A stretch of DNA of 64,000 nt from Stigmatella erecta (GTDB taxonomy: Bacteria; Myxococcota; Myxococcia; Myxococcales; Myxococcaceae). How positions within the stretch are numbered: position 1 is the stretch's first letter; every line of letters starts with the position of its first letter. The notes under the pieces were generated by a model that searched no databases, was not told the origin of the DNA, and was given only the letters and a program-made list of their open reading frames with translations. This document shows positions 1 through 64,000 of this stretch, piece by piece. The stretch is taken from contig NZ_FOIJ01000009.1 of NCBI RefSeq assembly GCF_900111745.1, positions 248,001-312,000 of the forward strand, given 5' to 3'. Position numbers and translations under genes: made by a program.

Positions 1-102
1 TCAGACTGCAATCGCGCAGTGTGCTTGTAAAGCGGGAAACACGGTGATAAATGTTATTCGTGCTTGGCGTGACGCCAGCCGCTTCCTTATGGAGTGTTTC
101 TC

Positions 103-390
103 ATGAACCTGAAGCGCCTCGTTGTCGGCATGGCGTTCAGTGGTCTCCTCGCGGCGTGTGGTGGATCCATCGATGAGGTTCCGGGCGAGTTCCAACCTCC
201 GCTCCAGGAGACCGAGCAGGGCATCTGTGAAGGTTGGGACAAAGGGGCGCGGAACTGTACCTTCAAGTGCACGGCGGACGATTACCGGCACTGGTACGGC
301 TACGGGGATGTCCCCTACGGCCAGTGCCATGATCGCGCGGTGGCCTACTGCGGGCGTGAACCCTACAGCGCTTGCTGGAGCATTCCCTGA
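103..390 (+). CDS. Small cysteine-rich lipoprotein (tandem copy 1)
   Basis: A 95-residue predicted lipoprotein of unknown function. The start at ATG 103 is preferred over GTG 94 because GGAG at 91-94 sits 8 nt upstream and overlaps the GTG. Residues 1-20 form a signal peptide ending in the lipobox LLAAC. The mature part has a C-x3-W-x2-GAR-x-C-x3-C segment and a C-terminal block with YG-x2-C and ACWS. The next gene encodes a clear paralogue with the same cysteine spacing, so this is a tandem duplication. Small lipoproteins of this style are common in myxobacteria. The cysteines probably form disulfides after export (inference). Confidence 0.8.
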   Translation: MNLKRLVVGMAFSGLLAACGGSIDEVPGEFQPPLQETEQGICEGWDKGARNCTFKCTADDYRHWYGYGDVPYGQCHDRAVAYCGREPYSACWSIP

Positions 391-424
391 TTCCAGGCGG
401 CTCGCCTGAAAGGAACGCATTGCC

Positions 425-774
425 ATGAACTTGAAGACCTGGATCATCCCCTTGGTGTCTGGTGCCCTCTTGGCGGCCTGCGGCGCGCCCGAGGACATGC
501 CGCAGGTGGCCGAGCCCGAGGCCACCGTGACGGCGCCGTCCGAACCCATGCCCGCGGCGGAGGCCGCACCCTCCCAGGACGGCGTCAGCGCCCAGTGGAC
601 CGCGAACTGTGCGGGCTGGGAGAATGGCGCGCGCACCTGTTCGTGGAAGTGCCGCAGCACCAGCGAGTGGCTCTGGTCGGTCCAGACCGTGGCCTTTGGC
701 GACTGCGGCGCCTACGCGAACAACTTCTGCGGGCACTCGGCGTACAAGGCCTGCTGGAGCTCGAACAAGCCCAA

Positions 775-781
<7 letters not shown>
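425..781 (+). CDS. Small cysteine-rich lipoprotein (tandem copy 2)
   Basis: A 118-residue predicted lipoprotein paralogous to the gene ending 34 bp upstream. It has a signal peptide with lipobox LLAAC, then an acidic Pro/Ala/Glu-rich linker of about 45 residues absent from copy 1. The shared cysteine domain follows: C-x-GW-x2-GAR-x-C-x3-C, then FGDC, NFC and ACWS. AAAGGA at 410-415 is a fitting ribosome binding site. Its stop overlaps by a few bases the stop of the convergent monooxygenase gene. Function is unknown. The linker suggests the domain is held away from the membrane surface. Confidence 0.82.
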
Positions 782-1989
<1,208 letters not shown>

Positions 1990-2133
1990 CGGCTTCTCCT
2001 CGCGCCTGGGGAGGGGACCCGGCCCCCTCGCTCAAGCACCAGGAGGCCAATTTCTGGGATTTTGAGATAGGCGTGGAATGCCGTTTTAGATTTGGTTAAG
2101 CTTTAAACTCATTTTCTGACGGAGGGGCAGTGG

Positions 2134-2703
2134 ATGAGACTTGAGATGGTCGCGGTGGGGATGTTTCTCGTGGGGGCGGTGGTGTTTCCGGCGCGCGTGG
2201 AGGCCCAGGCTGTCCTCATCCAGCGCTGTGCGGCGGATCGCCTGAGCGCCGCGCAAGTCAAGCCGCGCGTGGAGCTGGCACGCTGGTGCGCGCTGACTCG
2301 CAATGTCCGGGCTCCAGACTGGACCTGTTCCTCTTCCTCTTCCTCTTCCTCCGACTACGCCGAGACGGATTTCAATACCAATCCCTTTGGAAGGAATGTC
2401 TATCTTTCGAGCGTGGATTCGGGGGTCAATTCGACTTACCTCTGGCTCCTGTACGTGAGTGGGGCCATGTCCTCCACGGTGGATGCCGATGGCTATTGCA
2501 AGTGGCTCCGTCCTGCCGAGCGCCTGAAGCAGCGGCCGTTCTACCCCGTCTATGGCAGCCATCACGATTTGATGAATTCCTCCAACCGCCAGCTCTTCTT
2601 CCACCCCACGCAGTTCAGCTGCGACTTCTACCTGGACAAGAATGGGACGCAGCGGGCGACAGGCTATGACTTCTACATCAACGGCTACTGCGAGCCTGTC
2701 TGA
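2134..2703 (+). CDS. Secreted cysteine-containing protein, unknown function
   Basis: A 189-residue exported protein. GGAGGGG at 2121-2127 lies 6 nt before ATG 2134. Residues 1-25 form a signal peptide ending VEAQA, with no lipobox cysteine. The mature protein holds about six cysteines (RC, WC, TC, YC, SC, YC), aromatic residues and a run of eight serines near residue 66 encoded by a hexamer repeat. I recognise no catalytic motif. It ends 9 bp before the stop of the convergent ATPase gene. It is probably periplasmic or secreted with disulfides. Confidence 0.75.
   Translation: MRLEMVAVGMFLVGAVVFPARVEAQAVLIQRCAADRLSAAQVKPRVELARWCALTRNVRAPDWTCSSSSSSSSDYAETDFNTNPFGRNVYLSSVDSGVNSTYLWLLYVSGAMSSTVDADGYCKWLRPAERLKQRPFYPVYGSHHDLMNSSNRQLFFHPTQFSCDFYLDKNGTQRATGYDFYINGYCEPV
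2328..2351 (+). repeat. Hexanucleotide tandem repeat TTCCTC x4
   Basis: Four perfect copies of TTCCTC lie inside the secreted-protein gene and encode a serine tract. Because the unit is 6 bp, copy-number change would lengthen or shorten the serine run without shifting the frame. Confidence 0.9.
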
Positions 2704-2712
2704 CGCCGCGGG

Positions 2713-5700
2713 TCAGGAGCCCGTCTGAGCAGCGGGCTTCGCCGGTGCGGACCGGGCGGCGAGGCGAAGCAGTTCGTCGTCGGAGAGCTGCTCGGTGGCG
2801 AGCGCGGAGGGCTCGGTCTTGACGCGCTCCACCTTGCCGCTGCGCACGGCGTGGAACTCGCCCGTGCCCTGGTTGGGAATCTTGGAGGTGAAGTCCACCT
2901 TGGCCTCGCTGAGCATGGGCTTCATCTTCTCCAGGGACGTGCGCTCCTTCACGCGGCCGATGAACCAGGAGCGGATGTTGTCGCGGCACTTGTAGTCGAA
3001 GTCGCCCGGGCTCTGGGTGGCCAGCATCAGTCCCAGGCCCGCCGAGCGCGCCCGCTTGATGAGGTTCTCCATGGGCTGCTTGGTGGAGGGCTGGCGCATG
3101 GCGGGCAGGTACATGTCCGCCTCGTCGAACATGAGGACTGCCTGGAGCGTGGGGCAGGGGTTGCGGCTGAGCCAGCGCGTCACGTCGATGAGGAGCTGGG
3201 AGACCCAGAACAGGACGTTGTTGTTGTCCCCGAGGAACTTGGTGCTGAGGATGCTCAGGCGGGTCTTGCCCGGAATCGCGTGCGCGCCCCGGCCCAGCAA
3301 GAGGTCCATGTCGAGCTTCTCGGCGTCGCGGCCCAGCAGCAACTGGGCGTCCAGGTTGAGCCGGTCCAGGTCGTCGGCCACCTTTCCGAACAGCTTCGTG
3401 TCCAGCCGGCCCGCGGCGTTGACCAGGCGCGGATCCATGTCCCCGATGAAGCGGACGAGCCGGGGCAGGGTGACGTCCTCGCTGGACAGCTGGATGAACT
3501 GGTCGATGGCCTGGGTGAGCAGGGTTCGGCAGGACTTGTCCCGGGCACTGGTGCGGTAGTCGAGCATGCCGGCCAGCGCCTCGGCGGCATGGCGGGTGCC
3601 CTGCTGGCGGTCAAACTCGGGAAGGGCGTTCAGCCCATCGGGCACGATGGGAATGGCCAGCGGGCGGCCGTTGGGGTGTCCCGGGGTGAAGAGGGCCACG
3701 TCCAGCCGCTCCCGGAGCTGGTCCCGGCGCTCCCGGCGGCGGGCGTCTTCGATGGGACGGTTCCAGAAGTCCTCGGAGGCGTAGCCCGCGAGGTCTCCCT
3801 TCCGGTCCACGAGGATGGCGGGGATGCCCTGGAGCAGCAGTTGCTCAATCAGGTTGAGGGCGAGAGTCGTCTTCCCACTGCCGGGCCCTCCGAGGAACGC
3901 CGCATGCTGGGTCAGCTCGTTGGGGTTGAGCAGGACGGGCTCTCGCAGCAGGCTGTCCTGTTCGCCGATGCGGACGGAGACGGAGGAAGTGCGCTGGGAC
4001 GGCGTCTTGGTTGTCTCCTGAGGCTTGCCCTGCGAGAGGGTGCTTTGGGTTGGGGGGTCGGTCTTCGTCTGGAAGAGTGATTGCTGTGCGGCGGTAACGC
4101 CCTGCTTGTCAGGAGGCCGCTGTGAATCCTTGACGGTCCGAGAAGCATCGGTGTTTTTCCCGGGAGCTGTCTTGGTCTGGGCGTTGTCCAGGGCCAGGAT
4201 GTCCCGCACGGGCTTGAGCTGGGTGATGGGCTTGGCCGAGCGCAGCCAGGCGGCGAAGTCGGGACGCGACTCGTGGTGCTTGCGGAATTCCCTCAAGGAG
4301 ACGATGGCCCGGCCGTCGCTGTCTTCCAGCACCGCCCGGCGGCCTCCCCTGCCGATGAGCTTGCCGAGGCTCACCGCGGCGGTCGCCCGGGGGTTGCTTG
4401 GGTACTCGCTGGTCCGGATGACCACGGCGGTGCGGCCTTTGGCCTCCTTGCGCGCCTGGTCGATCTGGTTGGCGAGCCCTCCCCCCCGGGTGCTGCGGTT
4501 GCACAGCACCAGGTGCAGTTTCTCGTCCCCAGGAGAGACATCCACCTGGATGGCCTCCTCGACGCGCCGGACCTCGAAACGATGTCCCGTGTCCACTTCG
4601 TCCGCGCTGGCCCGCAGGGCCCAGACCAGCAGCTCGGCGAGTTCGGGATCCTCCTCGGGCGGTGGCGTAGAGTTCGTGGAACGGAAGTCATTCCAGAGCT
4701 GGTCCAACTCCAGCGTCTTCTGCCCCTGATCGTGGGTAGAAAGCTGCTTCTGGGGAGACGGCAATCCCAGGGGGAACTGGCTGGGCAGGGCGCCCTCGCG
4801 GCTGGCCTGTTCACGCCACCTCCGGCATGTGTCGAGCACCTCGCGGGTGCTCAGCCCGGCGAGTTTCTCGAAGCCCTCGTGGGGGAAGGGGTAGGTGGGC
4901 TCTGCGGGATCGAACGGCGCATCCTCCACCGTATAGAGGTGCTCCAGGCGGCGCTCGGTGATGAGCCGGGCCTCCTCTGCGGTGCGGTGGTTCTCCAGCT
5001 TGAGGGTGTCCGGGTCCCGCTCGATGCGGTCCAGCAGGGACTGGGTCAGCTGGCCCCGGAGGCCCGTCCAGAAGGTGTGCAGGCAGCTGATGACGATGAC
5101 CGAGGAGGGCGCGCGCTCCGCGAAGTCACACAGCATGTGCATGGCCCGGCGGAACGCCTGCGCGTTCGCTGCCTCGATGTCGAAGCCCTCGAGCTGGTCC
5201 ACGCACAGCACCAGCGAGTGGCCGAGCACGGCGGCGAGCTGGCCCAGGTGCTCCACCATCTCCTGCGGGTGGTTGTCGTGGATGCGCGGCACCAGGTCGC
5301 CCAGCACCTTGCGGTCGTTGCCGGACAGGTCCTCACAGCGCAGGTACTTGAGCACGCGGCTGCGGATGCGCGTGTCCTCCCGCTGGAGGAAGAGCAGGGC
5401 GCGCAGCAGGTCCAGGTCCAGCTTCTTGAAGCGCTCCTGCTTCTGCAGATCGTCGGCGGCGGTCTCCACCAGGTGGATGATTTCGTCCGCGTCCTGGTCC
5501 GGGTCGGCGAGCAGGGCCGCCACCTTGCCGCACTGGGCGAGCAGCAGGTCCGACAGCTTCCGCAGGCCGGACTTGGCCTCGGTGGACTCGTGGTAGGGCT
5601 GGTCCAGTGAGTCAATGAGGTTGGAGAGGACGTAGCGGCCGTAGTTGCTCGTGGACGTCGTCATCTGCATGTAGCCCACGAAGCCCAGGGAGCGCTCGTG

Positions 5701-5967
5701 GGCGAGGGTCCGGAACGCCCGGAGCAGGTGCGTCTTGCCGCAGCCCGAGTCTCCCAGCAGCAGCAGGATGCGCCCCGAGTCCAGGCCAGGCGGCGTGGTG
5801 GCGCGCAGGAGCATGCGCTCGAAGGTGGCCCGGGCCTCCTGGTGCACCGTCTCGACGTCGAAGGGGTCCTCCCGCCAGATTTCATGGCGGTGCTGGATGG
5901 AGTGGAAGACCTCGGTACGATCGGACAAAAAAGAGGCAAGACGCAGATCGTTCTGCTGCATGGGCAC
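2713..5967 (-). CDS. Double ATPase: N-terminal AAA-like and C-terminal HerA/DUF87-type
   Basis: A 1084-residue cytoplasmic protein. The N-terminal ATPase has Walker A GDSGCGKT (about 72-79) and a Walker B-like LVLCVDQLEG (about 250). The middle (about 430-640) has no known motif and ends in a Gln/Thr/Lys-rich linker. The C-terminal module has Walker A GGPGSGKT (about 690), ILVDRKGDL, Walker B MFDEADMYL (about 945) and MLATQSPGDFD, the pattern of HerA/FtsK-like DNA-pumping ATPases (DUF87). A GGGGGAG ribosome site precedes ATG 5967. It is the last gene of an operon with a DUF559 nuclease and a winged-helix-like protein, 29 bp after the latter. A DNA-translocating motor partnered with a nuclease is inferred. 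I know no named system with this exact composition. Confidence 0.82.
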   Translation of the reverse strand: MPMQQNDLRLASFLSDRTEVFHSIQHRHEIWREDPFDVETVHQEARATFERMLLRATTPPGLDSGRILLLLGDSGCGKTHLLRAFRTLAHERSLGFVGYMQMTTSTSNYGRYVLSNLIDSLDQPYHESTEAKSGLRKLSDLLLAQCGKVAALLADPDQDADEIIHLVETAADDLQKQERFKKLDLDLLRALLFLQREDTRIRSRVLKYLRCEDLSGNDRKVLGDLVPRIHDNHPQEMVEHLGQLAAVLGHSLVLCVDQLEGFDIEAANAQAFRRAMHMLCDFAERAPSSVIVISCLHTFWTGLRGQLTQSLLDRIERDPDTLKLENHRTAEEARLITERRLEHLYTVEDAPFDPAEPTYPFPHEGFEKLAGLSTREVLDTCRRWREQASREGALPSQFPLGLPSPQKQLSTHDQGQKTLELDQLWNDFRSTNSTPPPEEDPELAELLVWALRASADEVDTGHRFEVRRVEEAIQVDVSPGDEKLHLVLCNRSTRGGGLANQIDQARKEAKGRTAVVIRTSEYPSNPRATAAVSLGKLIGRGGRRAVLEDSDGRAIVSLREFRKHHESRPDFAAWLRSAKPITQLKPVRDILALDNAQTKTAPGKNTDASRTVKDSQRPPDKQGVTAAQQSLFQTKTDPPTQSTLSQGKPQETTKTPSQRTSSVSVRIGEQDSLLREPVLLNPNELTQHAAFLGGPGSGKTTLALNLIEQLLLQGIPAILVDRKGDLAGYASEDFWNRPIEDARRRERRDQLRERLDVALFTPGHPNGRPLAIPIVPDGLNALPEFDRQQGTRHAAEALAGMLDYRTSARDKSCRTLLTQAIDQFIQLSSEDVTLPRLVRFIGDMDPRLVNAAGRLDTKLFGKVADDLDRLNLDAQLLLGRDAEKLDMDLLLGRGAHAIPGKTRLSILSTKFLGDNNNVLFWVSQLLIDVTRWLSRNPCPTLQAVLMFDEADMYLPAMRQPSTKQPMENLIKRARSAGLGLMLATQSPGDFDYKCRDNIRSWFIGRVKERTSLEKMKPMLSEAKVDFTSKIPNQGTGEFHAVRSGKVERVKTEPSALATEQLSDDELLRLAARSAPAKPAAQTGS

Positions 5968-5996
5968 TCCCCCAGTTGCCGGACGGTGTGAACGCT

Positions 5997-7004
5997 CTAC
6001 AGGGCGATGAAATGAAAGGTGGCGCCGAGGTAGCGGGTCTCCGAGGCGGCCACGTCCGCGGGATCCATCAGCTCGACCATGTCGGCGCGGCTCAGCGACA
6101 GCAGCCGCTTCTGGTTGGCCTCGATCAGCCGGTTCTTGAAGGCCTGCTCATCCAGCCCCGGGCCCTTCATGGCGTGCCAGATGTGCGAGATGAAGACGCG
6201 GTCATCCCCGAAGCGGCCGCTCGTCGCGGTGCGGGCCGTGTGCAGCACCCGCTCGGCGAACGAGGACAGGGCTTCCTCGCCGGCCGGGGGCACGGGGGTG
6301 GCAAGCTCCGCGGGGGGTTGGGGCGCTGACTCGGAGGCGGGAATGAGCCAGGACTGCAAGGCAGCCAGACGGAGGCTCTCCGCGCCCGTGCGCCGCGCGC
6401 CCACGCTCCGGGCGGCGAGCTGCTCCAGGGCCTGCGCGGGGCTCACCTCGCGGGTGGCCTGGAGCACCTGGCCCAGCAGGAAGGATTGCACGGCGGACAG
6501 GGTGAAGGGTTTGTCCGAGTCCACCCCCAGCTGCTTCCAGCACAGCGCATCCCGGACCTGGGCCAGGCTTCGCGTGCCCGGCTCCCCGAGGCCCGACTGC
6601 TTTTGCACGAGGACGGCCCTCAGGCCATCGGCGGTGCCCAGCCGGCTCACATGGCTGCCGGAGGGCGGAAGCCCCAGGGACTTCGCCGTCAGGTACTTGA
6701 GCCGCAGTTGCTTCCAGGTGAGGCCCTTGGGGGCCCGCTCCACCCCGAGGGCCTCCACGGCGCGCTGGCGGCCCGCGTCCGTGAGGTGCAAGCCCTTGCG
6801 CGGCGTCTGGTGCAAGAGGCCGCCCGCTTCCAGCGTGGCCAGGGCCCCATCGAGCTGGGTGTTCCACTCGCCCGTGCTCCAGCGGTGCTCGACGAAGGAC
6901 TTCAGCGCCCGGGACACGTCTGTGCGTGAGCCTTTTCCCTCCGGGCGTGTCAGCAGCCACAGCAGCGCCACTTCCGCTACGCGAGAGAGCTCAGTCCGCG
7001 CCAT
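5997..7004 (-). CDS. Putative winged-helix adaptor protein in the nuclease-ATPase operon
   Basis: A 335-residue protein of unrecognised family. The N-terminal 80 residues look like a winged helix, with the wing segment LEAGGLLHQTPRKGLHLTDAG. A variable Ala/Pro-rich linker follows (about 225-250). The conserved-looking C-terminus also resembles a winged helix: FISHIWHAM, then LLSLSRADMVELMDPADV and a final SETRYLGATFHFIAL. The start at 7004 is set by GGGGAGG six bases upstream; ATG 7010 would abut that site. It overlaps the upstream nuclease gene by 14 bp, so translation is probably coupled. A DNA-binding or bridging role between the nuclease and the ATPase is inference. Confidence 0.75.
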   Translation of the reverse strand: MARTELSRVAEVALLWLLTRPEGKGSRTDVSRALKSFVEHRWSTGEWNTQLDGALATLEAGGLLHQTPRKGLHLTDAGRQRAVEALGVERAPKGLTWKQLRLKYLTAKSLGLPPSGSHVSRLGTADGLRAVLVQKQSGLGEPGTRSLAQVRDALCWKQLGVDSDKPFTLSAVQSFLLGQVLQATREVSPAQALEQLAARSVGARRTGAESLRLAALQSWLIPASESAPQPPAELATPVPPAGEEALSSFAERVLHTARTATSGRFGDDRVFISHIWHAMKGPGLDEQAFKNRLIEANQKRLLSLSRADMVELMDPADVAASETRYLGATFHFIAL

Positions 7005-8271
7005 GTGCATCCTCCCCATCTGCTGGCACCCTCCCCACCGCGTCTTGCCGCAGGGAGACGACTTCCAGGACAGTGTCGCGGATTTCCTCGAGCCGCGCCA
7101 CCACATCATCGGCGAGGAAGCGCAGCACCCAGTAGCCATGCCGTTGCAAGGCCAGGTCCTTGCGCCGGTCGCGCCGGTAGGCCTCGGGCGTCTGGAAATG
7201 GTAGTAGCCATCGATTTCGATGGCCAATCGCAACCGTCGGCAGAGCAGGTCTACCTCGACAGGCCTGTCATGGAGGAGAAACCCGGTACGTTGGTTGAGT
7301 TCAAACAACCCCCGGGTGGCGGGGAGGGATTCGAGCAGCGCGCTCAGGAAGCGCTCCGCGGTGCTGCGGGCCCGGTCCTCCGCCGAGCGCTGAACCGTGG
7401 CGGCTTCCCGCTCCCGGGCCGCGCCGCCGTAAAGCGACAGCACCTCGTCCGGGGCACCGTCCGCCGCCAGCTGGGCGAGCGCGCCCTTCAGGGCTTCCGT
7501 GTCCTGGACCCCGAGTGCCTCCACGCGCCGCTTCACCGCCTCGGAGGAAACCGCTGGGAGCGTCAACCGCCCTTCCCGGACCAGCGCGCGGCCCTGGCTT
7601 TCCTCTCCGTGCAGAAAGACGTCCACCGCTTCTGCTTCCACGGAGAGGGCAGCGGCCAGCGTGGGCACGGTGTCACACATCCGGGCCGCGGTCCGGGCGG
7701 CCTGGGCCAGCCACGCCGCCCCTGTTCCCGCGAGCAGGAGCGCTGGGGCCTCTCCGAGGGGAACGAGGGCGTGCAGGGCCGCGAACGCGCGCAGGGGGTT
7801 CTGCTCGCAGGCATCGAGCAGGGCCTCCCAGGGCTCCTGTGGGCTGGAGGCGGCGGGTTGAAGCCAACACCGGCACGCGGCGGCGGCATCCGGGTGGGGG
7901 ACGGCCGGAAAGAGGTCCTGGAGCAGCAGGCCGCGCTCGTGCGGCGTTTTGCCTCGAAGGTCCGAGGCCAGCTCGCCCCGCCGCAGTCCTCCCGCGGCGC
8001 CGAGCACCTCCGCCGCATCGGCTTCGAGGTTCCGGTGCTGGGCCAGGAACGCCATCCAGTCGCGCACGGCCCCGGCTTCGCGCGAGGCCCGCGAGACACA
8101 CAGCCCCAGGCCGCGTGCCTCCAGCCAGCGGTGCCAGAGGGAGAGGGCGGCTCCGGGGGGGCCGGCGAGCACGGTGAGGGTGGGGATGGCCTGCTCGCGC
8201 CGGTGGTGGTGCCGGTCCAGCGCGGAGAAGGCCGCGGTATCGCTCGGAGGGGCGGAAGGGGCGGGGGGCAC
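6991..8271 (-). CDS. DUF559 (Vsr-like PD-(D/E)XK) endonuclease protein
   Basis: A 426-residue protein, first gene of a three-gene operon. The last 90 residues are a DUF559 / very-short-patch-repair-like nuclease: VEVDLL (D341), LAIEIDGYYH (E352, D354, H358), RRDRRKDLALQRHGYWVLRF (K371) and a trailing acidic helix. Family knowledge says DUF559 proteins share the Vsr/restriction-endonuclease fold. The N-terminal 300 residues are not recognised. Near residue 35 is AGPPGAALS, which resembles an eroded Walker A. The GTG start at 8271 has GGAG five bases before it. The gene lies 73 bp downstream of opgH on the same strand, with no clear terminator between, so it may have its own promoter or read-through. 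Confidence 0.8.
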   Translation of the reverse strand: MPPAPSAPPSDTAAFSALDRHHHRREQAIPTLTVLAGPPGAALSLWHRWLEARGLGLCVSRASREAGAVRDWMAFLAQHRNLEADAAEVLGAAGGLRRGELASDLRGKTPHERGLLLQDLFPAVPHPDAAAACRCWLQPAASSPQEPWEALLDACEQNPLRAFAALHALVPLGEAPALLLAGTGAAWLAQAARTAARMCDTVPTLAAALSVEAEAVDVFLHGEESQGRALVREGRLTLPAVSSEAVKRRVEALGVQDTEALKGALAQLAADGAPDEVLSLYGGAAREREAATVQRSAEDRARSTAERFLSALLESLPATRGLFELNQRTGFLLHDRPVEVDLLCRRLRLAIEIDGYYHFQTPEAYRRDRRKDLALQRHGYWVLRFLADDVVARLEEIRDTVLEVVSLRQDAVGRVPADGEDAHGAD

Positions 8272-8344
8272 GGGCTCCAGCGTCCTTGAAACGGACGCGG
8301 CGCTTCAAGGAGCCCCTCCCCCTACCGGTGTTAAGCAGTGCGCA

Positions 8345-10372
8345 TCAGGACGTCTGGCTCATGAACCGGAGGCGGGCCTCCGCCAGCGTGCCCGGGTCCA
8401 GCAGCACCATCGACTTCTCCTGGGTGGAGAGCGCGTCCTGCTGCCCCGAGAGCAGCTTGCGCCGCGCGGTGGCCAGCTCGATGGAGGCAATGGAGGGGCC
8501 CGGCTGCTCCTCCAGCAGCGCCAGGTGCAGCGCGTGGGCGCGGGGGTCCGTGAGGACGCGCTTCAGCCCGTCGTCCACGGTCTCCAGCTTCTGCTCGGAC
8601 AGCGCCTGCGCCCGGACCAGCAGCGGGTGCTTCACGCGCTCCTCGGGGATGAGGAACAGGCCCATCTTCGCCGCCCAGGTGCCCAGCGACGCCCGGGCGG
8701 TCCACACCGACATCGGGATGGAGAGCAGCAGGCCCGCCACCACCGGGGACAGCCACAGCAGCAAGTCCCGGGACAGGGCGGCCGACACCCCGGCCAGCAC
8801 TGCGCCGAACACCGTGTGGCCCCAGTGCCGCCGGGCCGCTTCGGACCAGGGCAGGTCCGCGTCATCGCGCTGCTGGCTCGACCAGTTCACCCGGTAGCCC
8901 AGCACGGTGCCGAAGACGAAGTGGGACTGGAAGAGCATCATCACCGGTGCGAGCAGCATGGAGATGGCGGTCTCCAGCACCACGCTCAGCGCCACGCGAA
9001 TGCGGCCGCCCATGCTTCGGGAGACCTCGCTGTCCAGGAGCGTCAGGAAGAGGCCGAACAGCTTGGGCACCAGCAGCATGCCCAGCGAGAGGAACATCAT
9101 CCGCCGCGCGCCCTCCACATCGAACGTCGGCCACACCGGGAACAGGGTCCGCTCGTCCGTGAAGTACACGGGCTCCACGAAGCGGTCCTGCAGCGCGGCG
9201 CCCAGCCCCGTCAGCAGGAAGATGAGCCACAGGGGCGAGGCCACGTAGGACATCACCCCCATGAGGAAGTGGCCGCGGCTCAAGGGGTGAAGCCCCCCGG
9301 CCATCACCAGGCTCAGGTGCTGGAGGTTGCCCTGGCACCAGCGCCGGTCGCGCTGGGCATAGGCCAGCAAGTGCGGCGGGGACTGCTCGTAGCTGCCCCC
9401 AAGGTCTGACAGCAGCCACACCGTATAGCCCGCCCGGCGCATCAGCGCCGCCTCCACGAAGTCGTGGCTGAGGATGTGCCCTCCGAAGGGCTGCTTGCCG
9501 GGCAGCACGGGCAGGCCGCAGTGCTCGATGAAGGCGGACACGCGGATGATGGCGTTGTGGCCCCAGTAGTTGGACTCGCCGAGCTGCCACGCCGCCGTGC
9601 CCGCGCCCACCACGGGCCCGTACACCTGGCCTGCGAACTGCTGCAGGCGGGCAAAGAGCGTCATCTTCCCCACGCAGCGGGGAGGCGCCTGGAGGATGCC
9701 CGCGCGCGGGTTGAGCTCCATCAGCCGCGCGAGCGTCACCAGCGTGTCGCCCGTCATGAGGCTGTCGGCGTCCAGCACCACCATGAAGTCGTAGTGGCGG
9801 CCCCAGCGCTCGCAGAAGTCCGAGAGGTTGCCGGCCTTCTTGCCGGTGTTGTCCGAGCGGCGCCGGTAGAAGATGCGCCCCTGGCCCCCCACGCGGCGGC
9901 ACAGGTCCGCCCACGCCAGCTCCTCGGCCACCCAGGCCTCGGCGCGCGTGGAGTCGCTCAGCACATAGAAGTCAAAGGCCTCCAGGTGCCCCGTGGCGGC
10001 CAGCGACTCGTAGGTGGCCTGCACGTTGGCGAAGACCGAGGCGGGGTCTTCGTTGTGGATGGGCATCACCACCGTGGTGCGCCGGGTGAGCGGCGCCTTC
10101 TGCTCCTCGGCCGTCGGCTGGCGCAAGCCGGGCACCCGGCCCCCCACGAGCGTCTGGAGGAACCCCGCGACGGCCGTCCAGAAGGACAGGCAGATCCACG
10201 CGAAGCACAGGCTGAAGAGCCCCAGCAGCAGCCACTCGGTCTCCGTGGTTCCCTTGACGCTCAGCAGCCGGTGCATCTCCCACGCTCCGAGGAGCGTGGA
10301 GAGGGCCGCCAGCCCCAGAACGAAGAAGCGGCGGAGTCCGGTGGAGGGAGGGGAGAAGGAGTGGGCTTGCAT
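8345..10372 (-). CDS. opgH: Glucans biosynthesis glucosyltransferase H
   Basis: A 675-residue inner-membrane glycosyltransferase that builds and exports the linear beta-glucan backbone of osmoregulated periplasmic glucans. Two N-terminal membrane helices (about 13-33 and 45-75) are followed by a family-2 glycosyltransferase domain with VVMPIHNEDP (about 100), VVLDADS, SHDFVEAALMRRAGY and the QRDRRWCQGN motif (QxxRW type). Several C-terminal membrane helices follow. It is shorter than the E. coli protein of about 850 residues, mainly at the N-terminus. It is third in the operon opgG, unknown gene, opgH, starting 9 bp after the middle gene. Confidence 0.93.
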   Translation of the reverse strand: MQAHSFSPPSTGLRRFFVLGLAALSTLLGAWEMHRLLSVKGTTETEWLLLGLFSLCFAWICLSFWTAVAGFLQTLVGGRVPGLRQPTAEEQKAPLTRRTTVVMPIHNEDPASVFANVQATYESLAATGHLEAFDFYVLSDSTRAEAWVAEELAWADLCRRVGGQGRIFYRRRSDNTGKKAGNLSDFCERWGRHYDFMVVLDADSLMTGDTLVTLARLMELNPRAGILQAPPRCVGKMTLFARLQQFAGQVYGPVVGAGTAAWQLGESNYWGHNAIIRVSAFIEHCGLPVLPGKQPFGGHILSHDFVEAALMRRAGYTVWLLSDLGGSYEQSPPHLLAYAQRDRRWCQGNLQHLSLVMAGGLHPLSRGHFLMGVMSYVASPLWLIFLLTGLGAALQDRFVEPVYFTDERTLFPVWPTFDVEGARRMMFLSLGMLLVPKLFGLFLTLLDSEVSRSMGGRIRVALSVVLETAISMLLAPVMMLFQSHFVFGTVLGYRVNWSSQQRDDADLPWSEAARRHWGHTVFGAVLAGVSAALSRDLLLWLSPVVAGLLLSIPMSVWTARASLGTWAAKMGLFLIPEERVKHPLLVRAQALSEQKLETVDDGLKRVLTDPRAHALHLALLEEQPGPSIASIELATARRKLLSGQQDALSTQEKSMVLLDPGTLAEARLRFMSQTS

Positions 10373-10381
10373 GCGTGGGTC

Positions 10382-10897
10382 TCAGGCCCCCTCGATGGAG
10401 GCGTCCGCGGTTTCCGCGCGCCACCAGCGGCGCAGCAGCCCCGCCAGGGGGTTGAGCACAAGCTGCTGCTCGGGCATCACGGAGGGAACTGCCTTGGGCG
10501 CCGGGACGGGCATCGCGGCGCGCAGGGCCGCGGCAATGGGCTGGGGCAGCGCCGAGGGCTCGGTGTGCAGCAAGGCCGCGCCGTGCTGGGCCGACTCGCT
10601 CAGCACGAAGGCCGCGCGGCCGCGGGACAGCAGCGTCTCGCCCGCGTTCTGGTGCCCGAGCACCTGGAGCAGCCACGCCTCCATGCGGGAGCGGGCCAGG
10701 GCGAGCGCCGCCTGCGGCTCGGCCATGTGGCCACCGGGCACGGACAGCACCCAGCCGGTGAGCTGCGCCAGGTCCGCCTCGGAGGTGAACCCGAACGTGC
10801 GGAAGAAGGAGTCGAGGGCCACGCGCGTCTCCCGGCGGACCGGGGCGCTCAGCGCGGCGGAGTTCAGCGTCTTCACGGTGTCCACAAGTAGCTCCAT
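10382..10897 (-). CDS. Unknown protein between opgG and opgH
   Basis: A 171-residue, Ala/Leu-rich, probably helical protein with no signal peptide, membrane helix or catalytic motif. Its start overlaps the opgG stop by 25 bp and its stop lies 9 bp before opgH, so all three are one operon and probably translationally coupled. No product of this kind is part of the E. coli opgGH operon as I know it. A lineage-specific factor for glucan synthesis or its regulation is the natural inference. I do not recognise the family. Confidence 0.75.
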   Translation of the reverse strand: MELLVDTVKTLNSAALSAPVRRETRVALDSFFRTFGFTSEADLAQLTGWVLSVPGGHMAEPQAALALARSRMEAWLLQVLGHQNAGETLLSRGRAAFVLSESAQHGAALLHTEPSALPQPIAAALRAAMPVPAPKAVPSVMPEQQLVLNPLAGLLRRWWRAETADASIEGA

Positions 10898-12432
10898 GTC
10901 TCGGTGAGGGTCTCTGAACCGGTCTTCAGGAATCCGCGCAGCTCGATGGGCGCGGAAGAGTCGTCAGGCATCAGCTCGAAGGTGGCGCGCCAGCCTCCGG
11001 TGACGGTGTTGCGCTGGGCGATGGGGTGGAGCACCTGCCCGCGCGAGGCGGTGATGACGGGCTCCGCGGGGGCATCCCCAGCCGCTCCGCCGCCCGAGAA
11101 GTCGATGACGAAGCGCCGGGCCTTGGGCGTGGAGCCCGCGGCGATGCGCGTCGAGAGCACCGTGGCGCCCGGTGGGGCCTGCGGTGGCTGGAAGCCCCAG
11201 GTGAGCCGGTAGGCGAAGCGCCGCTCGGTGCCGGGGGTGAGCGGCTGCTCGGGCACCCACGCCGCCACGATGTTGTCGTGGATCTCCTCGCGGGTGGGAA
11301 TCTCCACGAGCTGGACGGCGCCCTTGCCCCAGTCGCCCACGGGCTCCACCCAGACGCTGGGGCGCAGCTCGTAGCGGGCCTCCAGGTCTTCATAGTTGGT
11401 AAAGGACTGGTCGCGTTGCAACAACCCGAAGGCCCGGGGGCTCTCCGCCTGGAAGCTCGCCACGTTGAGCCGCGCGGGGTTCTGGAGCGGCCGCCAAAGC
11501 TGCTCGCCGTTCTTCATCGAGATGAAGAGGCCGTCGGAGTCGTGCACCTCGGGCCGGAAGTCGTCGTAGGTGCCCCGGTTGTTCTCGCCGAACAGGTACA
11601 TGCTGGTGAGCGGAGCAATCCCCAGCTGCTTCACCGGCTTGCGGGCGAACAGGGTGGCTTCCACCTCCATCACCGTGTTCTTCCCGGGGATGATGACGAA
11701 GCGGTAGGCGCCCGTGACGCTCGGGCTGTCCAGCAGCGCGTGCACCACGGCGCGGTCCGACTTGGCCTCGGGCTTCTCCAGCCAGAACTCGCGGAACGCG
11801 GGGAACTCCTCGCCGCTCGGCAGGGCGGTATCAATCGCCAGGCCGCGCGCCGACAGGCCGTAAACATTGCCGCGCCCCAGGGAGCGGAAGTAGCTGGCGC
11901 CCAGGAAGACGGCCACCTCGTCGAAGTGCTCCGGACGGTTGATGGGGTGGTTGAGGCGCAGCCCCGCGAAGCCGTCCGCCTTGGCCAGCGGGCCCGCCTT
12001 CACCAGCGGGCCGTAGCTGAACAACTCCGGGGAGAACGGCACGTCCTCCACCTGCTTGCCGCGCACCACGTGCACCGCGACGGGCTCCTTGTAATAGAAG
12101 CCGGGGTGGAAGAACTGCGCCTGGAAGGGCAGGCCCTCCTTGCGCCACAGCGACTGGTCCGGACGGAACCGGATGTCCCGGTACTCGTCATAGGAGAGCT
12201 GCTCGTAGGAGGCGGGGAGGTTGGAGGCGGGGACCTTGTAGCCCTGGCCCGCCAGCGCGCGCGCCTTCTCCCGCACCAGCTCCGGGCTGAAGGCCGTCTT
12301 GGAGGCCTGCGCGGAAGCCTTCGCCGAGGCCCCCTTGGAGGAAGGCTTCACCTGGGCACCCGCCACCCCCGCCACCACCACACCGAGCACGCACGCCGTG
12401 CGAACTCCCCACCTTGAGCGCTTCCTCGACAC
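10873..12432 (-). CDS. opgG: Glucan biosynthesis protein G (periplasmic)
   Basis: A 519-residue periplasmic protein of the OpgG/OpgD family, needed for osmoregulated periplasmic glucan synthesis, probably by modifying the backbone released by OpgH. It has an N-terminal signal peptide (basic start, then ACVLGVVVAGVAGAQ). The MdoG domain carries typical segments such as YDEYRDIRF near 75, FYYKEPVAVHVV, GASYFRSLG and the SMYLFGENN region. GTG 12432 is chosen because AGGAGG lies about five bases before it and the upstream in-frame sequence is not signal-like. First gene of the opgG-unknown-opgH operon. Confidence 0.92.
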   Translation of the reverse strand: MSRKRSRWGVRTACVLGVVVAGVAGAQVKPSSKGASAKASAQASKTAFSPELVREKARALAGQGYKVPASNLPASYEQLSYDEYRDIRFRPDQSLWRKEGLPFQAQFFHPGFYYKEPVAVHVVRGKQVEDVPFSPELFSYGPLVKAGPLAKADGFAGLRLNHPINRPEHFDEVAVFLGASYFRSLGRGNVYGLSARGLAIDTALPSGEEFPAFREFWLEKPEAKSDRAVVHALLDSPSVTGAYRFVIIPGKNTVMEVEATLFARKPVKQLGIAPLTSMYLFGENNRGTYDDFRPEVHDSDGLFISMKNGEQLWRPLQNPARLNVASFQAESPRAFGLLQRDQSFTNYEDLEARYELRPSVWVEPVGDWGKGAVQLVEIPTREEIHDNIVAAWVPEQPLTPGTERRFAYRLTWGFQPPQAPPGATVLSTRIAAGSTPKARRFVIDFSGGGAAGDAPAEPVITASRGQVLHPIAQRNTVTGGWRATFELMPDDSSAPIELRGFLKTGSETLTETWSYLWTP

Positions 12433-12802
12433 CACTTCCTCCTGAAAGATGTCCGCTGAGCCGGATCGGTACGGGCTGCCAGTCCCCATCCGAGGCCACC
12501 GTCCCCGGTTCAGGGGGCAATGACGCAGCGAGTCCTAGCAACTGGCGTGCCATAAGCTGTGACGCCGTGCGTTGTCTGCAAGCTGCTCATCCGTTCAGCC
12601 CTCTGCACGAGGGAAGGCCGTTGGAATGCCAAGGAGTTGGCACCCGGCGGGGGCAAAGGCTGAAAAGACTTCAGCCCGGGGGCGGGCACGGTTGGGGAGG
12701 GGAGGAACACCGCGCGCTCCGGGCTGTCCCATTCCTCCACAGGTTCCAGTGTAGGGGCGCGTCCGGCCGTGACGGCCTCGGCCCCTTGTGGGAGAAGGCC
12801 CC
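12433..12802. other. Divergent intergenic region, opgG and MnmC-like gene
   Basis: About 370 bases between two divergent genes. It should hold the promoters of both directions. I see no convincing open reading frame, strong hairpin or recognisable operator. Confidence 0.5.
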
Positions 12803-13651
12803 GTGTCCTCCGACAACCCCCGCGACGGCGATTTCGAACTGGTCACCCTCCGCAACGGCGCCCGGGCCGTGCGGCACCTGGGGCACGGGGAGGTGATGCA
12901 CCCCAGCGTGGGGCCGTGGAAGGAAGCGCTGCGCCTCTACGTGGAGCAGCCCCGCCTGGCCGAGCGCCTGGGCCAGCCCGGGCCGCCCCTGGTGGTGCTC
13001 GATGTGGGGCTGGGGGCCGCCACCAACGCGGTGGCCGCGCTCACGTGCGCGCGGGAGCTGGGGGCGGGGCGCCAGCGGGCGCTGGAGCTCATCAGCCTGG
13101 AGGTGGACCTGGCGCCGCTGCGGCTGGCGCTGGCGGATCCGCAGGGGTTTCCCTTCCTCCAGCCGTTCCGCGAGGCCGCCGAGGCGCTCATGCGCGACGG
13201 GAGCTGGTCAGAAGAGGGGCTGCACTGGCGCCTGCTCCTGGGCGATGCGGTGCCGCACCTGGAGGGGGCGCTGCCGCCCGCGGATCTCGTCTACTTCGAC
13301 CCTTTTTCCCCGGCCTCCAACCCGGACATGTGGACCGAGGCGGTGCTGGCCCGGGTCCGTGCGCGGTGCCAGGAGGCGGGGGAGGGCGCGCGGCTGCTGA
13401 CGTACAGCGCGGCGACGCCCACCCGGGTGACGTTGCTGCTGGCGGGCTTCTACGTCGGCGCGGGGGTCTCCACCGGGACCAAGGGGGAGACCACAGTGGC
13501 CGCCACCCGCCTGGAGGCGCTGGAGGCCCCGCTGGGCAGCCGGTGGCTCGAGCGGTGGCGCCGCTCGTCCTCCCGGGCGCCCCACGGCGCGCCCCTTACG
13601 CCCGAGGTCGAGAGTCGGCTGCTTGCCCATCCGCAGTGGCGCTCCCGTTGA
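12803..13651 (+). CDS. MnmC/MnmD-like SAM-dependent methyltransferase
   Basis: A 282-residue Rossmann-fold methyltransferase resembling the methyltransferase domain of MnmC (DUF752), which completes the mnm5 modification of U34 in some tRNAs. Supporting segments are the early HLGHGEVMHP, the SAM-binding VVLDVGLGAATNA, and the signature LVYFDPFSPASNPDMW (D-x-FSP-x-x-NPxxW), then the glycine-rich block that precedes the C-terminus. GTG 12803 is chosen because GGAGAAGG stands just before it; GTG 12788 is an alternative. The fused FAD oxidase domain of full MnmC is missing. The 3' end overlaps the convergent TIGR02265 gene by 56 bp. Confidence 0.78.
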   Translation: MSSDNPRDGDFELVTLRNGARAVRHLGHGEVMHPSVGPWKEALRLYVEQPRLAERLGQPGPPLVVLDVGLGAATNAVAALTCARELGAGRQRALELISLEVDLAPLRLALADPQGFPFLQPFREAAEALMRDGSWSEEGLHWRLLLGDAVPHLEGALPPADLVYFDPFSPASNPDMWTEAVLARVRARCQEAGEGARLLTYSAATPTRVTLLLAGFYVGAGVSTGTKGETTVAATRLEALEAPLGSRWLERWRRSSSRAPHGAPLTPEVESRLLAHPQWRSR

Positions 13652-14222
13652 GGGCCGCGACCGCGACAGGGACTTCGGACCACCGGATGTGGAAGGTGCA
13701 CGTCGTCCCGTCGAAGCCCTCGGGGATGGCCACCACCCGCCAGCCCCCCGCCAGCTCCACGGCCCGGGCCAGCAGCCCCGCGGCGAACGTGGGCTGATCG
13801 GCCAGCACGTCGTTCATGCCCAGCTCGAGCGAGGTGGGGCCCCGCTCCACCACGGTGACTTCGCTGAAGGTGTTGCCCGCCCGGAATCCGTGGCCCGCGT
13901 GCAACAGCATCCGCCGGGGGCCCGCGAGCTTGGCCACGCCCAGCAGCGCCCGGCCCAAGAAGGTACCGAACCACGCGTCCATGAAGCGCTCGCCCAGCGA
14001 GTAGTACGCGGCCTCGGCGGGCACGCCCCCGTACACATGGGCGGCGGCGATCCGCAGGAAGTCTTTCCATTGCTCGAGCGAGTACGTCCGCTCCAGCTTC
14101 TGCTCGAGGTCCAACCCGGCCTTCCTCAGGGCTTCCCGGCAAGCCGGCGTGAGCCGGTTCTCGAAGGCACGGAGGAACAGTGCCTCGACGGTCTGGGCGT
14201 GGACGAGCTTCTCTGGGTTCAT
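13596..14222 (-). CDS. Myxococcales-restricted TIGR02265 / DUF2378 family protein
   Basis: A 208-residue protein matching the family found in many copies in myxobacterial genomes and almost nowhere else. Features are the N-terminal TVEALFLRAF, then the LTPACREALRKAGLDL helix, the central YSLGERFMDAWFGTFLG block and a C-terminal beta-rich half ending near FHIRW. No enzymatic motif is visible and the function is unknown. The C-terminal 18 codons lie over the end of the convergent MnmC-like gene, so the last residues, a Ser/Ala/Asp tail after FHIRW, are constrained by two frames. Confidence 0.82.
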   Translation of the reverse strand: MNPEKLVHAQTVEALFLRAFENRLTPACREALRKAGLDLEQKLERTYSLEQWKDFLRIAAAHVYGGVPAEAAYYSLGERFMDAWFGTFLGRALLGVAKLAGPRRMLLHAGHGFRAGNTFSEVTVVERGPTSLELGMNDVLADQPTFAAGLLARAVELAGGWRVVAIPEGFDGTTCTFHIRWSEVPVAVAALNGSATADGQAADSRPRA

Positions 14223-14473
14223 GGCAGCGCACCCTACACGACCGAGCGGACAACTGCTCGACCGAGGTGAAAGGACGTTCAGTGACCTGACGCTCCCTGT
14301 GTTCGGTAGCGATCAGGGGAAGGACCTGCGGTGAAGTTCAACCCCGGAAACAGCGAAAAGAGGGAAGAGTCAGGACACGGCAGGGTTCTACCATGCCTGA
14401 AAAATTCTGCCAGTAGCACTCTGTGTCAAGAGGAACGCCCTCCCGCAGCGGGCTGCTCCGCTATAAGGCGCGC

Positions 14474-15436
14474 ATGCCAACCCTCCTGTTGAGCGCCAGC
14501 GAGCTGCGCTCCCTCTACTCTGTCGAGCTGGGCCTCACCGCCGTGGAGCGCGCCTTCCTGGCGCATGGCCGTGGCGAGTCGCTCATGCCCCCCAAGGTGT
14601 ACCTGTCCCTGCCCAAGTACGAAGGGGACTTCCGCGCGATGCCGGCCTTCCTGGACGGCGCGGCGGGGGTGAAGTGGGTGAATGCCCATCCCCGCAACCC
14701 CGCCAAGCACCACCTGCCCACGGTGCGCGCGGTCTACATCCTGAGCGATCCGGACACGGCCTCGCCGCTGGCCATCCTGGATGGCACCCTGCTGACCGCG
14801 TGGCGCACCGGCGCGGCCGGCGGGGTGGCCTCGAAGTACCTCGCCCGCTCGAAGCCGCGCACGCTGGGGCTCGTGGGCTGTGGCGTGCAGGCGCGCGTGC
14901 TGATCGACTCGCACCGGGCCCTCTTCGAGGGGCTGGAGCTGCTGCTCGCCGATGCCTCGGAGGCCGCCGCCCAGGCCCTTCAGAAGGAGAAGGGCGGCCG
15001 GGTGGTCAGCCTTCAGGAGGCCGCGGGCGCCGACATCGTCTGCACCTCCACCCCCGTGCGCACCCCCGTGGTGAAGCGCGAGTGGGTCCGGGCGGGCACG
15101 CACATCAACGCCATGGGCGCGGATGCCCCCGGCAAGCAGGAACTGGAGTCGGCCCTCCTGCAGCAGGCGCGGATCTTCATCGATGACGAGGAGCAGGCGA
15201 CGCACTCGGGCGAGGTGAATGTCCCGCTGCACGACGGACTGCTCCAGCGCGAGCAGATCGCCGGCACCTTGGGGGAAGTCATCGCCGGCCAGAAAAAGGG
15301 CCGGTTGGCGGACGAAGTCACGCTCTTCGACTCCACGGGGCTCGCGGTGCAGGACCTGGCGCTGGCGCGCGCGCTGTACGACGTGGCGCGGGCCCAGGGC
15401 GTGGGCCAGATGTTCGACCTGGTGGGCAGCGGGTAG
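14474..15436 (+). CDS. Ornithine cyclodeaminase / mu-crystallin family dehydrogenase
   Basis: A 320-residue NAD(P)-dependent enzyme of the OCD/alanine dehydrogenase family. ATG 14474 begins the conserved N-terminus LLSASELRSL; the longer upstream reading is not family-like. Visible motifs: the substrate lysine region GVKWVNAHP, TAWRTGAAGGVASKYLAR, the dinucleotide-binding GLVGCGVQARVLI (about 133), then INAMGADAPGKQEL and the catalytic-type FIDDEEQ. Members act on ornithine, alanine, pyrroline or ketimine substrates. Which one applies here cannot be decided. Its stop codon faces the stop of the next, convergent gene. Confidence 0.85.
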   Translation: MPTLLLSASELRSLYSVELGLTAVERAFLAHGRGESLMPPKVYLSLPKYEGDFRAMPAFLDGAAGVKWVNAHPRNPAKHHLPTVRAVYILSDPDTASPLAILDGTLLTAWRTGAAGGVASKYLARSKPRTLGLVGCGVQARVLIDSHRALFEGLELLLADASEAAAQALQKEKGGRVVSLQEAAGADIVCTSTPVRTPVVKREWVRAGTHINAMGADAPGKQELESALLQQARIFIDDEEQATHSGEVNVPLHDGLLQREQIAGTLGEVIAGQKKGRLADEVTLFDSTGLAVQDLALARALYDVARAQGVGQMFDLVGSG

Positions 15437-15787
15437 CTACCCGCGCCGGCGGCGGGGGGGCGGCTCCGCCGAGGGGCCGAGCCCCGCGTACCAGACGGCA
15501 TAGGGCGTGTTCTTCGCCAGGTGGCGGTTGAAGTCGGGCGCCCCGTCCGTCCACCACACGGGGCCACGCTCCCCGAGGCCGATCTTGGCGCGGTTCACGC
15601 GGGCGCGGGCCTCGCGCTCGGCCGCGGCGTCTCCGGCGGCCAGGGCGCGGCCGACGTCGGCCCGGGCCCGCATGAGGGCGTGCGTCAGCACGCCGCGCTG
15701 CCGGGGGCCGAGCGCGGGGTTGGCGCAGCGCCACAGCCGGCCGCGCACCACGAAGTACCTCCCGTCGGGCGTCACGGGGTAGCGCAC
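15437..15787 (-). CDS. Small conserved-looking protein of unknown function
   Basis: A 116-residue basic protein starting at GTG 15787, 11 bp after the SDR stop, so it is co-transcribed with the SDR gene. It reads YPVTPDGRYFVVRGRLWRCANP, then an Ala/Arg-rich helix and FNRHLAKNTPYAVWYAGLGPS, ending in an RRRRG tail. I recall similar small proteins in proteobacteria but no function. The much longer open frame that continues upstream is an artefact opposite the SDR and helicase genes. Confidence 0.68.
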   Translation of the reverse strand: MRYPVTPDGRYFVVRGRLWRCANPALGPRQRGVLTHALMRARADVGRALAAGDAAAEREARARVNRAKIGLGERGPVWWTDGAPDFNRHLAKNTPYAVWYAGLGPSAEPPPRRRRG

Positions 15788-15798
15788 GCGCGCCTCGC

Positions 15799-16620
15799 TC
15801 AGCCCTTCGCAGGGGGGGCGGGGCGGCGGAAGGCCCGCTGCGCGATGCGGTCCACGAGGCGGGGCGCGACGAGCTTGAGGACCTGGAGCACCTTGCCCTG
15901 GGCGGTCATCACCACCTCCCGGTCGCGGCGCTCCATGGCCTTGAGGATGAGGGCCCCGCAGGTGGCCACATCCATGTTGCCCCGGCTCTCGTCCCGGAAG
16001 CTGTGCCGCAGCGGCTGGCCATCGGGCCCGAGGGCCCGGTCCCGGATGCCGGTGGCGACGAAGCCCGGGGAGACGACGAGCACGTCGAGGCCGGTGCCCA
16101 GCAGCTCGATGCGCAGGGAGTCGAAGAAGCCCTGCATGGCATGCTTGCTGGCCGCATAGCCCGTGCGGGTGGGCACCCCGGTCTTCCCGGTGAGCGAGGA
16201 GATGGCCACCACGAGCCCCTTGCGGGCCTTGAGGTGGGGCAGGGCGAAGTGGGTGCAGTACACGGCGCCCAGGTAGTTCACGCGCATGACGCGCTCGAAG
16301 AGGGACAAGTCCTTCACCTCCTCGAAGCGGGCCCCCATGGAGATGCCCGCGTTGTTCACGAGGATGTCGAGGCCCCCGAAGGCCTCCAGGGCGCGCTCCA
16401 CCATGCGCTGGCAGTCCTCCGGCACGGCCACGTCCGTCTTCACGGTGATGGCGCGGGCGCCTGCTTGCTCGCACCGCCGCTTGACGCCATCGAGGGCCTC
16501 CTCGTTCCGGGCCGCCAGCACCAGGTTCGCCCCGCGCGAGGCGAGGAGCAGGGCGAGCTCCTCGCCGATGCCCACCGAGGCGCCCGTGATGATGACCGTC
16601 TTTCCTTGCACGCTGGACAT
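15799..16620 (-). CDS. Short-chain dehydrogenase/reductase
   Basis: A 273-residue classical SDR. It has the cofactor-binding GASVGIGEELALLLASRG (Gly motif near 14-20), the NNAGIS motif (about 90), SSLTGKTGVPTRTGYAASKHA with the catalytic Ser-Tyr-x3-Lys set (about 140-162), and PGFVATGI. The C-terminal extension with a hydrophobic segment (KVLQVLKLVAPRLVDRIA) resembles membrane-associated SDRs of the DHRS7B type acting on lipids or steroids. Substrate is unknown. It is divergent from the DUF3516 helicase and followed by a small gene. Confidence 0.88.
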   Translation of the reverse strand: MSSVQGKTVIITGASVGIGEELALLLASRGANLVLAARNEEALDGVKRRCEQAGARAITVKTDVAVPEDCQRMVERALEAFGGLDILVNNAGISMGARFEEVKDLSLFERVMRVNYLGAVYCTHFALPHLKARKGLVVAISSLTGKTGVPTRTGYAASKHAMQGFFDSLRIELLGTGLDVLVVSPGFVATGIRDRALGPDGQPLRHSFRDESRGNMDVATCGALILKAMERRDREVVMTAQGKVLQVLKLVAPRLVDRIAQRAFRRPAPPAKG

Positions 16621-16684
16621 GGAAGCAGTCTCGCAGAGATTTTTCCGGGTGGAGTCCGGTTTCGCCGCCTAGATTCCACCTGTG

Positions 16685-19225
16685 ATGGAAACCCCTGAGA
16701 AACGCGCCCCCCTGGCGGCCCTGCTGCCCGCCCGCGGCGAGGCGCCCCTGAGCACCGACGAGACCCTCAGCCGCTTCGTCGGCTACGTGGCGGCGAATGG
16801 CCTGGAACTCTACCCCGCGCAGGAGGAGGCCATCCTCGAGCTGCTGGCGGGCAACCACCTGTTCCTGAAGACGCCCACGGGCTCGGGCAAGTCCCTGGTG
16901 GCCATGGCGCTGCACTTCAAGGCCATGGCCGAGGGGAAGACCTCCTATTACACGTGCCCCATCAAGGCGCTGGTGAACGAGAAGTTCTTCGCGCTCTGCG
17001 ACGCGTTCGGCCCCGAGAACGTGGGCATGCTCACGGGCGACGCGAGCATCAACCGCGAGGCGCCCATCATCTGCTGCACGGCGGAGATCCTCGCCAACAT
17101 GGCGATGCGCGACTCGCGCGCCCCGGTGGACTACGTGGTGATGGACGAGTTCCACTACTACTCGGACCGGGAGCGGGGCACCGCCTGGCAGCTGCCCCTG
17201 CTGGGCCTGCAGAACACCACCTTCCTGATGATGTCGGCCACGCTGGGCGACACGCACATCATCGAGGAGGGGCTCAAGAAGCTCACCGGCAAGGACGTGG
17301 TGTCGGTGCGCAGCGCCAAGCGGCCGGTGCCCCTGGACTTCGACTACCGCGAGTCGGCGCTGCACGAGACCATCCAGGACCTGGTGGATCGCGGCAAGTA
17401 CCCCATCTACCTGGTGAACTTCACGCAGCGGGCCGCGGCCGAGCAGGCGCAGAACCTGATGAGCGTGGACTTCTGCACCAAGGAGGAGAAGGAGGCCATC
17501 CGCCAGGCGCTGATGGAGGCGCCCTTCGACACGCCCTATGGCAAGGAGTTCCAGCGCTTCCTGCGCCACGGCGTGGGCATGCACCACGCGGGGCTCCTGC
17601 CCAAGTACCGGCTGCTGGTGGAGAAGCTGGCGCAGTCGGGCCACCTCAAGGTCATCTCGGGCACGGACACGCTGGGCGTGGGGGTGAACATCCCCATCCG
17701 CACGGTGCTCTTCACGCAGCTCTTCAAGTTCAACGGCGAGAAGCTGGCCACGCTGAGCGTGCGCGACTTCCAGCAGATCGCCGGCCGCGCGGGGCGCAAG
17801 GGCTACGACGACGAGGGCAGCGTGGTGGCGCAGGCGCCGGACCACGTGGTGGAGAACATCAAGCAGGCGCAGAAGGAGGCCGCGGGCAAGAAGAAGGCGC
17901 CCAAGGCCAAGCCGCCGCAGAAGGGCTACATCCACTACGACAAGAGCACCTTCGAGCGGCTGCAGAACGGCATCCCCGAGCCGCTGGAGTCGCGCTTCGA
18001 GGTGTCCCACGGCCTGCTGCTCAACCTCCTGCAGAGCGACTTGACGGAAGGAAGCGGCGGGTACCGCCGGCTGGTGCAGCTCATCGGGCGCACGCACGAC
18101 TCGGACTACAAGAAGCGCAAGCACCTGAAGACGGCCGCGGCCTGCTTCCGCACGCTGCGCGAGGCGGGCATCGTGGACGTGGAGAAGCGTCCGGGCGGGG
18201 CGGTGGTGAAGGTGGCCGAGGGGCTCCAGCGCGACTTCTCGATGAACCACACGCTGTCGCTGTACCTGCTGGACACGCTGGAGAAGTTGGATCCCACGCT
18301 CGAGTCCTACGCGCTGGACGTGGTGACGCTGGTGGAGTCCATCCTGGAGAACCCGGAGGTGGTGCTCTACGCGCAGCTGCACCAGCTCAAGGGCGAGAAG
18401 ATCGCCGAGATGAAGGCGCAGGGCATCGAGTACGACGACCGGATGGCGGAGCTGGAGAAGCTGGAGTGGCCCAAGCCGAACCGGGACTTCATCTACGGCA
18501 CCTTCAACCTGTTCGCGGCCAAGCACCCGTGGGTGGGCCAGGAGAACATCCGGCCCAAGTCCATCGTCCGGGACATGTTCGAGCGCTTCATGTCCTTCCA
18601 CGACTACGTGCGCGAGTACGGGCTGCAGCGCAGCGAGGGCGTGCTCTTGCGCTACGTGGGCGATGTGTACAAGGCGCTGGTGCAGACGGTGCCGGAGCGC
18701 TTCCGGGACGAGACGGTGGAGGACTTCATCGACCACCTGCGCGCCACGCTGCGCCAGGTGGACTCCAGCCTGCTGGACGAGTGGGAGCGGATGAAGAACC
18801 CGGAGGCGGCGCTCGCCCCCAAGCCCGTGGTGGAGCTCAAGCCCCGCGAGCTGACGGACGACCCGAAGGCCTTCGCCGCGCGCGTGCGCGAGGAACTGCA
18901 CCGGCTGCTCCGGGTGCTGGGCCAGAAGCGCTACGGGGATGCGCTGGCGATGCTGGACGGGGCGGTGGGCGAGTGGTCCGCCACCAAGCTGGAGCAGGCG
19001 ATGGCGCCCTACTTCGAGGAGCACAAGGTGGTGGTGCTCACGCCCGCGGCGCGCAGGCCCGCGCTCACGTTCCTCAAGGAGGCGGGCCCCCGGCAGTGGG
19101 AGGTCCAGCAGCGCATCATGGACCCGGAAGGGCACGGGGACTGGATGCTGGACTGCGAGATCGACCTGCGCGGCCGCAAGCTGGACGATGGGCCCATCCT
19201 CATCTTGCGGCGCATCGGGCCGTGA
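16685..19225 (+). CDS. Ski2-like DEAD/DEAH helicase with DUF3516 domain
   Basis: An 846-residue superfamily-2 helicase. Motifs are Q-like YPAQEEAI, Walker A TPTGSGKS (about 63-70), PIKALVNEKF, DEFHYY (DExH, about 157), the SAT motif MSATLG, GTDTLGVGVNIP, and motif VI QIAGRAGRKGYD. The C-terminal half matches my knowledge of DUF3516, found in actinobacterial and myxobacterial Ski2-like helicases: VSHGLLLNLL, later HDYVREYGLQRSEGVLLRYVGDVYKAL. An RNA processing or surveillance role is likely by family. ATG 16685 is preferred to the in-frame GTG immediately before it. It ends exactly where the convergent P450 gene ends. Confidence 0.88.
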   Translation: METPEKRAPLAALLPARGEAPLSTDETLSRFVGYVAANGLELYPAQEEAILELLAGNHLFLKTPTGSGKSLVAMALHFKAMAEGKTSYYTCPIKALVNEKFFALCDAFGPENVGMLTGDASINREAPIICCTAEILANMAMRDSRAPVDYVVMDEFHYYSDRERGTAWQLPLLGLQNTTFLMMSATLGDTHIIEEGLKKLTGKDVVSVRSAKRPVPLDFDYRESALHETIQDLVDRGKYPIYLVNFTQRAAAEQAQNLMSVDFCTKEEKEAIRQALMEAPFDTPYGKEFQRFLRHGVGMHHAGLLPKYRLLVEKLAQSGHLKVISGTDTLGVGVNIPIRTVLFTQLFKFNGEKLATLSVRDFQQIAGRAGRKGYDDEGSVVAQAPDHVVENIKQAQKEAAGKKKAPKAKPPQKGYIHYDKSTFERLQNGIPEPLESRFEVSHGLLLNLLQSDLTEGSGGYRRLVQLIGRTHDSDYKKRKHLKTAAACFRTLREAGIVDVEKRPGGAVVKVAEGLQRDFSMNHTLSLYLLDTLEKLDPTLESYALDVVTLVESILENPEVVLYAQLHQLKGEKIAEMKAQGIEYDDRMAELEKLEWPKPNRDFIYGTFNLFAAKHPWVGQENIRPKSIVRDMFERFMSFHDYVREYGLQRSEGVLLRYVGDVYKALVQTVPERFRDETVEDFIDHLRATLRQVDSSLLDEWERMKNPEAALAPKPVVELKPRELTDDPKAFAARVREELHRLLRVLGQKRYGDALAMLDGAVGEWSATKLEQAMAPYFEEHKVVVLTPAARRPALTFLKEAGPRQWEVQQRIMDPEGHGDWMLDCEIDLRGRKLDDGPILILRRIGP

Positions 19226-20467
19226 TTAGAACGCCAGGGGGATGCTCACCGGGCCACGCGTGGTGAGGCTCCCCTGGCGCCAGCGCACGGGCCCGGCGAG
19301 CCGCAGCCGGGGCAGCCGGCGGAAGAGCGTCTCGAAGACGATGGCCAGCTCCATCCGCGCCAGCCCCGCCCCGATGCAGTGGTGGGGGCCAAACGAGAAG
19401 CTCACGTGCTTCTGGGCGTTGGGGCGCGAGAAGTCCAGCCGGTCGGGCTCGGGGAAGACGTCGGGGTCCCGGTTGGCGCCCGCCAGCGAGGCGTACACCA
19501 TCTGCCCCGCGCGGATGCGCTTGCCGCCGAGCACCCCATCCTCCATGGCCAGCCGGCTCCAGAAAAGGATCGGCCCGTCGTAGCGCAGCAGCTCGGGCAC
19601 CGCGGCCTTCCAGAGGCCGGGCTCGCGGCGCGTCTTCTCCAGCTCCTCGGGGTGGGAGAGGCACGCGAGCAGGGCATTGCCGAGCGTGTCGCCGGTGGGG
19701 GCGTTGGCGCCGCCGATGATCTCCGAGCACATGCCCGCCAGGGCCTCCATCGGGAAGCGCCCGGGGCTGTAGCCGGCCACCAGGAAGCTCATCATGTCGT
19801 CGCGGGGGCGCTGCTGCCGCTCGGCCAGGGCCAGGGCCAGGTACGCGTTCATCTCCTCGAAGGCCCGGAGGGAGCTCTGCGCCTCCTCCAGGGTCAGCTT
19901 GGCGCCGCCGAGCAGCTTGGTCGTCTTCTGGGTCCACGAGATGAACAGGTGCTGATCCTCCCGGGGCACCCCCATCAGGTCGCCGATGACCGTGAGGGCG
20001 AACGGCTCGAAGAAGTCCAGGAAGCCATCCATCGCGCCCTGGGCCTCCACCCGGTCGATCAGCTCGTCGGTGACCTTCTGGATGCGCTGGGCCATGGGGG
20101 CCATGGCCCGGGGGGAGAAGCCCTTGTTGGCCTCCGAGCGCAGGTGCGTGTGCACCGGCGGATCCGAGAACATGGCGGCCAGGGACATCACGTGCGCGAT
20201 GGGCTCCCGGATGCTGGCGGGGGTGTCCAGGGGCAGCTGGGCCTGGAGCATCCGGTCGGCCCGGCGCGAGCTGAAGCGCACCGGATCCCTCAGGATGGAG
20301 GACACTTCCTCGTAGCGGGTCACCACCCAGGTGTTGAGCGGCTCGAACCAGAAGACCGGCTCCTCGGACCGCATCTGCCGCAGCAGGGGGTACGGGCTCT
20401 GGGCGAAGGCCGGGTCCAGCAGATCATAGCGGGGGTAGAACGCGGTATTGGCAACGGCGTAGCTCAT
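19226..20467 (-). CDS. Cytochrome P450
   Basis: A 413-residue soluble bacterial-type P450. The haem-binding loop is [17 protein letters not shown] (Cys near 353). The ExxR motif is PELLRYDGP (E and R about 280). The I-helix region reads [12 protein letters not shown], which lacks the usual acid-Thr pair at its normal place and may mark an unusual oxygen-activation site or substrate. ATG 20467 overlaps the methyltransferase stop (ATGA), so the two are co-translated. A small-molecule tailoring pathway is inferred. No ferredoxin or core biosynthetic gene is adjacent. Confidence 0.9.
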
Positions 20468-21255
20468 GGCGCTGGCTCCTGTGGGGGTTGGGGTTCCCGG
20501 GGCCGGAGAACCATGAAGTACCCAGGGGGGGCCCAGGCCTCGGGGGCCAAGGCAGGGGACGAGCCGGGGTGCATCACCCGGACCGGCATCGGGGCGCTCG
20601 TCATCTCTCCATCCGCCAGGACCGTGAACCGCCCGGGAGGGAACATCGCCAGGACGTGCTCCCGGGTGACGGTGCCCGGCTGGATGCCCGTCTTGAGGAC
20701 CCGCTGCAAGCTCACGGGCATGCCGTTGCGGTGGATCCACGCCTGGAAGTACTCGCCCGCCGTCGCGCCCAGTTCGAAGAGGTAGAGGACGCCGCGCTGG
20801 CCGAGCAGCGTGCCCAGGGCCTCGGCGAAGGCGGCCCGGGAGGCGGGCTGCACCAGGTGCAGCAGCGTGCGCATATAGATGTGGAGGTCCCCGTGCTCCG
20901 CCCGGAAGGCCTGCACGGCCTGGGCGTCGAACACATCCAGCACGCGGTACTGGAGCGACGGGTGGGGGTTGTTCCGGGCCGCCAGCGCCACCGCGGACGG
21001 GGAGACATCCACGCCGATGACACGCGGGAAGTGCTGCGCCAGGAAGCGCGTCTGGATGCCGCTGCCACACCCCAGGTCCACCAGCGGCAGCTCCGGCTTC
21101 AGGAAGGGCTGAAAACGCTCCAGGTCCTTCGCGGCGGCCTGCGCGGCCTCGACTTCCCAGATGGAGCTGCTGTCCGTCTCCGGGTGGGTGGCAAGGCTGG
21201 CGGTCTCCTTCCAGTAGGTTTCCCACTCACCTTGTGCGTGTGCAGGCCTACTCAT
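20464..21255 (-). CDS. SAM-dependent methyltransferase coupled to the P450
   Basis: A 263-residue class I methyltransferase. The SAM-binding motif is [17 protein letters not shown] (about 60-75), followed by [20 protein letters not shown] 21255 has GGAG about nine bases upstream; the upstream reading is unlikely to be translated. It overlaps the P450 start by 4 bp. The pair suggests oxidation plus methylation of one metabolite, but the substrate is not visible. Confidence 0.85.
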
Positions 21256-21499
21256 CAAACTGGCTCCCGTTTGGACAGTGTGGCTTAAAAATTCTAGCAC
21301 CAATGCGGGCGCGCGCCACCCTTTGTGGGATTGCGTGAAGGAATTTCCGCTGGATCCTGAAAAATCCAGGAACCCTGGTGGTCAGACAGAAGGGGACCTT
21401 CACCTCACATACGCGTGGGGTATGCGGGCGGTTGCGGGGGAGCCCGGCGGCAGGAGGCAGGTGGGGACTGCTGGGCAGGAGCAGGCCCCGCGGGTGCCC

Positions 21500-21835
21500 T
21501 TAGCTGGGGGGAAGGCCCAGCAGCTCGCGAATCTGCGCGAGCATCTCCTGTTCGGAGCTCTGGATCTGGGTGTCGCACTCGATGAGGGTGCGGACCGTGG
21601 AGAGGACGTCATCGGGACGCTGCCGGAGCAGGCCCAGGTTCGGCGCGGGCAGGGGCTCGCCCTTGTCCAGACAGCGCTCCAGCCGCTGGATCTCCAGGGC
21701 GGGGACGCTCCACCGCTGGGCGGCGCCCAGGATGGCGCGGCCCTCCGAGGGGCTGAGCTCGTCGTCACTCCAGGCCACGTGCAGCAGCAGCTTGAGCAAT
21801 TCGAGGTGGAACGTGTCGTCGCTGGGTGTCGTCAT
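21500..21835 (-). CDS. TerB-like helical protein
   Basis: A 111-residue protein with TerB-type features: LELLKLLLHVAWSDDELSPSEGRAIL (helix with an acidic D-x-E loop as in metal-binding TerB) and a second half ending CDTQIQSSEQEMLAQIRELLG. TerB-like domains occur in tellurite/stress modules and as small stand-alone sensors. The longer frame upstream is not protein-like. It is divergent from the next gene. Confidence 0.7.
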   Translation of the reverse strand: MTTPSDDTFHLELLKLLLHVAWSDDELSPSEGRAILGAAQRWSVPALEIQRLERCLDKGEPLPAPNLGLLRQRPDDVLSTVRTLIECDTQIQSSEQEMLAQIRELLGLPPS

Positions 21836-22037
21836 CCCGATGAGGCTCCACGCGCGAGCGTCGCCGGTTGCCGGGGGCCCCGTCCACAAGCGAATGGTGT
21901 CCCCCTGGCTGCCGCGCACATCCAACGACACCGCCCGGTGGAGCCGGGGGCCCTCGGCTGCCGTCTCCTCATGGTAGGGAACAGGGGAGGCGGGCGCATG
22001 GGGCGCCGCCACCCTTCTTCGAGAACAGAGGAACGCG

Positions 22038-22418
22038 ATGAGCCCGGACGAAGCGCAACAGGCCCTGCAGGACAAGGACGTGGTTCCGTGCATGGAGACC
22101 TCCTTGCCGGATGCGCGAGGGCTGGTGGAGGCGTGCCTCGCCGAGGGCGTGCCGGCCCTCGTCAGCCGGGAGGCGTGCAGCAAGCCGGGCTGTTCTCCGA
22201 AGTTCCAGGTGCTCGTCCAGCGGGAAGACGCGCCCCGGGTGGCCGGACTGCTGCAGCAACGGTGGCTGGAGAGCATCCGCCGCGAGGGGCTTCCGGCCAC
22301 GCTGGCGCCGGCGCCGGCCGGGGTGGCCGAGGACGGCGAGCCGCCGTGTCCGGCCTGCGGCACGGCGGCGCCCTTGGTGGAGGGGGCCTGCAGCGACTGT
22401 GGGCTTCAGCTGGAGTAG
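22038..22418 (+). CDS. DUF2007-type protein with C-terminal zinc ribbon
   Basis: A 126-residue protein. The N-terminal 75 residues look like the DUF2007 / putative signal-transducing fold: ACLAEGVPALVSREAC, then KFQVLVQREDAPRVAGLL. A short linker leads to a zinc ribbon CPACG...CSDCG near the C-terminus. Function is unknown. A strong hairpin with flanking A and T runs lies 155 bp downstream. Confidence 0.72.
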   Translation: MSPDEAQQALQDKDVVPCMETSLPDARGLVEACLAEGVPALVSREACSKPGCSPKFQVLVQREDAPRVAGLLQQRWLESIRREGLPATLAPAPAGVAEDGEPPCPACGTAAPLVEGACSDCGLQLE

Positions 22419-22572
22419 CCAGACAGCAGGGCATGCTTGACAAGCCTGCCGCCCACGGGCAGCTTGCCGGGCGTTCATGCGCGCCACCTCCACCCAGTCG
22501 TGTTGCTGTTGGGACCTCTGGGTGGGCGCCTGCGCGCCGTCTGCCTGAGGGCAGAGGGCCGCGCTGAAACAC

Positions 22573-22605
22573 AAAGCCCACCTTCCGCGAGGACAGGTGG
22601 GCTTT
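22573..22605. terminator. Bidirectional intrinsic-terminator-like hairpin
   Basis: Perfect 11-bp arms AAAGCCCACCT and AGGTGGGCTTT separated by 11 bases. GC-rich stem with A/T ends fits a terminator after the zinc-ribbon gene. Confidence 0.75.
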
Positions 22606-22669
22606 CGAGCTTCTGACGCTTCGATGTCCTGCCGCGCCTCGCGTCCCCCGTCTCACCGCGAGGAATCGA

Positions 22670-22765
22670 ATGCGCCGCGGCATCATCAGTGAAATCCTCA
22701 GGGACTTTATTTTTCAGACCTTGCTCATCGGGCTGTTGCTCTGGGCGTTGGGAGCGGCCCGGTGA
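22670..22765 (+). CDS. 31-residue predicted membrane peptide
   Basis: A short frame of 31 codons with a good ribosome site (GAGGA, five bases before ATG 22670). The peptide starts MRRGIISEILRDF and continues with a hydrophobic stretch (LLIGLLLWALGAA) long enough to cross the membrane, ending in Arg. The basic N-terminus predicts the N-terminus inside the cell. It lies after the terminator hairpin at 22573 and before hmuT. Function is unknown. Small single-pass peptides often modulate membrane complexes. It could be a chance frame, but the ribosome site and the amphipathic-then-hydrophobic layout argue for a gene. Confidence 0.5.
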   Translation: MRRGIISEILRDFIFQTLLIGLLLWALGAAR

Positions 22766-22914
22766 GGGCATACAACCCAGAGTAAAAACAGCTGGCGGAT
22801 TGAAAAATACTAATTGCCGGGGGTGTTTCGTTCGCTTGACAACGGCAGGGCCGGGAGTGATGGTCGCGCGATTTTACACCTCGCAAAGACAACATCCCGT
22901 CCTCCGAGTTTGTC

Positions 22915-23814
22915 ATGAGAAATTGTCTCCTTGCGCTCACCCTGATGGGCGCTGCCGTCATGGGTTCCGTGGCTCATGCGGGGCCTGTCAAAGGCATTGA
23001 CGGCCGGACGGTGGACGTCCCCGCGCCCAAGCGGGTGGTGGTCCTCAACTCGTCCCTGGTGGAGATCGTCTTCGGGCTCGGCAAGGGTGACCTCGTCGCC
23101 GGCACGGACATCACCGGTGCCTACCCGGCCGCGGTGACGAAGCTCCCGAAGGTGGGGCACCCGTACCAGCCCAGCGTGGAGGGCATCATCAGCCTGGCGC
23201 CGGACCTGGTGGTTGGCGCGGAGGAGAACCTGACGGCCGCGGTGGCCGAGCAGCTCCGGGGCGCCAAGCTCCCGGTCCTCATCGTCGAGAACACGTCCAA
23301 GAACGGCATCGACGGGCTGCTCCGGCGGATCGAGCTGCTGGCGCAGCTCTTCAACGCCGGGGAGGCCGGGCAGCGGATGAAGCAAGACATCACCCGCCAG
23401 GTGGACGCGCTGAACAAGAAGATCGCGGCGGAGAAGAAGAAGCCGCGGGTGCTCTTTCTGTATGCGCACAGCCCCGGAGAGGCCTTTGTCTACGGCAAGG
23501 ACACCGGAACGCACGCGCTGATCGAGCTTGCGGGCGGGCAGAATGCCGCGGACTTCACGACGGGCACCAAGGCGCTGACGGCCGAAGGCATGGTGCAGGC
23601 CTCCCCGGACGCGATCATCATGCTGCACCGGGGGCTGGAGGCCGTCGCGGGCGTCGAGGGCGCGGTCAACCTGCCGGGCGTGGCCCTGACGCCCGCGGGC
23701 AAGAACAAGAAGATCCTGGCCGTGGACAACAACGTCCGCTGGATTGGGCCGCGCTTTCCCGAGTTCGCGGTGAAGCTTTTCTCGGAAATCCACGCCCCCG
23801 TCCCCCAGCGCTAA
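22915..23814 (+). CDS. hmuT: Haem ABC transporter, periplasmic haem-binding protein
   Basis: A 299-residue periplasmic binding protein of the TroA/FecB class. Signal peptide 1-23 (cleaved after VAHA). Typical HmuT segments are RTVDVPAPKRVVVLNSSLVEIVFGLG (near 33), VGTDITGAYPA-like AGTDITGAYPA, KVGHPYQPSVEGIISLAPDLVVG, and AHSPGEAFVYGKDTGTHALIELAGG. It delivers haem to HmuUV. First gene of hmuTUV, 6 bp before hmuU. Upstream bases 22790-22830 are AT-rich and probably hold the promoter, but I found no good Fur box there. Confidence 0.92.
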   Translation: MRNCLLALTLMGAAVMGSVAHAGPVKGIDGRTVDVPAPKRVVVLNSSLVEIVFGLGKGDLVAGTDITGAYPAAVTKLPKVGHPYQPSVEGIISLAPDLVVGAEENLTAAVAEQLRGAKLPVLIVENTSKNGIDGLLRRIELLAQLFNAGEAGQRMKQDITRQVDALNKKIAAEKKKPRVLFLYAHSPGEAFVYGKDTGTHALIELAGGQNAADFTTGTKALTAEGMVQASPDAIIMLHRGLEAVAGVEGAVNLPGVALTPAGKNKKILAVDNNVRWIGPRFPEFAVKLFSEIHAPVPQR

Positions 23815-23820
23815 GCGAGC

Positions 23821-24873
23821 ATGACGTCCGGCACGCATCCTTCGCTCTCACGTGGCAGGAGGGCCAAGGGGCTTATCGTCCTCGTCCCGCTCTTGCTGGT
23901 CTGCGTCGTCGTCTCCCTGGGAATCGGCGCCGTGAAGATCGGGCCCTTGCAGGTGATCTCCATCCTGATGGAGCAGGCGGGGCTGTCGCGGCTGACGGAG
24001 TTCACGGACCAGCAAGCGGCCGTTCTGTATGCCATCCGGTTGCCGCGCGTGCTTCTGGGGGTCCTGGTAGGGGCGGCCCTGGCGGTGGCGGGCGCGGCCA
24101 TGCAGGGGCTCTTCCGCAACCCGCTGGCGGACCCCGGGCTGCTCGGCATTTCGAGCGGGGCCTCGCTGGGCGTTGCTGCGGTGACGGTCCTCAAGGTGTA
24201 TGTCTTTGGGTTTTATACCCAATCCATCGCGGCCTTCGTGGGGAGCCTGCTGGCCATCCTGGCCATCTCCTCGCTCGCCCAGGAGAACCGGCGGACCAAC
24301 GTCACGATGATGTTGCTCTGCGGAATCGCCATCAATGCCTTGTGCATCGCCGGGACGGGGCTCTTCACCTACCTGTCGACGGATGATCAGCTCCGGACCA
24401 TCACCTTCTGGCAGCTGGGCTCGCTCGCAGGCGCGACGTGGACGGCCGTCACGGCCGCGGCGCCGCTGATCCTCATCTGCACGGCTGGCATGTTGTTTCT
24501 GGCGAGCCCCCTGAATGCCCTGCTGCTGGGGGAATCGAACGCGGACCACCTCGGGGTCAACGTCGAGCGCGTCAAATGGACGCTGGTGGCCCTGGTGGCG
24601 CTGGGCGTGGGGGCGGCGGTGGCGGTGTCTGGAATGATTGGCTTTGTCGGGCTGGTGGTGCCGCACCTCATCCGCCTCTGGCTGGGGCCCAACCACCGCG
24701 TCCTGTTGCCCCTCGCGGCGCTGCTGGGCGCGGTGTTGATGGTGCTGGCGGACCTGGTGGCCCGCACCATCGTCGTCCCCTCGGAGCTGCCCATCGGCAT
24801 CGTGACGTCCCTGACGGGCTCGCCCTTCTTCCTGTACTTGCTCATGCGGCAGCGAAGGACCCAGGTGCTATGA
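23821..24873 (+). CDS. hmuU: Haem ABC transporter permease (FecCD family)
   Basis: A 350-residue inner-membrane permease with about ten hydrophobic helices. Family markers are IRLPRVLLGVLVGAALAVAGAAMQGLFRNPLADPGLLGISSGA (about 63-105, the classic FecCD segment), LLLGESNADHLG, and the near C-terminal GFVGLVVPHLIRLWLGPNHR ATPase-coupling loop. It forms the haem channel with HmuV. Its stop overlaps the hmuV start (ATGA). Confidence 0.93.
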   Translation: MTSGTHPSLSRGRRAKGLIVLVPLLLVCVVVSLGIGAVKIGPLQVISILMEQAGLSRLTEFTDQQAAVLYAIRLPRVLLGVLVGAALAVAGAAMQGLFRNPLADPGLLGISSGASLGVAAVTVLKVYVFGFYTQSIAAFVGSLLAILAISSLAQENRRTNVTMMLLCGIAINALCIAGTGLFTYLSTDDQLRTITFWQLGSLAGATWTAVTAAAPLILICTAGMLFLASPLNALLLGESNADHLGVNVERVKWTLVALVALGVGAAVAVSGMIGFVGLVVPHLIRLWLGPNHRVLLPLAALLGAVLMVLADLVARTIVVPSELPIGIVTSLTGSPFFLYLLMRQRRTQVL

Positions 24874-25679
24874 GCGCGGCGGTGGAAGTCAGAGATTTGC
24901 ATTGCCGGATTGGCGAGAAGCGCCTTCTGTCTGGCATTGACCTGCGCCTGGAGCCCGGTGAATTGCTGGTGGTCCTCGGGCGCAACGGCGCGGGAAAGAG
25001 CACGCTGCTCAAGCACCTGACCGGTGAGCTCAAGGTCCAGCAGGGCGAGGTCCGGATCTTCGGCGCCCACCTGGGCGAGAGCCCCCGGCAGGAACTGGCC
25101 CGGCGGAGGGCCGTGCTTCCCCAGTCGACGCAGCTCCAGTTCGCGTATGAGGCGCTGGAAGTCGTGATGCTGGGGCGAATCCCTCATCAGCAGCGGGGCT
25201 ATGAATCCCCGGAAGATGTCGACATCGCGCGCCACTACCTGGGGCGGGTGGGCCTTGAGGGCTACGAGGGCCGGAACTACCTGACGCTGTCGGGCGGAGA
25301 GCAGCAGCGGGTCCACTTCGCGCGGGTCCTCGCTCAGATTCATGGAACGGCGGGCAGCCGGTTGATTCTGCTGGATGAGCCCACCAGCAGCCTGGACGTG
25401 GCCCACCAGCACAAGACGCTTCAGATCGTGAAGGAGCTGACTCAGGAAGGCGTGGCGGCCTTTCTCATCCTCCACGACCTGAACCTCGTCGCGCAGTACG
25501 CGGACAAGGTGCTCGTGCTCGCGGACCAGCAGGACATTGCGCTGGGAACTCCCCGGGAAGTGCTCACCTCGGAGACGCTCAGCCGGGCCTTTCACTACCC
25601 CATGTCGGCCATTGCACATCCCTGGCTCGACTGTCCGCTGATCGTCTCGGGAAAGCCCTCTTCCGGCTCCAGGCCGTGA
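24870..25679 (+). CDS. hmuV: Haem ABC transporter ATP-binding protein
   Basis: A 269-residue ABC ATPase. Walker A is LGRNGAGKST (about 36-45), the signature is YLTLSGGEQQRVHFARVLAQ, Walker B is LILLDEPTSSLD, and the switch histidine is ILHDLNL. The HmuV-style insert AQIHGTAGSRLILLDEP fits haem importers. It starts inside the hmuU stop and is the last gene of hmuTUV; its stop is 21 bp before a perfect palindrome. Confidence 0.93.
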   Translation: MSAAVEVRDLHCRIGEKRLLSGIDLRLEPGELLVVLGRNGAGKSTLLKHLTGELKVQQGEVRIFGAHLGESPRQELARRRAVLPQSTQLQFAYEALEVVMLGRIPHQQRGYESPEDVDIARHYLGRVGLEGYEGRNYLTLSGGEQQRVHFARVLAQIHGTAGSRLILLDEPTSSLDVAHQHKTLQIVKELTQEGVAAFLILHDLNLVAQYADKVLVLADQQDIALGTPREVLTSETLSRAFHYPMSAIAHPWLDCPLIVSGKPSSGSRP

Positions 25680-25700
25680 GGGGCTGAGGCGCGGCATTGT

Positions 25701-25723
25701 CACGAACACACAGTGTGTTCGTG
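25701..25723. promoter_or_regulatory. Perfect 23-bp palindrome, candidate operator
   Basis: Two 11-base arms (CACGAACACAC and its exact complement GTGTGTTCGTG) with one central base. It lies 23 bp before the ATG of the next lipoprotein gene, with TAATCT at 25732-25737 as a possible -10 box, so it would sit at the promoter. The near-zero loop suits a dimeric repressor site better than an RNA terminator. Confidence 0.6.
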
Positions 25724-25746
25724 AGGTCGCGTAATCTAGCGGCACC

Positions 25747-26832
25747 ATGCTCTCTATTCGCGCTGCTGCTCTCTCCTGTCTCGTTGTGCTCGGCTTCATC
25801 GCTGCTTGCGACGACAAGTCCGGCCCAGGCCCCACCGACCCACCTGACGCCTCTGTGCCGGAGACATGCACCGGCGCCGGTGTCGAGCTGTGCGATGGCT
25901 CTTGCGTGAGCACGGGGAGCGACCCGAAGCACTGCGGGGGGTGCGGCAAGGCCTGCGCGGCCGGCGACGGGTGTGAGGGAAGCGTCTGTGTCGCGCTCTG
26001 TCAAATCGACGGCAAGCCGGTGTCCGAGGGGACGGTGAACACGGCGAATGCGTGCGAACAGTGCACGCCGGCGGTGTCCTCGGCCGAGTGGACTCAACGC
26101 GCTGACGGGACGCCGTGCGATTCAGGCCAGATTTGCTCGGCTGGTATGTGCGCCCCGCAGTGCTTCATCGACGGCGTGGTCCATGCGGAGGGGACGCCGA
26201 ACCCGGCGAATGCCTGCGAGACGTGCGTACCCGCGGTGTCGACGGCCCAGTGGACGGCCCGCGCGAGCATTCCGCTGCTGACTGGCGGTGACGACATCGC
26301 GGCCCAGGGCTGGATGACAGTCTCGCAGGCGCCGAACACGCTCACGTACGGTGAAGGCTACGTGCGCCTCGCGACGTCGACGAACAGCAGCAGCCGAACG
26401 AGCGGGCAGTTGCTGATCACGCGGGCGAACGCGTTCGACGCAACGAAGCCCTTCACACTCCGCGCGACCCTGCAGGTCGAGTCGGCGAACAATCACAATT
26501 CATTGGACAGCGGTGCGGCCATCCTGGGGAGCTTCACGCCGCCGTTCGGCCAAAGCCTGGACCGTTCGCAGATGATCTACCTCGACAACGCGGCCATCGG
26601 CTGGGCGGACGACACGCAGTCCGAGGCGTTCCCGGTGACGGACGGCGCGTATCATGTCTACGAACTCTCCGTGGATGCAGCGAAGGTGGCGACGGTGAGC
26701 ATCGACGGCGTCGCGAAGCTCACGCGGAACAACTTCACGCCGAACGGCACCATCGCCTTGGGCGACCAGACGAACGATCCGAACGTCGACGGAGTGATTC
26801 GGATCAAGTCGGTCGAGCTGCTCTGTCCCTAG
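25747..26832 (+). CDS. Cysteine-rich lipoprotein with C-terminal beta domain
   Basis: A 361-residue predicted lipoprotein. The signal peptide ends in a lipobox (FIAAC). Residues 35-170 are cysteine-rich: the myxobacterial-type motif LCDGSCVSTGSDPKHCGGCGKAC, then two similar modules with C-x-IDG...NPANACE-x-C-x-PAVS. Residues 180-361 look like a beta-sandwich with SLDSGAAILG and YHVYELSVDAAKVATVSIDG, reminiscent of concanavalin-like folds. Codon use is less GC-extreme than its neighbours. Surface binding is plausible; no function can be named. A perfect palindrome stands in its promoter region. Confidence 0.8.
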   Translation: MLSIRAAALSCLVVLGFIAACDDKSGPGPTDPPDASVPETCTGAGVELCDGSCVSTGSDPKHCGGCGKACAAGDGCEGSVCVALCQIDGKPVSEGTVNTANACEQCTPAVSSAEWTQRADGTPCDSGQICSAGMCAPQCFIDGVVHAEGTPNPANACETCVPAVSTAQWTARASIPLLTGGDDIAAQGWMTVSQAPNTLTYGEGYVRLATSTNSSSRTSGQLLITRANAFDATKPFTLRATLQVESANNHNSLDSGAAILGSFTPPFGQSLDRSQMIYLDNAAIGWADDTQSEAFPVTDGAYHVYELSVDAAKVATVSIDGVAKLTRNNFTPNGTIALGDQTNDPNVDGVIRIKSVELLCP

Positions 26833-26844
26833 TCCGGTTCGCCG

Positions 26845-26880
26845 CCGGGTGCATGCTTCAGAAGGTGGGCATGCACCCGG
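26845..26880. terminator. Hairpin between convergent lipoprotein gene and mxcL
   Basis: Perfect 12-bp arms CCGGGTGCATGC and GCATGCACCCGG with a 12-base loop, between two convergent stops. It fits a shared terminator, although no T-run follows. Confidence 0.65.
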
Positions 26881-26907
26881 GACTCATCCCGGAACCGGGG
26901 GAATGCC

Positions 26908-28182
26908 TCAAGCGGACTTGGCGAGGGACTGCAGCACCTCGCCCGCCATCTCGACCGTGTAGTCGACCTGCTCCTGAGTGTGCACGGCGCTGATGAAGTT
27001 CACGTCGCGGCGCAGCAGGATGCCCCGGCGCGCCATGCCCGCCTGGAATGGCTGCATCCGCTTGGCATGCTCGGCGGGGTTCTTGTCGAAGAGGAAGAAC
27101 GGGATGGCATCGTAGCCCAGCACCCGCAGGGGCGAGCCCACCTTCTCGGCGTGGGCGTTGACGCCGGTGCGCAGCCGGGCCCCCAGCGCGGAGAGGTTCT
27201 CGATGTAGCCGCCCTTGCGGTACTCCTTGAGGGTGGCCTCGCACACCGCCAGCGACAGCATCTCGCCGCCGAAGGTGGTGGACACCTGGACTTCCATGCC
27301 GCCGAGCTTGCTCAGGTACTTGGTGGGGCCCGCCACCGCCGACAGCGGCATTCCCGCCGCGAGCGCCTTGGACAGACAGACGAAGTCGGCCTTCACATCG
27401 AAGAACTCCTGCGCCCCGCCGCGCGCCAGCCGGAAGCCGGTGATGACCTCGTCCTGCACCATCAGCACCTCGTGGGCGGTGCAGGCGGCGCGCAGCTGGT
27501 GCATGAACTCCCGGCTCAGGGTGCGGTTGAACGGGATGGAGATGAGCACCGCGGCGAGCTGCTTGCCGTTCTCCGCGATGCTGGCCAGCAGCGCCGTCTC
27601 GTCCTGCGGGGTGAACAGCGGCATGCGCAGCGTGTACTGGGACATCACCGCCGGGACGCCGGGGGTGCCGACCATGAAGAGATCATGCCAGCCGTTGTAG
27701 CCGACCGTGATGATGCGCTCCTTGCCGGTGATGATGCGCGCCAGGCGCATCGCGGCGGAGGTGGCATCCGCGCCCGTCTTGAAGAACCGCGCCATCTCCG
27801 CGCCCGGAATCATCTCGACCAGGGTCTGCGTGGCGCTCAGCTCGATGGGGGTGGGCAGCGAGTGGATGAGCCCCGCGTCCAGGTGCTTGCGGATGGCCTC
27901 CACCACGGCCGGGTGGTTGTGGCCCAGCATGTTGGCCCCGAGCCCGCCGATGAAGTCGATGTACTCCTGGCCATCGACGTCCTCCACCAGGGCGCCCTGG
28001 CCCCGGGCCAGGTAGACCGGGAACGACTCGGGGGCGAAGTGCTCGGGCCGCTTCATCATCGAGAAGGTGACGCCGGGAACCAGCCGCTTCGCCTCGGCCA
28101 GCAGGCGGTTCGAGTTCTCGAGCTTCATCTCGCCCTGGAGGGGGCGGGGCAGGGAGGGGTGCTTCCGGGGGGCGGTGTTCAT
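26908..28182 (-). CDS. mxcL: Myxochelin aminotransferase (class III, PLP)
   Basis: A 424-residue class III PLP aminotransferase close to glutamate-1-semialdehyde aminomutases. Visible: PVYLARGQGALVEDVDGQEYIDFIGGLGANMLGHNHP (split around 35-70), KTGADATSAAMRLAR, the PLP-site MVQDEVITGFRLARGGA, and the Lys motif FVCLSKALAAGMPLSAVAG. In Stigmatella, MxcL converts the NRPS-released aldehyde into the terminal amine of myxochelin B (established knowledge). It follows mxcK by 40 bp and ends at the hairpin 26845-26880. Confidence 0.92.
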   Translation of the reverse strand: MNTAPRKHPSLPRPLQGEMKLENSNRLLAEAKRLVPGVTFSMMKRPEHFAPESFPVYLARGQGALVEDVDGQEYIDFIGGLGANMLGHNHPAVVEAIRKHLDAGLIHSLPTPIELSATQTLVEMIPGAEMARFFKTGADATSAAMRLARIITGKERIITVGYNGWHDLFMVGTPGVPAVMSQYTLRMPLFTPQDETALLASIAENGKQLAAVLISIPFNRTLSREFMHQLRAACTAHEVLMVQDEVITGFRLARGGAQEFFDVKADFVCLSKALAAGMPLSAVAGPTKYLSKLGGMEVQVSTTFGGEMLSLAVCEATLKEYRKGGYIENLSALGARLRTGVNAHAEKVGSPLRVLGYDAIPFFLFDKNPAEHAKRMQPFQAGMARRGILLRRDVNFISAVHTQEQVDYTVEMAGEVLQSLAKSA

Positions 28183-28222
28183 CGGCGCTTCCTTGGGTTG
28201 AGAGGAGGGACTGAGAGGGAAA

Positions 28223-29446
28223 TCAGGTGGGCGCGGCGCTCAACCGGGCGGTGCTGCGCCCGAGCGTCCAGAGAATGCAGAGCGTGAGCGCGGAGACGCC
28301 CACGGCGATCCAGCCGGTCTGGCCAAAGCCCTCCAGCGCGCCGCCGGGGGCCGTGGAGATCATCAGGCCGCTCACCCAGGCCGCGATGCCCGAGGCCCCA
28401 TCGCTCGCGGCCATGTTGACCGCGAGGTAGCGCCCGCGGACGGCGGGCGGCACGCGCGAGGCGATCAGCGCGATCGTGGGGATGACCCGGCTGGAGGTCA
28501 GCGCCATGAACAGGGCGAAGACCAGGGCCACCACGGGAAACGGCGACGGGGGCAGGTGGGTGAACAGCAGGTGCGGCACCATCGTGCCGAGCAGCAGGGA
28601 AGCCAGGACGCGGACCGGCCCATGGCGATCCGTCATGCGGCCAATCCACCGGGTGCACAGCAAGGTGGCCGCGCCCCCTCCCAGGTACACGAGCGGGAGC
28701 TGCGAGGAGCTCAGCCCCAGGTTGCCCACCATGTAGGGGCTCAGGTAGGGGATGAGCAGGAAGCTGGAAATCACCACGCTGAAGGTCAGCAGCCAGCCCA
28801 GGGCCAGCTTCGGCGTCCAGATCGAGAGCAGCGCGCTGCCCGGGCTCTGCCCTGGGGACTCGGTGAGGTGCCGGTTGAGGGCGGGAAGGACGCGCCACAG
28901 GCCCAACCACACCGCGCCGGCGAAGACGCCCAGGCTCCAGAACGGCATCCGCCAGCCCCAGACGCTGGCCACGCCCAGGCCCAGGGGAACGCCCACCACG
29001 GCGGACAGGCCCAGGGCCGACATCACCGTGCCAATGGCGCTGCCCCGGCGCTCCGGAGGCACCACATCGCCGATGATGGCCATGATGACGGCGCCCATCA
29101 GCCCCGCGCAGGCGCCGGCCACGGTGCGGGCCAGCAGCAACGCCAGGTGGCTGTGCGCGGCGCCGCACATCAGCGTGGCGGCGATGAACCCGGCAAAGAG
29201 CCCCAGCAGCGTCCGCTTCCGGTCGAACCGGTCCAGCCACAGCACGCCCAGCAGGCCCATCGCCGCCGAGGCCAGGGTGTAGGCGGAGACCAGCACGCCG
29301 AACTGTGCGGCGGAGATGTGGAACAGCCGCATGAACTCAGGCCCGAGCGGCATGATGATCATGAAGTCCACGAGGTGGCTGAACTGCACGGCGGCCAGCA
29401 GCCACAGCAACCGGCGCTCGGACGCCGGTGGAGGAGACGCGCTCAC
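28223..29446 (-). CDS. mxcK: MFS transporter, probable myxochelin exporter
   Basis: A 407-residue major facilitator with about 12 hydrophobic helices. The loop 2-3 motif is GVLWLDRFDRKRTLLG, and the helix 4-5 region reads ARTVAGACAGLMGAVIMAIIGDVVPPERRGSAIG. By position in the cluster it should export myxochelin. It begins 36 bp after a near-perfect Fur box (29482-29500) and is followed by mxcL, so mxcKL is an iron-controlled unit of its own. Confidence 0.88.
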   Translation of the reverse strand: MSASPPPASERRLLWLLAAVQFSHLVDFMIIMPLGPEFMRLFHISAAQFGVLVSAYTLASAAMGLLGVLWLDRFDRKRTLLGLFAGFIAATLMCGAAHSHLALLLARTVAGACAGLMGAVIMAIIGDVVPPERRGSAIGTVMSALGLSAVVGVPLGLGVASVWGWRMPFWSLGVFAGAVWLGLWRVLPALNRHLTESPGQSPGSALLSIWTPKLALGWLLTFSVVISSFLLIPYLSPYMVGNLGLSSSQLPLVYLGGGAATLLCTRWIGRMTDRHGPVRVLASLLLGTMVPHLLFTHLPPSPFPVVALVFALFMALTSSRVIPTIALIASRVPPAVRGRYLAVNMAASDGASGIAAWVSGLMISTAPGGALEGFGQTGWIAVGVSALTLCILWTLGRSTARLSAAPT

Positions 29447-29481
29447 GCTTCACTTCCTGGGAGAGACGAAAAATTAGAAAC

Positions 29482-29500
29482 GATAATGAAAATCATTCTC
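29482..29500. promoter_or_regulatory. Fur box upstream of mxcKL
   Basis: GATAATGAAAATCATTCTC agrees with the classical 19-bp Fur consensus at 17 of 19 positions. It stands 36 bp before the mxcK start. The extension AATCATTCTCATT (29491-29503) shares a core with the other sites in this locus. Confidence 0.85.
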
Positions 29501-29606
29501 ATTTCCGGGGCAGCAATGTACCGGAGAAGCGCGGCGCTTGGCAAGGCAGGGGGGACGGCTCACGGCGCGCAGCCCCCGGGGGACAGGGGCTGCGCGGCCG
29601 CGGGGT

Positions 29607-30869
29607 TCAGCGCACCTGGAGGAAGGAGAAGGTGCGGCCCGGGGTGACGGTCGCCACCTTGCCGCTCTCGTCCGTCAGCTCGCGCAGCTCGGTCTGCGAG
29701 TTGCTGGTGAAGTTGGTGAAGAGCACCCGGTCCCCGGCCGGGAAGAGGAAGGTGCTGCCCATGGCCGCCGGGAGCGAGGCGACGGGGGTGGCCGTCAGGG
29801 TGCTGAGCTGGATGTTCCACCACTTCCACGCGGGCGCGCTCGCCAGGACGCGGGGGATGGAGTCCTTGGTGATGGCGCTGCCGTAGGCGGCATCATCGAA
29901 GACGCGCAGGTAGGTCTTCCCGCCGGGCCCCTGGAGCACGGAGCCGGCCGCGGCGCCGTTGGTCAGCGTGGTCAGATCCACGAAGAAGGTGTCATCGAAG
30001 CTGTCCGTCTGGGGATCGAACCGGATGAGGCACGGCTTGAGCATGGCCGGATCGTCCTTGTGGACCCGGTACGACGCCGCGCCGTAGGCCTCGGTGGACA
30101 GGTAGATCTTCCCATCGGCGCCCACGACACCGTCGCGCACGTAGCCGCAGCCCTCGGTGTCCTTGAAGGTCTTCTTCACGAACTTCAGCGAGTCGGTGGC
30201 GGGATCCACGACGAGGACACCGGCCTGACGGGTCAGCGTGGTGCCCGTGCTCGGGCGCCAGCCCAGCGGCATGATGACCTTGTTGGCGGTCTCCAGCGGC
30301 TGCGACGAGAAGGAGAGCACCGTATTGTCGATCTTCGCGTCCGCGAAGGAGACGGCGTTGGTGAGCGTCATCGCCGTGGGGTTCCAGATGATGAGCTGGG
30401 TGGTGGAGCCGTCGAAGAAGTACGCCTTGGTCTCGGAGACGAACCGGAACTGGTGCTGGTACTCGGTGATCTCCGTGACGCCGCGGCCCTGGAAGCTGAC
30501 GGTCTCGCCCTTCTGGGGAGCGCCCTCGGCCGTCAGGTTGTAGCGGATGACCGACGCGCCGGAGTTCACGAAGAAGTGGTCCTTCTTCGGCGGGCCGAAC
30601 ACGAGCGCCCGGCCCTTCACCTCGATGGCGTTCGTCAGGGGCAGCGTCTCGGTGCGGTCCAGCGTGTCCGTGACGGCGATGTAGCTCGTCGACGTCCCGT
30701 CCACCGTGGTCTGGGTCACGATGGCGTACTGCGACGCAGGCGTCGCGGGGTTCTGCGGCTCCGGGTTCTGCGGCGTGGGCTCGTCGTCATCGCCGCACGC
30801 GGTGGCCAAGGGAAGGGCCAGCGCCAGGGCCAGCCAGCGGACAGAACGAAGCGTCATCGAGAGGGTCAT
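29607..30869 (-). CDS. Siderophore-locus lipoprotein, probable beta-propeller
   Basis: A 420-residue predicted lipoprotein: signal peptide with ACG after LALPLAT, then a Pro/Asn-rich spacer (DDDEPTPQNPEPQNP). The mature part has repeated blades of the type YIAVTDTLDRTETL, KAYFFDGSTTQLIIWNP, GVLVVDPATDSLKF, GADGKIYLSTEAYG and CLIRFDPQTDSFDD, suggesting a beta-propeller. Cell-surface lipoproteins of this kind occur beside siderophore receptors (DUF4374-like, inference). It follows mxcH by about 30 bp. ATG 30869 is the best signal-like start, but no clear ribosome site is seen. Confidence 0.72.
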   Translation of the reverse strand: MTLSMTLRSVRWLALALALPLATACGDDDEPTPQNPEPQNPATPASQYAIVTQTTVDGTSTSYIAVTDTLDRTETLPLTNAIEVKGRALVFGPPKKDHFFVNSGASVIRYNLTAEGAPQKGETVSFQGRGVTEITEYQHQFRFVSETKAYFFDGSTTQLIIWNPTAMTLTNAVSFADAKIDNTVLSFSSQPLETANKVIMPLGWRPSTGTTLTRQAGVLVVDPATDSLKFVKKTFKDTEGCGYVRDGVVGADGKIYLSTEAYGAASYRVHKDDPAMLKPCLIRFDPQTDSFDDTFFVDLTTLTNGAAAGSVLQGPGGKTYLRVFDDAAYGSAITKDSIPRVLASAPAWKWWNIQLSTLTATPVASLPAAMGSTFLFPAGDRVLFTNFTSNSQTELRELTDESGKVATVTPGRTFSFLQVR

Positions 30870-30898
30870 GGGAGTGCTCTTGGGGTTGGGGGTTGCGG

Positions 30899-33412
30899 TC
30901 AAGTACCGAAATCCACGGTGAGCTTGGCGAACAAGCTGCGGCCCGGGCGCTGAATGCCGTAAAAGTCATACGCCCGCGCATCGGTGATGTTCTGGGCATC
31001 CGCTGACCAGGTCAGCGTGGCGGTGTCGCTCCGGGTGACATAGGTGAGCGAGAGCGAATGCAGCCATTGAGTCTCAATCACATCCTTCGTGTCAATCTGC
31101 CCGGCCCCTTCCCAGGCACGGAAAAACTCGTGGATGTACCGGGTGTTCCAGGTGAGCGCGATTTCGTCGCGAGGACTCATCACATCGCTGAGCTGGAAGC
31201 GGGCACTGCCATTGGCCCACAGGTAGGGCTGGTTGGGAATGCGTTTGTCCACGAAGGGGCCGTATTCGCCCTCGCTGGAGGTGTTGCGGAAGTCCTGCCA
31301 GGTGGCGTTGCCCTCCAGGGACACATACTTGCCAGGAGAGACCCAACCCGCGGCGCCGCTGACGCCCAGGGAGCGGGCCTTGAGGACATTTTGATAGACG
31401 AAATAGCTGGGCCGGCTGATGGGCAGGATGAGCTGATCGGCCAGGCGCCCGAACCCTGTCACGTTGGCCCGGAAGTCACCGGCGGCCTGTCCCCGGGTCT
31501 CATACGTCAGCCCCAGGTTGAGGTTGTGGCTGGTCTCCGGGTTCAGGTTGAGGTTCTCGATGATGAGCAGTCCATTCCCGAAGAACTCATCGGGCTGGGG
31601 CAGGCGGGTGGCCCACTCGTAGGAGGCCTTGGCATATAGCTCCGGTGAGAGGCGCAGCCGGGCGCTGTCACCCAGCCCCAGCCGGTGCAGGGTTCGCTTC
31701 GTGATGGCGAAGCTGCCCCCGTCGAGCGGCCGCTCGCCATACACGCGCTGGATGTAATCCTTGACGAACAGGATGTTCTCGAAGCGGTCATCGAACGCGT
31801 CGAGCTCGTGCTCCACGCCGCTGACCAGCGAGAACAGGTTGCGCGCTCCATCGAGCGGATCGAGCTGCTGGGCCAGCTGGAGCTGACGGTCCTCGCCGGC
31901 CCGGTCCGCCCGCGTGGGCGCCAGGGACACGCGCAGCTTCTGCGAGGGCGAGAGGCTCCCGCCCAGGTTCAGCCGTGCGAAGCTGATGTGCTGGCCGATG
32001 ACCCGCTCGATGGGGCGGCCCTCGACGATGCCTCGCTGCGGAAGCACCAGGACGCAGCGCCCGTACCAGTCGTAGGCGCACTCGCTGAGGTCCGTGAAGT
32101 GATTGCGGCGGTAGGTGTAGCCAGCGACCGCATCGGCCGAGAGCCCGTTCGAGAAGATCTGCTCGAAGCGCAGCGTGGAGCCCGCGGAGGTCTCTCCGTA
32201 CTCCACCTCGCCATAGGGCGTATCCATCTCGTTGTCGCTCTGGAGCTCCTTGTCATACGTGCCCGTGAAGACGCGCAGCAGCAGCCGCCGGGCCCAGGGC
32301 TGGTCCACGAAGCCGGCCTCGATGCCCGCGCCCCCCGCCCGGTAGCCATCGTGGAACCGGTGCAGGCGCGCGGGTCGAGGCCTCCCGGAGTCATCGGGAA
32401 CCTCGACGTCGACGAGGTAGTCGTTCCGGGTGAAGTCGAAATACCCGTTGGCCCGGAGGAGAAACCCCGAGGGCTCGTGCAGATGCCGGACGCTGCCCGT
32501 GAGCCGGTGCGTGTCGAATGAGCCGAGCTCGTACGAGGCCGAGGCCCGCGTGCCCTGGAAGTCTTGATCGGTCTCGAGGTGAACCGCGCCGCCCAGGGCG
32601 TCGGCGCCAAAGCGGATGGGGACCACCCCTTGGTAGGTCTCGATGCGCTGGACGAGGTTGACCGGGACATTGGCCAGACCGGCCCCATAGCCCGCCAACT
32701 GCAGCGGAACCCCGTCGATGAAGAAGCGGATCTGCTCGTCGGTGAACCCCGCGAGGGAGAAGCGCGAGGTGCTGCCCAGCCCGCCCGAGCGCCGCACGGA
32801 CACGCCCTCGGTCCGGGCCAGGGCCTCTCCCATGTCCACGGCCTCGCGCTGGACGGTGCCCACCTCCAGCACCTGCACGGCTTCAGCGGACTGGCGCCGC
32901 CGCTCCACCATCGAGGGGCCCAGGTTCGTGACCTCGATGGTCTCATGGAAGTCGGAACCGGAAGGCCCCGGGGTGGCGGCGGTACTGGAACTCTGTGCCA
33001 CGGGCTCGGGGGCCGGGGGCAGACGGAACGTGTAGGGGTAGACGATGCGGGCGGGCACCGGCGTTCCGTTGCGCTTCGCGGGCTCGAACCGGAAGCGGAG
33101 GGCCGCCTCGCGGGCCGCCTCATCGAAGCCGTGACCGGCAGGCTCGAGCACCTCGGCCGCCGTGACGGTCCCCTGGGCATCCAGGGTCAGCCGGAGGGAC
33201 ACCTTCCCCTCCAGGCGCTCTTGCTTCGCCTGGGCGGGGTAGGGCGCCTCGATGAACTCCAGGAGCTTCGGCATCTCGACGGCGGGGGCGGCGGTAGCCG
33301 GCGCCGGGGGCTGCGGTGCGGGGGCGGAAGCCTCCGGCTCCTGCGACAGTGCCTGGCCGGAGACGAACAACCCTGCCAGAAGCACTGGGATGAAAATGCT
33401 TCTCATTTTCAT
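30899..33412 (-). CDS. mxcH: TonB-dependent siderophore receptor with N-terminal TonB-like domain
   Basis: An 837-residue outer-membrane receptor for ferric myxochelin (by locus). The signal peptide covers 1-23. Residues 45-130 match a TonB C-terminal domain: [69 protein letters not shown] Pro/Ser linker leads to the plug ([50 protein letters not shown]) and a 22-strand-type barrel ending in an aromatic-rich strand. The TonB-like domain at the receptor's own N-terminus is unusual in general but seen in myxobacteria. It starts inside the aroA5 stop (ATGA). Confidence 0.9.
33392..33410. promoter_or_regulatory. Possible Fur box at the start of mxcH
   Basis: On the minus strand GAAAATGAGAAGCATTTTC agrees with the Fur consensus at 15 of 19 positions and lies over codons 1-7 of mxcH. 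It also carries the core AATGCTTCTCATTTTC shared with the mxcC and mxcK sites. It may be a working internal site or a coding coincidence. Confidence 0.45.
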
Positions 33413-34869
33413 TTCGGGGTCGCGTGGTACCCCTTTCCAGACAGCTCTGTCAAGGAGTCTGTCGCGGCCGCCGCCCAGACTTCGGGCACCCGCAGAGACT
33501 GGAGCTTGTCGGCCACCAGGAAGGCCAGTTGCAGGGCCTGGTTGGCGTTGAGCCGCGGATCACAATGGGTGTGGTAGCGGCTGGAGAGATCGTCCTCGGT
33601 GACCTCCTGCGCGCCGCCCAGGCACTCGGTGACGTTCTGTCCGGTCATCTCCAGGTGGAGCCCGCCGGGGTGAACGCCCTCGGCGGTGGCCACCTGAACG
33701 AACGTCTTCACCTCGGACAGGATGCGGTCGAAGGGCCGGGTCTTGTAGCCATTGCGGGCCTTGAGCGTGTTGCCGTGCATGGGGTCGGTCGACCAGACCA
33801 CGGGGCGGCCATCGCGCTTGGTGGCGGCCATCAACCGGGGCAGGCGCTCGGCGATCTTGTCGGCGCCGAACCGGCCAATGAGTGTCAGTTTCCCAGGGAT
33901 GGCCTCGGGGTTCAGGATGTCGATGAGCCGCAGCAAGTCGTCGGGCTCCATCGTCGGTCCGCACTTGAGGCCGATGGGGTTCTGAATGCCTCGCATGAAC
34001 TCCACGTGGCCCCCGTCGAGCTGGCGCGTCCGCTCGCCGATCCACAGCATGTGGGCGGAGCTGTCGTACCAGTCTCCCGAGACGGGATCGGCCCGCGTCA
34101 TGGCCTCTTCGTAGTTCAGCAGCAGGGCCTCGTGGCTGGTGAACATGTCCACCCGGTTCAGGGGCATCTGCTGGCCGGGGCTCACGTGCAGCGCGCTCAT
34201 GAAGCGCAGGGACTCGAGGATCTTGTCCGCCAGCTTCCGGTACTGCCCGCCCTGCACGCTGTCGGCGACGAAGTCGAACGTCCACCGGTGCATGTTGAGC
34301 AGGTCCGCGTAGCCGCCCTGGGAGAAGAGGCGCAGCAGGCCCACGGTGTCCGAGGACTGGTGGTAGGCCTTGAGCAGGCGCTTGGGGTCCGGCAGGCGCT
34401 CGCCGGCCTCGAACTCCATGCCGTTGATGATGTCGCCGCGATAGGCCGGCAGGGTGACGCCCTCGAGGGTCTCCGTGGCGCCGCTGCGCGGCTTGGCGAA
34501 CTGGCCCGCGATGCGGCCCACCTTCACCACGGGACGCCCGCCCGAGAAGGTCAACACCACCGCCATCTGGAGGATGAGCCGCAGGCTGTCACGGACGTTG
34601 TCGGTGGTGAACTCCTTGAAGCTCTCCGCGCAGTCGCCTCCCTGGAGCAGGAAGGCCTTGCCTTCGGCCACCTGGCCGAGCGCGGCGGTCAACCGGCGCG
34701 TCTCCTCGGCGAACACCAAGGGGGGGAGGCGGGCCAGCTCTGCCTCGACCCGCGCGAGCTCGCGCGCATCGGGGTAGTCGTCCGGGATGTGCTTGACGGG
34801 TCTGTGTCTCCAGGAGCCAGGAGTCCAATTCTGTTTCAACACGGAAGGGCCGTTTCGGGATGAGGACAT
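33409..34869 (-). CDS. aroA5: Class II DAHP synthase, siderophore-dedicated
   Basis: A 486-residue 3-deoxy-D-arabino-heptulosonate-7-phosphate synthase of the plant-like class II. Seen are [12 protein letters not shown] near 75, [60 protein letters not shown] and [23 protein letters not shown]. It supplies chorismate precursor for 2,3-dihydroxybenzoate. The Stigmatella myxochelin cluster carries such a dedicated copy (established knowledge). It lies 18 bp after mxcG and overlaps mxcH by 4 bp. Confidence 0.93.
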
Positions 34870-34887
34870 GGGATGGACCGTGTGGCG

Positions 34888-37800
34888 TTACCGGTTCTTC
34901 GGAGGTCTCTGCAGGAGACCTTGTTCAACACAGTAGTCCAAGTATCGATGGAGCATCTGCCGATCGGTTTTGGGGCAGGAGATGTCACTTCCGGACAGGG
35001 CGTGAAGGACGCGCTCACTGCGGAGCGTTCCCAGCCCGAAGGTGGGCTCGGAGGCACCCGCGCGCAGATCGAAGAAGGCCAGGGTGGTGCTGCTGTCGGC
35101 GCTTCCCGTGGCCTGCGCCACGCGGGTGCGCCACGCGGGGAGCGGACACAGCTCGACGGGGTAGCCGTAGTCCCGGACCCAGCCGAACACCTCGGGCAGC
35201 CGCACTTCGGGTACGGGGGTGACGTTGAACACCCCGCCGCCGGGTGAAACCAGCGACAGGCGCACGAGCGCGCTGGCGACGTAGTCCACCGGTGTCCACA
35301 CTTCGCCCACATCGAGCTGGGGCAATGCACCGGCGGGAATCCCGGCCAGCAGGATGCGCCAGACGAGATCCTGGGGATTGACGATGCTGCTGCCCACCGC
35401 GCCGGACACCCGGCCCAGCCGGTAGACCGATACGGGCAGGCCTCGCTCCGAGGCTTGTTGCACCAGCCGTTCCGCCACCCACTTGCTCTGCTGATAGCCG
35501 TCGCGCAGGCCGGCGTGGGCGGGGACGAACGCCTCCGGAACCTCCGGGCTGAGGTTGGCCTGGGGCGCCACGGCCACGGTGGAGACGTAGTGAAGGGGCT
35601 TGGGCTTCACGGCGGCCGCCAGCCGGAGCAGCTCGCGGGTGCCGCGCACGTTGGTGGCCTGGAGGCTGCCGTACTCGCGCACGACGCTGACCACGGCGGC
35701 GTTGTGGATGAGCGCGTCACACTCGGCGGCCAGGCTGTGGAACCGCGCGGAGCTCAGCCCCAGCCAGGGCTGGCCCAGGTCCGCGGGCACGGCCATCACC
35801 CGCTCGGCGAGGCTCGCCGTGGACAGGCGCTGGCCGGTCATGCTCTCGCGCAGCCGCTCCATGGCATGGGCTTCATCGCGGGCGCGAACCAGGCAGACCA
35901 CCCGGGCTTGCGTCTGGCGCAGCAGCTGGTCGAGCAGGTGCGCGCCCACGAAGCCGGTGGCCCCGGTCAACAGCACCTGCCGCCAGGGGGTGGAGGGGCT
36001 CGGGACGGGGGCGGCCGGGGTCCCCGGCTTCTGGAGCCAGGGAACGCAGTCCTCGGGAAGCTCCGCGTCCGCGAGCATGGCCGCGGACAGCCCTCCGCCT
36101 TCCGCGCCGTTCTGCTCCCCATGCTCCAGGGCCTGGGCCAGCGCGGCGGCGGTCGGATACCGGAACACGGTGGCCACCGGCACTTCCCGGCCCAGGGCAA
36201 CGCCGAGCCGGTTGGCGACCTGGATCGTCTGGAGCGATTGCCCGCCCAGCTCGAAGAAGTCGTCCTGCGCCGACATGCCGCTCAGCCCCAGGACCTGCTC
36301 CCACACCTGGAGCACCAGGCGCTCGAACTCGGTGGCGGCGGCGGTGGCGGCCGTGTCCTCGGGAGGCATCACGAGCCGCAGCGCGTTCCGGTCCACCTTG
36401 CCGGTGCTGGTGCGGGGCAGCCGCTCGGCGAACACGAAGGCGCTCGGGACCATGGCCGCGGGCAGCTCCGCGAGCAGGTGCCGGCGCAGCTCCGCGCTGG
36501 CCGGGGCGGGCGTCCCAGCGACGATGTGCGCGCACAGCCGGCGCGTGCCTCCGGGGAGGATCTGGCCCACCACGGCGGCGGCGCGCACGCCCGCATGGGC
36601 CAGCAACACGGTTTCGATCTCGGTGGGATCGATGCGGTGGCCGCTGATCTTGAACTCGTCATCGACCCGGCCGGCGAACACGAGCTGCCCGTCCGCGCGG
36701 ACCCGGGCCTTGTCGCCGGTGCGGTAGGCGCGGGGGTTGCCGGGCAGCGCACCGAGCGAGGTGAAACGCGCGGCGTTCAGCTCCGGGCGTCCCAGGTATC
36801 CACGCGCCAGGCCGCCTCCCAGCAGGTACAGCTCGCCTTCGGTTCCGGGGGCGGCGAGCTTCCCCTGCGCATCGATGAGCGCCGTGCGCACGCCCGGCAG
36901 GGGCCGCCCGATGGGAATCTCCTCCTCTGGGGCTCCAGGGGAGGGCGGCCCACTCAGCGTGGCCGTGGTGGCCACCACGGTGGCTTCGGTGGGGCCGTAG
37001 GTGTTGAGCAGCAGCACCTCCGCGCCGGCCGCGGCGCGCCAGCGCGCGACCCGCTCCGGCAGCGCGGCTTCTCCACCGATGATCACCAGCCGGATGGACG
37101 GGGGCAGCCGGGCCGCGCCCGTCGAGACGCTGTAGGCCAGCTCGTGCCAGAACGCCGTGGGCAGATCCAGCACGGTGATGCCGTGCTCGGCGCACGCATC
37201 GAGGAGCCGGGACACGGACTGGAGCATCTCCTCGGTGCGAAGCACCAGCTTCGCGCCGGCGCAGAGGGTCAGGAAGATCTCCTCCACGCTGGCATCGAAG
37301 TGCAGGGGAGCGAACTGAAGCACCCGGTCTTCGCGCTGAACGCCATAGCGGTGCGTGGCTCCCGCCACGAAGTGGGCGAGGGCATCATGGGGGATCTGCA
37401 CGCCGTTGGGCTGGCCCGTCGAGCCAGAGGTGTAGATGACGTAGGCGAGGCGCTCTCCCTCGGCCTGGACCGGGGACGGGGCGGAGGCGGGGGCCGCCTC
37501 GTTCCTGCGAAGGACGATGTTTCCCCGGGCCATGGGGTCTGCATCGGACGCGGCCCGCTGGAGGATCAACGCGGGCTTCGCATCCTCGAGGATGGCCGCC
37601 GTCCGGGACGAGGGGCCCTGGGGATCGAGGGGCAGGTAGCCCGCGCCGGACAACAGCACGCCCAGGCTCGCCACGATGGCATCGAGCCCGCGGGGCAACA
37701 TCACCGCGACCGGCGTGTTGGGCTGAACGCCCTCCTGGAGGAGCTGCGCGGACAGCGCCTGTGCATGCTGGAGCAGGTCGCGGTAGCTCAACTGGTGCTG

Positions 37801-39255
37801 GCCATGCTCCACGGCGATCGCGTCAGGGGTCTCGTGGGCCCGCTGGGTGATCAGCTCCAGGACCGGACGGGCGGGCACGGGAAGCGGCCCACCGTCGAGC
37901 ACGGAGGACGCCAGGGTGGCCGCGCTGGCCTCGGGCGGGAGACGGCGCGTCGGAGGGGTCTTCGCCTGGCCCACCGCCAGCCCGGGCTCCGCGGCGAGTG
38001 CCTCCAGCAGCTCGACGAAGGCGCCCTGGTGGGCGTTCAGATCCTGGGCCTCGTAGCAGGCGGGGTTGGCGTCGAAGTCCATCCGCATGCCCTGGCCATC
38101 CGACCGGGCATAGAGGCCGATCGAGAGGTCCTCCACGGGGCCCGCGGAGATGTTGTGCGCGATGGTGGGCATCCCCGCGAAGCGCAGGGCGTAGTCAAAC
38201 GGCATGATGTTGACCACGGGGCCAAACAGCCGCCGCTGTCCGCCCACCAGCTTCAGGTCGCGGCGGAGCTGCTCGTAGCGGTAGCGCAGGTGGGGCCGCA
38301 TGGCGCGGATCTCCGCGGCCACCCCACGGGCCATGTCCAGCAGGCTGGCCTCGGGGCGCACGGGCACGCGCAGGGGGACGATGTTCATGGCCATGCAGGG
38401 CACGCGCAGCGCGGCCGTGCCGAGCCGGTTCATCACCGGCAGGCCCAGCACCACCTCGGCCGCATCCGTCAGCCGGTGCAGGTAGACCGCCGTGGCCGCC
38501 AGCATGAGATCCGGCCAGCTCAGGCCCGCCGTCTTGGAGGCCGCCTGGAGCCGCTCCATCAGCTGCGGAGGCAGGACGCGGGTCTGGCGCACGAAGGTGG
38601 AGGACATGGGGGCGGGGGACGCCAGGCTGACCGGGGAGGGCCGGTCGGCGAAGCGCTCCGTCCAGAAGGCCCGGTCGAGTGAGGACTGGGGGCCATTGCG
38701 GTACGCCACGTCCTCGTCCAGCACGGCCTGGAACGAGCCGAAGCCTCCCGTCACGGGGCGGCCCGCGGCTTTCGCGGTGTAGAGTTCGGCCACGCGCCGG
38801 GCCATCAGCGAGAAGCCGAAGCCATCCAGGGCGATGTGGTGGGCCCGCTGAAACCAGAAGAACCGCTGGGGCCCGGCCTTGAACAGCGCGTGTGCGAAGA
38901 GCGGACCCTGGTTGAGATCCACCGTCCGGGCCAGATCCGTCTTCATCCAGGCCTGCACCGCCGCCCAGGGGTCTGCCGCCTCGCTGACGTCGTCCAGGTG
39001 GAAGGCCCAGCCGGTCTGGGCGCCGGGCAACTGCTGGGGGCCGGCCTCGCCGTTCACGAACCGGGCGTGCAGCGCCTCGGCCTCGCTGACGGCCTGGCGG
39101 ACCGCTGCTTCGAAGAGCGAGGGATCCACGGCGCCGAGGATCTCGATGCACTCACCGGCGTTGTACACCGGGCTCTTGAGATCGAGCTGTTGGCCCAGCC
39201 AGATGCCGTGCTGGGCCGCGGACAGCGGCCGGCGTGTTTCCTGTGAATCCTGCAT
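34888..39255 (-). CDS. mxcG: Myxochelin NRPS (C-A-PCP-reductase)
   Basis: A 1455-residue non-ribosomal peptide synthetase. Domains in order: condensation (1-430, active-site HHIALDG at 139-145), adenylation (about 450-960, LAYVIYTSGSTGQPNGV, NTYGPTEATV, YRTGDKARV, GHRIDPTEIE), carrier protein (about 985-1050, FFELGGQSL with the phosphopantetheine Ser near 1006), and a thioester reductase (from about 1098, VLLTGATGFVGAHLL). It joins two 2,3-dihydroxybenzoyl units to lysine and releases the product by reduction (established for the Stigmatella enzyme). Middle of the mxcC-G operon, 60 bp after mxcF. Confidence 0.95.
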   Translation of the reverse strand: MQDSQETRRPLSAAQHGIWLGQQLDLKSPVYNAGECIEILGAVDPSLFEAAVRQAVSEAEALHARFVNGEAGPQQLPGAQTGWAFHLDDVSEAADPWAAVQAWMKTDLARTVDLNQGPLFAHALFKAGPQRFFWFQRAHHIALDGFGFSLMARRVAELYTAKAAGRPVTGGFGSFQAVLDEDVAYRNGPQSSLDRAFWTERFADRPSPVSLASPAPMSSTFVRQTRVLPPQLMERLQAASKTAGLSWPDLMLAATAVYLHRLTDAAEVVLGLPVMNRLGTAALRVPCMAMNIVPLRVPVRPEASLLDMARGVAAEIRAMRPHLRYRYEQLRRDLKLVGGQRRLFGPVVNIMPFDYALRFAGMPTIAHNISAGPVEDLSIGLYARSDGQGMRMDFDANPACYEAQDLNAHQGAFVELLEALAAEPGLAVGQAKTPPTRRLPPEASAATLASSVLDGGPLPVPARPVLELITQRAHETPDAIAVEHGQHQLSYRDLLQHAQALSAQLLQEGVQPNTPVAVMLPRGLDAIVASLGVLLSGAGYLPLDPQGPSSRTAAILEDAKPALILQRAASDADPMARGNIVLRRNEAAPASAPSPVQAEGERLAYVIYTSGSTGQPNGVQIPHDALAHFVAGATHRYGVQREDRVLQFAPLHFDASVEEIFLTLCAGAKLVLRTEEMLQSVSRLLDACAEHGITVLDLPTAFWHELAYSVSTGAARLPPSIRLVIIGGEAALPERVARWRAAAGAEVLLLNTYGPTEATVVATTATLSGPPSPGAPEEEIPIGRPLPGVRTALIDAQGKLAAPGTEGELYLLGGGLARGYLGRPELNAARFTSLGALPGNPRAYRTGDKARVRADGQLVFAGRVDDEFKISGHRIDPTEIETVLLAHAGVRAAAVVGQILPGGTRRLCAHIVAGTPAPASAELRRHLLAELPAAMVPSAFVFAERLPRTSTGKVDRNALRLVMPPEDTAATAAATEFERLVLQVWEQVLGLSGMSAQDDFFELGGQSLQTIQVANRLGVALGREVPVATVFRYPTAAALAQALEHGEQNGAEGGGLSAAMLADAELPEDCVPWLQKPGTPAAPVPSPSTPWRQVLLTGATGFVGAHLLDQLLRQTQARVVCLVRARDEAHAMERLRESMTGQRLSTASLAERVMAVPADLGQPWLGLSSARFHSLAAECDALIHNAAVVSVVREYGSLQATNVRGTRELLRLAAAVKPKPLHYVSTVAVAPQANLSPEVPEAFVPAHAGLRDGYQQSKWVAERLVQQASERGLPVSVYRLGRVSGAVGSSIVNPQDLVWRILLAGIPAGALPQLDVGEVWTPVDYVASALVRLSLVSPGGGVFNVTPVPEVRLPEVFGWVRDYGYPVELCPLPAWRTRVAQATGSADSSTTLAFFDLRAGASEPTFGLGTLRSERVLHALSGSDISCPKTDRQMLHRYLDYCVEQGLLQRPPKNR

Positions 39256-39315
39256 CGCTCAGTACTCCCTTAGGTGTGAACCCCGTCGAGGGGGGGCGGC
39301 CCCACGGCTCGATGG

Positions 39316-40248
39316 CTACGCGTTGGGCCGGTTTCCGTGATGGAGCGCCGCGGCCACCTGCATGGGGGGCTGGGCGGTGGAGGTCAGCATCGCGTACCAG
39401 TCATTCAGGGTCGGACGCTCGGCCAGCTCCACGAAGGTGACCTCGGTCCCGGCATTCCGCCAGCGCTCGACCAGGCTCATGAGGCGGATGGAGTCGAGCC
39501 CCCGCTCGAGAAGGTTTTCGTCATCGCCCGGAGCGCCCTCCTGCTGGAGCAGCTCGAGGACGTCCGCGCGGATCTGCTGGCGGCTCAGCGGCGCCCCGGC
39601 GCGGGGGGCCTGGGGCCGCAGCTGCTCGATGAGCTGCTGCGTGGTGGTGGTGACGGCGCACAGCCGCGCCGCGTAGTTCAGCGCCATCTGGTGGTTCTCC
39701 AGGGAGAAGTCGGCCACGCCGTCGGCCACGAGGAACGGCTGCACCTCGTTCATGAAGGCCTCGCTGGCGGTCTGGAGGCAGCCGATGTGCGCGTAGATGC
39801 CGCAGATGATGAGCTGGTTGCGCTTGCCCTGGCGCAGGATGTCCATCAGCTGTGTCCGGTTGAACGCGCTGTAGCGCCACTTGGTGAGGACGATGTCGCC
39901 CTCGGACGGCGCCAGCGCGTCGATGATCTGCTTCTGGTGCGGGCCGCCGTTGATGCCCGCGCCCCAGAAGTCCAGCAGGAGGCCGCGCTGCTCGGGCGTC
40001 TGCCCGCCTGGCTGGGCCGAGTACACCACGGGGATACCCAGCGAGGCGCAGTGCTGCCGCAGCTGACGGATGTTCGCCACGAGCTCGGTCACGGGCGAGG
40101 CCCCGCTGGTGAAGGCCTCCACGAAGTAGCGCTGCATGTCGTGGATGAGCAGGACGGCGCGCTGGGGATCGGGGGTCCAGGACACCTTGTTCGCGGGCAG
40201 GTCGGCCGCGGTGGGCATGCGGTAGGGGGAGATGGCGGGCAGTGCCAT
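39316..40248 (-). CDS. mxcF: Isochorismatase / aryl carrier protein fusion
   Basis: A 310-residue EntB-like bifunctional protein. Residues 1-205 are the isochorismatase domain: [69 protein letters not shown]. Residues about 225-295 are an aryl carrier domain with [18 protein letters not shown], the Ser of LDSI carrying phosphopantetheine. It makes 2,3-dihydro-2,3-dihydroxybenzoate and later carries the activated acid to MxcG. It lies 78 bp after mxcE. Confidence 0.95.
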
Positions 40249-40326
40249 GGTGAACTCTCTCGTGTGGGAAGGAGGGAACAGCGGTTCGGGGAGGGGGGCT
40301 TCGTCCGGTCTCGGAAGAGGCCCCGG

Positions 40327-41961
40327 CTAGCGGCGGGTCAGGGTCTCGCGCAGGGCCTTCTTGCTGACCTTGCCGACGCCGGTCTGCGGGAACGCGGTGA
40401 CGAATTCGACACGGTCCGGAATCTTGTAGGCCGCCAGGCCACGCTCCCTCAGGAACGAGGTGAGCGTCGCGGCGGTGGGCGCGGCTTCGCGGGGAATGAC
40501 GAACGCGCAGGTCCGCTCGCCCAGGAAGGGGTCCGGAACGGAGATCACCGCGGCGTCATGGACCGAAGGGTGCGCCAGCAGGTGGTTCTCCACCTCTTCG
40601 GCGGCGATCTTGTCGCCGCCCCGGTTGATCTGATCCTTCGCCCGGCCTTCCACCACCATGTAGCCTTCCGGCGTCACCCGCACCAGATCGCCCGTGCAGT
40701 AGAAGCCATCGGCGGTGAACGCCCGGGCGTTGTGGGCCTCGGCCTTGTAGTAGCCACGGATGGTGTACGGGCCCCGGGTCAGCAGCTGGCCGGTCTCGCC
40801 CGGGGCGACCTCCTGGCCGTCCTCGTCCACAATCCGGATCTCGTCATCGGGGGAGATGGGACGGCCCTGGGTGGCGACGATGAGCTCCTCGGGGTCGTCC
40901 AGCCGGGTGTAGTTCACCAGGCCCTCGGCCATGCCATAGACCTGCTGCAGCCCGCAGCCCAGGGTGGGCCGCACGCGCTGGGCGGCCTCGGCGCTGAGCC
41001 GGGCACCGCCCACCTGGAGCACCTTCAGGCTGGACAGGTCATGCCGCCGGGACTTGGCGGCATCCATCCAGATCATCGCCAGCGGAGGCACCAGCGCGGT
41101 GAAGGTGACGCGCTCACGCTCGATCAAGGGAAAGGCGTAATCCGGGCTGGGGTGCAGGGCCAGCACGGCGGTCCCGCCGGCGTAGAAGGTCCCGAGCACC
41201 CCCGGCGAGCTGAGGGGGAAGTTGTGCGCGGCGGGCAGCGCGCACAGGTACACGCTCGTCCCGTCGAGCTGGCAGATCTCCACGCTGCCGCGCAGGCTGT
41301 AGATGTAGTCGTCGTGGGTGCGGGGGATGAGCTTGGGAACGCCGGTGCTGCCCCCCGAGAGCTGGAAGAAGGCCACATCGCTGGGCGTGGGCCCGGGCAG
41401 GCCGTCCAGCGGCGAGGCGTAGAGTTGGTGCAGGGGCGTGAAGGGCCCCGCGTCGCCCACGACAATCACGTGGCGCAGGCCCGGCACGGCGGCGCGCACC
41501 TTCTCGGCCAGCGTGCGGTAGTCGAACCCCCCGTGCTTGTCGGCGATGACGTAGGCCACCGCCTCGGTGAACTCGCAGAAGTAGGTGATCTCCGCGCTGC
41601 GGTGCGCGGGGAGCGCGAACACCGGCAGGGCTCCCATGCGGAACAGCGCGAAGACGACCTCGAAGAACTCGGCGATGTTGGGCAGCTGCACCACCACGCG
41701 GTCCCGCGCCTGGATGCCCAGGGCGTGGAAGCCGGCCACCAGCCGGTCGGTCCGCTCGTCGAACTCGCGGTAGCTCCAGCGCTGCGTCCCGGCCACCAGG
41801 GCCGTGCGGTCCCCGTGGCGCTGGGCGCGCTCGCGCAGCATCTGGCCGAAGGTCTCTCCCCGCCAGTAGCCCGCCTGGCGGTAGCGCGTGGCGAACTCCT
41901 CGGGCCAGGCCGTGCAGCCGGGAAGCGGGGAGGGGGCCTGCGGTGAGACGGATGCTGTCAC
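40327..41961 (-). CDS. mxcE: 2,3-dihydroxybenzoate-AMP ligase
   Basis: A 544-residue stand-alone adenylation enzyme of the EntE/DhbE type that activates 2,3-dihydroxybenzoate and loads it on MxcF. Motifs: [20 protein letters not shown] (AMP-binding P-loop, about 200-220), [31 protein letters not shown], and the C-terminal catalytic Lys in [12 protein letters not shown]. The early [10 protein letters not shown] is typical of aryl-activating enzymes. Start overlaps the mxcD stop by 4 bp. Confidence 0.95.
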
Positions 41962-43184
41962 GACTTGACCTCCGCGTTCTGCCCCAGCCCCATCGCGTGG
42001 AGCATGGTGCGGAACTTGGCCTCGGTCTCCGCCAGCTCGGACTCGGGCTTCGAGCCCACCACGATGCCCGCGCCCGCGAACAGCCGCAGCGAGTGCTCAT
42101 CGGCCTCGGCGCAGCGGATGGTCACGGCCCACTGGCCGTCCCCGGTCGCATCGCACCAGCCGACCGTGCCCGTGTAGTAGCCGCGATCGAACGGCTCGAT
42201 CGAGGTGATGGCCTCGTGCGCCAGCTCCGTCGGGTAGCCGCACACCGCCGGGGTGGGGTGCAGCGCGACCGCCAGCTTCAGCGAGGTGATGGACGGATCC
42301 GCCAGCTCGCCGCAGATCCGGCTCGACAGGTGCCACATGGTCTGCGTGCTGACCAGGGACGGTCCCGCGGGCACGTCCAGCTTCTTGCAGAACGGCCGCA
42401 TGGCCTCCACGACCGCGTCGATGACCACTGCGTGCTCGTGGAGATCCTTGGGGGACTTCAGCAGCGTGGCGGCCCGCTCCTGGTCCTCCACGGGGTTGGG
42501 GCTGCGCGCCGCCGAGCCCGCCAGCGGGTTGGCGAGCACCTGAAGCCCCGAGCGGGACACCAGCAGCTCGGGGCTGGCGCCGATGAGCGTCCGCCTGCGT
42601 CCGCCCGAGGCCGCGTCCGTCCCGGTGGGCAGGTCCACGGCGAAGGTGTAGCCAGAGGGGTTGCGCTGGGCGAGGTTGCGCAGCAGCTGCTGAAGATCGA
42701 TCGGCGTGGTGGCGCTCAGGTGCAGCGACCGGGACAGCACCACCTTGCGCAGCGAGCCGCTCTGCATCAGCTTCAGCGCCTGCGAGACGCCGTCGAGGTA
42801 GGCCGCCGGCTCGGGCACGGGCTGGACCGTGTAGCGCGCCGCCAGGGGCTGCGTCACGGGCACGTCGGTGTCGAACATCAGGGGGCCCGCCCGCTGCAGC
42901 GTCATCGGGACCACCATCTGGGCGGGAATCGAGCCGTCGAAGGGCACCGCGCCCACGGCCACCGGGATGTCGTGCGCGGCCTCGCGGGCACTGTTGAGGA
43001 CGGCCGCCACGCGCTCCGGCAGCCGCTGCAGCGCGTCGGCGCCACCGATGTGCGGCACGGTGGCGAACGTGCCCCGTGCCAGCATCGTCCGCTTGGGAGA
43101 GGCGAAGAAGAAGGAGGAACCGGCCTCGTAGCTCTCAAGCAACTGCGCGGCCAGCTGCTGCGGCGACATGGGACGTTCGGCCAT
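41958..43184 (-). CDS. mxcD: Isochorismate synthase
   Basis: A 408-residue chorismate-utilising enzyme (EntC/DhbC type) that makes isochorismate. Seen are [50 protein letters not shown] and the C-terminal [59 protein letters not shown] 43184 has AGGAG ten bases before it; the longer frame upstream is unlikely. A Fur-like site lies about 55 bp upstream. Confidence 0.93.
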
Positions 43185-43238
43185 CACAAACACGCTCCTG
43201 ATGCAGGGCTTGGAAATGCAGTGCAACTGAACTTAGTA

Positions 43239-43254
43239 ATCGTTCTCAAAATTT
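43239..43254. promoter_or_regulatory. Weak Fur-like motif upstream of mxcD
   Basis: AATCGTTCTCAAAATT shares the TTCTCA core with the sites at 29491, 33395 and 44090, but matches the classical Fur consensus poorly. It lies in the 110-bp gap between mxcC and mxcD, so it may give mxcDEFG a second iron-controlled promoter. Confidence 0.4.
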
Positions 43255-43294
43255 TGGCGCACGGCTCCCGGGAGTCTGTGCCCGGGAAGGGGGC

Positions 43295-44068
43295 CTAGAC
43301 GCCCAGCGTCGCGCCACCATCGACGCACAGGTCGTGCATGGTGATGTGGCGGGCCTGGTCGGAGGTGAGGAACACCACGGCATCGGCGATGTCGGCGGGG
43401 GTGGCCAGCCGGCGCAGGGGGATGCCCACGCGGAAGGTCTCCAGGGAGCCCTGGATGGTGGCCTCACCGCCCCGCTCATCCGTCCAGAGCGCGCGCTGCA
43501 TGGCCGTGTCGGTGGAGCCGGGGGACACGATGTTGCAGCGGATGTTGTGCTGGGCCAGCTCGAGCCCCAGGCACTTGGTGAACATGGCGGAGGCGGCCTT
43601 GGAGGCCGCGTAGGCGGCCATGTGCATCCGGGGGGTGCCCGAGGCATTCGACGCCACGGTGACAATCACGCCGCCCTTGCGCGGCACCATGCGCCGGGCC
43701 ACGGCACGCGAGACGTGAAACACGCCCTGGGTGTTGACCGCGAAGGTCGTCTCCCAATCCTCGTCGCTGAGCGTGAGGGCAGGGCCCGGCCGCAGCACAC
43801 CGGCCACGTTGACCAGGATGCCAATGGGGCCCAGCTCGCGCTCGACGCGCTCGACCACGGCCTCGACCGCGGCGCTGTCGCGCACATCCACCCCGAAGGC
43901 GTGGACCGGGGCCCGGCGCGGCCCCAGGTCCGAGACCAGCGCGGAGAGCTTCTCGGCCTGAACATCGAGCGCGGCGACCCGTACGGTGTCCGCCAGCGCG
44001 CGGACGACCGCTGCACCAATTCCCTGTGCCGCGCCCGTGACCAGGGCCACCTTGGAGGTCGTTTCCAT
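43295..44068 (-). CDS. mxcC: 2,3-dihydro-2,3-dihydroxybenzoate dehydrogenase
   Basis: A 257-residue SDR of the EntA/DhbA type that forms 2,3-dihydroxybenzoate. Motifs: [14 protein letters not shown] (NAD-binding, about 9-22), [11 protein letters not shown] in place of [24 protein letters not shown] with the Tyr-x3-Lys pair, and [16 protein letters not shown] 44068 is chosen because a Fur-like site occupies 44087-44105; the longer frame would place that operator inside the gene. It opens the biosynthetic operon mxcC to mxcG. Confidence 0.93.
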
Positions 44069-44086
44069 GCGTTCGTTGTCCCCGAT

Positions 44087-44105
44087 GAAAATGGTTCTCA
44101 TTCTC
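44087..44105. promoter_or_regulatory. Fur-like box upstream of mxcC
   Basis: Minus strand GAGAATGAGAACCATTTTC agrees with the classical Fur consensus at 15 of 19 positions, 18 bp before the mxcC start. Its core AATGGTTCTCATTCTC is shared with the other sites of the locus. Confidence 0.75.
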
Positions 44106-44172
44106 AGTGGCGGGGCGTCTCGTCCCATGTCTTGACCCTTCCTGTCAAGGGTCATGCCCCACTCAGGGGGTC

Positions 44173-44207
44173 GGTGGGTGAGACATGAAAAAAGTGCTCA
44201 CCCCACC
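44173..44207 (-). terminator. Hairpin downstream of mxcB
   Basis: Near-perfect arms GGTGGGTGAG and CTCACCCCACC (one bulged base) with a loop containing an A/T run, 26 bp after the mxcB stop. It may end mxcB transcription before mxcC. Confidence 0.55.
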
Positions 44208-44232
44208 GGGAGGAGCCGCGGGTGAGACAGGC

Positions 44233-45048
44233 TCAGTCGTGAGGCTCGTGGTGGTCGGCGGTGTCCCGCTTCCAGTAGCCGGTCGCGCTGACCCATCGCT
44301 TGTGGGTGCCACGCTCGTTGTACACGTGCTCACGGATGGGCCGCAGGGTGTTGGCCTCACCGGCCAGCCACACGAAATAGTCCCCGGGAGGGAACTGCAG
44401 CGCGCGGATGGCTTTCTCCAGCTGGTTCGTGCTCCCGGGGGCCGCGCCGTTGCGGTGCAGCCACGTCAGCTCCACGCGGGCGCGGGTGTTGAAGCGCTGC
44501 TCCTCGGAGGCATCGCTGACCTCGATGAAGACAATCGCGTGGGCACCAGCGGGCAGCTCCTCCAGCCAGCGGCCGATGGCCGGCAGCGCGGTCGAGTCGC
44601 CCGCGAGCAGGTACCAGTCGAAGTCCGAGGGGACGATCATCGAGCTGCGGGGGCCTCCCACGCCGACGAAGTCTCCGGGCTTGGCGTGGGTGGCCCAGGT
44701 TGTCCCAGGCCCCGAGCCATGCACCACGAAGTCGATGTCCAGCTCGCCCGCGGCGGCGTCATAGCGCCGCGGGGTGTAGTCCCGCGAGGCGGGGCGGGGC
44801 TTGCCCTCCGGAAACACGGGCCCGTGGGGGCCCATGGTGGGCAGGAGCGGCTTGAGCTCGCCGGGGGCGGGGAAGAGGAGCCGCACGTGGTCGTCCGCCG
44901 CCGGGGTCTGGAAGCCTTCCAGCTCCTTTCCTCCGAGCGTGACACGCACCATATGCGGGGTGACGGAGGCCACACGGAGGACTTCGAGCGTCCGGAACTT
45001 GATCGGGAAGGGCACGCGGCGCGGCGCCCGTTCAGGCTGGGTCATCAT
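44233..45048 (-). CDS. mxcB: Siderophore-interacting protein (ferric reductase type)
   Basis: A 271-residue FAD/NAD(P)H protein of the SIP/ViuB family, which reduces and frees iron from imported ferric siderophore in the cytoplasm. Seen are the FAD motif RPASRDYTPRRYD (RxYT-type), the loop FVVHGSGPGTTWATHAKPGDFVGVGGPRSS, WYLLAGDSTALPAIGRWLEELP and YFVWLAGEANTLRPIREHV. Length is normal. A Fur-like box lies 34 bp upstream. It is separated from mxcC by a hairpin and is therefore probably its own transcript. Confidence 0.92.
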   Translation of the reverse strand: MMTQPERAPRRVPFPIKFRTLEVLRVASVTPHMVRVTLGGKELEGFQTPAADDHVRLLFPAPGELKPLLPTMGPHGPVFPEGKPRPASRDYTPRRYDAAAGELDIDFVVHGSGPGTTWATHAKPGDFVGVGGPRSSMIVPSDFDWYLLAGDSTALPAIGRWLEELPAGAHAIVFIEVSDASEEQRFNTRARVELTWLHRNGAAPGSTNQLEKAIRALQFPPGDYFVWLAGEANTLRPIREHVYNERGTHKRWVSATGYWKRDTADHHEPHD

Positions 45049-45081
45049 GAATTCTCATGGGCCACAATGTGTGGCCTAATT

Positions 45082-45100
45082 GATATTGAATCGCATTATC
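45082..45100. promoter_or_regulatory. Fur-like box upstream of mxcB
   Basis: Minus strand GATAATGCGATTCAATATC agrees with the Fur consensus at 15 of 19 positions and lies 34 bp before the mxcB start in an AT-rich stretch. Confidence 0.7.
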
Positions 45101-45157
45101 ATGTTCACAGGCTGGTCAGGAACGCAACCCCGGGCATAGGGCCTCCTGGGGGGGCCT

Positions 45158-46138
45158 TCAATTCCAGCGCAGGGTGCTTCGCAGGGCCCAGTAATCCTGG
45201 GGCGCTTCGGCCATGCCACGGAGGCGGGCCTCGAGTGCCTCTCCGTAGGGGAGGTCCAGGGCGCGCAGGTGGCTGCTCAGGTGCTCCACGGTGGCCGCGC
45301 CGCTGAGCACCACGCTTGTCCAGGGCTGCGCCAGCGCGGCGGCGGTGGCGAGCACGTCCGGCCCGGTAGGCTGTTCCTGGGCCAGGGCCCGGAAGGGGTG
45401 CAGCGCGGGGCTCTGGTCACGAGGGCCGAGCCGCCCATTGGCGATGACCTCCTTGAGGATGACGCCCCACCCGGCGGCGTGGGCCTCCGCGAGGGCCGGG
45501 CCCGCGGAGCGTTCGAGCACGTTCCAGGTGGCCTGCACGCAGGAGAACAGGGGACGGCCGTCCACGCGGACCTCCAGGGCGCGCCGCAACACCGCGGCTT
45601 GCTGGGGGCCGCTGAGCGAGAGCCCCACGCGCAGTCCCTCCTCGCGCAGCCGTGCCAGTTCCCCCAGCACGGACGTGTCGTCCAGGACGCCGCTCTCGAA
45701 GGTGGCGGAGTGAATCTGGTAGAGGGTGAGGTGCGCTCCCAGGCGCGCGCGGCTCTCGGCGTATTGGCGGCGCAGGGCGGACAGGGAGTGGTCCTTCACC
45801 TCGTGGCGCTCGGCCTCCACGTTCCATCCGGCGGTGTACGTGTAGCCCCACTTGGAGCCCACGGTGACGCCGCCCGGCGGGATGCCCCGCGCGGCCAGCC
45901 ACGAGGCCAGGAAGTCCTCTGCCCGGCCATAGGAGCGGGCCGCGTCGAAGTAGCGCACGCCCGCCCGGTAGGCCGCATCGAGCACCGCATGGGCCCGGTG
46001 TTCCATCGCCTGCACGGACCGGCCGGCGCCCAGGTCCTCCGCATGGCCGAGGGTGATGTAGCCAGGACGTCCGAGGGCTGCCATCCCGAGCCCCAGCGCG
46101 GACACGGTGGGCCCGGAGGCACCAAGGGTGTGCGGCAT
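45158..46138 (-). CDS. Aldo/keto reductase
   Basis: A 326-residue NADPH-dependent aldo/keto reductase. The N-terminal LGLGMAALGRPGY, the catalytic RYFDAARSYGRAEDFLASWL (Asp and Tyr), the Lys in VGSKWGYTY and the His region YQIHSAT fit the tetrad. Segments LGLSLSGPQQ and the C-terminal VVLSGAATVEHLSSHL complete the barrel. Substrate is unknown. An inverted repeat (CCCCTTTC/GAAAGGGG at 46151-46172) lies just upstream of its start. Confidence 0.9.
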   Translation of the reverse strand: MPHTLGASGPTVSALGLGMAALGRPGYITLGHAEDLGAGRSVQAMEHRAHAVLDAAYRAGVRYFDAARSYGRAEDFLASWLAARGIPPGGVTVGSKWGYTYTAGWNVEAERHEVKDHSLSALRRQYAESRARLGAHLTLYQIHSATFESGVLDDTSVLGELARLREEGLRVGLSLSGPQQAAVLRRALEVRVDGRPLFSCVQATWNVLERSAGPALAEAHAAGWGVILKEVIANGRLGPRDQSPALHPFRALAQEQPTGPDVLATAAALAQPWTSVVLSGAATVEHLSSHLRALDLPYGEALEARLRGMAEAPQDYWALRSTLRWN

Positions 46139-46236
46139 GTGTTTCTCCTGCCCCTTTCCTGCCAGAAAGGGGAGGGGGCAGGGGCCCTCCTTTGGGTCCC
46201 TGGTAACTTTCGGGCACCGCCGCGCGTACCCAGGGC

Positions 46237-46695
46237 ATGAACTGGCGACTCAAGGGGTGGTGGGCTGGATTGCTCGTGGCTCCAGTGGTGGCGCTTGCCA
46301 CCGGCGAGGTGAGCAAGACGGAGAAGGAGTGGCGCAAGCAGCTGACGCCGCAGCAATTTCATGTGCTGCGCGAGAAGGGCACCGAGCGGGCCTTCTCGGG
46401 GGCGTACTGGAACCACCACGGGGAGGGCACCTACCACTGTGCCGCCTGTGGCCAGCCCCTCTTCTCCTCGGAGGCCAAGTTTGACTCGGGCACGGGGTGG
46501 CCCAGCTACTGGCAGCCACTTGCCTCGGGAGCGGTGAAGCTCCACGAGGACACGAGCCTGTTCATGACGCGCACCGAGGTGGTGTGTTCGCGCTGTGGGG
46601 GGCACCTGGGTCATGTCTTCGACGACGGACCTGCCCCCACGGGCCTGCGCTACTGCATCAACTCCGTGTCCCTGTCCTTCCAGAAAAAGCCCTGA
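46237..46695 (+). CDS. msrB: Exported methionine (R)-sulfoxide reductase
   Basis: A 152-residue MsrB that reduces methionine R-sulfoxide. An N-terminal hydrophobic segment ([16 protein letters not shown]) suggests export, so repair would be periplasmic. Zinc-binding pairs are YHCAACGQ and VVCSRCGGH. The substrate block is [12 protein letters not shown], and the catalytic Cys is in [10 protein letters not shown]. It faces the lipoprotein gene downstream; stops are 7 bp apart. Confidence 0.94.
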
Positions 46696-46702
46696 GCGGC
46701 CT

Positions 46703-47635
46703 TCAGAAGGCCCGGTTCACGGCGTAACCGCAGATGCGGTGCTCGGCCTTGTAGGTGTTCGGGCCGGGGATGCCATCGATCGGGCCAGTGTAACCGAAGC
46801 TCCGGCCCACCGTCTGGACGCGGGTCCAGTAGATGGAACCAGGAATGCCATCGTCCTCCGCGGAGGTGCGCGGACCGCCGCGCTTGTTCAGCTCGCGGGC
46901 GGTGATTCTCACGCGAATCTTCTCCGTGTTGGAGCCCGTCACACCGTCAATGGGACCGGTGTAGCCATAGTCCCGCTGGCCGACGGTCTGAATGCGCTTG
47001 TAATAGATAGGGCCGGGGACGCCGTCGAACTCCGTGTCCGTCTTGGGCAGCGAGCTGCCACCGCCGCCACCGCCGGGAGGGGCTCCGCCACCGGCAATCT
47101 TGCCGCCCGCGTAGTCCATCGACCAGCCGAGGTACCGCGCTCCCGACCTGCTGGTGTAACCCGAGATGCTGTTGATGCCGATGGCGGTTCCCCACGACTG
47201 CGACAGGTGATTCGAGGCCATGAAGACGGCCGTGCCCCCGCCGTTGAGGTCCGCGCCAACATGTCCGTCCGCTCCAATGTCCCACCAGTGGAAGGCGCCC
47301 GTGAGCGCCGTGGCGGGGTTGGTCGAGACGATCTTCGAGGCGCGGTAGGCCTCGATGGCGGACGGCCGGGCCGAGGACTCGGGCAGCTGGCCAAAGCGCC
47401 ACATCAGCGAGCCGCACCACCCGGCCCACGAGCCGCCGTCCCGCGTGGGGTGGGCAGCCGCGTAAGCCCGGGCCCGGTCGTAGATCGGTGAGTTCGCCTC
47501 GGCGGTGACGGTGCCTGTCTCCACCTCGGTCTCGGCCTGGCCGGGCGTCACGCCCTCGAAGTCTCCGCCACACGAGGCAAGGACAAGACCTGCTGACAAA
47601 AGGGCGGTGGCCCACATCATCCGGTTCGAATGCAT
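46703..47635 (-). CDS. CHAP-like lipoprotein with two C-terminal repeats
   Basis: A 310-residue predicted lipoprotein. AGGAGA lies six bases before ATG 47635. Signal peptide ends LVLASC. Residues 40-180 look like a CHAP/NlpC-type peptidoglycan hydrolase: SWAGWCGSLMWRFG (Cys), FHWWDIGADGHVGADLNGGG (His). A Gly-rich linker leads to two copies of a 45-residue module, DGVPGPIYYKRIQTVGQRD-YGYTGPIDGV and DGIPGSIYWTRVQTVGRS-FGYTGPIDGI, like wall-binding repeats of actinobacterial or phage lysins. Cell-wall remodelling or lysis of prey is possible (inference). Confidence 0.72.
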   Translation of the reverse strand: MHSNRMMWATALLSAGLVLASCGGDFEGVTPGQAETEVETGTVTAEANSPIYDRARAYAAAHPTRDGGSWAGWCGSLMWRFGQLPESSARPSAIEAYRASKIVSTNPATALTGAFHWWDIGADGHVGADLNGGGTAVFMASNHLSQSWGTAIGINSISGYTSRSGARYLGWSMDYAGGKIAGGGAPPGGGGGGSSLPKTDTEFDGVPGPIYYKRIQTVGQRDYGYTGPIDGVTGSNTEKIRVRITARELNKRGGPRTSAEDDGIPGSIYWTRVQTVGRSFGYTGPIDGIPGPNTYKAEHRICGYAVNRAF

Positions 47636-48052
47636 CGGCTGTCTCCTGGAGCGGAAGGTGTTCTCTTCGGGGCGCGCATGCGCGGCCGCATGTCTGTGGC
47701 GGACGCCGGACCCCAACGCACTCAGGTTGTCGGGACGAGGAGGGCGGAAGTTTCCGATGATCTGGGCTTTTTCTTTCTTTTCGAGGAGATGGGAGCTGTG
47801 CAGGGACTTGCCGACAGGTTGAGGAGTCATGCTGCAGGGCGCTGCAGACGCGCGTGTACATCCACACGTGCTTTGAATACAGCGATGTGGTGGTGCCCTG
47901 CGGCCCGGACGCGAGCACGGTGGATCGGGCGGCCCGGAGCGGGCTCATGGCAGCTGGGGCTTCTCGGCTCAATCCTGATGGATACCTTTCGATCTGGTCT
48001 TTCTCCTATCATTGCGTGATTCGATCACGGCGGATGCCGAGGAGTCATGATC
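47636..48052. other. Divergent intergenic region
   Basis: About 420 bases between the CHAP-like lipoprotein and the methyltransferase, read divergently. It must hold both promoters. I see no convincing gene, hairpin or operator. Confidence 0.45.
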
Positions 48053-48868
48053 ATGACAGCAGCGGGAGGCCGTACCGGGAGCACAGACTCAGGAAACCCG
48101 AAGTACAAGTCGCTCTACAACAGCCTTGCGACGGATATCCCCGACAAACGATTCGTCTTCATGAATCATGGCTTCGCCGAGTTGAAGCTGGGGGCGGAGG
48201 ACTTCAGCTGGCTCAAGCGTGAGGATGAGGCCTGGAAATACTCAATCAATCTGGTCCGCCATCTCCTCAGGGATGTGAATCTGGACGGCAAGACAATCCT
48301 CGATGTCGGCTGCGGGCGCGGAGGAACCTGCTCGTACTTGATGCGGTACGCGAAGCCGAAGCAAGTCCGGGGGCTTGATTACAGCGAGCAAAACATCGCG
48401 TTCTGCAAGAACACCCACGTTCATGAGGGGCTCGATTTCGTCCAGGGCGATGCCCAGCACTTACCCTTCGAGGATGGGAGCTTCGACGTTGTCACCAACA
48501 TCGAGTCGTCTCACTGCTATCCAAACCGGGAGCAGTTCTACAGCGAGGTGCACCGGGTTCTGAAACCAGGGGGCTTTTTCTGCTACACCGACAACCTGCG
48601 TCGCTTTCCGGGGAAGTGGCGGGTGGAAGGGCAGCTCAAGCGCGCGGGGTTCCGGGTGCTGAGCTATGAGGACATCACCCAGAATGTCATTCACGGCATC
48701 ATGCGGAGCAGCAGTTCCCTTTATGAGCTGCTCACCAGCATGGTCGACCCCAAGCTTGGCAACGAGCAGACCCTGCAGGCCATCTATTTCTCGGTCACCC
48801 ACCGCAACACGCAGCTTTACCTGCTGGGGCTCCAGAGTTACCGGCTCTGGCGCCTGGAGCGTATTTGA
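48053..48868 (+). CDS. SAM-dependent methyltransferase (sterol/lipid-type)
   Basis: A 271-residue class I methyltransferase. SAM motif ILDVGCGRGGTCSYL (about 80-95), VRGLDYSEQNI, FVQGDAQHLPFEDGSFDVV and the post-motif RVLKPGGFFCYTDNL. The layout, with an early YNSLATDIPDKRFVFMNHG, resembles methyltransferases acting on hydrophobic polyketide or lipid substrates such as the phthiotriol type in mycobacteria. ATG 48053 is preferred: GAGGAG stands eight bases before it, only two before ATG 48047. Codon use is visibly less GC-rich than in hrpA next door, which may indicate transfer. Confidence 0.82.
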   Translation: MTAAGGRTGSTDSGNPKYKSLYNSLATDIPDKRFVFMNHGFAELKLGAEDFSWLKREDEAWKYSINLVRHLLRDVNLDGKTILDVGCGRGGTCSYLMRYAKPKQVRGLDYSEQNIAFCKNTHVHEGLDFVQGDAQHLPFEDGSFDVVTNIESSHCYPNREQFYSEVHRVLKPGGFFCYTDNLRRFPGKWRVEGQLKRAGFRVLSYEDITQNVIHGIMRSSSSLYELLTSMVDPKLGNEQTLQAIYFSVTHRNTQLYLLGLQSYRLWRLERI

Positions 48869-48981
48869 TATGCTTCTGCGCCGGTGCCAGGACGTGCTGG
48901 CCGGAATCACCGGGGAGCGCGGCCGTACTACCGGCCGGCGGTGAGCAGTCGGGCGGCAGCACCTCGAGGACGCCGAGGCTG

Positions 48982-51900
48982 CTAGCGCAGCGCCGCGAGG
49001 GCCGCGCCGACCTTCGCCACCGTCACCGACACGGGCGTCGTCACCTCCGGAGCGAAGATGGCCACGCGGAGCTCCTCGAAGGCCCACCGCAGCTCCTGCG
49101 CCGCCTCCTGGTCACGCACCGTGGGGCGCCTGGCGAGGAAGGTCTCCCACAGGGGGGTGAAGGGCGCGGCCTTCCCTGCGTCCTTGCCGGGGTTCGCCAC
49201 CGCACGCGACAGCCGTGCCTGGGCCGCGCGGAGGTAGCGCGGGTAGTTCAGCAGGCGCACGAAGGGAATCCACTCGATGAGGTTCGCGGGAAACAGGTGC
49301 CCAAGCTGCGAGCGGATGTCCCGCATGGCCGCCGAGCCGCTCGGCCCCTTGGATGCTGCCTTGAGTGCAGCGAGCGTCGCAGCCAGCTCCGAGGAGGTGA
49401 CACCGACGGCGCCCGCCCACTCCCGGGCCACACGCTCGATGTGCGGTGAGCCCTCACGGACCAGCGCCTCGAAGGCCGCCTTCGTGCGGGGCAGCGGCGC
49501 ACCCGGTGCGAGCTGGAACGCATCGTCGACGCTGCGGGCGAGGACGAGCGCCCGGAAGGCGTCGGCATGGCCCCGCGCGGGCGGCGCGCCGTCCAGGGAC
49601 GGGAAGGGCAGCGGCATGCGCGCGGCGCTGACGGCCACGTGTCCGCGCGCGGCGAGCATCAGGAGCCGGCGGACCCCCGTGCGCGTGGCCGCGTCGGCGG
49701 CGGCGGATGTCTCGAGCAGTACCAGGTCCACAGCCGCGCCCCGGTCGACGAGCGCGGGGTAGCTGCGGATCTCGAGCCCGCCGACCCGCCGGGTGACCAC
49801 GGCGGGCAGCTCGCCGAAGGTCCAGGCTGTCAGCCCCTTGCGCTCCCAGTCCGAAGCCGGTGCGGCGCTGCGCAGCGCCGTCCGTGCACGTCCCCCGTAC
49901 TGCTCGAGCAGCGCGTCGGCGTCGCGGCTTCGCGCAAGCTCCTTTCCCCGCTCGTCGAGCACCCGGAGCGTGACGCGCAGGTACGGTGCCACGGCATCCG
50001 CCCGGAGGGACTCCTCAGGCACGTCCACGCCGCACAGCCGGGACACCGCGCGCGCGAGCGCTGGAATCATCGGCCCGCGGAAGGGCACAAGTTCTTTCTC
50101 GAGACGGTCGGCCAGGGCCAGCACGGGCCCCAGCTGCTTGCGCTGGGCGCGGGGGACCTGCTCGAGCAGGGCGGTGAGTTTCTCCCGCTGCCACCCGGGG
50201 ATGGTCCAATCGAGCTCACCCGGGACCAACTGGGCGAGCAGCAGCAGCGGCACGCTCAGGGTGATGCCGTCGTCCTCGGCCGCGGGGTCGAAGGTGTATG
50301 TCACCGGCACGGACGTGCCGTGCAGGGTGATGGCGTCCGGGTAGTGCGCCGGGGACAGGCCCGGGTCGTGTGAGAGGGCATCCTCCATCGAGAGGACGAG
50401 CACGCCGGGGTCGGCCGCCTCGGCCTTGCGGCGCCAGGCCTCGAAGCTCGCTCCGTCCGTCACGTCCGCCGGGAGGCACTGGTCGAAGAACGTCAGCAGC
50501 GCCTCGCTGTCGAGCAGCTCGCTGCGCCGGGCCTTGTCCCGCAGGCGCGCCACGCGCTCGAGCACCTGGCGGTTCTTCTCCTGGAACGCCCCCCGGGTGC
50601 GGTACTCGCCGCGCACCAGGGCATGCTCGATGAACATCAGCCGTGCCCGGGCGGGGTCCATGCTGGCCAGGGCCACGGGGCGCTCCTTGAAGACCTGAAG
50701 CCCGAAGAGGGTCGCGTTCTCCTTCACCACGGCGCGCGCGGACTTCTCCGACCAGTGCGGTTCGGAGTAGCTGCGCTTGAGCAGGTGGGGGGCCGCCGCC
50801 GCGAGCCACTCCGGGTCGAGCTTCGCCACGGTGCGCGCGAACAGCTGGGACGTCTCCACGAGTTCGAACGCCATCACCCAGGCAGGTGGCTTTTTCGCGA
50901 GCGCCGACGAGGGGTGAACCATGAAGCGCGTCTGCTTCGCGCCCATATAGTGGCGCTGCTCCGGATTCCACTGGCCGATGCGGGACAGGAGCCCGGTGAG
51001 GAGCGCCTGGTGCAGGACGTCCCCGCGCGCCGGGGCGCCCCGGCCCTTGCGCGGCAGGCGCAGCTCGCGGACGGTCTCCTCGAGCTGGCGCTGGACGTCC
51101 CGCCACTCGCGCACCCGCAGGAAGGACAGGAAGTTGTCCCGGCACACGCGCCGCAGATGGGAGGTCCCCCGGCCCTCGGCCTCGCGCACGAACGCCCACA
51201 GCTTGAGGAGCCCCGTGAAGTCCGAGTGCTCGTCACGGAAGCGCCGGTGCAGCTCGTCCGCCTTCTGCGCGAGCTCCCGTGGCCGCTCGCGCGGGTCCTG
51301 CAGGTTGAGCGCCGCGGCGACGATGAGCACCTCGTCCAGGCACCCGTACTCGGCGCCGGCGAGAATCATCCGCGCGATGCGCGGGTCCACCGGGAAGCGC
51401 GCGAGCTGGTGCCCGAGCGGCGTCAAGGTGCGATCCTTGCCCTCGATGGCCCCGAGCTCCTCGAGTACCCGCCAGCCCTCGGCGATGGCCCTCGGCTGGG
51501 GCGGGTCGAGGAAGGGGAAGTCCTCGACGTCACCGAGGCCGAGGGACTTCATCCGCAGGATGACCCCCGCGAGCCCGGTGCGCTTGATTTCCGGGTCGGT
51601 GAAGGCGGGCCGCGTGGTGAAGCTCGCCTCGTCGTAGAGGCGCACGCAGATCCCCTCGCGCACGCGGCCGCAGCGCCCTTTGCGCTGGTCGGCGCTGGCC
51701 TGGGAGACCGGCTCGATGTGCAGGCGCGTGGTGCCCGAGCGCGGGTCGTAGCGCGACAGGCGCGCCACCCCCGTGTCCACGACGTACACGATGCCCGGGA
51801 TGGTGACCGACGTCTCCGCGACGTTGGTGGCGAGGATGACCCGGCGCTCGGGGATGGTGGCGAAGACGCGCGACTGCTCGGCGGCCGACAGGCGCGCATA

Positions 51901-52692
51901 CAGGGGCTGCACCACCGTGCCGCGGAGCTCGCGCGCGTTCAGGGCACTCTCGGCCTCGCGGATTTCCCGCTCACCGGGGAGGAACACGAGGACGTCCCCG
52001 TCCGGGTCGAGCGAGAGCACGTCCGCCACCGCATCGGCGACGGAGTCGGCGAGCTCGGCGTCCTCGGGGGGCGGCTCGTAGAGGACATCCACTGGAAAGG
52101 TACGGCCCTCCACCTGGATGACCGGAGCCCCTCCGAAGAACCGCGAGAAGCGCTCGGTCTCGATGGTGGCCGAGCTCACCACCACCTTGAGGTCGGGGCG
52201 CCTGGGGAGGATGCGCTTGAGCCACCCGAGCAGGAAGTCGATGGTGAGGCTGCGCTCGTGGGCCTCGTCGAGCACGACCGTGTCGTAGCGGCTCAGGAGC
52301 GGGTCGCTGTGAATCTGCGCGAGCAGGACCCCGTCGGTCATGAACTTCACGGCCGTCTGCCGGGACGAGCGGTCCTCGAAGCGAATCTGGTAGCCGACGT
52401 CCGTGCCCAGCTCCGTGCCGAGCTCGCGTGCCACGCGCGCCGCCACGCTCGTCGCGGCGATACGCCGGGGCTGGGTGACGCCAATCTGGCGCGGGCGGCC
52501 GCGCCCCATGGCGAGCAGGACTTTCGGCAGCTGCGTCGTCTTCCCCGAGCCGGTGGCCCCCGCGACAATGACCACCGGATGGGCGGTGATGGCCGCAGTG
52601 ATGTCCTCCACCCGGCTTGAGATGGGGAGCTCGGGGGGGAAGTGCAGGGTGGGCAAGCCGCCGGGGGGGGGGACGGGTGAGTCGCCGGACAT
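48982..52692 (-). CDS. hrpA: ATP-dependent RNA helicase HrpA
   Basis: A 1236-residue DEAH helicase of the HrpA family. Motifs: GATGSGKTTQL (Walker A, near 45), QPRRIAATSVA, VVLDEAHERSL (DEAH), VSSATIE, ATNVAETSVTIPGI and motif VI QRKGRCGRVREG. HA2/OB-type segments follow, then the long C-terminal region characteristic of HrpA (DUF3418). Length fits the roughly 1300-residue family. ATG 52692 is taken as start; GTG 52710 is possible. Family members act in RNA metabolism and ribosome rescue. Confidence 0.93.
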   Translation of the reverse strand: MSGDSPVPPPGGLPTLHFPPELPISSRVEDITAAITAHPVVIVAGATGSGKTTQLPKVLLAMGRGRPRQIGVTQPRRIAATSVAARVARELGTELGTDVGYQIRFEDRSSRQTAVKFMTDGVLLAQIHSDPLLSRYDTVVLDEAHERSLTIDFLLGWLKRILPRRPDLKVVVSSATIETERFSRFFGGAPVIQVEGRTFPVDVLYEPPPEDAELADSVADAVADVLSLDPDGDVLVFLPGEREIREAESALNARELRGTVVQPLYARLSAAEQSRVFATIPERRVILATNVAETSVTIPGIVYVVDTGVARLSRYDPRSGTTRLHIEPVSQASADQRKGRCGRVREGICVRLYDEASFTTRPAFTDPEIKRTGLAGVILRMKSLGLGDVEDFPFLDPPQPRAIAEGWRVLEELGAIEGKDRTLTPLGHQLARFPVDPRIARMILAGAEYGCLDEVLIVAAALNLQDPRERPRELAQKADELHRRFRDEHSDFTGLLKLWAFVREAEGRGTSHLRRVCRDNFLSFLRVREWRDVQRQLEETVRELRLPRKGRGAPARGDVLHQALLTGLLSRIGQWNPEQRHYMGAKQTRFMVHPSSALAKKPPAWVMAFELVETSQLFARTVAKLDPEWLAAAAPHLLKRSYSEPHWSEKSARAVVKENATLFGLQVFKERPVALASMDPARARLMFIEHALVRGEYRTRGAFQEKNRQVLERVARLRDKARRSELLDSEALLTFFDQCLPADVTDGASFEAWRRKAEAADPGVLVLSMEDALSHDPGLSPAHYPDAITLHGTSVPVTYTFDPAAEDDGITLSVPLLLLAQLVPGELDWTIPGWQREKLTALLEQVPRAQRKQLGPVLALADRLEKELVPFRGPMIPALARAVSRLCGVDVPEESLRADAVAPYLRVTLRVLDERGKELARSRDADALLEQYGGRARTALRSAAPASDWERKGLTAWTFGELPAVVTRRVGGLEIRSYPALVDRGAAVDLVLLETSAAADAATRTGVRRLLMLAARGHVAVSAARMPLPFPSLDGAPPARGHADAFRALVLARSVDDAFQLAPGAPLPRTKAAFEALVREGSPHIERVAREWAGAVGVTSSELAATLAALKAASKGPSGSAAMRDIRSQLGHLFPANLIEWIPFVRLLNYPRYLRAAQARLSRAVANPGKDAGKAAPFTPLWETFLARRPTVRDQEAAQELRWAFEELRVAIFAPEVTTPVSVTVAKVGAALAALR

Positions 52693-52741
52693 GGCAGCAT
52701 GGCCTAGCACTGAAGCGCACGCTCCGTCCTTGACGAATTGA

Positions 52742-53305
52742 CTAGACCTCCTCGAACCTCGTGCCTGTGGCGCCCATGGCCGCCAAGGAGTCCTTGATCT
52801 CTCCGGAGACGATCAGCGAGCCCGTCCACTCCTCACACCGGAACACTTGGGCGCTTCCCACCTTCGCCTTGTCGATGCGCATGTCACGCACGGAGGAATA
52901 CTGCCCCACCTTATGGGGCACTCCGTCTTCATGCGTCCAGAGTTCGATCCGGGACGCCTGTTCGTCGATACAGCGGATGCGGCGTGTGGCAACGAGGATA
53001 AGGTACTGATCGGCGTGGCCCTCCACGTCCACGGGAATCAATTGCACATCATCCGGGGCCAGTTCTGCGAACATGGACGCGACCCGGACATGGACCACCG
53101 GGATCATGATGCCCGCCTCTGTGTAGTCCAGAGGTGTGCCAACGATCTCGATGGGGATTCTCAAGCGCTCCTTGAGGAGGACGGGGAACCCAAGCCTGAA
53201 CTGCCCGTCATCCACTTTGAGGCCCTGACGGTCCTTGGGCATCGCTAGATGCCAGCGGTGCGGCACATTCACGTCGTCGGCCAGTTCGAAAAAGCGCTTG
53301 GTCAT
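52742..53305 (-). CDS. Imm11 (DUF1629) family immunity protein
   Basis: A 187-residue protein matching the Imm11 layout known from myxobacteria: an early PHRWHLAMP, the central IPVDVEGHADQYLILVATRRIRCIDEQAS (split), then VFRCEEWTGSLIVSGEIKDSLAAMGATGTRFEEV at the C-terminus. Imm11 proteins neutralise a toxin encoded just upstream. Here the upstream frame is only a fragment of an AHH nuclease, so this copy is an orphan or protects against toxins from relatives. It is at the left edge of the accessory island, directly beside hrpA. Confidence 0.75.
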   Translation of the reverse strand: MTKRFFELADDVNVPHRWHLAMPKDRQGLKVDDGQFRLGFPVLLKERLRIPIEIVGTPLDYTEAGIMIPVVHVRVASMFAELAPDDVQLIPVDVEGHADQYLILVATRRIRCIDEQASRIELWTHEDGVPHKVGQYSSVRDMRIDKAKVGSAQVFRCEEWTGSLIVSGEIKDSLAAMGATGTRFEEV

Positions 53306-53314
53306 GGGCGCCAG

Positions 53315-53629
53315 TTAGCGCGGTGGCTGCCGGGTGACGAGTCGGTTCAGTTCTGTTCCTGGGGTGGCGATCTGCTTGGCCAGTTTCCGCAGTTGCCCGG
53401 TCAATGCCACCCGGCACTCGACGACGCTGCGACAGGTTGCCGTTGCATCGGCGAGTTCCTTCAGGACGGTCACCGCTCGGGTGCGCCCGTAGTGCCCCTC
53501 CAACGGCATCTTGTTCGCCGAGGACTCTCCCGCAGTTTGTGTGGGTCCTAGGGGCATGCGGACGGCCGCACGAGCGGGGCTCGCCTGCTCGCTGCCGCTG
53601 AACCACACGAAGTGCGGGAGAGCCACCAA
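53315..53629 (-). pseudogene. Remnant of an AHH-type toxin nuclease C-terminus
   Basis: A 104-codon frame whose last 65 residues resemble the tail of myxobacterial AHH/HNH toxins as I recall them: NKMPLEGHYGRTRA, a spaced Cys pair (TC...EC) and LRKLAKQIATPGTELNRLVTR. The preceding histidine pair that gives AHH its name, and the long N-terminal delivery part, are absent. It ends nine bases before the Imm11 gene, the normal toxin-immunity order. It may still give a short protein, but it is most likely a decayed toxin gene. Confidence 0.45.
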
Positions 53630-53644
53630 ATCGGGGCAGGCTCA

Positions 53645-54400
53645 TCAAGGCGCTGAGCGGCCGCCGATCTCGGGAAAGCGCTCATAAGCCCGCTTGAGCG
53701 CGTCCAAGTGGGCGGGGTTGTCGAGGTCGAGCGGCGTATCCGTGAGCTGCACGACCCACCCGCCCGTCTCCGTGCGCCGCGCCCGTGAGAGAAGCTCCGC
53801 GTCGCGCGATGGGTCCGGGAACCCGATGGCTTGAGCGGCAGCCGCAGACCAATAGTTCAGCCACCCAAGGTAATAGGGAATCTCGGGCGCGCGGATGTGC
53901 TCGAAAAGCTTCAGGGCGGGCAACCCCCGGCGTGGGGATGGCGGCCCGTCCAGCGTGGGTGCTGTCTGATACGCGATGTCCACCGCAGCGTCGTATGGCG
54001 TCGCTCGCCCCCATCGCGCACGTGCCCCCTCCGCCACGCCCTCAAGCACAGCCGCCGCTGACGCGATCACGGGCTCGTCCAGTGGCAGTTTTGCGTGCAC
54101 CTCGAACTGGGCCTGACCGCCTGGGCTGAAGTGTCCCGGGTTTTCCGTTCCCCAGACCGTTACTGGGTAACTCTCGTCCCCGTTACACACGAGAGGGAAA
54201 CCCCCGTCCTCAATCTTTTCTGTGAGCCACGCGTCACGCTGCGGCAATGCAATGGGGCGCCCGTTTTTAGAAAGCCGCCATTCCAGCCGCAAACCGGAAA
54301 GCGCCTTCTCCATTCCATGAACGCTGTCGATTGCGCGGCGGTCTTTGCCTGCAAGCGCAGGCGCGTAGACGATGAAGGTGAGTCTTTTTCGCGTAGTCAT
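53645..54400 (-). CDS. DUF5953 family protein, probable immunity partner
   Basis: A 251-residue soluble protein matching DUF5953 as I know it from myxobacteria: LTFIVYAPALAGKDRRAIDSVHGME near the start, the ALPQRDAWL and DGGFPLVCNGDE blocks, HAKLPLDEPVIASAAAVLE, and LNYWSAAAAQAIGFPDP then LSRARRTETGGWVVQLTD. It overlaps the DUF6310 lipoprotein gene by 4 bp (ATGA). The order and coupling fit toxin then immunity. Function is not established; immunity is inferred from context. Confidence 0.7.
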   Translation of the reverse strand: MTTRKRLTFIVYAPALAGKDRRAIDSVHGMEKALSGLRLEWRLSKNGRPIALPQRDAWLTEKIEDGGFPLVCNGDESYPVTVWGTENPGHFSPGGQAQFEVHAKLPLDEPVIASAAAVLEGVAEGARARWGRATPYDAAVDIAYQTAPTLDGPPSPRRGLPALKLFEHIRAPEIPYYLGWLNYWSAAAAQAIGFPDPSRDAELLSRARRTETGGWVVQLTDTPLDLDNPAHLDALKRAYERFPEIGGRSAP

Positions 54401-55314
54401 CGCTTACACCCCGTGACGACGACATTCAGGGACTGATTCTCTTGCAACAACGCGTCTTTGTGCGCCTCGGTACTCACCCCAATGACAAAGTCATATCCAC
54501 ATGTCATCGCAGCCTTTCTCTCCTTGCGTAGCTGCTCGACTTCCCTCTTAATCTCTCGATCCCGGACGAAGTCATTGTACAAGTCGAATTGATGGGTCTT
54601 GATCTCCCACAGCTTGCGCACACCGACTTGCAGTGCATCGAAACGCACACCGCCAACGAGCACGTCCATTCCAGGATAACGATTGGGCGGGAACTTGTCG
54701 GCGCACTCATTGTGCGGATCGTCCTTTCCTGCGTGAGGCACTGGAACTGGCTCGCAACTGGCGCGGCCTGTCCGGTTCACGAGGACAGGCGGCACTGGAG
54801 GCTGCCTGTCCTGCCCCGCTGGCTCGGGTTTCAGCTTGGGTTTGCGTTGCGCTTCAGCTTCCCGGGATGTCACCCTCGTTCCTCGTGAGGACCCTGCTTC
54901 CTCGGGATAGAGGTGGCGTAATTCATACGCGTCCAGCGCCTCCTTGATGGCAACCGCCACTACCATCGCTCCGAGGACTATCACGGCACCTGCGACGATC
55001 TCAGGAGCCACCAGCACGCAAAACCCGAGTCCCACTGCAGCAGCGCCAGCGGAGGCGACCGCGCATCTTCCTGTAGTGTCGTGGAACTCGATCCGTTCAT
55101 GGTCGAGAGCCTGAAAGCACCTCTCCACCAGCACGGGCCAAGACTGGGGAGCTTCGCGGACAACGCACCGCCCACCGTCCCTCCAGGGCAGCGCCGCAGC
55201 TCGCTGGAGGTTGGCGACCCTTGTGTTCTTGGGCATGCGTACTCTTTGGTTCGGCGTGGATGTCGTGCATGCCGAGAGAAGGATTAGAACAGCGATGTAA
55301 GCGCGGAAAAGCAT
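54397..55314 (-). CDS. DUF6310 lipoprotein with nuclease-like C-terminus
   Basis: A 305-residue predicted lipoprotein (LILLSAC lipobox, Cys 16). Residues about 88-125 are two hydrophobic helices (FCVLVAPEIVAGAVIVLGAM region), then a basic Pro-rich linker. The last 80 residues hold a PD-(D/E)XK-like set: GVRFDALQVG (D226), LWEIKTHQFD (E237, K239), followed by helices and FVIGVSTEAHKDAL. This fits the myxobacterial DUF6310 family. A membrane-anchored, possibly contact-delivered nuclease toxin is inferred, with the overlapping DUF5953 gene as immunity. The start lies two bases after a frameshifted gene. Confidence 0.7.
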   Translation of the reverse strand: MLFRAYIAVLILLSACTTSTPNQRVRMPKNTRVANLQRAAALPWRDGGRCVVREAPQSWPVLVERCFQALDHERIEFHDTTGRCAVASAGAAAVGLGFCVLVAPEIVAGAVIVLGAMVVAVAIKEALDAYELRHLYPEEAGSSRGTRVTSREAEAQRKPKLKPEPAGQDRQPPVPPVLVNRTGRASCEPVPVPHAGKDDPHNECADKFPPNRYPGMDVLVGGVRFDALQVGVRKLWEIKTHQFDLYNDFVRDREIKREVEQLRKERKAAMTCGYDFVIGVSTEAHKDALLQENQSLNVVVTGCKR

Positions 55315-55316
55315 GA

Positions 55317-55695
55317 CTACGTCCGTTCAGTAGAGAAGGCGGATGCGACGAGCATGACCCCATAGCCGTCGGGACCGACGATCCAGTGGCCTCCTCACTG
55401 GTGTCGTCGAGGTACAGGACCTCGTGACCGCCGTTCTGACGTTTCTGAATGGGCCACCCGACCATGGTCGGCTCCTGCTTCGGCAGGTCGGCAGGACGTG
55501 GAGCACGCCTCCAGTGTCGAGGCGAATCGAGTCGAAGGTCTGGGCCTCGCCGCGTTCGATAACCCAGCTCACGACAAGAGCGCTCGGCGTATCCGCGCGC
55601 AGGGTGCCGCACTTGAAAAGGGCCCCTGTAGTGAGGTTCTCGTAGGTCAGCCCCAGGTGCCCGTCGCTCTGCCGGTACAGGTGCCAGATCGCCAT
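55317..55695 (-). pseudogene. Frameshifted small gene ahead of the DUF6310/DUF5953 pair
   Basis: Three frames must be joined to read one protein of about 125 residues. Frame 1 begins at 55695 with MAIWHLYRQSDGHLGLTYEN and runs to GGVLHVLP near 55490. Frame 2 continues DLPKQEPTMVGWPIQ to LYLDDTSEEA near 55385. Frame 3 ends HWIVGPDGYGVMLVASAFS and stops at 55317, two bases before the DUF6310 start, as expected in an intact operon. Two indels or sequencing errors explain this. Family and function are unknown. Confidence 0.6.
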
Positions 55696-56040
55696 CCGTC
55701 CTCCCGCTGCTTACAGCAAGGGCAGCTACGCCTGGGGATTTTTCGTGATTCCTGGGGAACTGGAGAGCGAGGAAGAGGATGGCGGTAAGTGACGAAACAG
55801 GCTCTTGGCACAACATATAGATCGCCTGCTGCACGAAGCCTCGCTTGGGCCATTCCGGGGGCTGGAGGGCCGTGGCGTTGGCGATTGAGAGCTGAGAACC
55901 TGCTGGATTGGGGCCTACCTACTATCGACGGCAGCGGGGCTTCGGTGGGTCATCCAGCTTCGGGGCAAGCTCAACGGCCATAAGCGGCTTCGCCGGGTCG
56001 TACTGATCCTCCTGCGCCGGTTCACGGTCTGCACGTCCCG
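55696..56040. other. Gene-poor stretch before HamB
   Basis: About 345 bases holding no convincing gene. Short frames exist in several registers but none has a start with a ribosome site. It may include eroded coding DNA and must hold the promoter of the frameshifted gene and its operon. Confidence 0.4.
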
Positions 56041-58224
56041 CTACAACTGCTGAAGGGCTCGCTCGACTAGGTCTCGCTCGAACCGTGTCAACGGAACGCT
56101 GTCGAGTTTCAGGGTCCGCAGCTGAGCCAGCACCTCGTCCAGCCGTTGGACGGCCTCGGCGCCGCCGAGTGGCTCGATCAGGCGGCGGCCGACTTGCAGC
56201 GGAATCCCGTACTCGTCCAGAGCTGCAATGCCGTGCGGAAGGAAGTAGTTCTCGCACTGGGTCGCCAGTGCTCTGTAGTCGCCGGGGGGAAGTTGGAGCT
56301 CCGAGAAAACCGCCTCCTGGATGCGGCTGAGCGCCATGAGAAGCCGCGGAAAGTGGTACGTCGCCCAATTCCGGAGGAAATCGAGTGTGTCCTCGACCGC
56401 AGCATCGGGATCACGCTCCATGCCACGCTCGCTTTGGTTCTCAATCTCGGCGTCGATGAGCTTGCGGACGTCATGTTCGGCAGCGAATCGTGCGACGCGC
56501 AGTCGGAGCTGCGCGGAACTCAACGCGCCACGGGGGCGCTGTCGCTCTGGGAGCAGGAACTCCCAGAGCAGGTCGCACACGGCTGCGAGCTCATCTCGGT
56601 TCGGCGTCGGGGCGCGCCACTTTAGTTGAGGCCAGAGCGCTTGGGCGTTGTCCCGCAGGTGCGCTGCCAGACGAAGCTGCGCGTCCGGATCGATGCCGCG
56701 GTTCTCTTTAAGCACCCACATTGGAAGCAGCTCTTGGTCATAGTAGCGGTCGAGACGTCCCCGTGCCGTGTCAGACAGGTCCTCGTTGTCGAGCTGAAGC
56801 AACAGAGCATCCGACGCGCTTTCGGCTTGCGTAGCCACGGGAATATCCACTTCCAGTGTGTTATTCGCGGGCTCGTTGCGGAACAAGTACACGCGTCCGA
56901 CGAAGTGCCGCATCATGCGCCCCGCGCGCCCTTTGATATTGTGGAAGGTGAAATACTCAAGGGGGCGGTTTCCAACGAAGTGGTCGTAAATAACCACGTT
57001 CTTCGCTGTTGTGTTGACACCCTCGATCAGCGTGGAGGTGCAGACTAGAACGTCCAACCGCCCTGCATTGAACTCGCCGGTGACGAACTGCTGGAGTGCA
57101 CGTGGCATGCGGCCGTGGTGCAAACCGATGCCGGCGGTTAATGCCTCGACGAAGCTCCACTCCCGATGGTAGGCCTCTCCGACCCACTCGGCTGCCGGCA
57201 CGAGTTCGCCCCGAACGGGACGCTGCAGCGCCCGCGCGAGCGCACGGGCAACTGTGCGGGCGCTCTCCGGTGAGCGGCAATAGACGAGCATTGGTTCGCG
57301 CAGGGCCGTCCGCTCACCAACCAGTCGCACGAGATGGTCCTGCTCCTGCCCTGGCACTGCGACCACGCGCACGATCTCGGTCGCCACGGTAGCGAACGAT
57401 GTCGAGACGAACGTGCATTCGTACCCAGTGGTGAATGCTGCCGGGATGCGGTCGATGTTGGGCCCGAGAAGGTAGAACTGCGCCCTGCGGCGGTGCAGCC
57501 GGTAGAGCGCCTCGTTGAGCGCCTCGCTGCGCTCTGGTTCCAGCCGCGGGTCGAGTTTGTAGAACTCGTCGATCGCAAAAAACGTGACCTCTTCGATACC
57601 GATCGCCTGCGGCACACGTTCCGGTGTGAGCACGTAGATCGTGCGCTCCGTCGGCTCCTGATCGGCGTGCGTGACGATTTTGTACTGTGTGCCGAACCGG
57701 TGGGCGAGCCTGCGGCGGGTCTCGTCAATAAGCGCGATGGTCGGCACAATAATGGCCACGCGCGCGTGGCGGCCCTCGGCGATCACGGCGTCGATGACCA
57801 AGCTCTTGCCAAAGCTGGTCGGAGCACTCACCGCTACGTTCGCCCCGTTCAGCAGGAGGTGGTACACGTGAGCCTGCAAGCGATGGAAGACCGTCGAGTC
57901 GTCCAGGTCGAACGGACGGTGCAACTCGTACGCGATCCGGTCGGCGGTCCCCAGCGGCACCCCCTCAAGGTATGGGAAGAGACCACGCTCCCGGACCAGC
58001 CCGTCGATGACCGCGGCGGCCGGCCCGAAGGCCTCGCGGTGTTCCCGCGCACGGATGACGAGTTCCTGAACGTCCGTGGGGAACTCCTCCGCCGCGCCCC
58101 CGTGGGCGTTCACCGCAGCGCATAGGTCTCGGGCGAGCCCAAAGGGGTCGCGGCGGACAGCGTCCGGATCGGCCAGCCGAGCGACGAAAGCCTCCCACTC
58201 GGCGGAACTCAGGGCTATTGCCAT
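56041..58224 (-). CDS. hamB: Hachiman defence helicase HamB
   Basis: A 727-residue superfamily-2 helicase. Walker A is SAPTSFGKS (133-141), the DExH-like box is AIDEFYKLD (219-225), motif V is CTSTLIEGVNTT (395-406) and motif VI is NIKGRAGRMMRH (429-440). A charged C-terminal half follows. The gene overlaps the HamA gene by 10 bp and follows it in operon order, as in Hachiman. HamB senses or unwinds invading or damaged DNA and controls the HamA nuclease (established for the family). ATG 58224 is the natural start; the longer upstream frame lies over HamA. Confidence 0.88.
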   Translation of the reverse strand: MAIALSSAEWEAFVARLADPDAVRRDPFGLARDLCAAVNAHGGAAEEFPTDVQELVIRAREHREAFGPAAAVIDGLVRERGLFPYLEGVPLGTADRIAYELHRPFDLDDSTVFHRLQAHVYHLLLNGANVAVSAPTSFGKSLVIDAVIAEGRHARVAIIVPTIALIDETRRRLAHRFGTQYKIVTHADQEPTERTIYVLTPERVPQAIGIEEVTFFAIDEFYKLDPRLEPERSEALNEALYRLHRRRAQFYLLGPNIDRIPAAFTTGYECTFVSTSFATVATEIVRVVAVPGQEQDHLVRLVGERTALREPMLVYCRSPESARTVARALARALQRPVRGELVPAAEWVGEAYHREWSFVEALTAGIGLHHGRMPRALQQFVTGEFNAGRLDVLVCTSTLIEGVNTTAKNVVIYDHFVGNRPLEYFTFHNIKGRAGRMMRHFVGRVYLFRNEPANNTLEVDIPVATQAESASDALLLQLDNEDLSDTARGRLDRYYDQELLPMWVLKENRGIDPDAQLRLAAHLRDNAQALWPQLKWRAPTPNRDELAAVCDLLWEFLLPERQRPRGALSSAQLRLRVARFAAEHDVRKLIDAEIENQSERGMERDPDAAVEDTLDFLRNWATYHFPRLLMALSRIQEAVFSELQLPPGDYRALATQCENYFLPHGIAALDEYGIPLQVGRRLIEPLGGAEAVQRLDEVLAQLRTLKLDSVPLTRFERDLVERALQQL

Positions 58225-59087
58225 CGGCGGAGCTCCCGGTCGAGAGACTTGATCAGAGCCTTCTTGGTCGCGAGCGGCACAAGGAACAGGTGGATCTTCA
58301 CGCGTGCGGGCAGGGGCTTGTCGGCGAACGCGCCGTGGTGACGCTCCCACTCCGCAGTGATGGCTGCGGTGTAGGCATCGTCATGCTCAGTATGACGTGC
58401 GACGGTCTCGCTGTCGTATGTCAGCAGCACCGGGAGGCACACGGAGCGAAATACCTTATCCAGCGATGTGTTCGGGTGCAGCAGCTGCTTGAGGACCGTC
58501 GCGTGCGGCCAAGCATCGTCGATTTTGTTGACGATGAACGCCAACTCGTCCTTCAGGTAGTCGGTCTTCATGTGGTTCGCGAGCGACTTCGCCGCGTGCG
58601 CGATGGCCGTGGTAATGTCCTGGTAGAACTTCGCTTCACCGAGCCAGAGTTCGAGGCCGTCTGGAGCGCCTACTACGTGGACGGCATCGAAACCCTTCAC
58701 CGTCTCGTTGGGCCCGTCCTTGTAGTAGACCTTCGAGACTGCGGGCTGGGTCTCGAATACTTGGGCGAGCGCCGCGTGCAACAGGAGCTCGCCGAACTCA
58801 CCCCGCTTCTTAAATTTCCTGGTCTTATAGATGCTGTGTGCGGCCCGACGGAGCAGGCGGCCCATGGTGCGGGGGCCGACCGTCTGGAGCTCGCTGTATC
58901 GGAGGGCGAACTCGGGGAGCCAAGTCTCGATCAGGTGCTCGGCGAATTGATCGCACCGCCACGCGCTGTTCTCGTAGCCCGCGCAGAGCCCCGTAAGGCC
59001 GACCGTGTGCTTCCCCGTAGCCGTGTCGAAGGCGGCCACAGGGCGATGGACGATCGCTTCCAGGAAGGGAGGCGCGTCGATGGTCAT
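58215..59087 (-). CDS. hamA: Hachiman defence nuclease HamA (DUF1837)
   Basis: A 290-residue protein of the HamA/DUF1837 family. The PD-(D/E)XK-type nuclease core is visible: RGEFGELLLHAALAQV (E97/E100), VKGFDAVHVVG (D134) and LELWLGEAKFYQ (E151, K153). The C-terminus ends KKALIKSLDRELRRW and overlaps HamB. HamA and HamB together make the Hachiman anti-phage system, in which the nuclease degrades DNA after HamB activation (established). ATG 59087 begins the family-like N-terminus; its ribosome site is weak. Codon use is less GC-extreme than in hrpA, consistent with an acquired island. Confidence 0.88.
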   Translation of the reverse strand: MTIDAPPFLEAIVHRPVAAFDTATGKHTVGLTGLCAGYENSAWRCDQFAEHLIETWLPEFALRYSELQTVGPRTMGRLLRRAAHSIYKTRKFKKRGEFGELLLHAALAQVFETQPAVSKVYYKDGPNETVKGFDAVHVVGAPDGLELWLGEAKFYQDITTAIAHAAKSLANHMKTDYLKDELAFIVNKIDDAWPHATVLKQLLHPNTSLDKVFRSVCLPVLLTYDSETVARHTEHDDAYTAAITAEWERHHGAFADKPLPARVKIHLFLVPLATKKALIKSLDRELRRWQ

Positions 59088-59416
59088 GCGCGCGGACGAT
59101 GGGCTGGGAAGGGTAGGAAGCTGAGAATTCACAAGTCGACACTGGCGATGGGTTGGGGCCCCTGCCCACACCAATTGCCAAGCGCCACAAAGGTTTCTGC
59201 CTCAGCTTAACTGAACCTATGATGGAGATGGTAGTCTGAACATGCCTGGAAACCGCCACTGTGCTTGTAGCCCAAGGGAAGGTGCTGGTCCGGGCTCTCA
59301 AACGGTGCAGCTCGCGGGGTCGGTGTATCCGATAGGCCGCCGCTGGTCGGCTAGGCTGCTTTTGGGGATGCGGGCCCCTAGTAGGCTCGATTGGCCGGGT
59401 GCCAGAGGGAGGCGCT
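59088..59416. other. Divergent promoter region, hamA and SF1 helicase
   Basis: About 330 bases between divergent genes. It is locally AT-richer around 59190-59245 (CTTAACTGAACCTATGATGG), the likeliest promoter zone. No gene, repeat or palindrome is evident. Sharing one control region suggests the two units may be co-regulated. Confidence 0.45.
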
Positions 59417-61669
59417 GTGCTCGATCCTGTCATCGGACCCAAGCGCGATACGCGCGCGGTAGACGACCTTCTTGGGCGCCTTGGTGCGCTCCCTTGGAGC
59501 GGGTCGATCTACGTGGGCTACCCGCTCATAGCACTGCCGTGGCAGCAGCACGTGGACCTCCTCGTCGCAAGTGCCGAGCATGGTGTGACAGTTCTCGATC
59601 TCCACAGAGGGGCGTCAAAGGCAGCTAGACATCTAATCGCCGAGCGACAGGCGACCATCGAGCGAGCGCTCGACGCGGTGCTGCGACGCTCCCGTCACCT
59701 GCTGATGCAGGGGCGCTTGGCGGTGCCCATCCGCATCGTGACCGTCGATCCTGACCTCGCGCCTGACGCTTCCGGCGTACGACCGGAGCCCAGGACTGAG
59801 GAAGTCCCCGTTCGGGGCGGGCCAGCTGGCACTGGACTTGGCGGCACGGGGGGAGACACGCTGCCGACCTTCCGCCCCAAGTACAGCGTTCGTCAGCCTC
59901 CCACCGCGGTCGCTGCACGCACGGCCGCGAAACTGTCCTCTCAGGGCGCTCCGGACCATGCAGGCCAGAGGACCACAAGGAGCACGGAACAACCCGGGAA
60001 CGTGATCGGCCTGTCCGATGTCGTCTCCTACATCGCCGTCGGCGCCCGCATCGACCGCAACACGCTCAAACGCGTGCATGCGGCCGTGCAACGTCTAGGC
60101 AATGCTCGGCCGGCACCCGCCATCCAGTCGCGCGGGGAGCTATTAGCGGGCCCCCGGGCGGAGGTGCTTGCACAGATCGACCGCGAGATTGTTTCGCTGG
60201 ATCGCTGGCAAACCCGGGCGGCACTGGAGTTCCCGGCGGGCCCCCAGCGCATCCGCGGGCTCGCAGGATCGGGCAAGACGGTGATCCTCGCGCACAAGGC
60301 GGCCATCCTGCATGCCAGTCAGCCGCAGGCTCGGATCGCGCTGACGTACCATGTCCGCACGCTCTACGACACCTTCCGAGAGCTCGTCACACGCTTCTAC
60401 CTGGAGCAGCAGCCGGTCAAGGTGCGGCCGCGCGACCCGGACTGGACGAAATTGCAAATCCTGCCCTGCTGGGGTGGGAGGGAACCTGGCATTTACGCTG
60501 AGGTTGCACGCCATGTAGGTGTCAGCCCGCTTACGGTGATCGAGGCGAACAATCGCTTCGGGAAGCCTCAAGCGTTCGCGGGCGCGTGCGAGGAGGTGCT
60601 TGGCGCCATGGGACGGGAAGAGCCACCTCCCCTATTCGACGTAGTGCTGATCGACGAAGCGCAGGACCTACCCCGGGCCTTCTTCGAGATGGTGTACCGG
60701 GTCACCGCTCCCCCGAAACGCGTCGTGTGGGCGTACGATGACCTGCAGAACCTCACGTCGAACGAGACCGTCTCGCCCGCGATTCTGTTCGGGGCAGACG
60801 CTGTCGGCCAACCACGCGTGCCGCAGCTCCTTCGGGAAGAGGGGATGGCCGACAGTGATGTGGTCCTACCAGTGTGCTACCGGAACACCTCTTGGGCACT
60901 CACGGTGGCACATTCCCTAGGGCTCGGTGTCTACCGGCGGGGGGGCGTATCCACTCGTGCCCCGCGCCTCGTGCAGTTCTACGTCGATCCCGAGATCTGG
61001 GATGAAATCGGCTACATCGTGGAAGCCGGCCAGCTGCTTCCAGGCTGCCCCGTGACGTTGGTCCGCGACCCGGAGCGATCGCCAACGTACTTCTCGCGGC
61101 TGCTCACGCCGGCGGACGCTGTGCAGTGCCACCGGTTCGATGACGTTGAGGCGGAAGCCGCGTGGGTCGCAGAGCAGATCGAAGGCAACCTGGCCCATGA
61201 CGGCTTGGTGGCACGGCAGATCCTCATTGTGAGCGCGGACCCCTACTTCCGTATCGAGACGGCGATCCCATTCATCAAGGCGCTCCAGCAGAGAAATATC
61301 GAGGCTCATGAGGCCCGTGGGAACGCGGTGCATGGTCCCGACGGGGCGGTGTCGATCGCCATCGTGAACCGCGCGAAGGGGAACGAGGCACCCATGGTGT
61401 ACGTGGTGCAGAGTGAGCATGCCGCGACCGAGAGGAACGTCCTCAAGCGCCGGAACGCCATGTTCACGGCGATCACGCGCTCGCGAGCGTGGATACGCAT
61501 CACCGGCTCGGGGGATGGCATGAGGATCATCGAGCAGGAGGTAGCCGAAGTGGTCTCGAGCGATTACCGCCTTCGGCTCACCGTCCCGACGAAGGCGGAG
61601 CTTGAGCGGATGGAGCGTCAGCATCGGCGCGATCGCATGCAGCGGCAGAGGGGCGTTAGGAAGGATTGA
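59417..61669 (+). CDS. UvrD/Rep-like SF1 helicase with possible degenerate NERD-like N-terminus
   Basis: A 750-residue helicase. GGGAGG four bases before GTG 59417 sets this start over GTG 59399. The N-terminal 100 residues (YPLIALPWQQHVDLLVASA, GVTVLDLH) resemble a NERD-type nuclease fold without its catalytic Glu-x-Lys. A low-complexity linker follows (about 115-190). The SF1 core has IRGLAGSGKTVIL (about 284), VVLIDEAQDLPRAFFE, a UvrD_C-like LPVCYRNTSWALTVAH, FKALQQRNIEAHE-type strand pairing, and the terminal MFTAITRSRAWIRITGSG. It is divergent from Hachiman and may be a third island defence component (inference). Confidence 0.78.
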   Translation: MLDPVIGPKRDTRAVDDLLGRLGALPWSGSIYVGYPLIALPWQQHVDLLVASAEHGVTVLDLHRGASKAARHLIAERQATIERALDAVLRRSRHLLMQGRLAVPIRIVTVDPDLAPDASGVRPEPRTEEVPVRGGPAGTGLGGTGGDTLPTFRPKYSVRQPPTAVAARTAAKLSSQGAPDHAGQRTTRSTEQPGNVIGLSDVVSYIAVGARIDRNTLKRVHAAVQRLGNARPAPAIQSRGELLAGPRAEVLAQIDREIVSLDRWQTRAALEFPAGPQRIRGLAGSGKTVILAHKAAILHASQPQARIALTYHVRTLYDTFRELVTRFYLEQQPVKVRPRDPDWTKLQILPCWGGREPGIYAEVARHVGVSPLTVIEANNRFGKPQAFAGACEEVLGAMGREEPPPLFDVVLIDEAQDLPRAFFEMVYRVTAPPKRVVWAYDDLQNLTSNETVSPAILFGADAVGQPRVPQLLREEGMADSDVVLPVCYRNTSWALTVAHSLGLGVYRRGGVSTRAPRLVQFYVDPEIWDEIGYIVEAGQLLPGCPVTLVRDPERSPTYFSRLLTPADAVQCHRFDDVEAEAAWVAEQIEGNLAHDGLVARQILIVSADPYFRIETAIPFIKALQQRNIEAHEARGNAVHGPDGAVSIAIVNRAKGNEAPMVYVVQSEHAATERNVLKRRNAMFTAITRSRAWIRITGSGDGMRIIEQEVAEVVSSDYRLRLTVPTKAELERMERQHRRDRMQRQRGVRKD

Positions 61670-62150
61670 AGGCCTGTTGAGGGGTAGCTGGCTGGAGTGG
61701 AGGGGCCGAGGAGGACCGCTGACAGGTGCCGCCCGAGCACTGCGCCCGGTCGGTGGAGAGGCAGTGGAGACCCCTTTGGTCCAGCGAGGAGAATCAGCAG
61801 TGCCACTGTCCAGCCCAGCTTCATAGGGATTCCTCGGCATGAGGACCATCCTCTATGGGTAGCTGGCCATGGAGATACCCGATGGTGCTGACGACTCCTG
61901 GACTCGCCGCTCTTCAGACCGTGGGTTTCAACGTGCAGCGCCGATATGGTCGACGCTGGCTTCCTGAGGCCCAGCGGTTGTTGACGCGCGACTGGCCTCG
62001 ACGAAATCCATCCGAGCGCCGACCGAGGAAGGGATCAGGAATTCCCGGGGACCATTTCCGTACGTAATCGAGCGGACTCCAGCGAACCCCTATGAACGGC
62101 TCAGCCCCGTAAGTACCCTGTGTTTCCGGGTGCTTACGGGGCTGTTCCAG
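61670..62150. other. Gene-poor island edge before the tRNA genes
   Basis: About 480 bases with no gene I can defend. On the minus strand, ATG 61824 has GAGGAA seven bases upstream and starts a signal-like peptide (MKLGWTVALLILLAG), but the frame soon runs over the helicase end, so it is at best a truncated gene. The 62102-62144 hairpin lies at the right end. Confidence 0.45.
62102..62144. terminator. 17-bp stem hairpin downstream of tRNA-Glu
   Basis: Arms CAGCCCCGTAAGTACCC and GGGTGCTTACGGGGCTG pair over 17 positions with one G-T wobble and a 9-base loop. It starts seven bases after the tRNA-Glu 3' end (minus strand). No T-run follows on either strand, so it could be a processing or terminator hairpin, or a repeat element. 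Confidence 0.5.
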
Positions 62151-62223
62151 TGTCCCCGACGGGATTCGAACCCGTGTTACCGGCTTGAAAGGCCAGCGTC
62201 CTGGGCCTCTAGACGACGGGGAC
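62151..62223 (-). tRNA. tRNA-Glu (anticodon UUC)
   Basis: A 73-base cloverleaf: acceptor stem GTCCCCG paired with CGGGGAC, discriminator A, D-arm with CTAGAGGCCCAGGAC, anticodon loop CTTTCAA (anticodon TTC), and T-arm GGGTTCGAATCCC. CCA is not encoded. The 3' end points toward the accessory island. Confidence 0.95.
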
Positions 62224-62229
62224 GCACTG

Positions 62230-62302
<73 letters not shown>

Positions 62303-62481
62303 GCACTATTCTTTTTTCGCGACCTGCTCAAAAAGCCGGACGCCTCTCTACCAGCACTCCCGCCCAACTTCCACTGGCGCGCGCATGTCCGGTCTCCTGG
62401 CAGGGCGGCCGGTTCTTCCGGTGAACGTCTCCGCCCCTTCGGGGTGGTTCCTCCCCCGGTGGGGGGCGCTATACAGGCGGA

Positions 62482-63018
62482 ATGCGTCAGGACGTCCCCC
62501 CAGACCAGGATGATCCCGAGGAGGAGGCCGAGGAGGCCACGGGCCCTCAGCGCCGGTATCTCACCCGGGCCGGGGCGGAGCGCATGCACCGTGAGCTCCT
62601 GAAGCTCCTCAATGAGGAGCGGCCCAAGGTCACCGCCGAGGTCTCCGCCGCCGCCGCCCAGGGCGACCGCTCGGAGAACGCCGAGTACATCTACGGCAAG
62701 AAACGGCTGCGGGAGATCGACCGCCGCATCCGCTTCCTCCAGAGGCGTCTGGACACGGCCACCATCGTGACGCCCTCGGAGCAGACCGACACCGGCCGGG
62801 TCTATTTCGGTGCCACGGTCACCCTGGAGGACGAGGATGGGCACCGCACCACGTACCAGATCGTGGGCTCGGATGAGATCGACACCCAGGGCGGGCGGAT
62901 CAGCGTGGAGTCTCCCATCGGCAAGGCCCTGCTTCGCAAGGCCGTGGGCGACAGCGTGGAAGTGATGCGCCCCCGCGGTGAGATCGAACTCACCATCGTC
63001 GCGATCTCCTACATGTAG
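62482..63018 (+). CDS. greB: Transcription elongation factor GreB
   Basis: A 178-residue GreA/GreB factor that lets stalled RNA polymerase cleave the transcript 3' end. An acidic N-terminal tail of about 20 residues precedes YLTRAGAERMHREL. The coiled coil carries AQGDRSENAEYIYGKKRLREIDRRI with the basic GreB-type signature KKRLREID and the tip acids D-x-S-x-N. The C-terminal FKBP-like domain has SVESPIGKALLRKAVGD. The long acidic start is not part of the classical GreB. The SD is weak. Confidence 0.9.
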   Translation: MRQDVPPDQDDPEEEAEEATGPQRRYLTRAGAERMHRELLKLLNEERPKVTAEVSAAAAQGDRSENAEYIYGKKRLREIDRRIRFLQRRLDTATIVTPSEQTDTGRVYFGATVTLEDEDGHRTTYQIVGSDEIDTQGGRISVESPIGKALLRKAVGDSVEVMRPRGEIELTIVAISYM

Positions 63019-63030
63019 GAGGGCTCACGG

Positions 63031-63972
63031 ATGCCGCGGACGCCTCAGCCAGAAGCGCGTTTCCGCCGCATCTACCGGCGCTTGAGCGCCTCCCAGCTGT
63101 CCGTCACCGGACAGGACGGGACGCTGAGCCTGGACGAGCTGGGGCTGGACTCCCGGGACGAGCGGGTGTCGCTCGCCTTTGGCGTCTACAGCCGTCAGGG
63201 CATGGAGAACGCCCTGCGCGAGTACGGGATGATCCAGCGCATGGAGGAGCGCGGCCTGGGCCCGCTCGAGCTGCGGCTGAACCTCGATGAGCCGTTCCGC
63301 CCCCGCATCGTGCTCTGGAGCCTGCGCTACAAGGCGGCCGTGGTGGACATCGCGCTGCGCAAGGTGCCCGGCGAAGACGTGGGCCTTCCTCCGCCGCTCG
63401 ACGGCCGCCCGGTGCTCTACCTGGACTCCTTCACCCTCCAGCACCCCGGGCGCTCTTTCGACTGGAACCGCCCGCCGCTGCCCGGACAGGTTCACCCTGG
63501 GCTGGCCCTCTCGGCGGAGATCCTTGAGTTGCTGCTGCTCATGACCCGCCGCATCGGGGCCGAGGCCATGGCGCTGACCCCGGCCACTTTCTCCGCCGCG
63601 TGGGTCTATGCCCGGTACTTTCACTTCATCGACGGCGCGGCCCAGGGGCTCTTCCAGGCCCTGCGCAGGGCTGGGCGGCAGCGGCCCCGGTGGTTGCTGG
63701 CCTGGGCGGTGGAGCTGGGGTGTGCGCGGGGCGCGGGGGGCGAGCCCGTGCGGTTCGTTCCCTCGCCCATGCTCGCCGCGGGCTCCCGGCGCATGGGCCG
63801 CCTCTTCGAGGACGAGGACTGGCTCTCCGCCGTGAAGGCTCACGCCCGCGTCCCATTGACGATCGACTTCGAGGCACTTCAGGACCGGTTCCCCTGGGCG
63901 CTCATGCCGCCCGGTCCCCCCCCGGAGCACGTGGCGGACGTGCTCACCTATGATCCGCTCGTCCCGCCCTGA
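63031..63972 (+). CDS. Hypothetical protein co-transcribed with greB
   Basis: A 313-residue protein of unknown function. GGAGGG seven bases before ATG 63031 and a 12-bp gap after greB point to one operon. It has no signal peptide; a hydrophobic stretch near 160-175 (LALSAEILELLLLMT) is probably a buried helix. Visible blocks are GTLSLDELGLDSRDERVSLAFGVYSRQG, the Leu/Arg-rich LGPLELRLNLDEPFRPRIVLWSLRYKA, and VRFVPSPMLAAGSRRMGRLFEDEDWL. I recognise no family; it looks like a conserved myxobacterial protein. Confidence 0.72.
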   Translation: MPRTPQPEARFRRIYRRLSASQLSVTGQDGTLSLDELGLDSRDERVSLAFGVYSRQGMENALREYGMIQRMEERGLGPLELRLNLDEPFRPRIVLWSLRYKAAVVDIALRKVPGEDVGLPPPLDGRPVLYLDSFTLQHPGRSFDWNRPPLPGQVHPGLALSAEILELLLLMTRRIGAEAMALTPATFSAAWVYARYFHFIDGAAQGLFQALRRAGRQRPRWLLAWAVELGCARGAGGEPVRFVPSPMLAAGSRRMGRLFEDEDWLSAVKAHARVPLTIDFEALQDRFPWALMPPGPPPEHVADVLTYDPLVPP

Positions 63973-64000
63973 CGCCTGAAGCCCGGAAACTGGGCAGAAT

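Follow-up and report, generated by a model that had tools for sequence, protein, structure and literature searches.

The window analysed here is a 64,000-nucleotide stretch of DNA from Stigmatella erecta. At positions 2713–8271, three open reading frames, all on the minus strand, are confirmed with the boundaries that the first-pass annotation had assigned to them. The genes and features of this locus, hereafter the cassette, are the following.

6991–8271, minus strand: gene 1, nuclease, 426 aa, an ORF with a C-terminal DUF559 domain
5997–7010, minus strand: gene 2, DNA-binding-like protein, about 337 aa, with an N-terminal winged helix at residues 1–95
2713–5967, minus strand: gene 3, ATPase, 1084 aa, with two P-loop modules
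7057–7365, minus strand: DUF559 domain of gene 1, residues 303–405 (Pfam E 4.9e-10; PDB profile matches)
5008–5811, minus strand: AAA/STAND-like module of gene 3, approximately residues 53–320 (GDSGCGKT, VDQ; AAA_22/AAA_16)
4138–4650, minus strand: middle alpha/beta region of gene 3, approximately residues 440–610 (from the alignment; without a family match)
2758–3978, minus strand: HerA-like motor module of gene 3, approximately residues 664–1070 (GPGSGKT, FDEAD, ATQ)
8279–8309, minus strand: promoter-like element, CTTGAAG, 17 bp, GGACGCT, ending 7 bp before the GTG of gene 1

The end of gene 1 overlaps gene 2 by 14–20 bp, and a gap of 29 bp separates gene 2 from gene 3; the longest open frame of gene 2 extends to 7211, beyond the gene at 5997–7010. 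The nuclease, winged-helix, and ATPase genes are one operon, and the original observation that a nuclease gene and a DNA-motor ATPase gene stand together in a single operon is thereby upheld. The recurrence of this gene order in 63 loci, the dN/dS values of 0.13–0.57 across the cassette genes, which indicate purifying selection, and the invariant catalytic residues place the arrangement far beyond chance. The base composition of the cassette is host-like, in agreement with the codon use noticed at the outset, with a GC3 of 0.83–0.91 compared with 0.75–0.77 in two genes of the island at 52–62 kb.

The three gene products

The product of gene 1 had been described as a Vsr-like nuclease with 300 unrecognized N-terminal residues, and this description holds. 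Pfam detects DUF559 at residues 340–405 (E 5e-10), in a domain taken as approximately residues 303–405, and residues 1–300 match no family in Pfam, NCBIfam, or PADLOC. Compared as a profile with the PDB, the nuclease matches 3hrl, an endonuclease-like protein (E 2.9e-9), and 3r3p, a mobile intron protein (E 9e-4), which we take to place it in the Vsr/EDxHD group. Residues E306, D341, E352, D354, H358, D368, D372, and R384 are identical in 65/65 aligned sequences, including the homologues from Methylobacterium, Nonomuraea, and Tsukamurella, and the active-site set of the Vsr/EDxHD group (E, D, ExD, H, D) is complete in every one of these 65. Structure prediction of the nuclease from a three-sequence alignment gave a pLDDT of 41. 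A kinship of its N-terminus with the AAA module of gene 3 was considered and rejected, as the profile aligns only a degenerate P-loop-like stretch, LAGPPGAALSLW, without significance. A second copy of the nuclease gene, broken and covering residues 3–222 only, lies in a genome of genus g19 (G108, contig C87, 40821–41479).

The middle protein, encoded by gene 2, matches no family in Pfam, NCBIfam, or PADLOC, and its comparison with the ATPase revealed no relation. Of the two winged-helix-like ends first ascribed to it, the N-terminal one stands: AlphaFold2, run on three sequences, predicts a confident winged helix at residues 1–95 (pLDDT about 85) and little beyond, and fold and profile searches find a resemblance to PadR/DtxR-like winged helices with marginal scores. 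At the C-terminal end, no fold was obtained from these predictions. The C-terminal part carries a motif, LSRADMVELMDPADVAASE, followed by GATFHF, which is conserved in myxobacteria and partly recognizable in distant homologues.

Gene 3 does encode two P-loop modules, each with its Walker A and Walker B motifs, which are conserved among the aligned homologues, and the TQ motif of the motor is intact. The label "double HerA-type" is nevertheless to be abandoned, because the first module is AAA/STAND-like (AAA_22, E 9e-12, and AAA_16, E 1e-9, in Pfam at residues 53–272, with VDQ as Walker B) and only the second is HerA-like. From residue 676 onward, Pfam reports DUF87 and HerA_C (E 1e-6 each), and the profile of this second module matches the solved HerA chains 8wiv (E 4e-14), 8xau (E 3e-11), and 4d2i (E 2e-10), with 8ziq also among the closest solved HerA proteins. 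The region between the modules (approximately residues 440–610) is recognizable across phyla; no family model matches residues 440–640, and no HAS-barrel appears among the 25 of 49 Pfam matches to the ATPase that were listed.

Related ATPases occur in other settings as well. In a distant member of the Myxococcota (L119, 6424–10179), the ATPase bears an N-terminal extension of approximately 200 residues that is TerB-like by eye and matches nothing in Pfam, and no nuclease gene adjoins it. Stand-alone HerA/Mad8-like motor relatives lie on two viral contigs of approximately 200 kb (L076, 7956–9629; L077, 7866–9227). In addition, another ATPase domain in the genome of the window itself (G000, contig C8, 296000–296935), within a frame of approximately 1031 aa, matches the PADLOC model mad8 at E 1.7e-39, more strongly than does the ATPase of the cassette, and frames like it are present throughout the family.

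Distribution, setting, and history

The cassette is present in 61 of 63 genomes from seven genera of the window's family (g1, 5/7; g3, which includes Archangium lansinium and A. violaceum, 6/6; g5, 2/2; g6, 16/16; g7, 4/4; g8, 1/1; g19, 27/27) and in none of the 33 genomes from the family's other genera; in the genus of the window itself, two complete genomes lack it. The sporadic distribution anticipated for a defence system is thus replaced by a nearly universal one in these seven genera, whereas PglZ, a standard defence marker, is sporadic in the family (6/96 genomes). A phylum-wide survey with the middle protein as query found most of the phylum Myxococcota to be without the cassette. Outside the family, the three-gene locus occurs in two genomes, G139 and G160 (L118, L122), and G160, together with G159, also has winged-helix and ATPase pairs without a recognized nuclease.

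Linkage of the genes is tight. A nuclease match adjoins the middle gene in 61/61 cassette-bearing genomes of the family, and the order nuclease, winged-helix protein, ATPase is found in the 61 fetched family loci and in the two distant loci of the Myxococcota. Plasmid records hold only three relatives of the ATPase, all in the same three-gene order, namely those of Methylobacterium aquaticum, Nonomuraea gerenzanensis (whose 11.9-Mb record is labelled a plasmid), and Tsukamurella tyrosinosolvens, which keep this order at 22–24% identity; the full range of identities to the window is 19–24%. The constant order that had been predicted is therefore borne out, and together with the overlap or tight spacing of the genes it holds in Myxococcota, Actinomycetota, and one alphaproteobacterium. 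No relatives of the ATPase were found in annotated phages. In T. tyrosinosolvens, the whole cassette (L075, 6244–11212) sits between rpsQ and rplN, beside a VapBC pair.

Loss or absence of the nuclease is the exception, as 61 of the 64 family loci examined retain it and its active site is invariant. The loci L048, L049, L052, L119, L120, and L121 have the winged-helix and ATPase genes but no nuclease gene. Three of these are second, type-B copies in genus g7 (L048, 5750–10104; L049; L052), which have intact P-loops and a divergent trypsin-like protease gene in the place of the nuclease gene.

Within a genus the cassette occupies one or a few sites, and between genera these sites differ. Its flanking genes are metabolic or housekeeping genes (anthranilate synthase, glutathione synthetase, OpgGH, FAD enzymes), and not the defence-island neighbours that had been expected; a defence-island setting was rejected, since the PADLOC kinase and AAA matches in 3–4 of 80 neighbours belong to generic families. 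In the window, OpgG/OpgH-like glucan synthesis genes are found immediately upstream and share the orientation of the cassette (8345–12489), with an unrecognized 171-aa gene in between. The OpgH gene is absent from three genomes of the window's genus, and the flanking OpgH is also missing in the two genomes of this genus that are without the cassette.

In the ATPase tree, two paralogous types, A and B, are separated, and genera cluster within each type, except that second, type-B copies of g1 and g7 nest among other genera. Because these copies join other genera in the tree, the sequences suggest that the cassette has been transferred horizontally among myxobacteria. Most fruiting myxobacteria inherit the cassette as a stable component of their genomes.

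The promoter-like element follows the same division. In type-A loci, it consists of CTTG, about 17–20 bp, and GGACGCT, with the start codon about 7 bp further on, and it is retained in nearly all of 15 loci although the upstream genes vary by genus. Type-B loci have their own version, CTTG followed by GCAGGCTT. With the GTG 7 bp away, the message could be leaderless. An inverted repeat in the window, TCCTTGAA...TTCAAGGA (8281–8312), overlaps the element and is also present in near relatives; it is possibly an operator.

Possible function and rival explanations

We regard it as an even call that the cassette encodes a long-resident translocase–nuclease complex acting on foreign or aberrant double-stranded DNA. 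In such a complex, the HerA-like module, presumably hexameric, would form a ring motor pulling double-stranded DNA, the winged-helix protein would be the adaptor linking the complex to DNA, and the N-terminal AAA/STAND-like module would serve as a switch or loader under nucleotide control. The DUF559 nuclease would then cut DNA delivered by the motor or DNA on which the motor stalls, and the preferred substrate would be phage DNA, plasmid DNA, or broken ends. This reading is favoured because the gene order is constant across phyla, because the active-site residues and both P-loops are conserved, and because the genes are under purifying selection and the promoter-like element travels with them. 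It is also favoured because the HerA module is nearest to solved HerA motors and, in DUF4297-HerA, assembly of the complex activates both the motor and its partner nuclease on double-stranded DNA (PMC11291478). Moreover, the two paralogous types and the nested type-B copies of g1 and g7 fit horizontal exchange.

A defence role is possible on the basis of these sequences. We infer defence as the selected function from the pairing of a motor with a nuclease. A resident function accounts for the distribution and setting no less well: the nearly universal presence, the housekeeping sites fixed within genera, the few plasmid copies, and the lack of phage copies all argue against defence. Autonomously replicating plasmids are rare in myxobacteria, with pMF1 long the sole known example (PMC3235114). 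A bolder proposal, which we put forward only tentatively, is that the cassette is an undescribed DNA interference system of three components, present in several phyla, which in fruiting myxobacteria has turned into a core barrier against foreign DNA, inherited vertically, and which may be part of the reason for this rarity of plasmids.

The same distribution would also suit genome maintenance, with the cassette as a lineage-specific counterpart of archaeal HerA–NurA, its task being to process DNA ends or collapsed forks in the large myxobacterial chromosomes. Presence in 61/63 genomes of seven genera, at a site fixed within the genus and among housekeeping flanks, points in this direction, as do the clustering of genera in the ATPase tree and the match of the motor to archaeal HerA (4d2i, E 2e-10). 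However, the 33 other genomes of the family, most of the phylum, and two complete genomes from the genus to which the window belongs do without the cassette, its chromosomal site differs between genera, and it occurs in two paralogous types, so that we consider maintenance conceivable but on balance doubtful. A role independent of the nuclease is made possible by the loci that have none, and the winged-helix protein and ATPase might be a nucleotide-dependent DNA-binding machine in their own right, regulatory or chromosome-organizing, with the nuclease as an optional addition. Nuclease-less pairs with intact P-loops are found in three g7 genomes and in family f17, one of whose ATPases has a long N-terminal extension, and dN/dS is 0.2 and 0.4 for one such g7 pair. 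Yet the nuclease is retained with an invariant active site in 61 of 64 family loci, and the same g7 genomes also have a full type-A cassette, the nuclease of which could act for the two copies alike; this explanation therefore appears improbable. A motor for DNA transfer or packaging, of the VirD4/TrwB or terminase kind, is very unlikely. The motor does match TrwB_AAD_bind and CedB weakly, as well as a PHROG named terminase large subunit, and has the stand-alone relatives on viral contigs mentioned above, but its profile is closer to HerA than to TrwB, and the cassette has no relaxase, pilus, membrane, or structural genes.

If the translocase–nuclease reading is true, the cassette would represent a new HerA–nuclease architecture, in which a motor fused to an AAA/STAND-like switch is paired with a winged-helix adaptor and a Vsr-like cutter. 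This architecture would be conserved between Actinomycetota and Myxococcota and would be an instance of such a machine belonging to the core genome instead of occurring sporadically. One could then ask whether a resident DNA-scanning nuclease is the reason that plasmids are so scarce in myxobacteria, or that these bacteria tolerate genomes of very large size.

Comparison with known systems

The initial impression that no named system has this composition is sustained: PADLOC (2023), NCBIfam (2026), Pfam, PHROGs, and the papers searched give no system name for the cassette, although later catalogues may name it, and no paper in the literature searched joins DUF87 with DUF559 or Myxococcus xanthus with DUF559. 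The PADLOC model mad8 of the methylation-associated defence system (MADS) matches the motor (E 7.5e-26), but MADS is an eight-gene set, and the cassette has no methylase or other mad gene, mad3 matching only at E 0.005 on the P-loop. Membership in MADS was rejected, as mad8 is unspecific, matching 14/14 named control genomes and 96/96 genomes of the family. The AAA module distantly resembles BrxC/BrxD of BREX (E 3e-4, in one ATPase homologue), but PglZ, BrxX/methylase, and other BREX genes are lacking from the cassette. Wadjet/MksBEFG combines an SMC-type ATPase with the JetD/MksG nuclease, whereas the cassette has an AAA and HerA ATPase with a DUF559 nuclease. With the Vsr/EDxHD nucleases (DUF559, 3hrl; 3r3p), gene 1 shares the nuclease domain and its acidic/His motif; unlike them, it carries as many as 300 N-terminal residues that have no known relative and sits in an operon with a motor gene.

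Archaeal HerA–NurA likewise joins a HerA-type motor to a nuclease, but the cassette is bacterial, contains no NurA, uses another nuclease family, and has an extra winged-helix gene and AAA module. The anti-phage systems DUF4297-HerA and SIR2-HerA (Nezha) also place a HerA-type ring motor beside a partner-enzyme gene, and the cassette ATPase has the intact Walker A, Walker B, and TQ motifs of such a motor. The cassette differs from both in having three genes rather than two, in a partner that is a Vsr-like DUF559 nuclease with no DUF4297 or SIR2 match, in a motor fused behind an AAA/STAND-like module, and in being nearly universal in its clade. Overall, while belonging to none of the systems tested, the cassette appears from its sequence to act like the HerA–nuclease systems.
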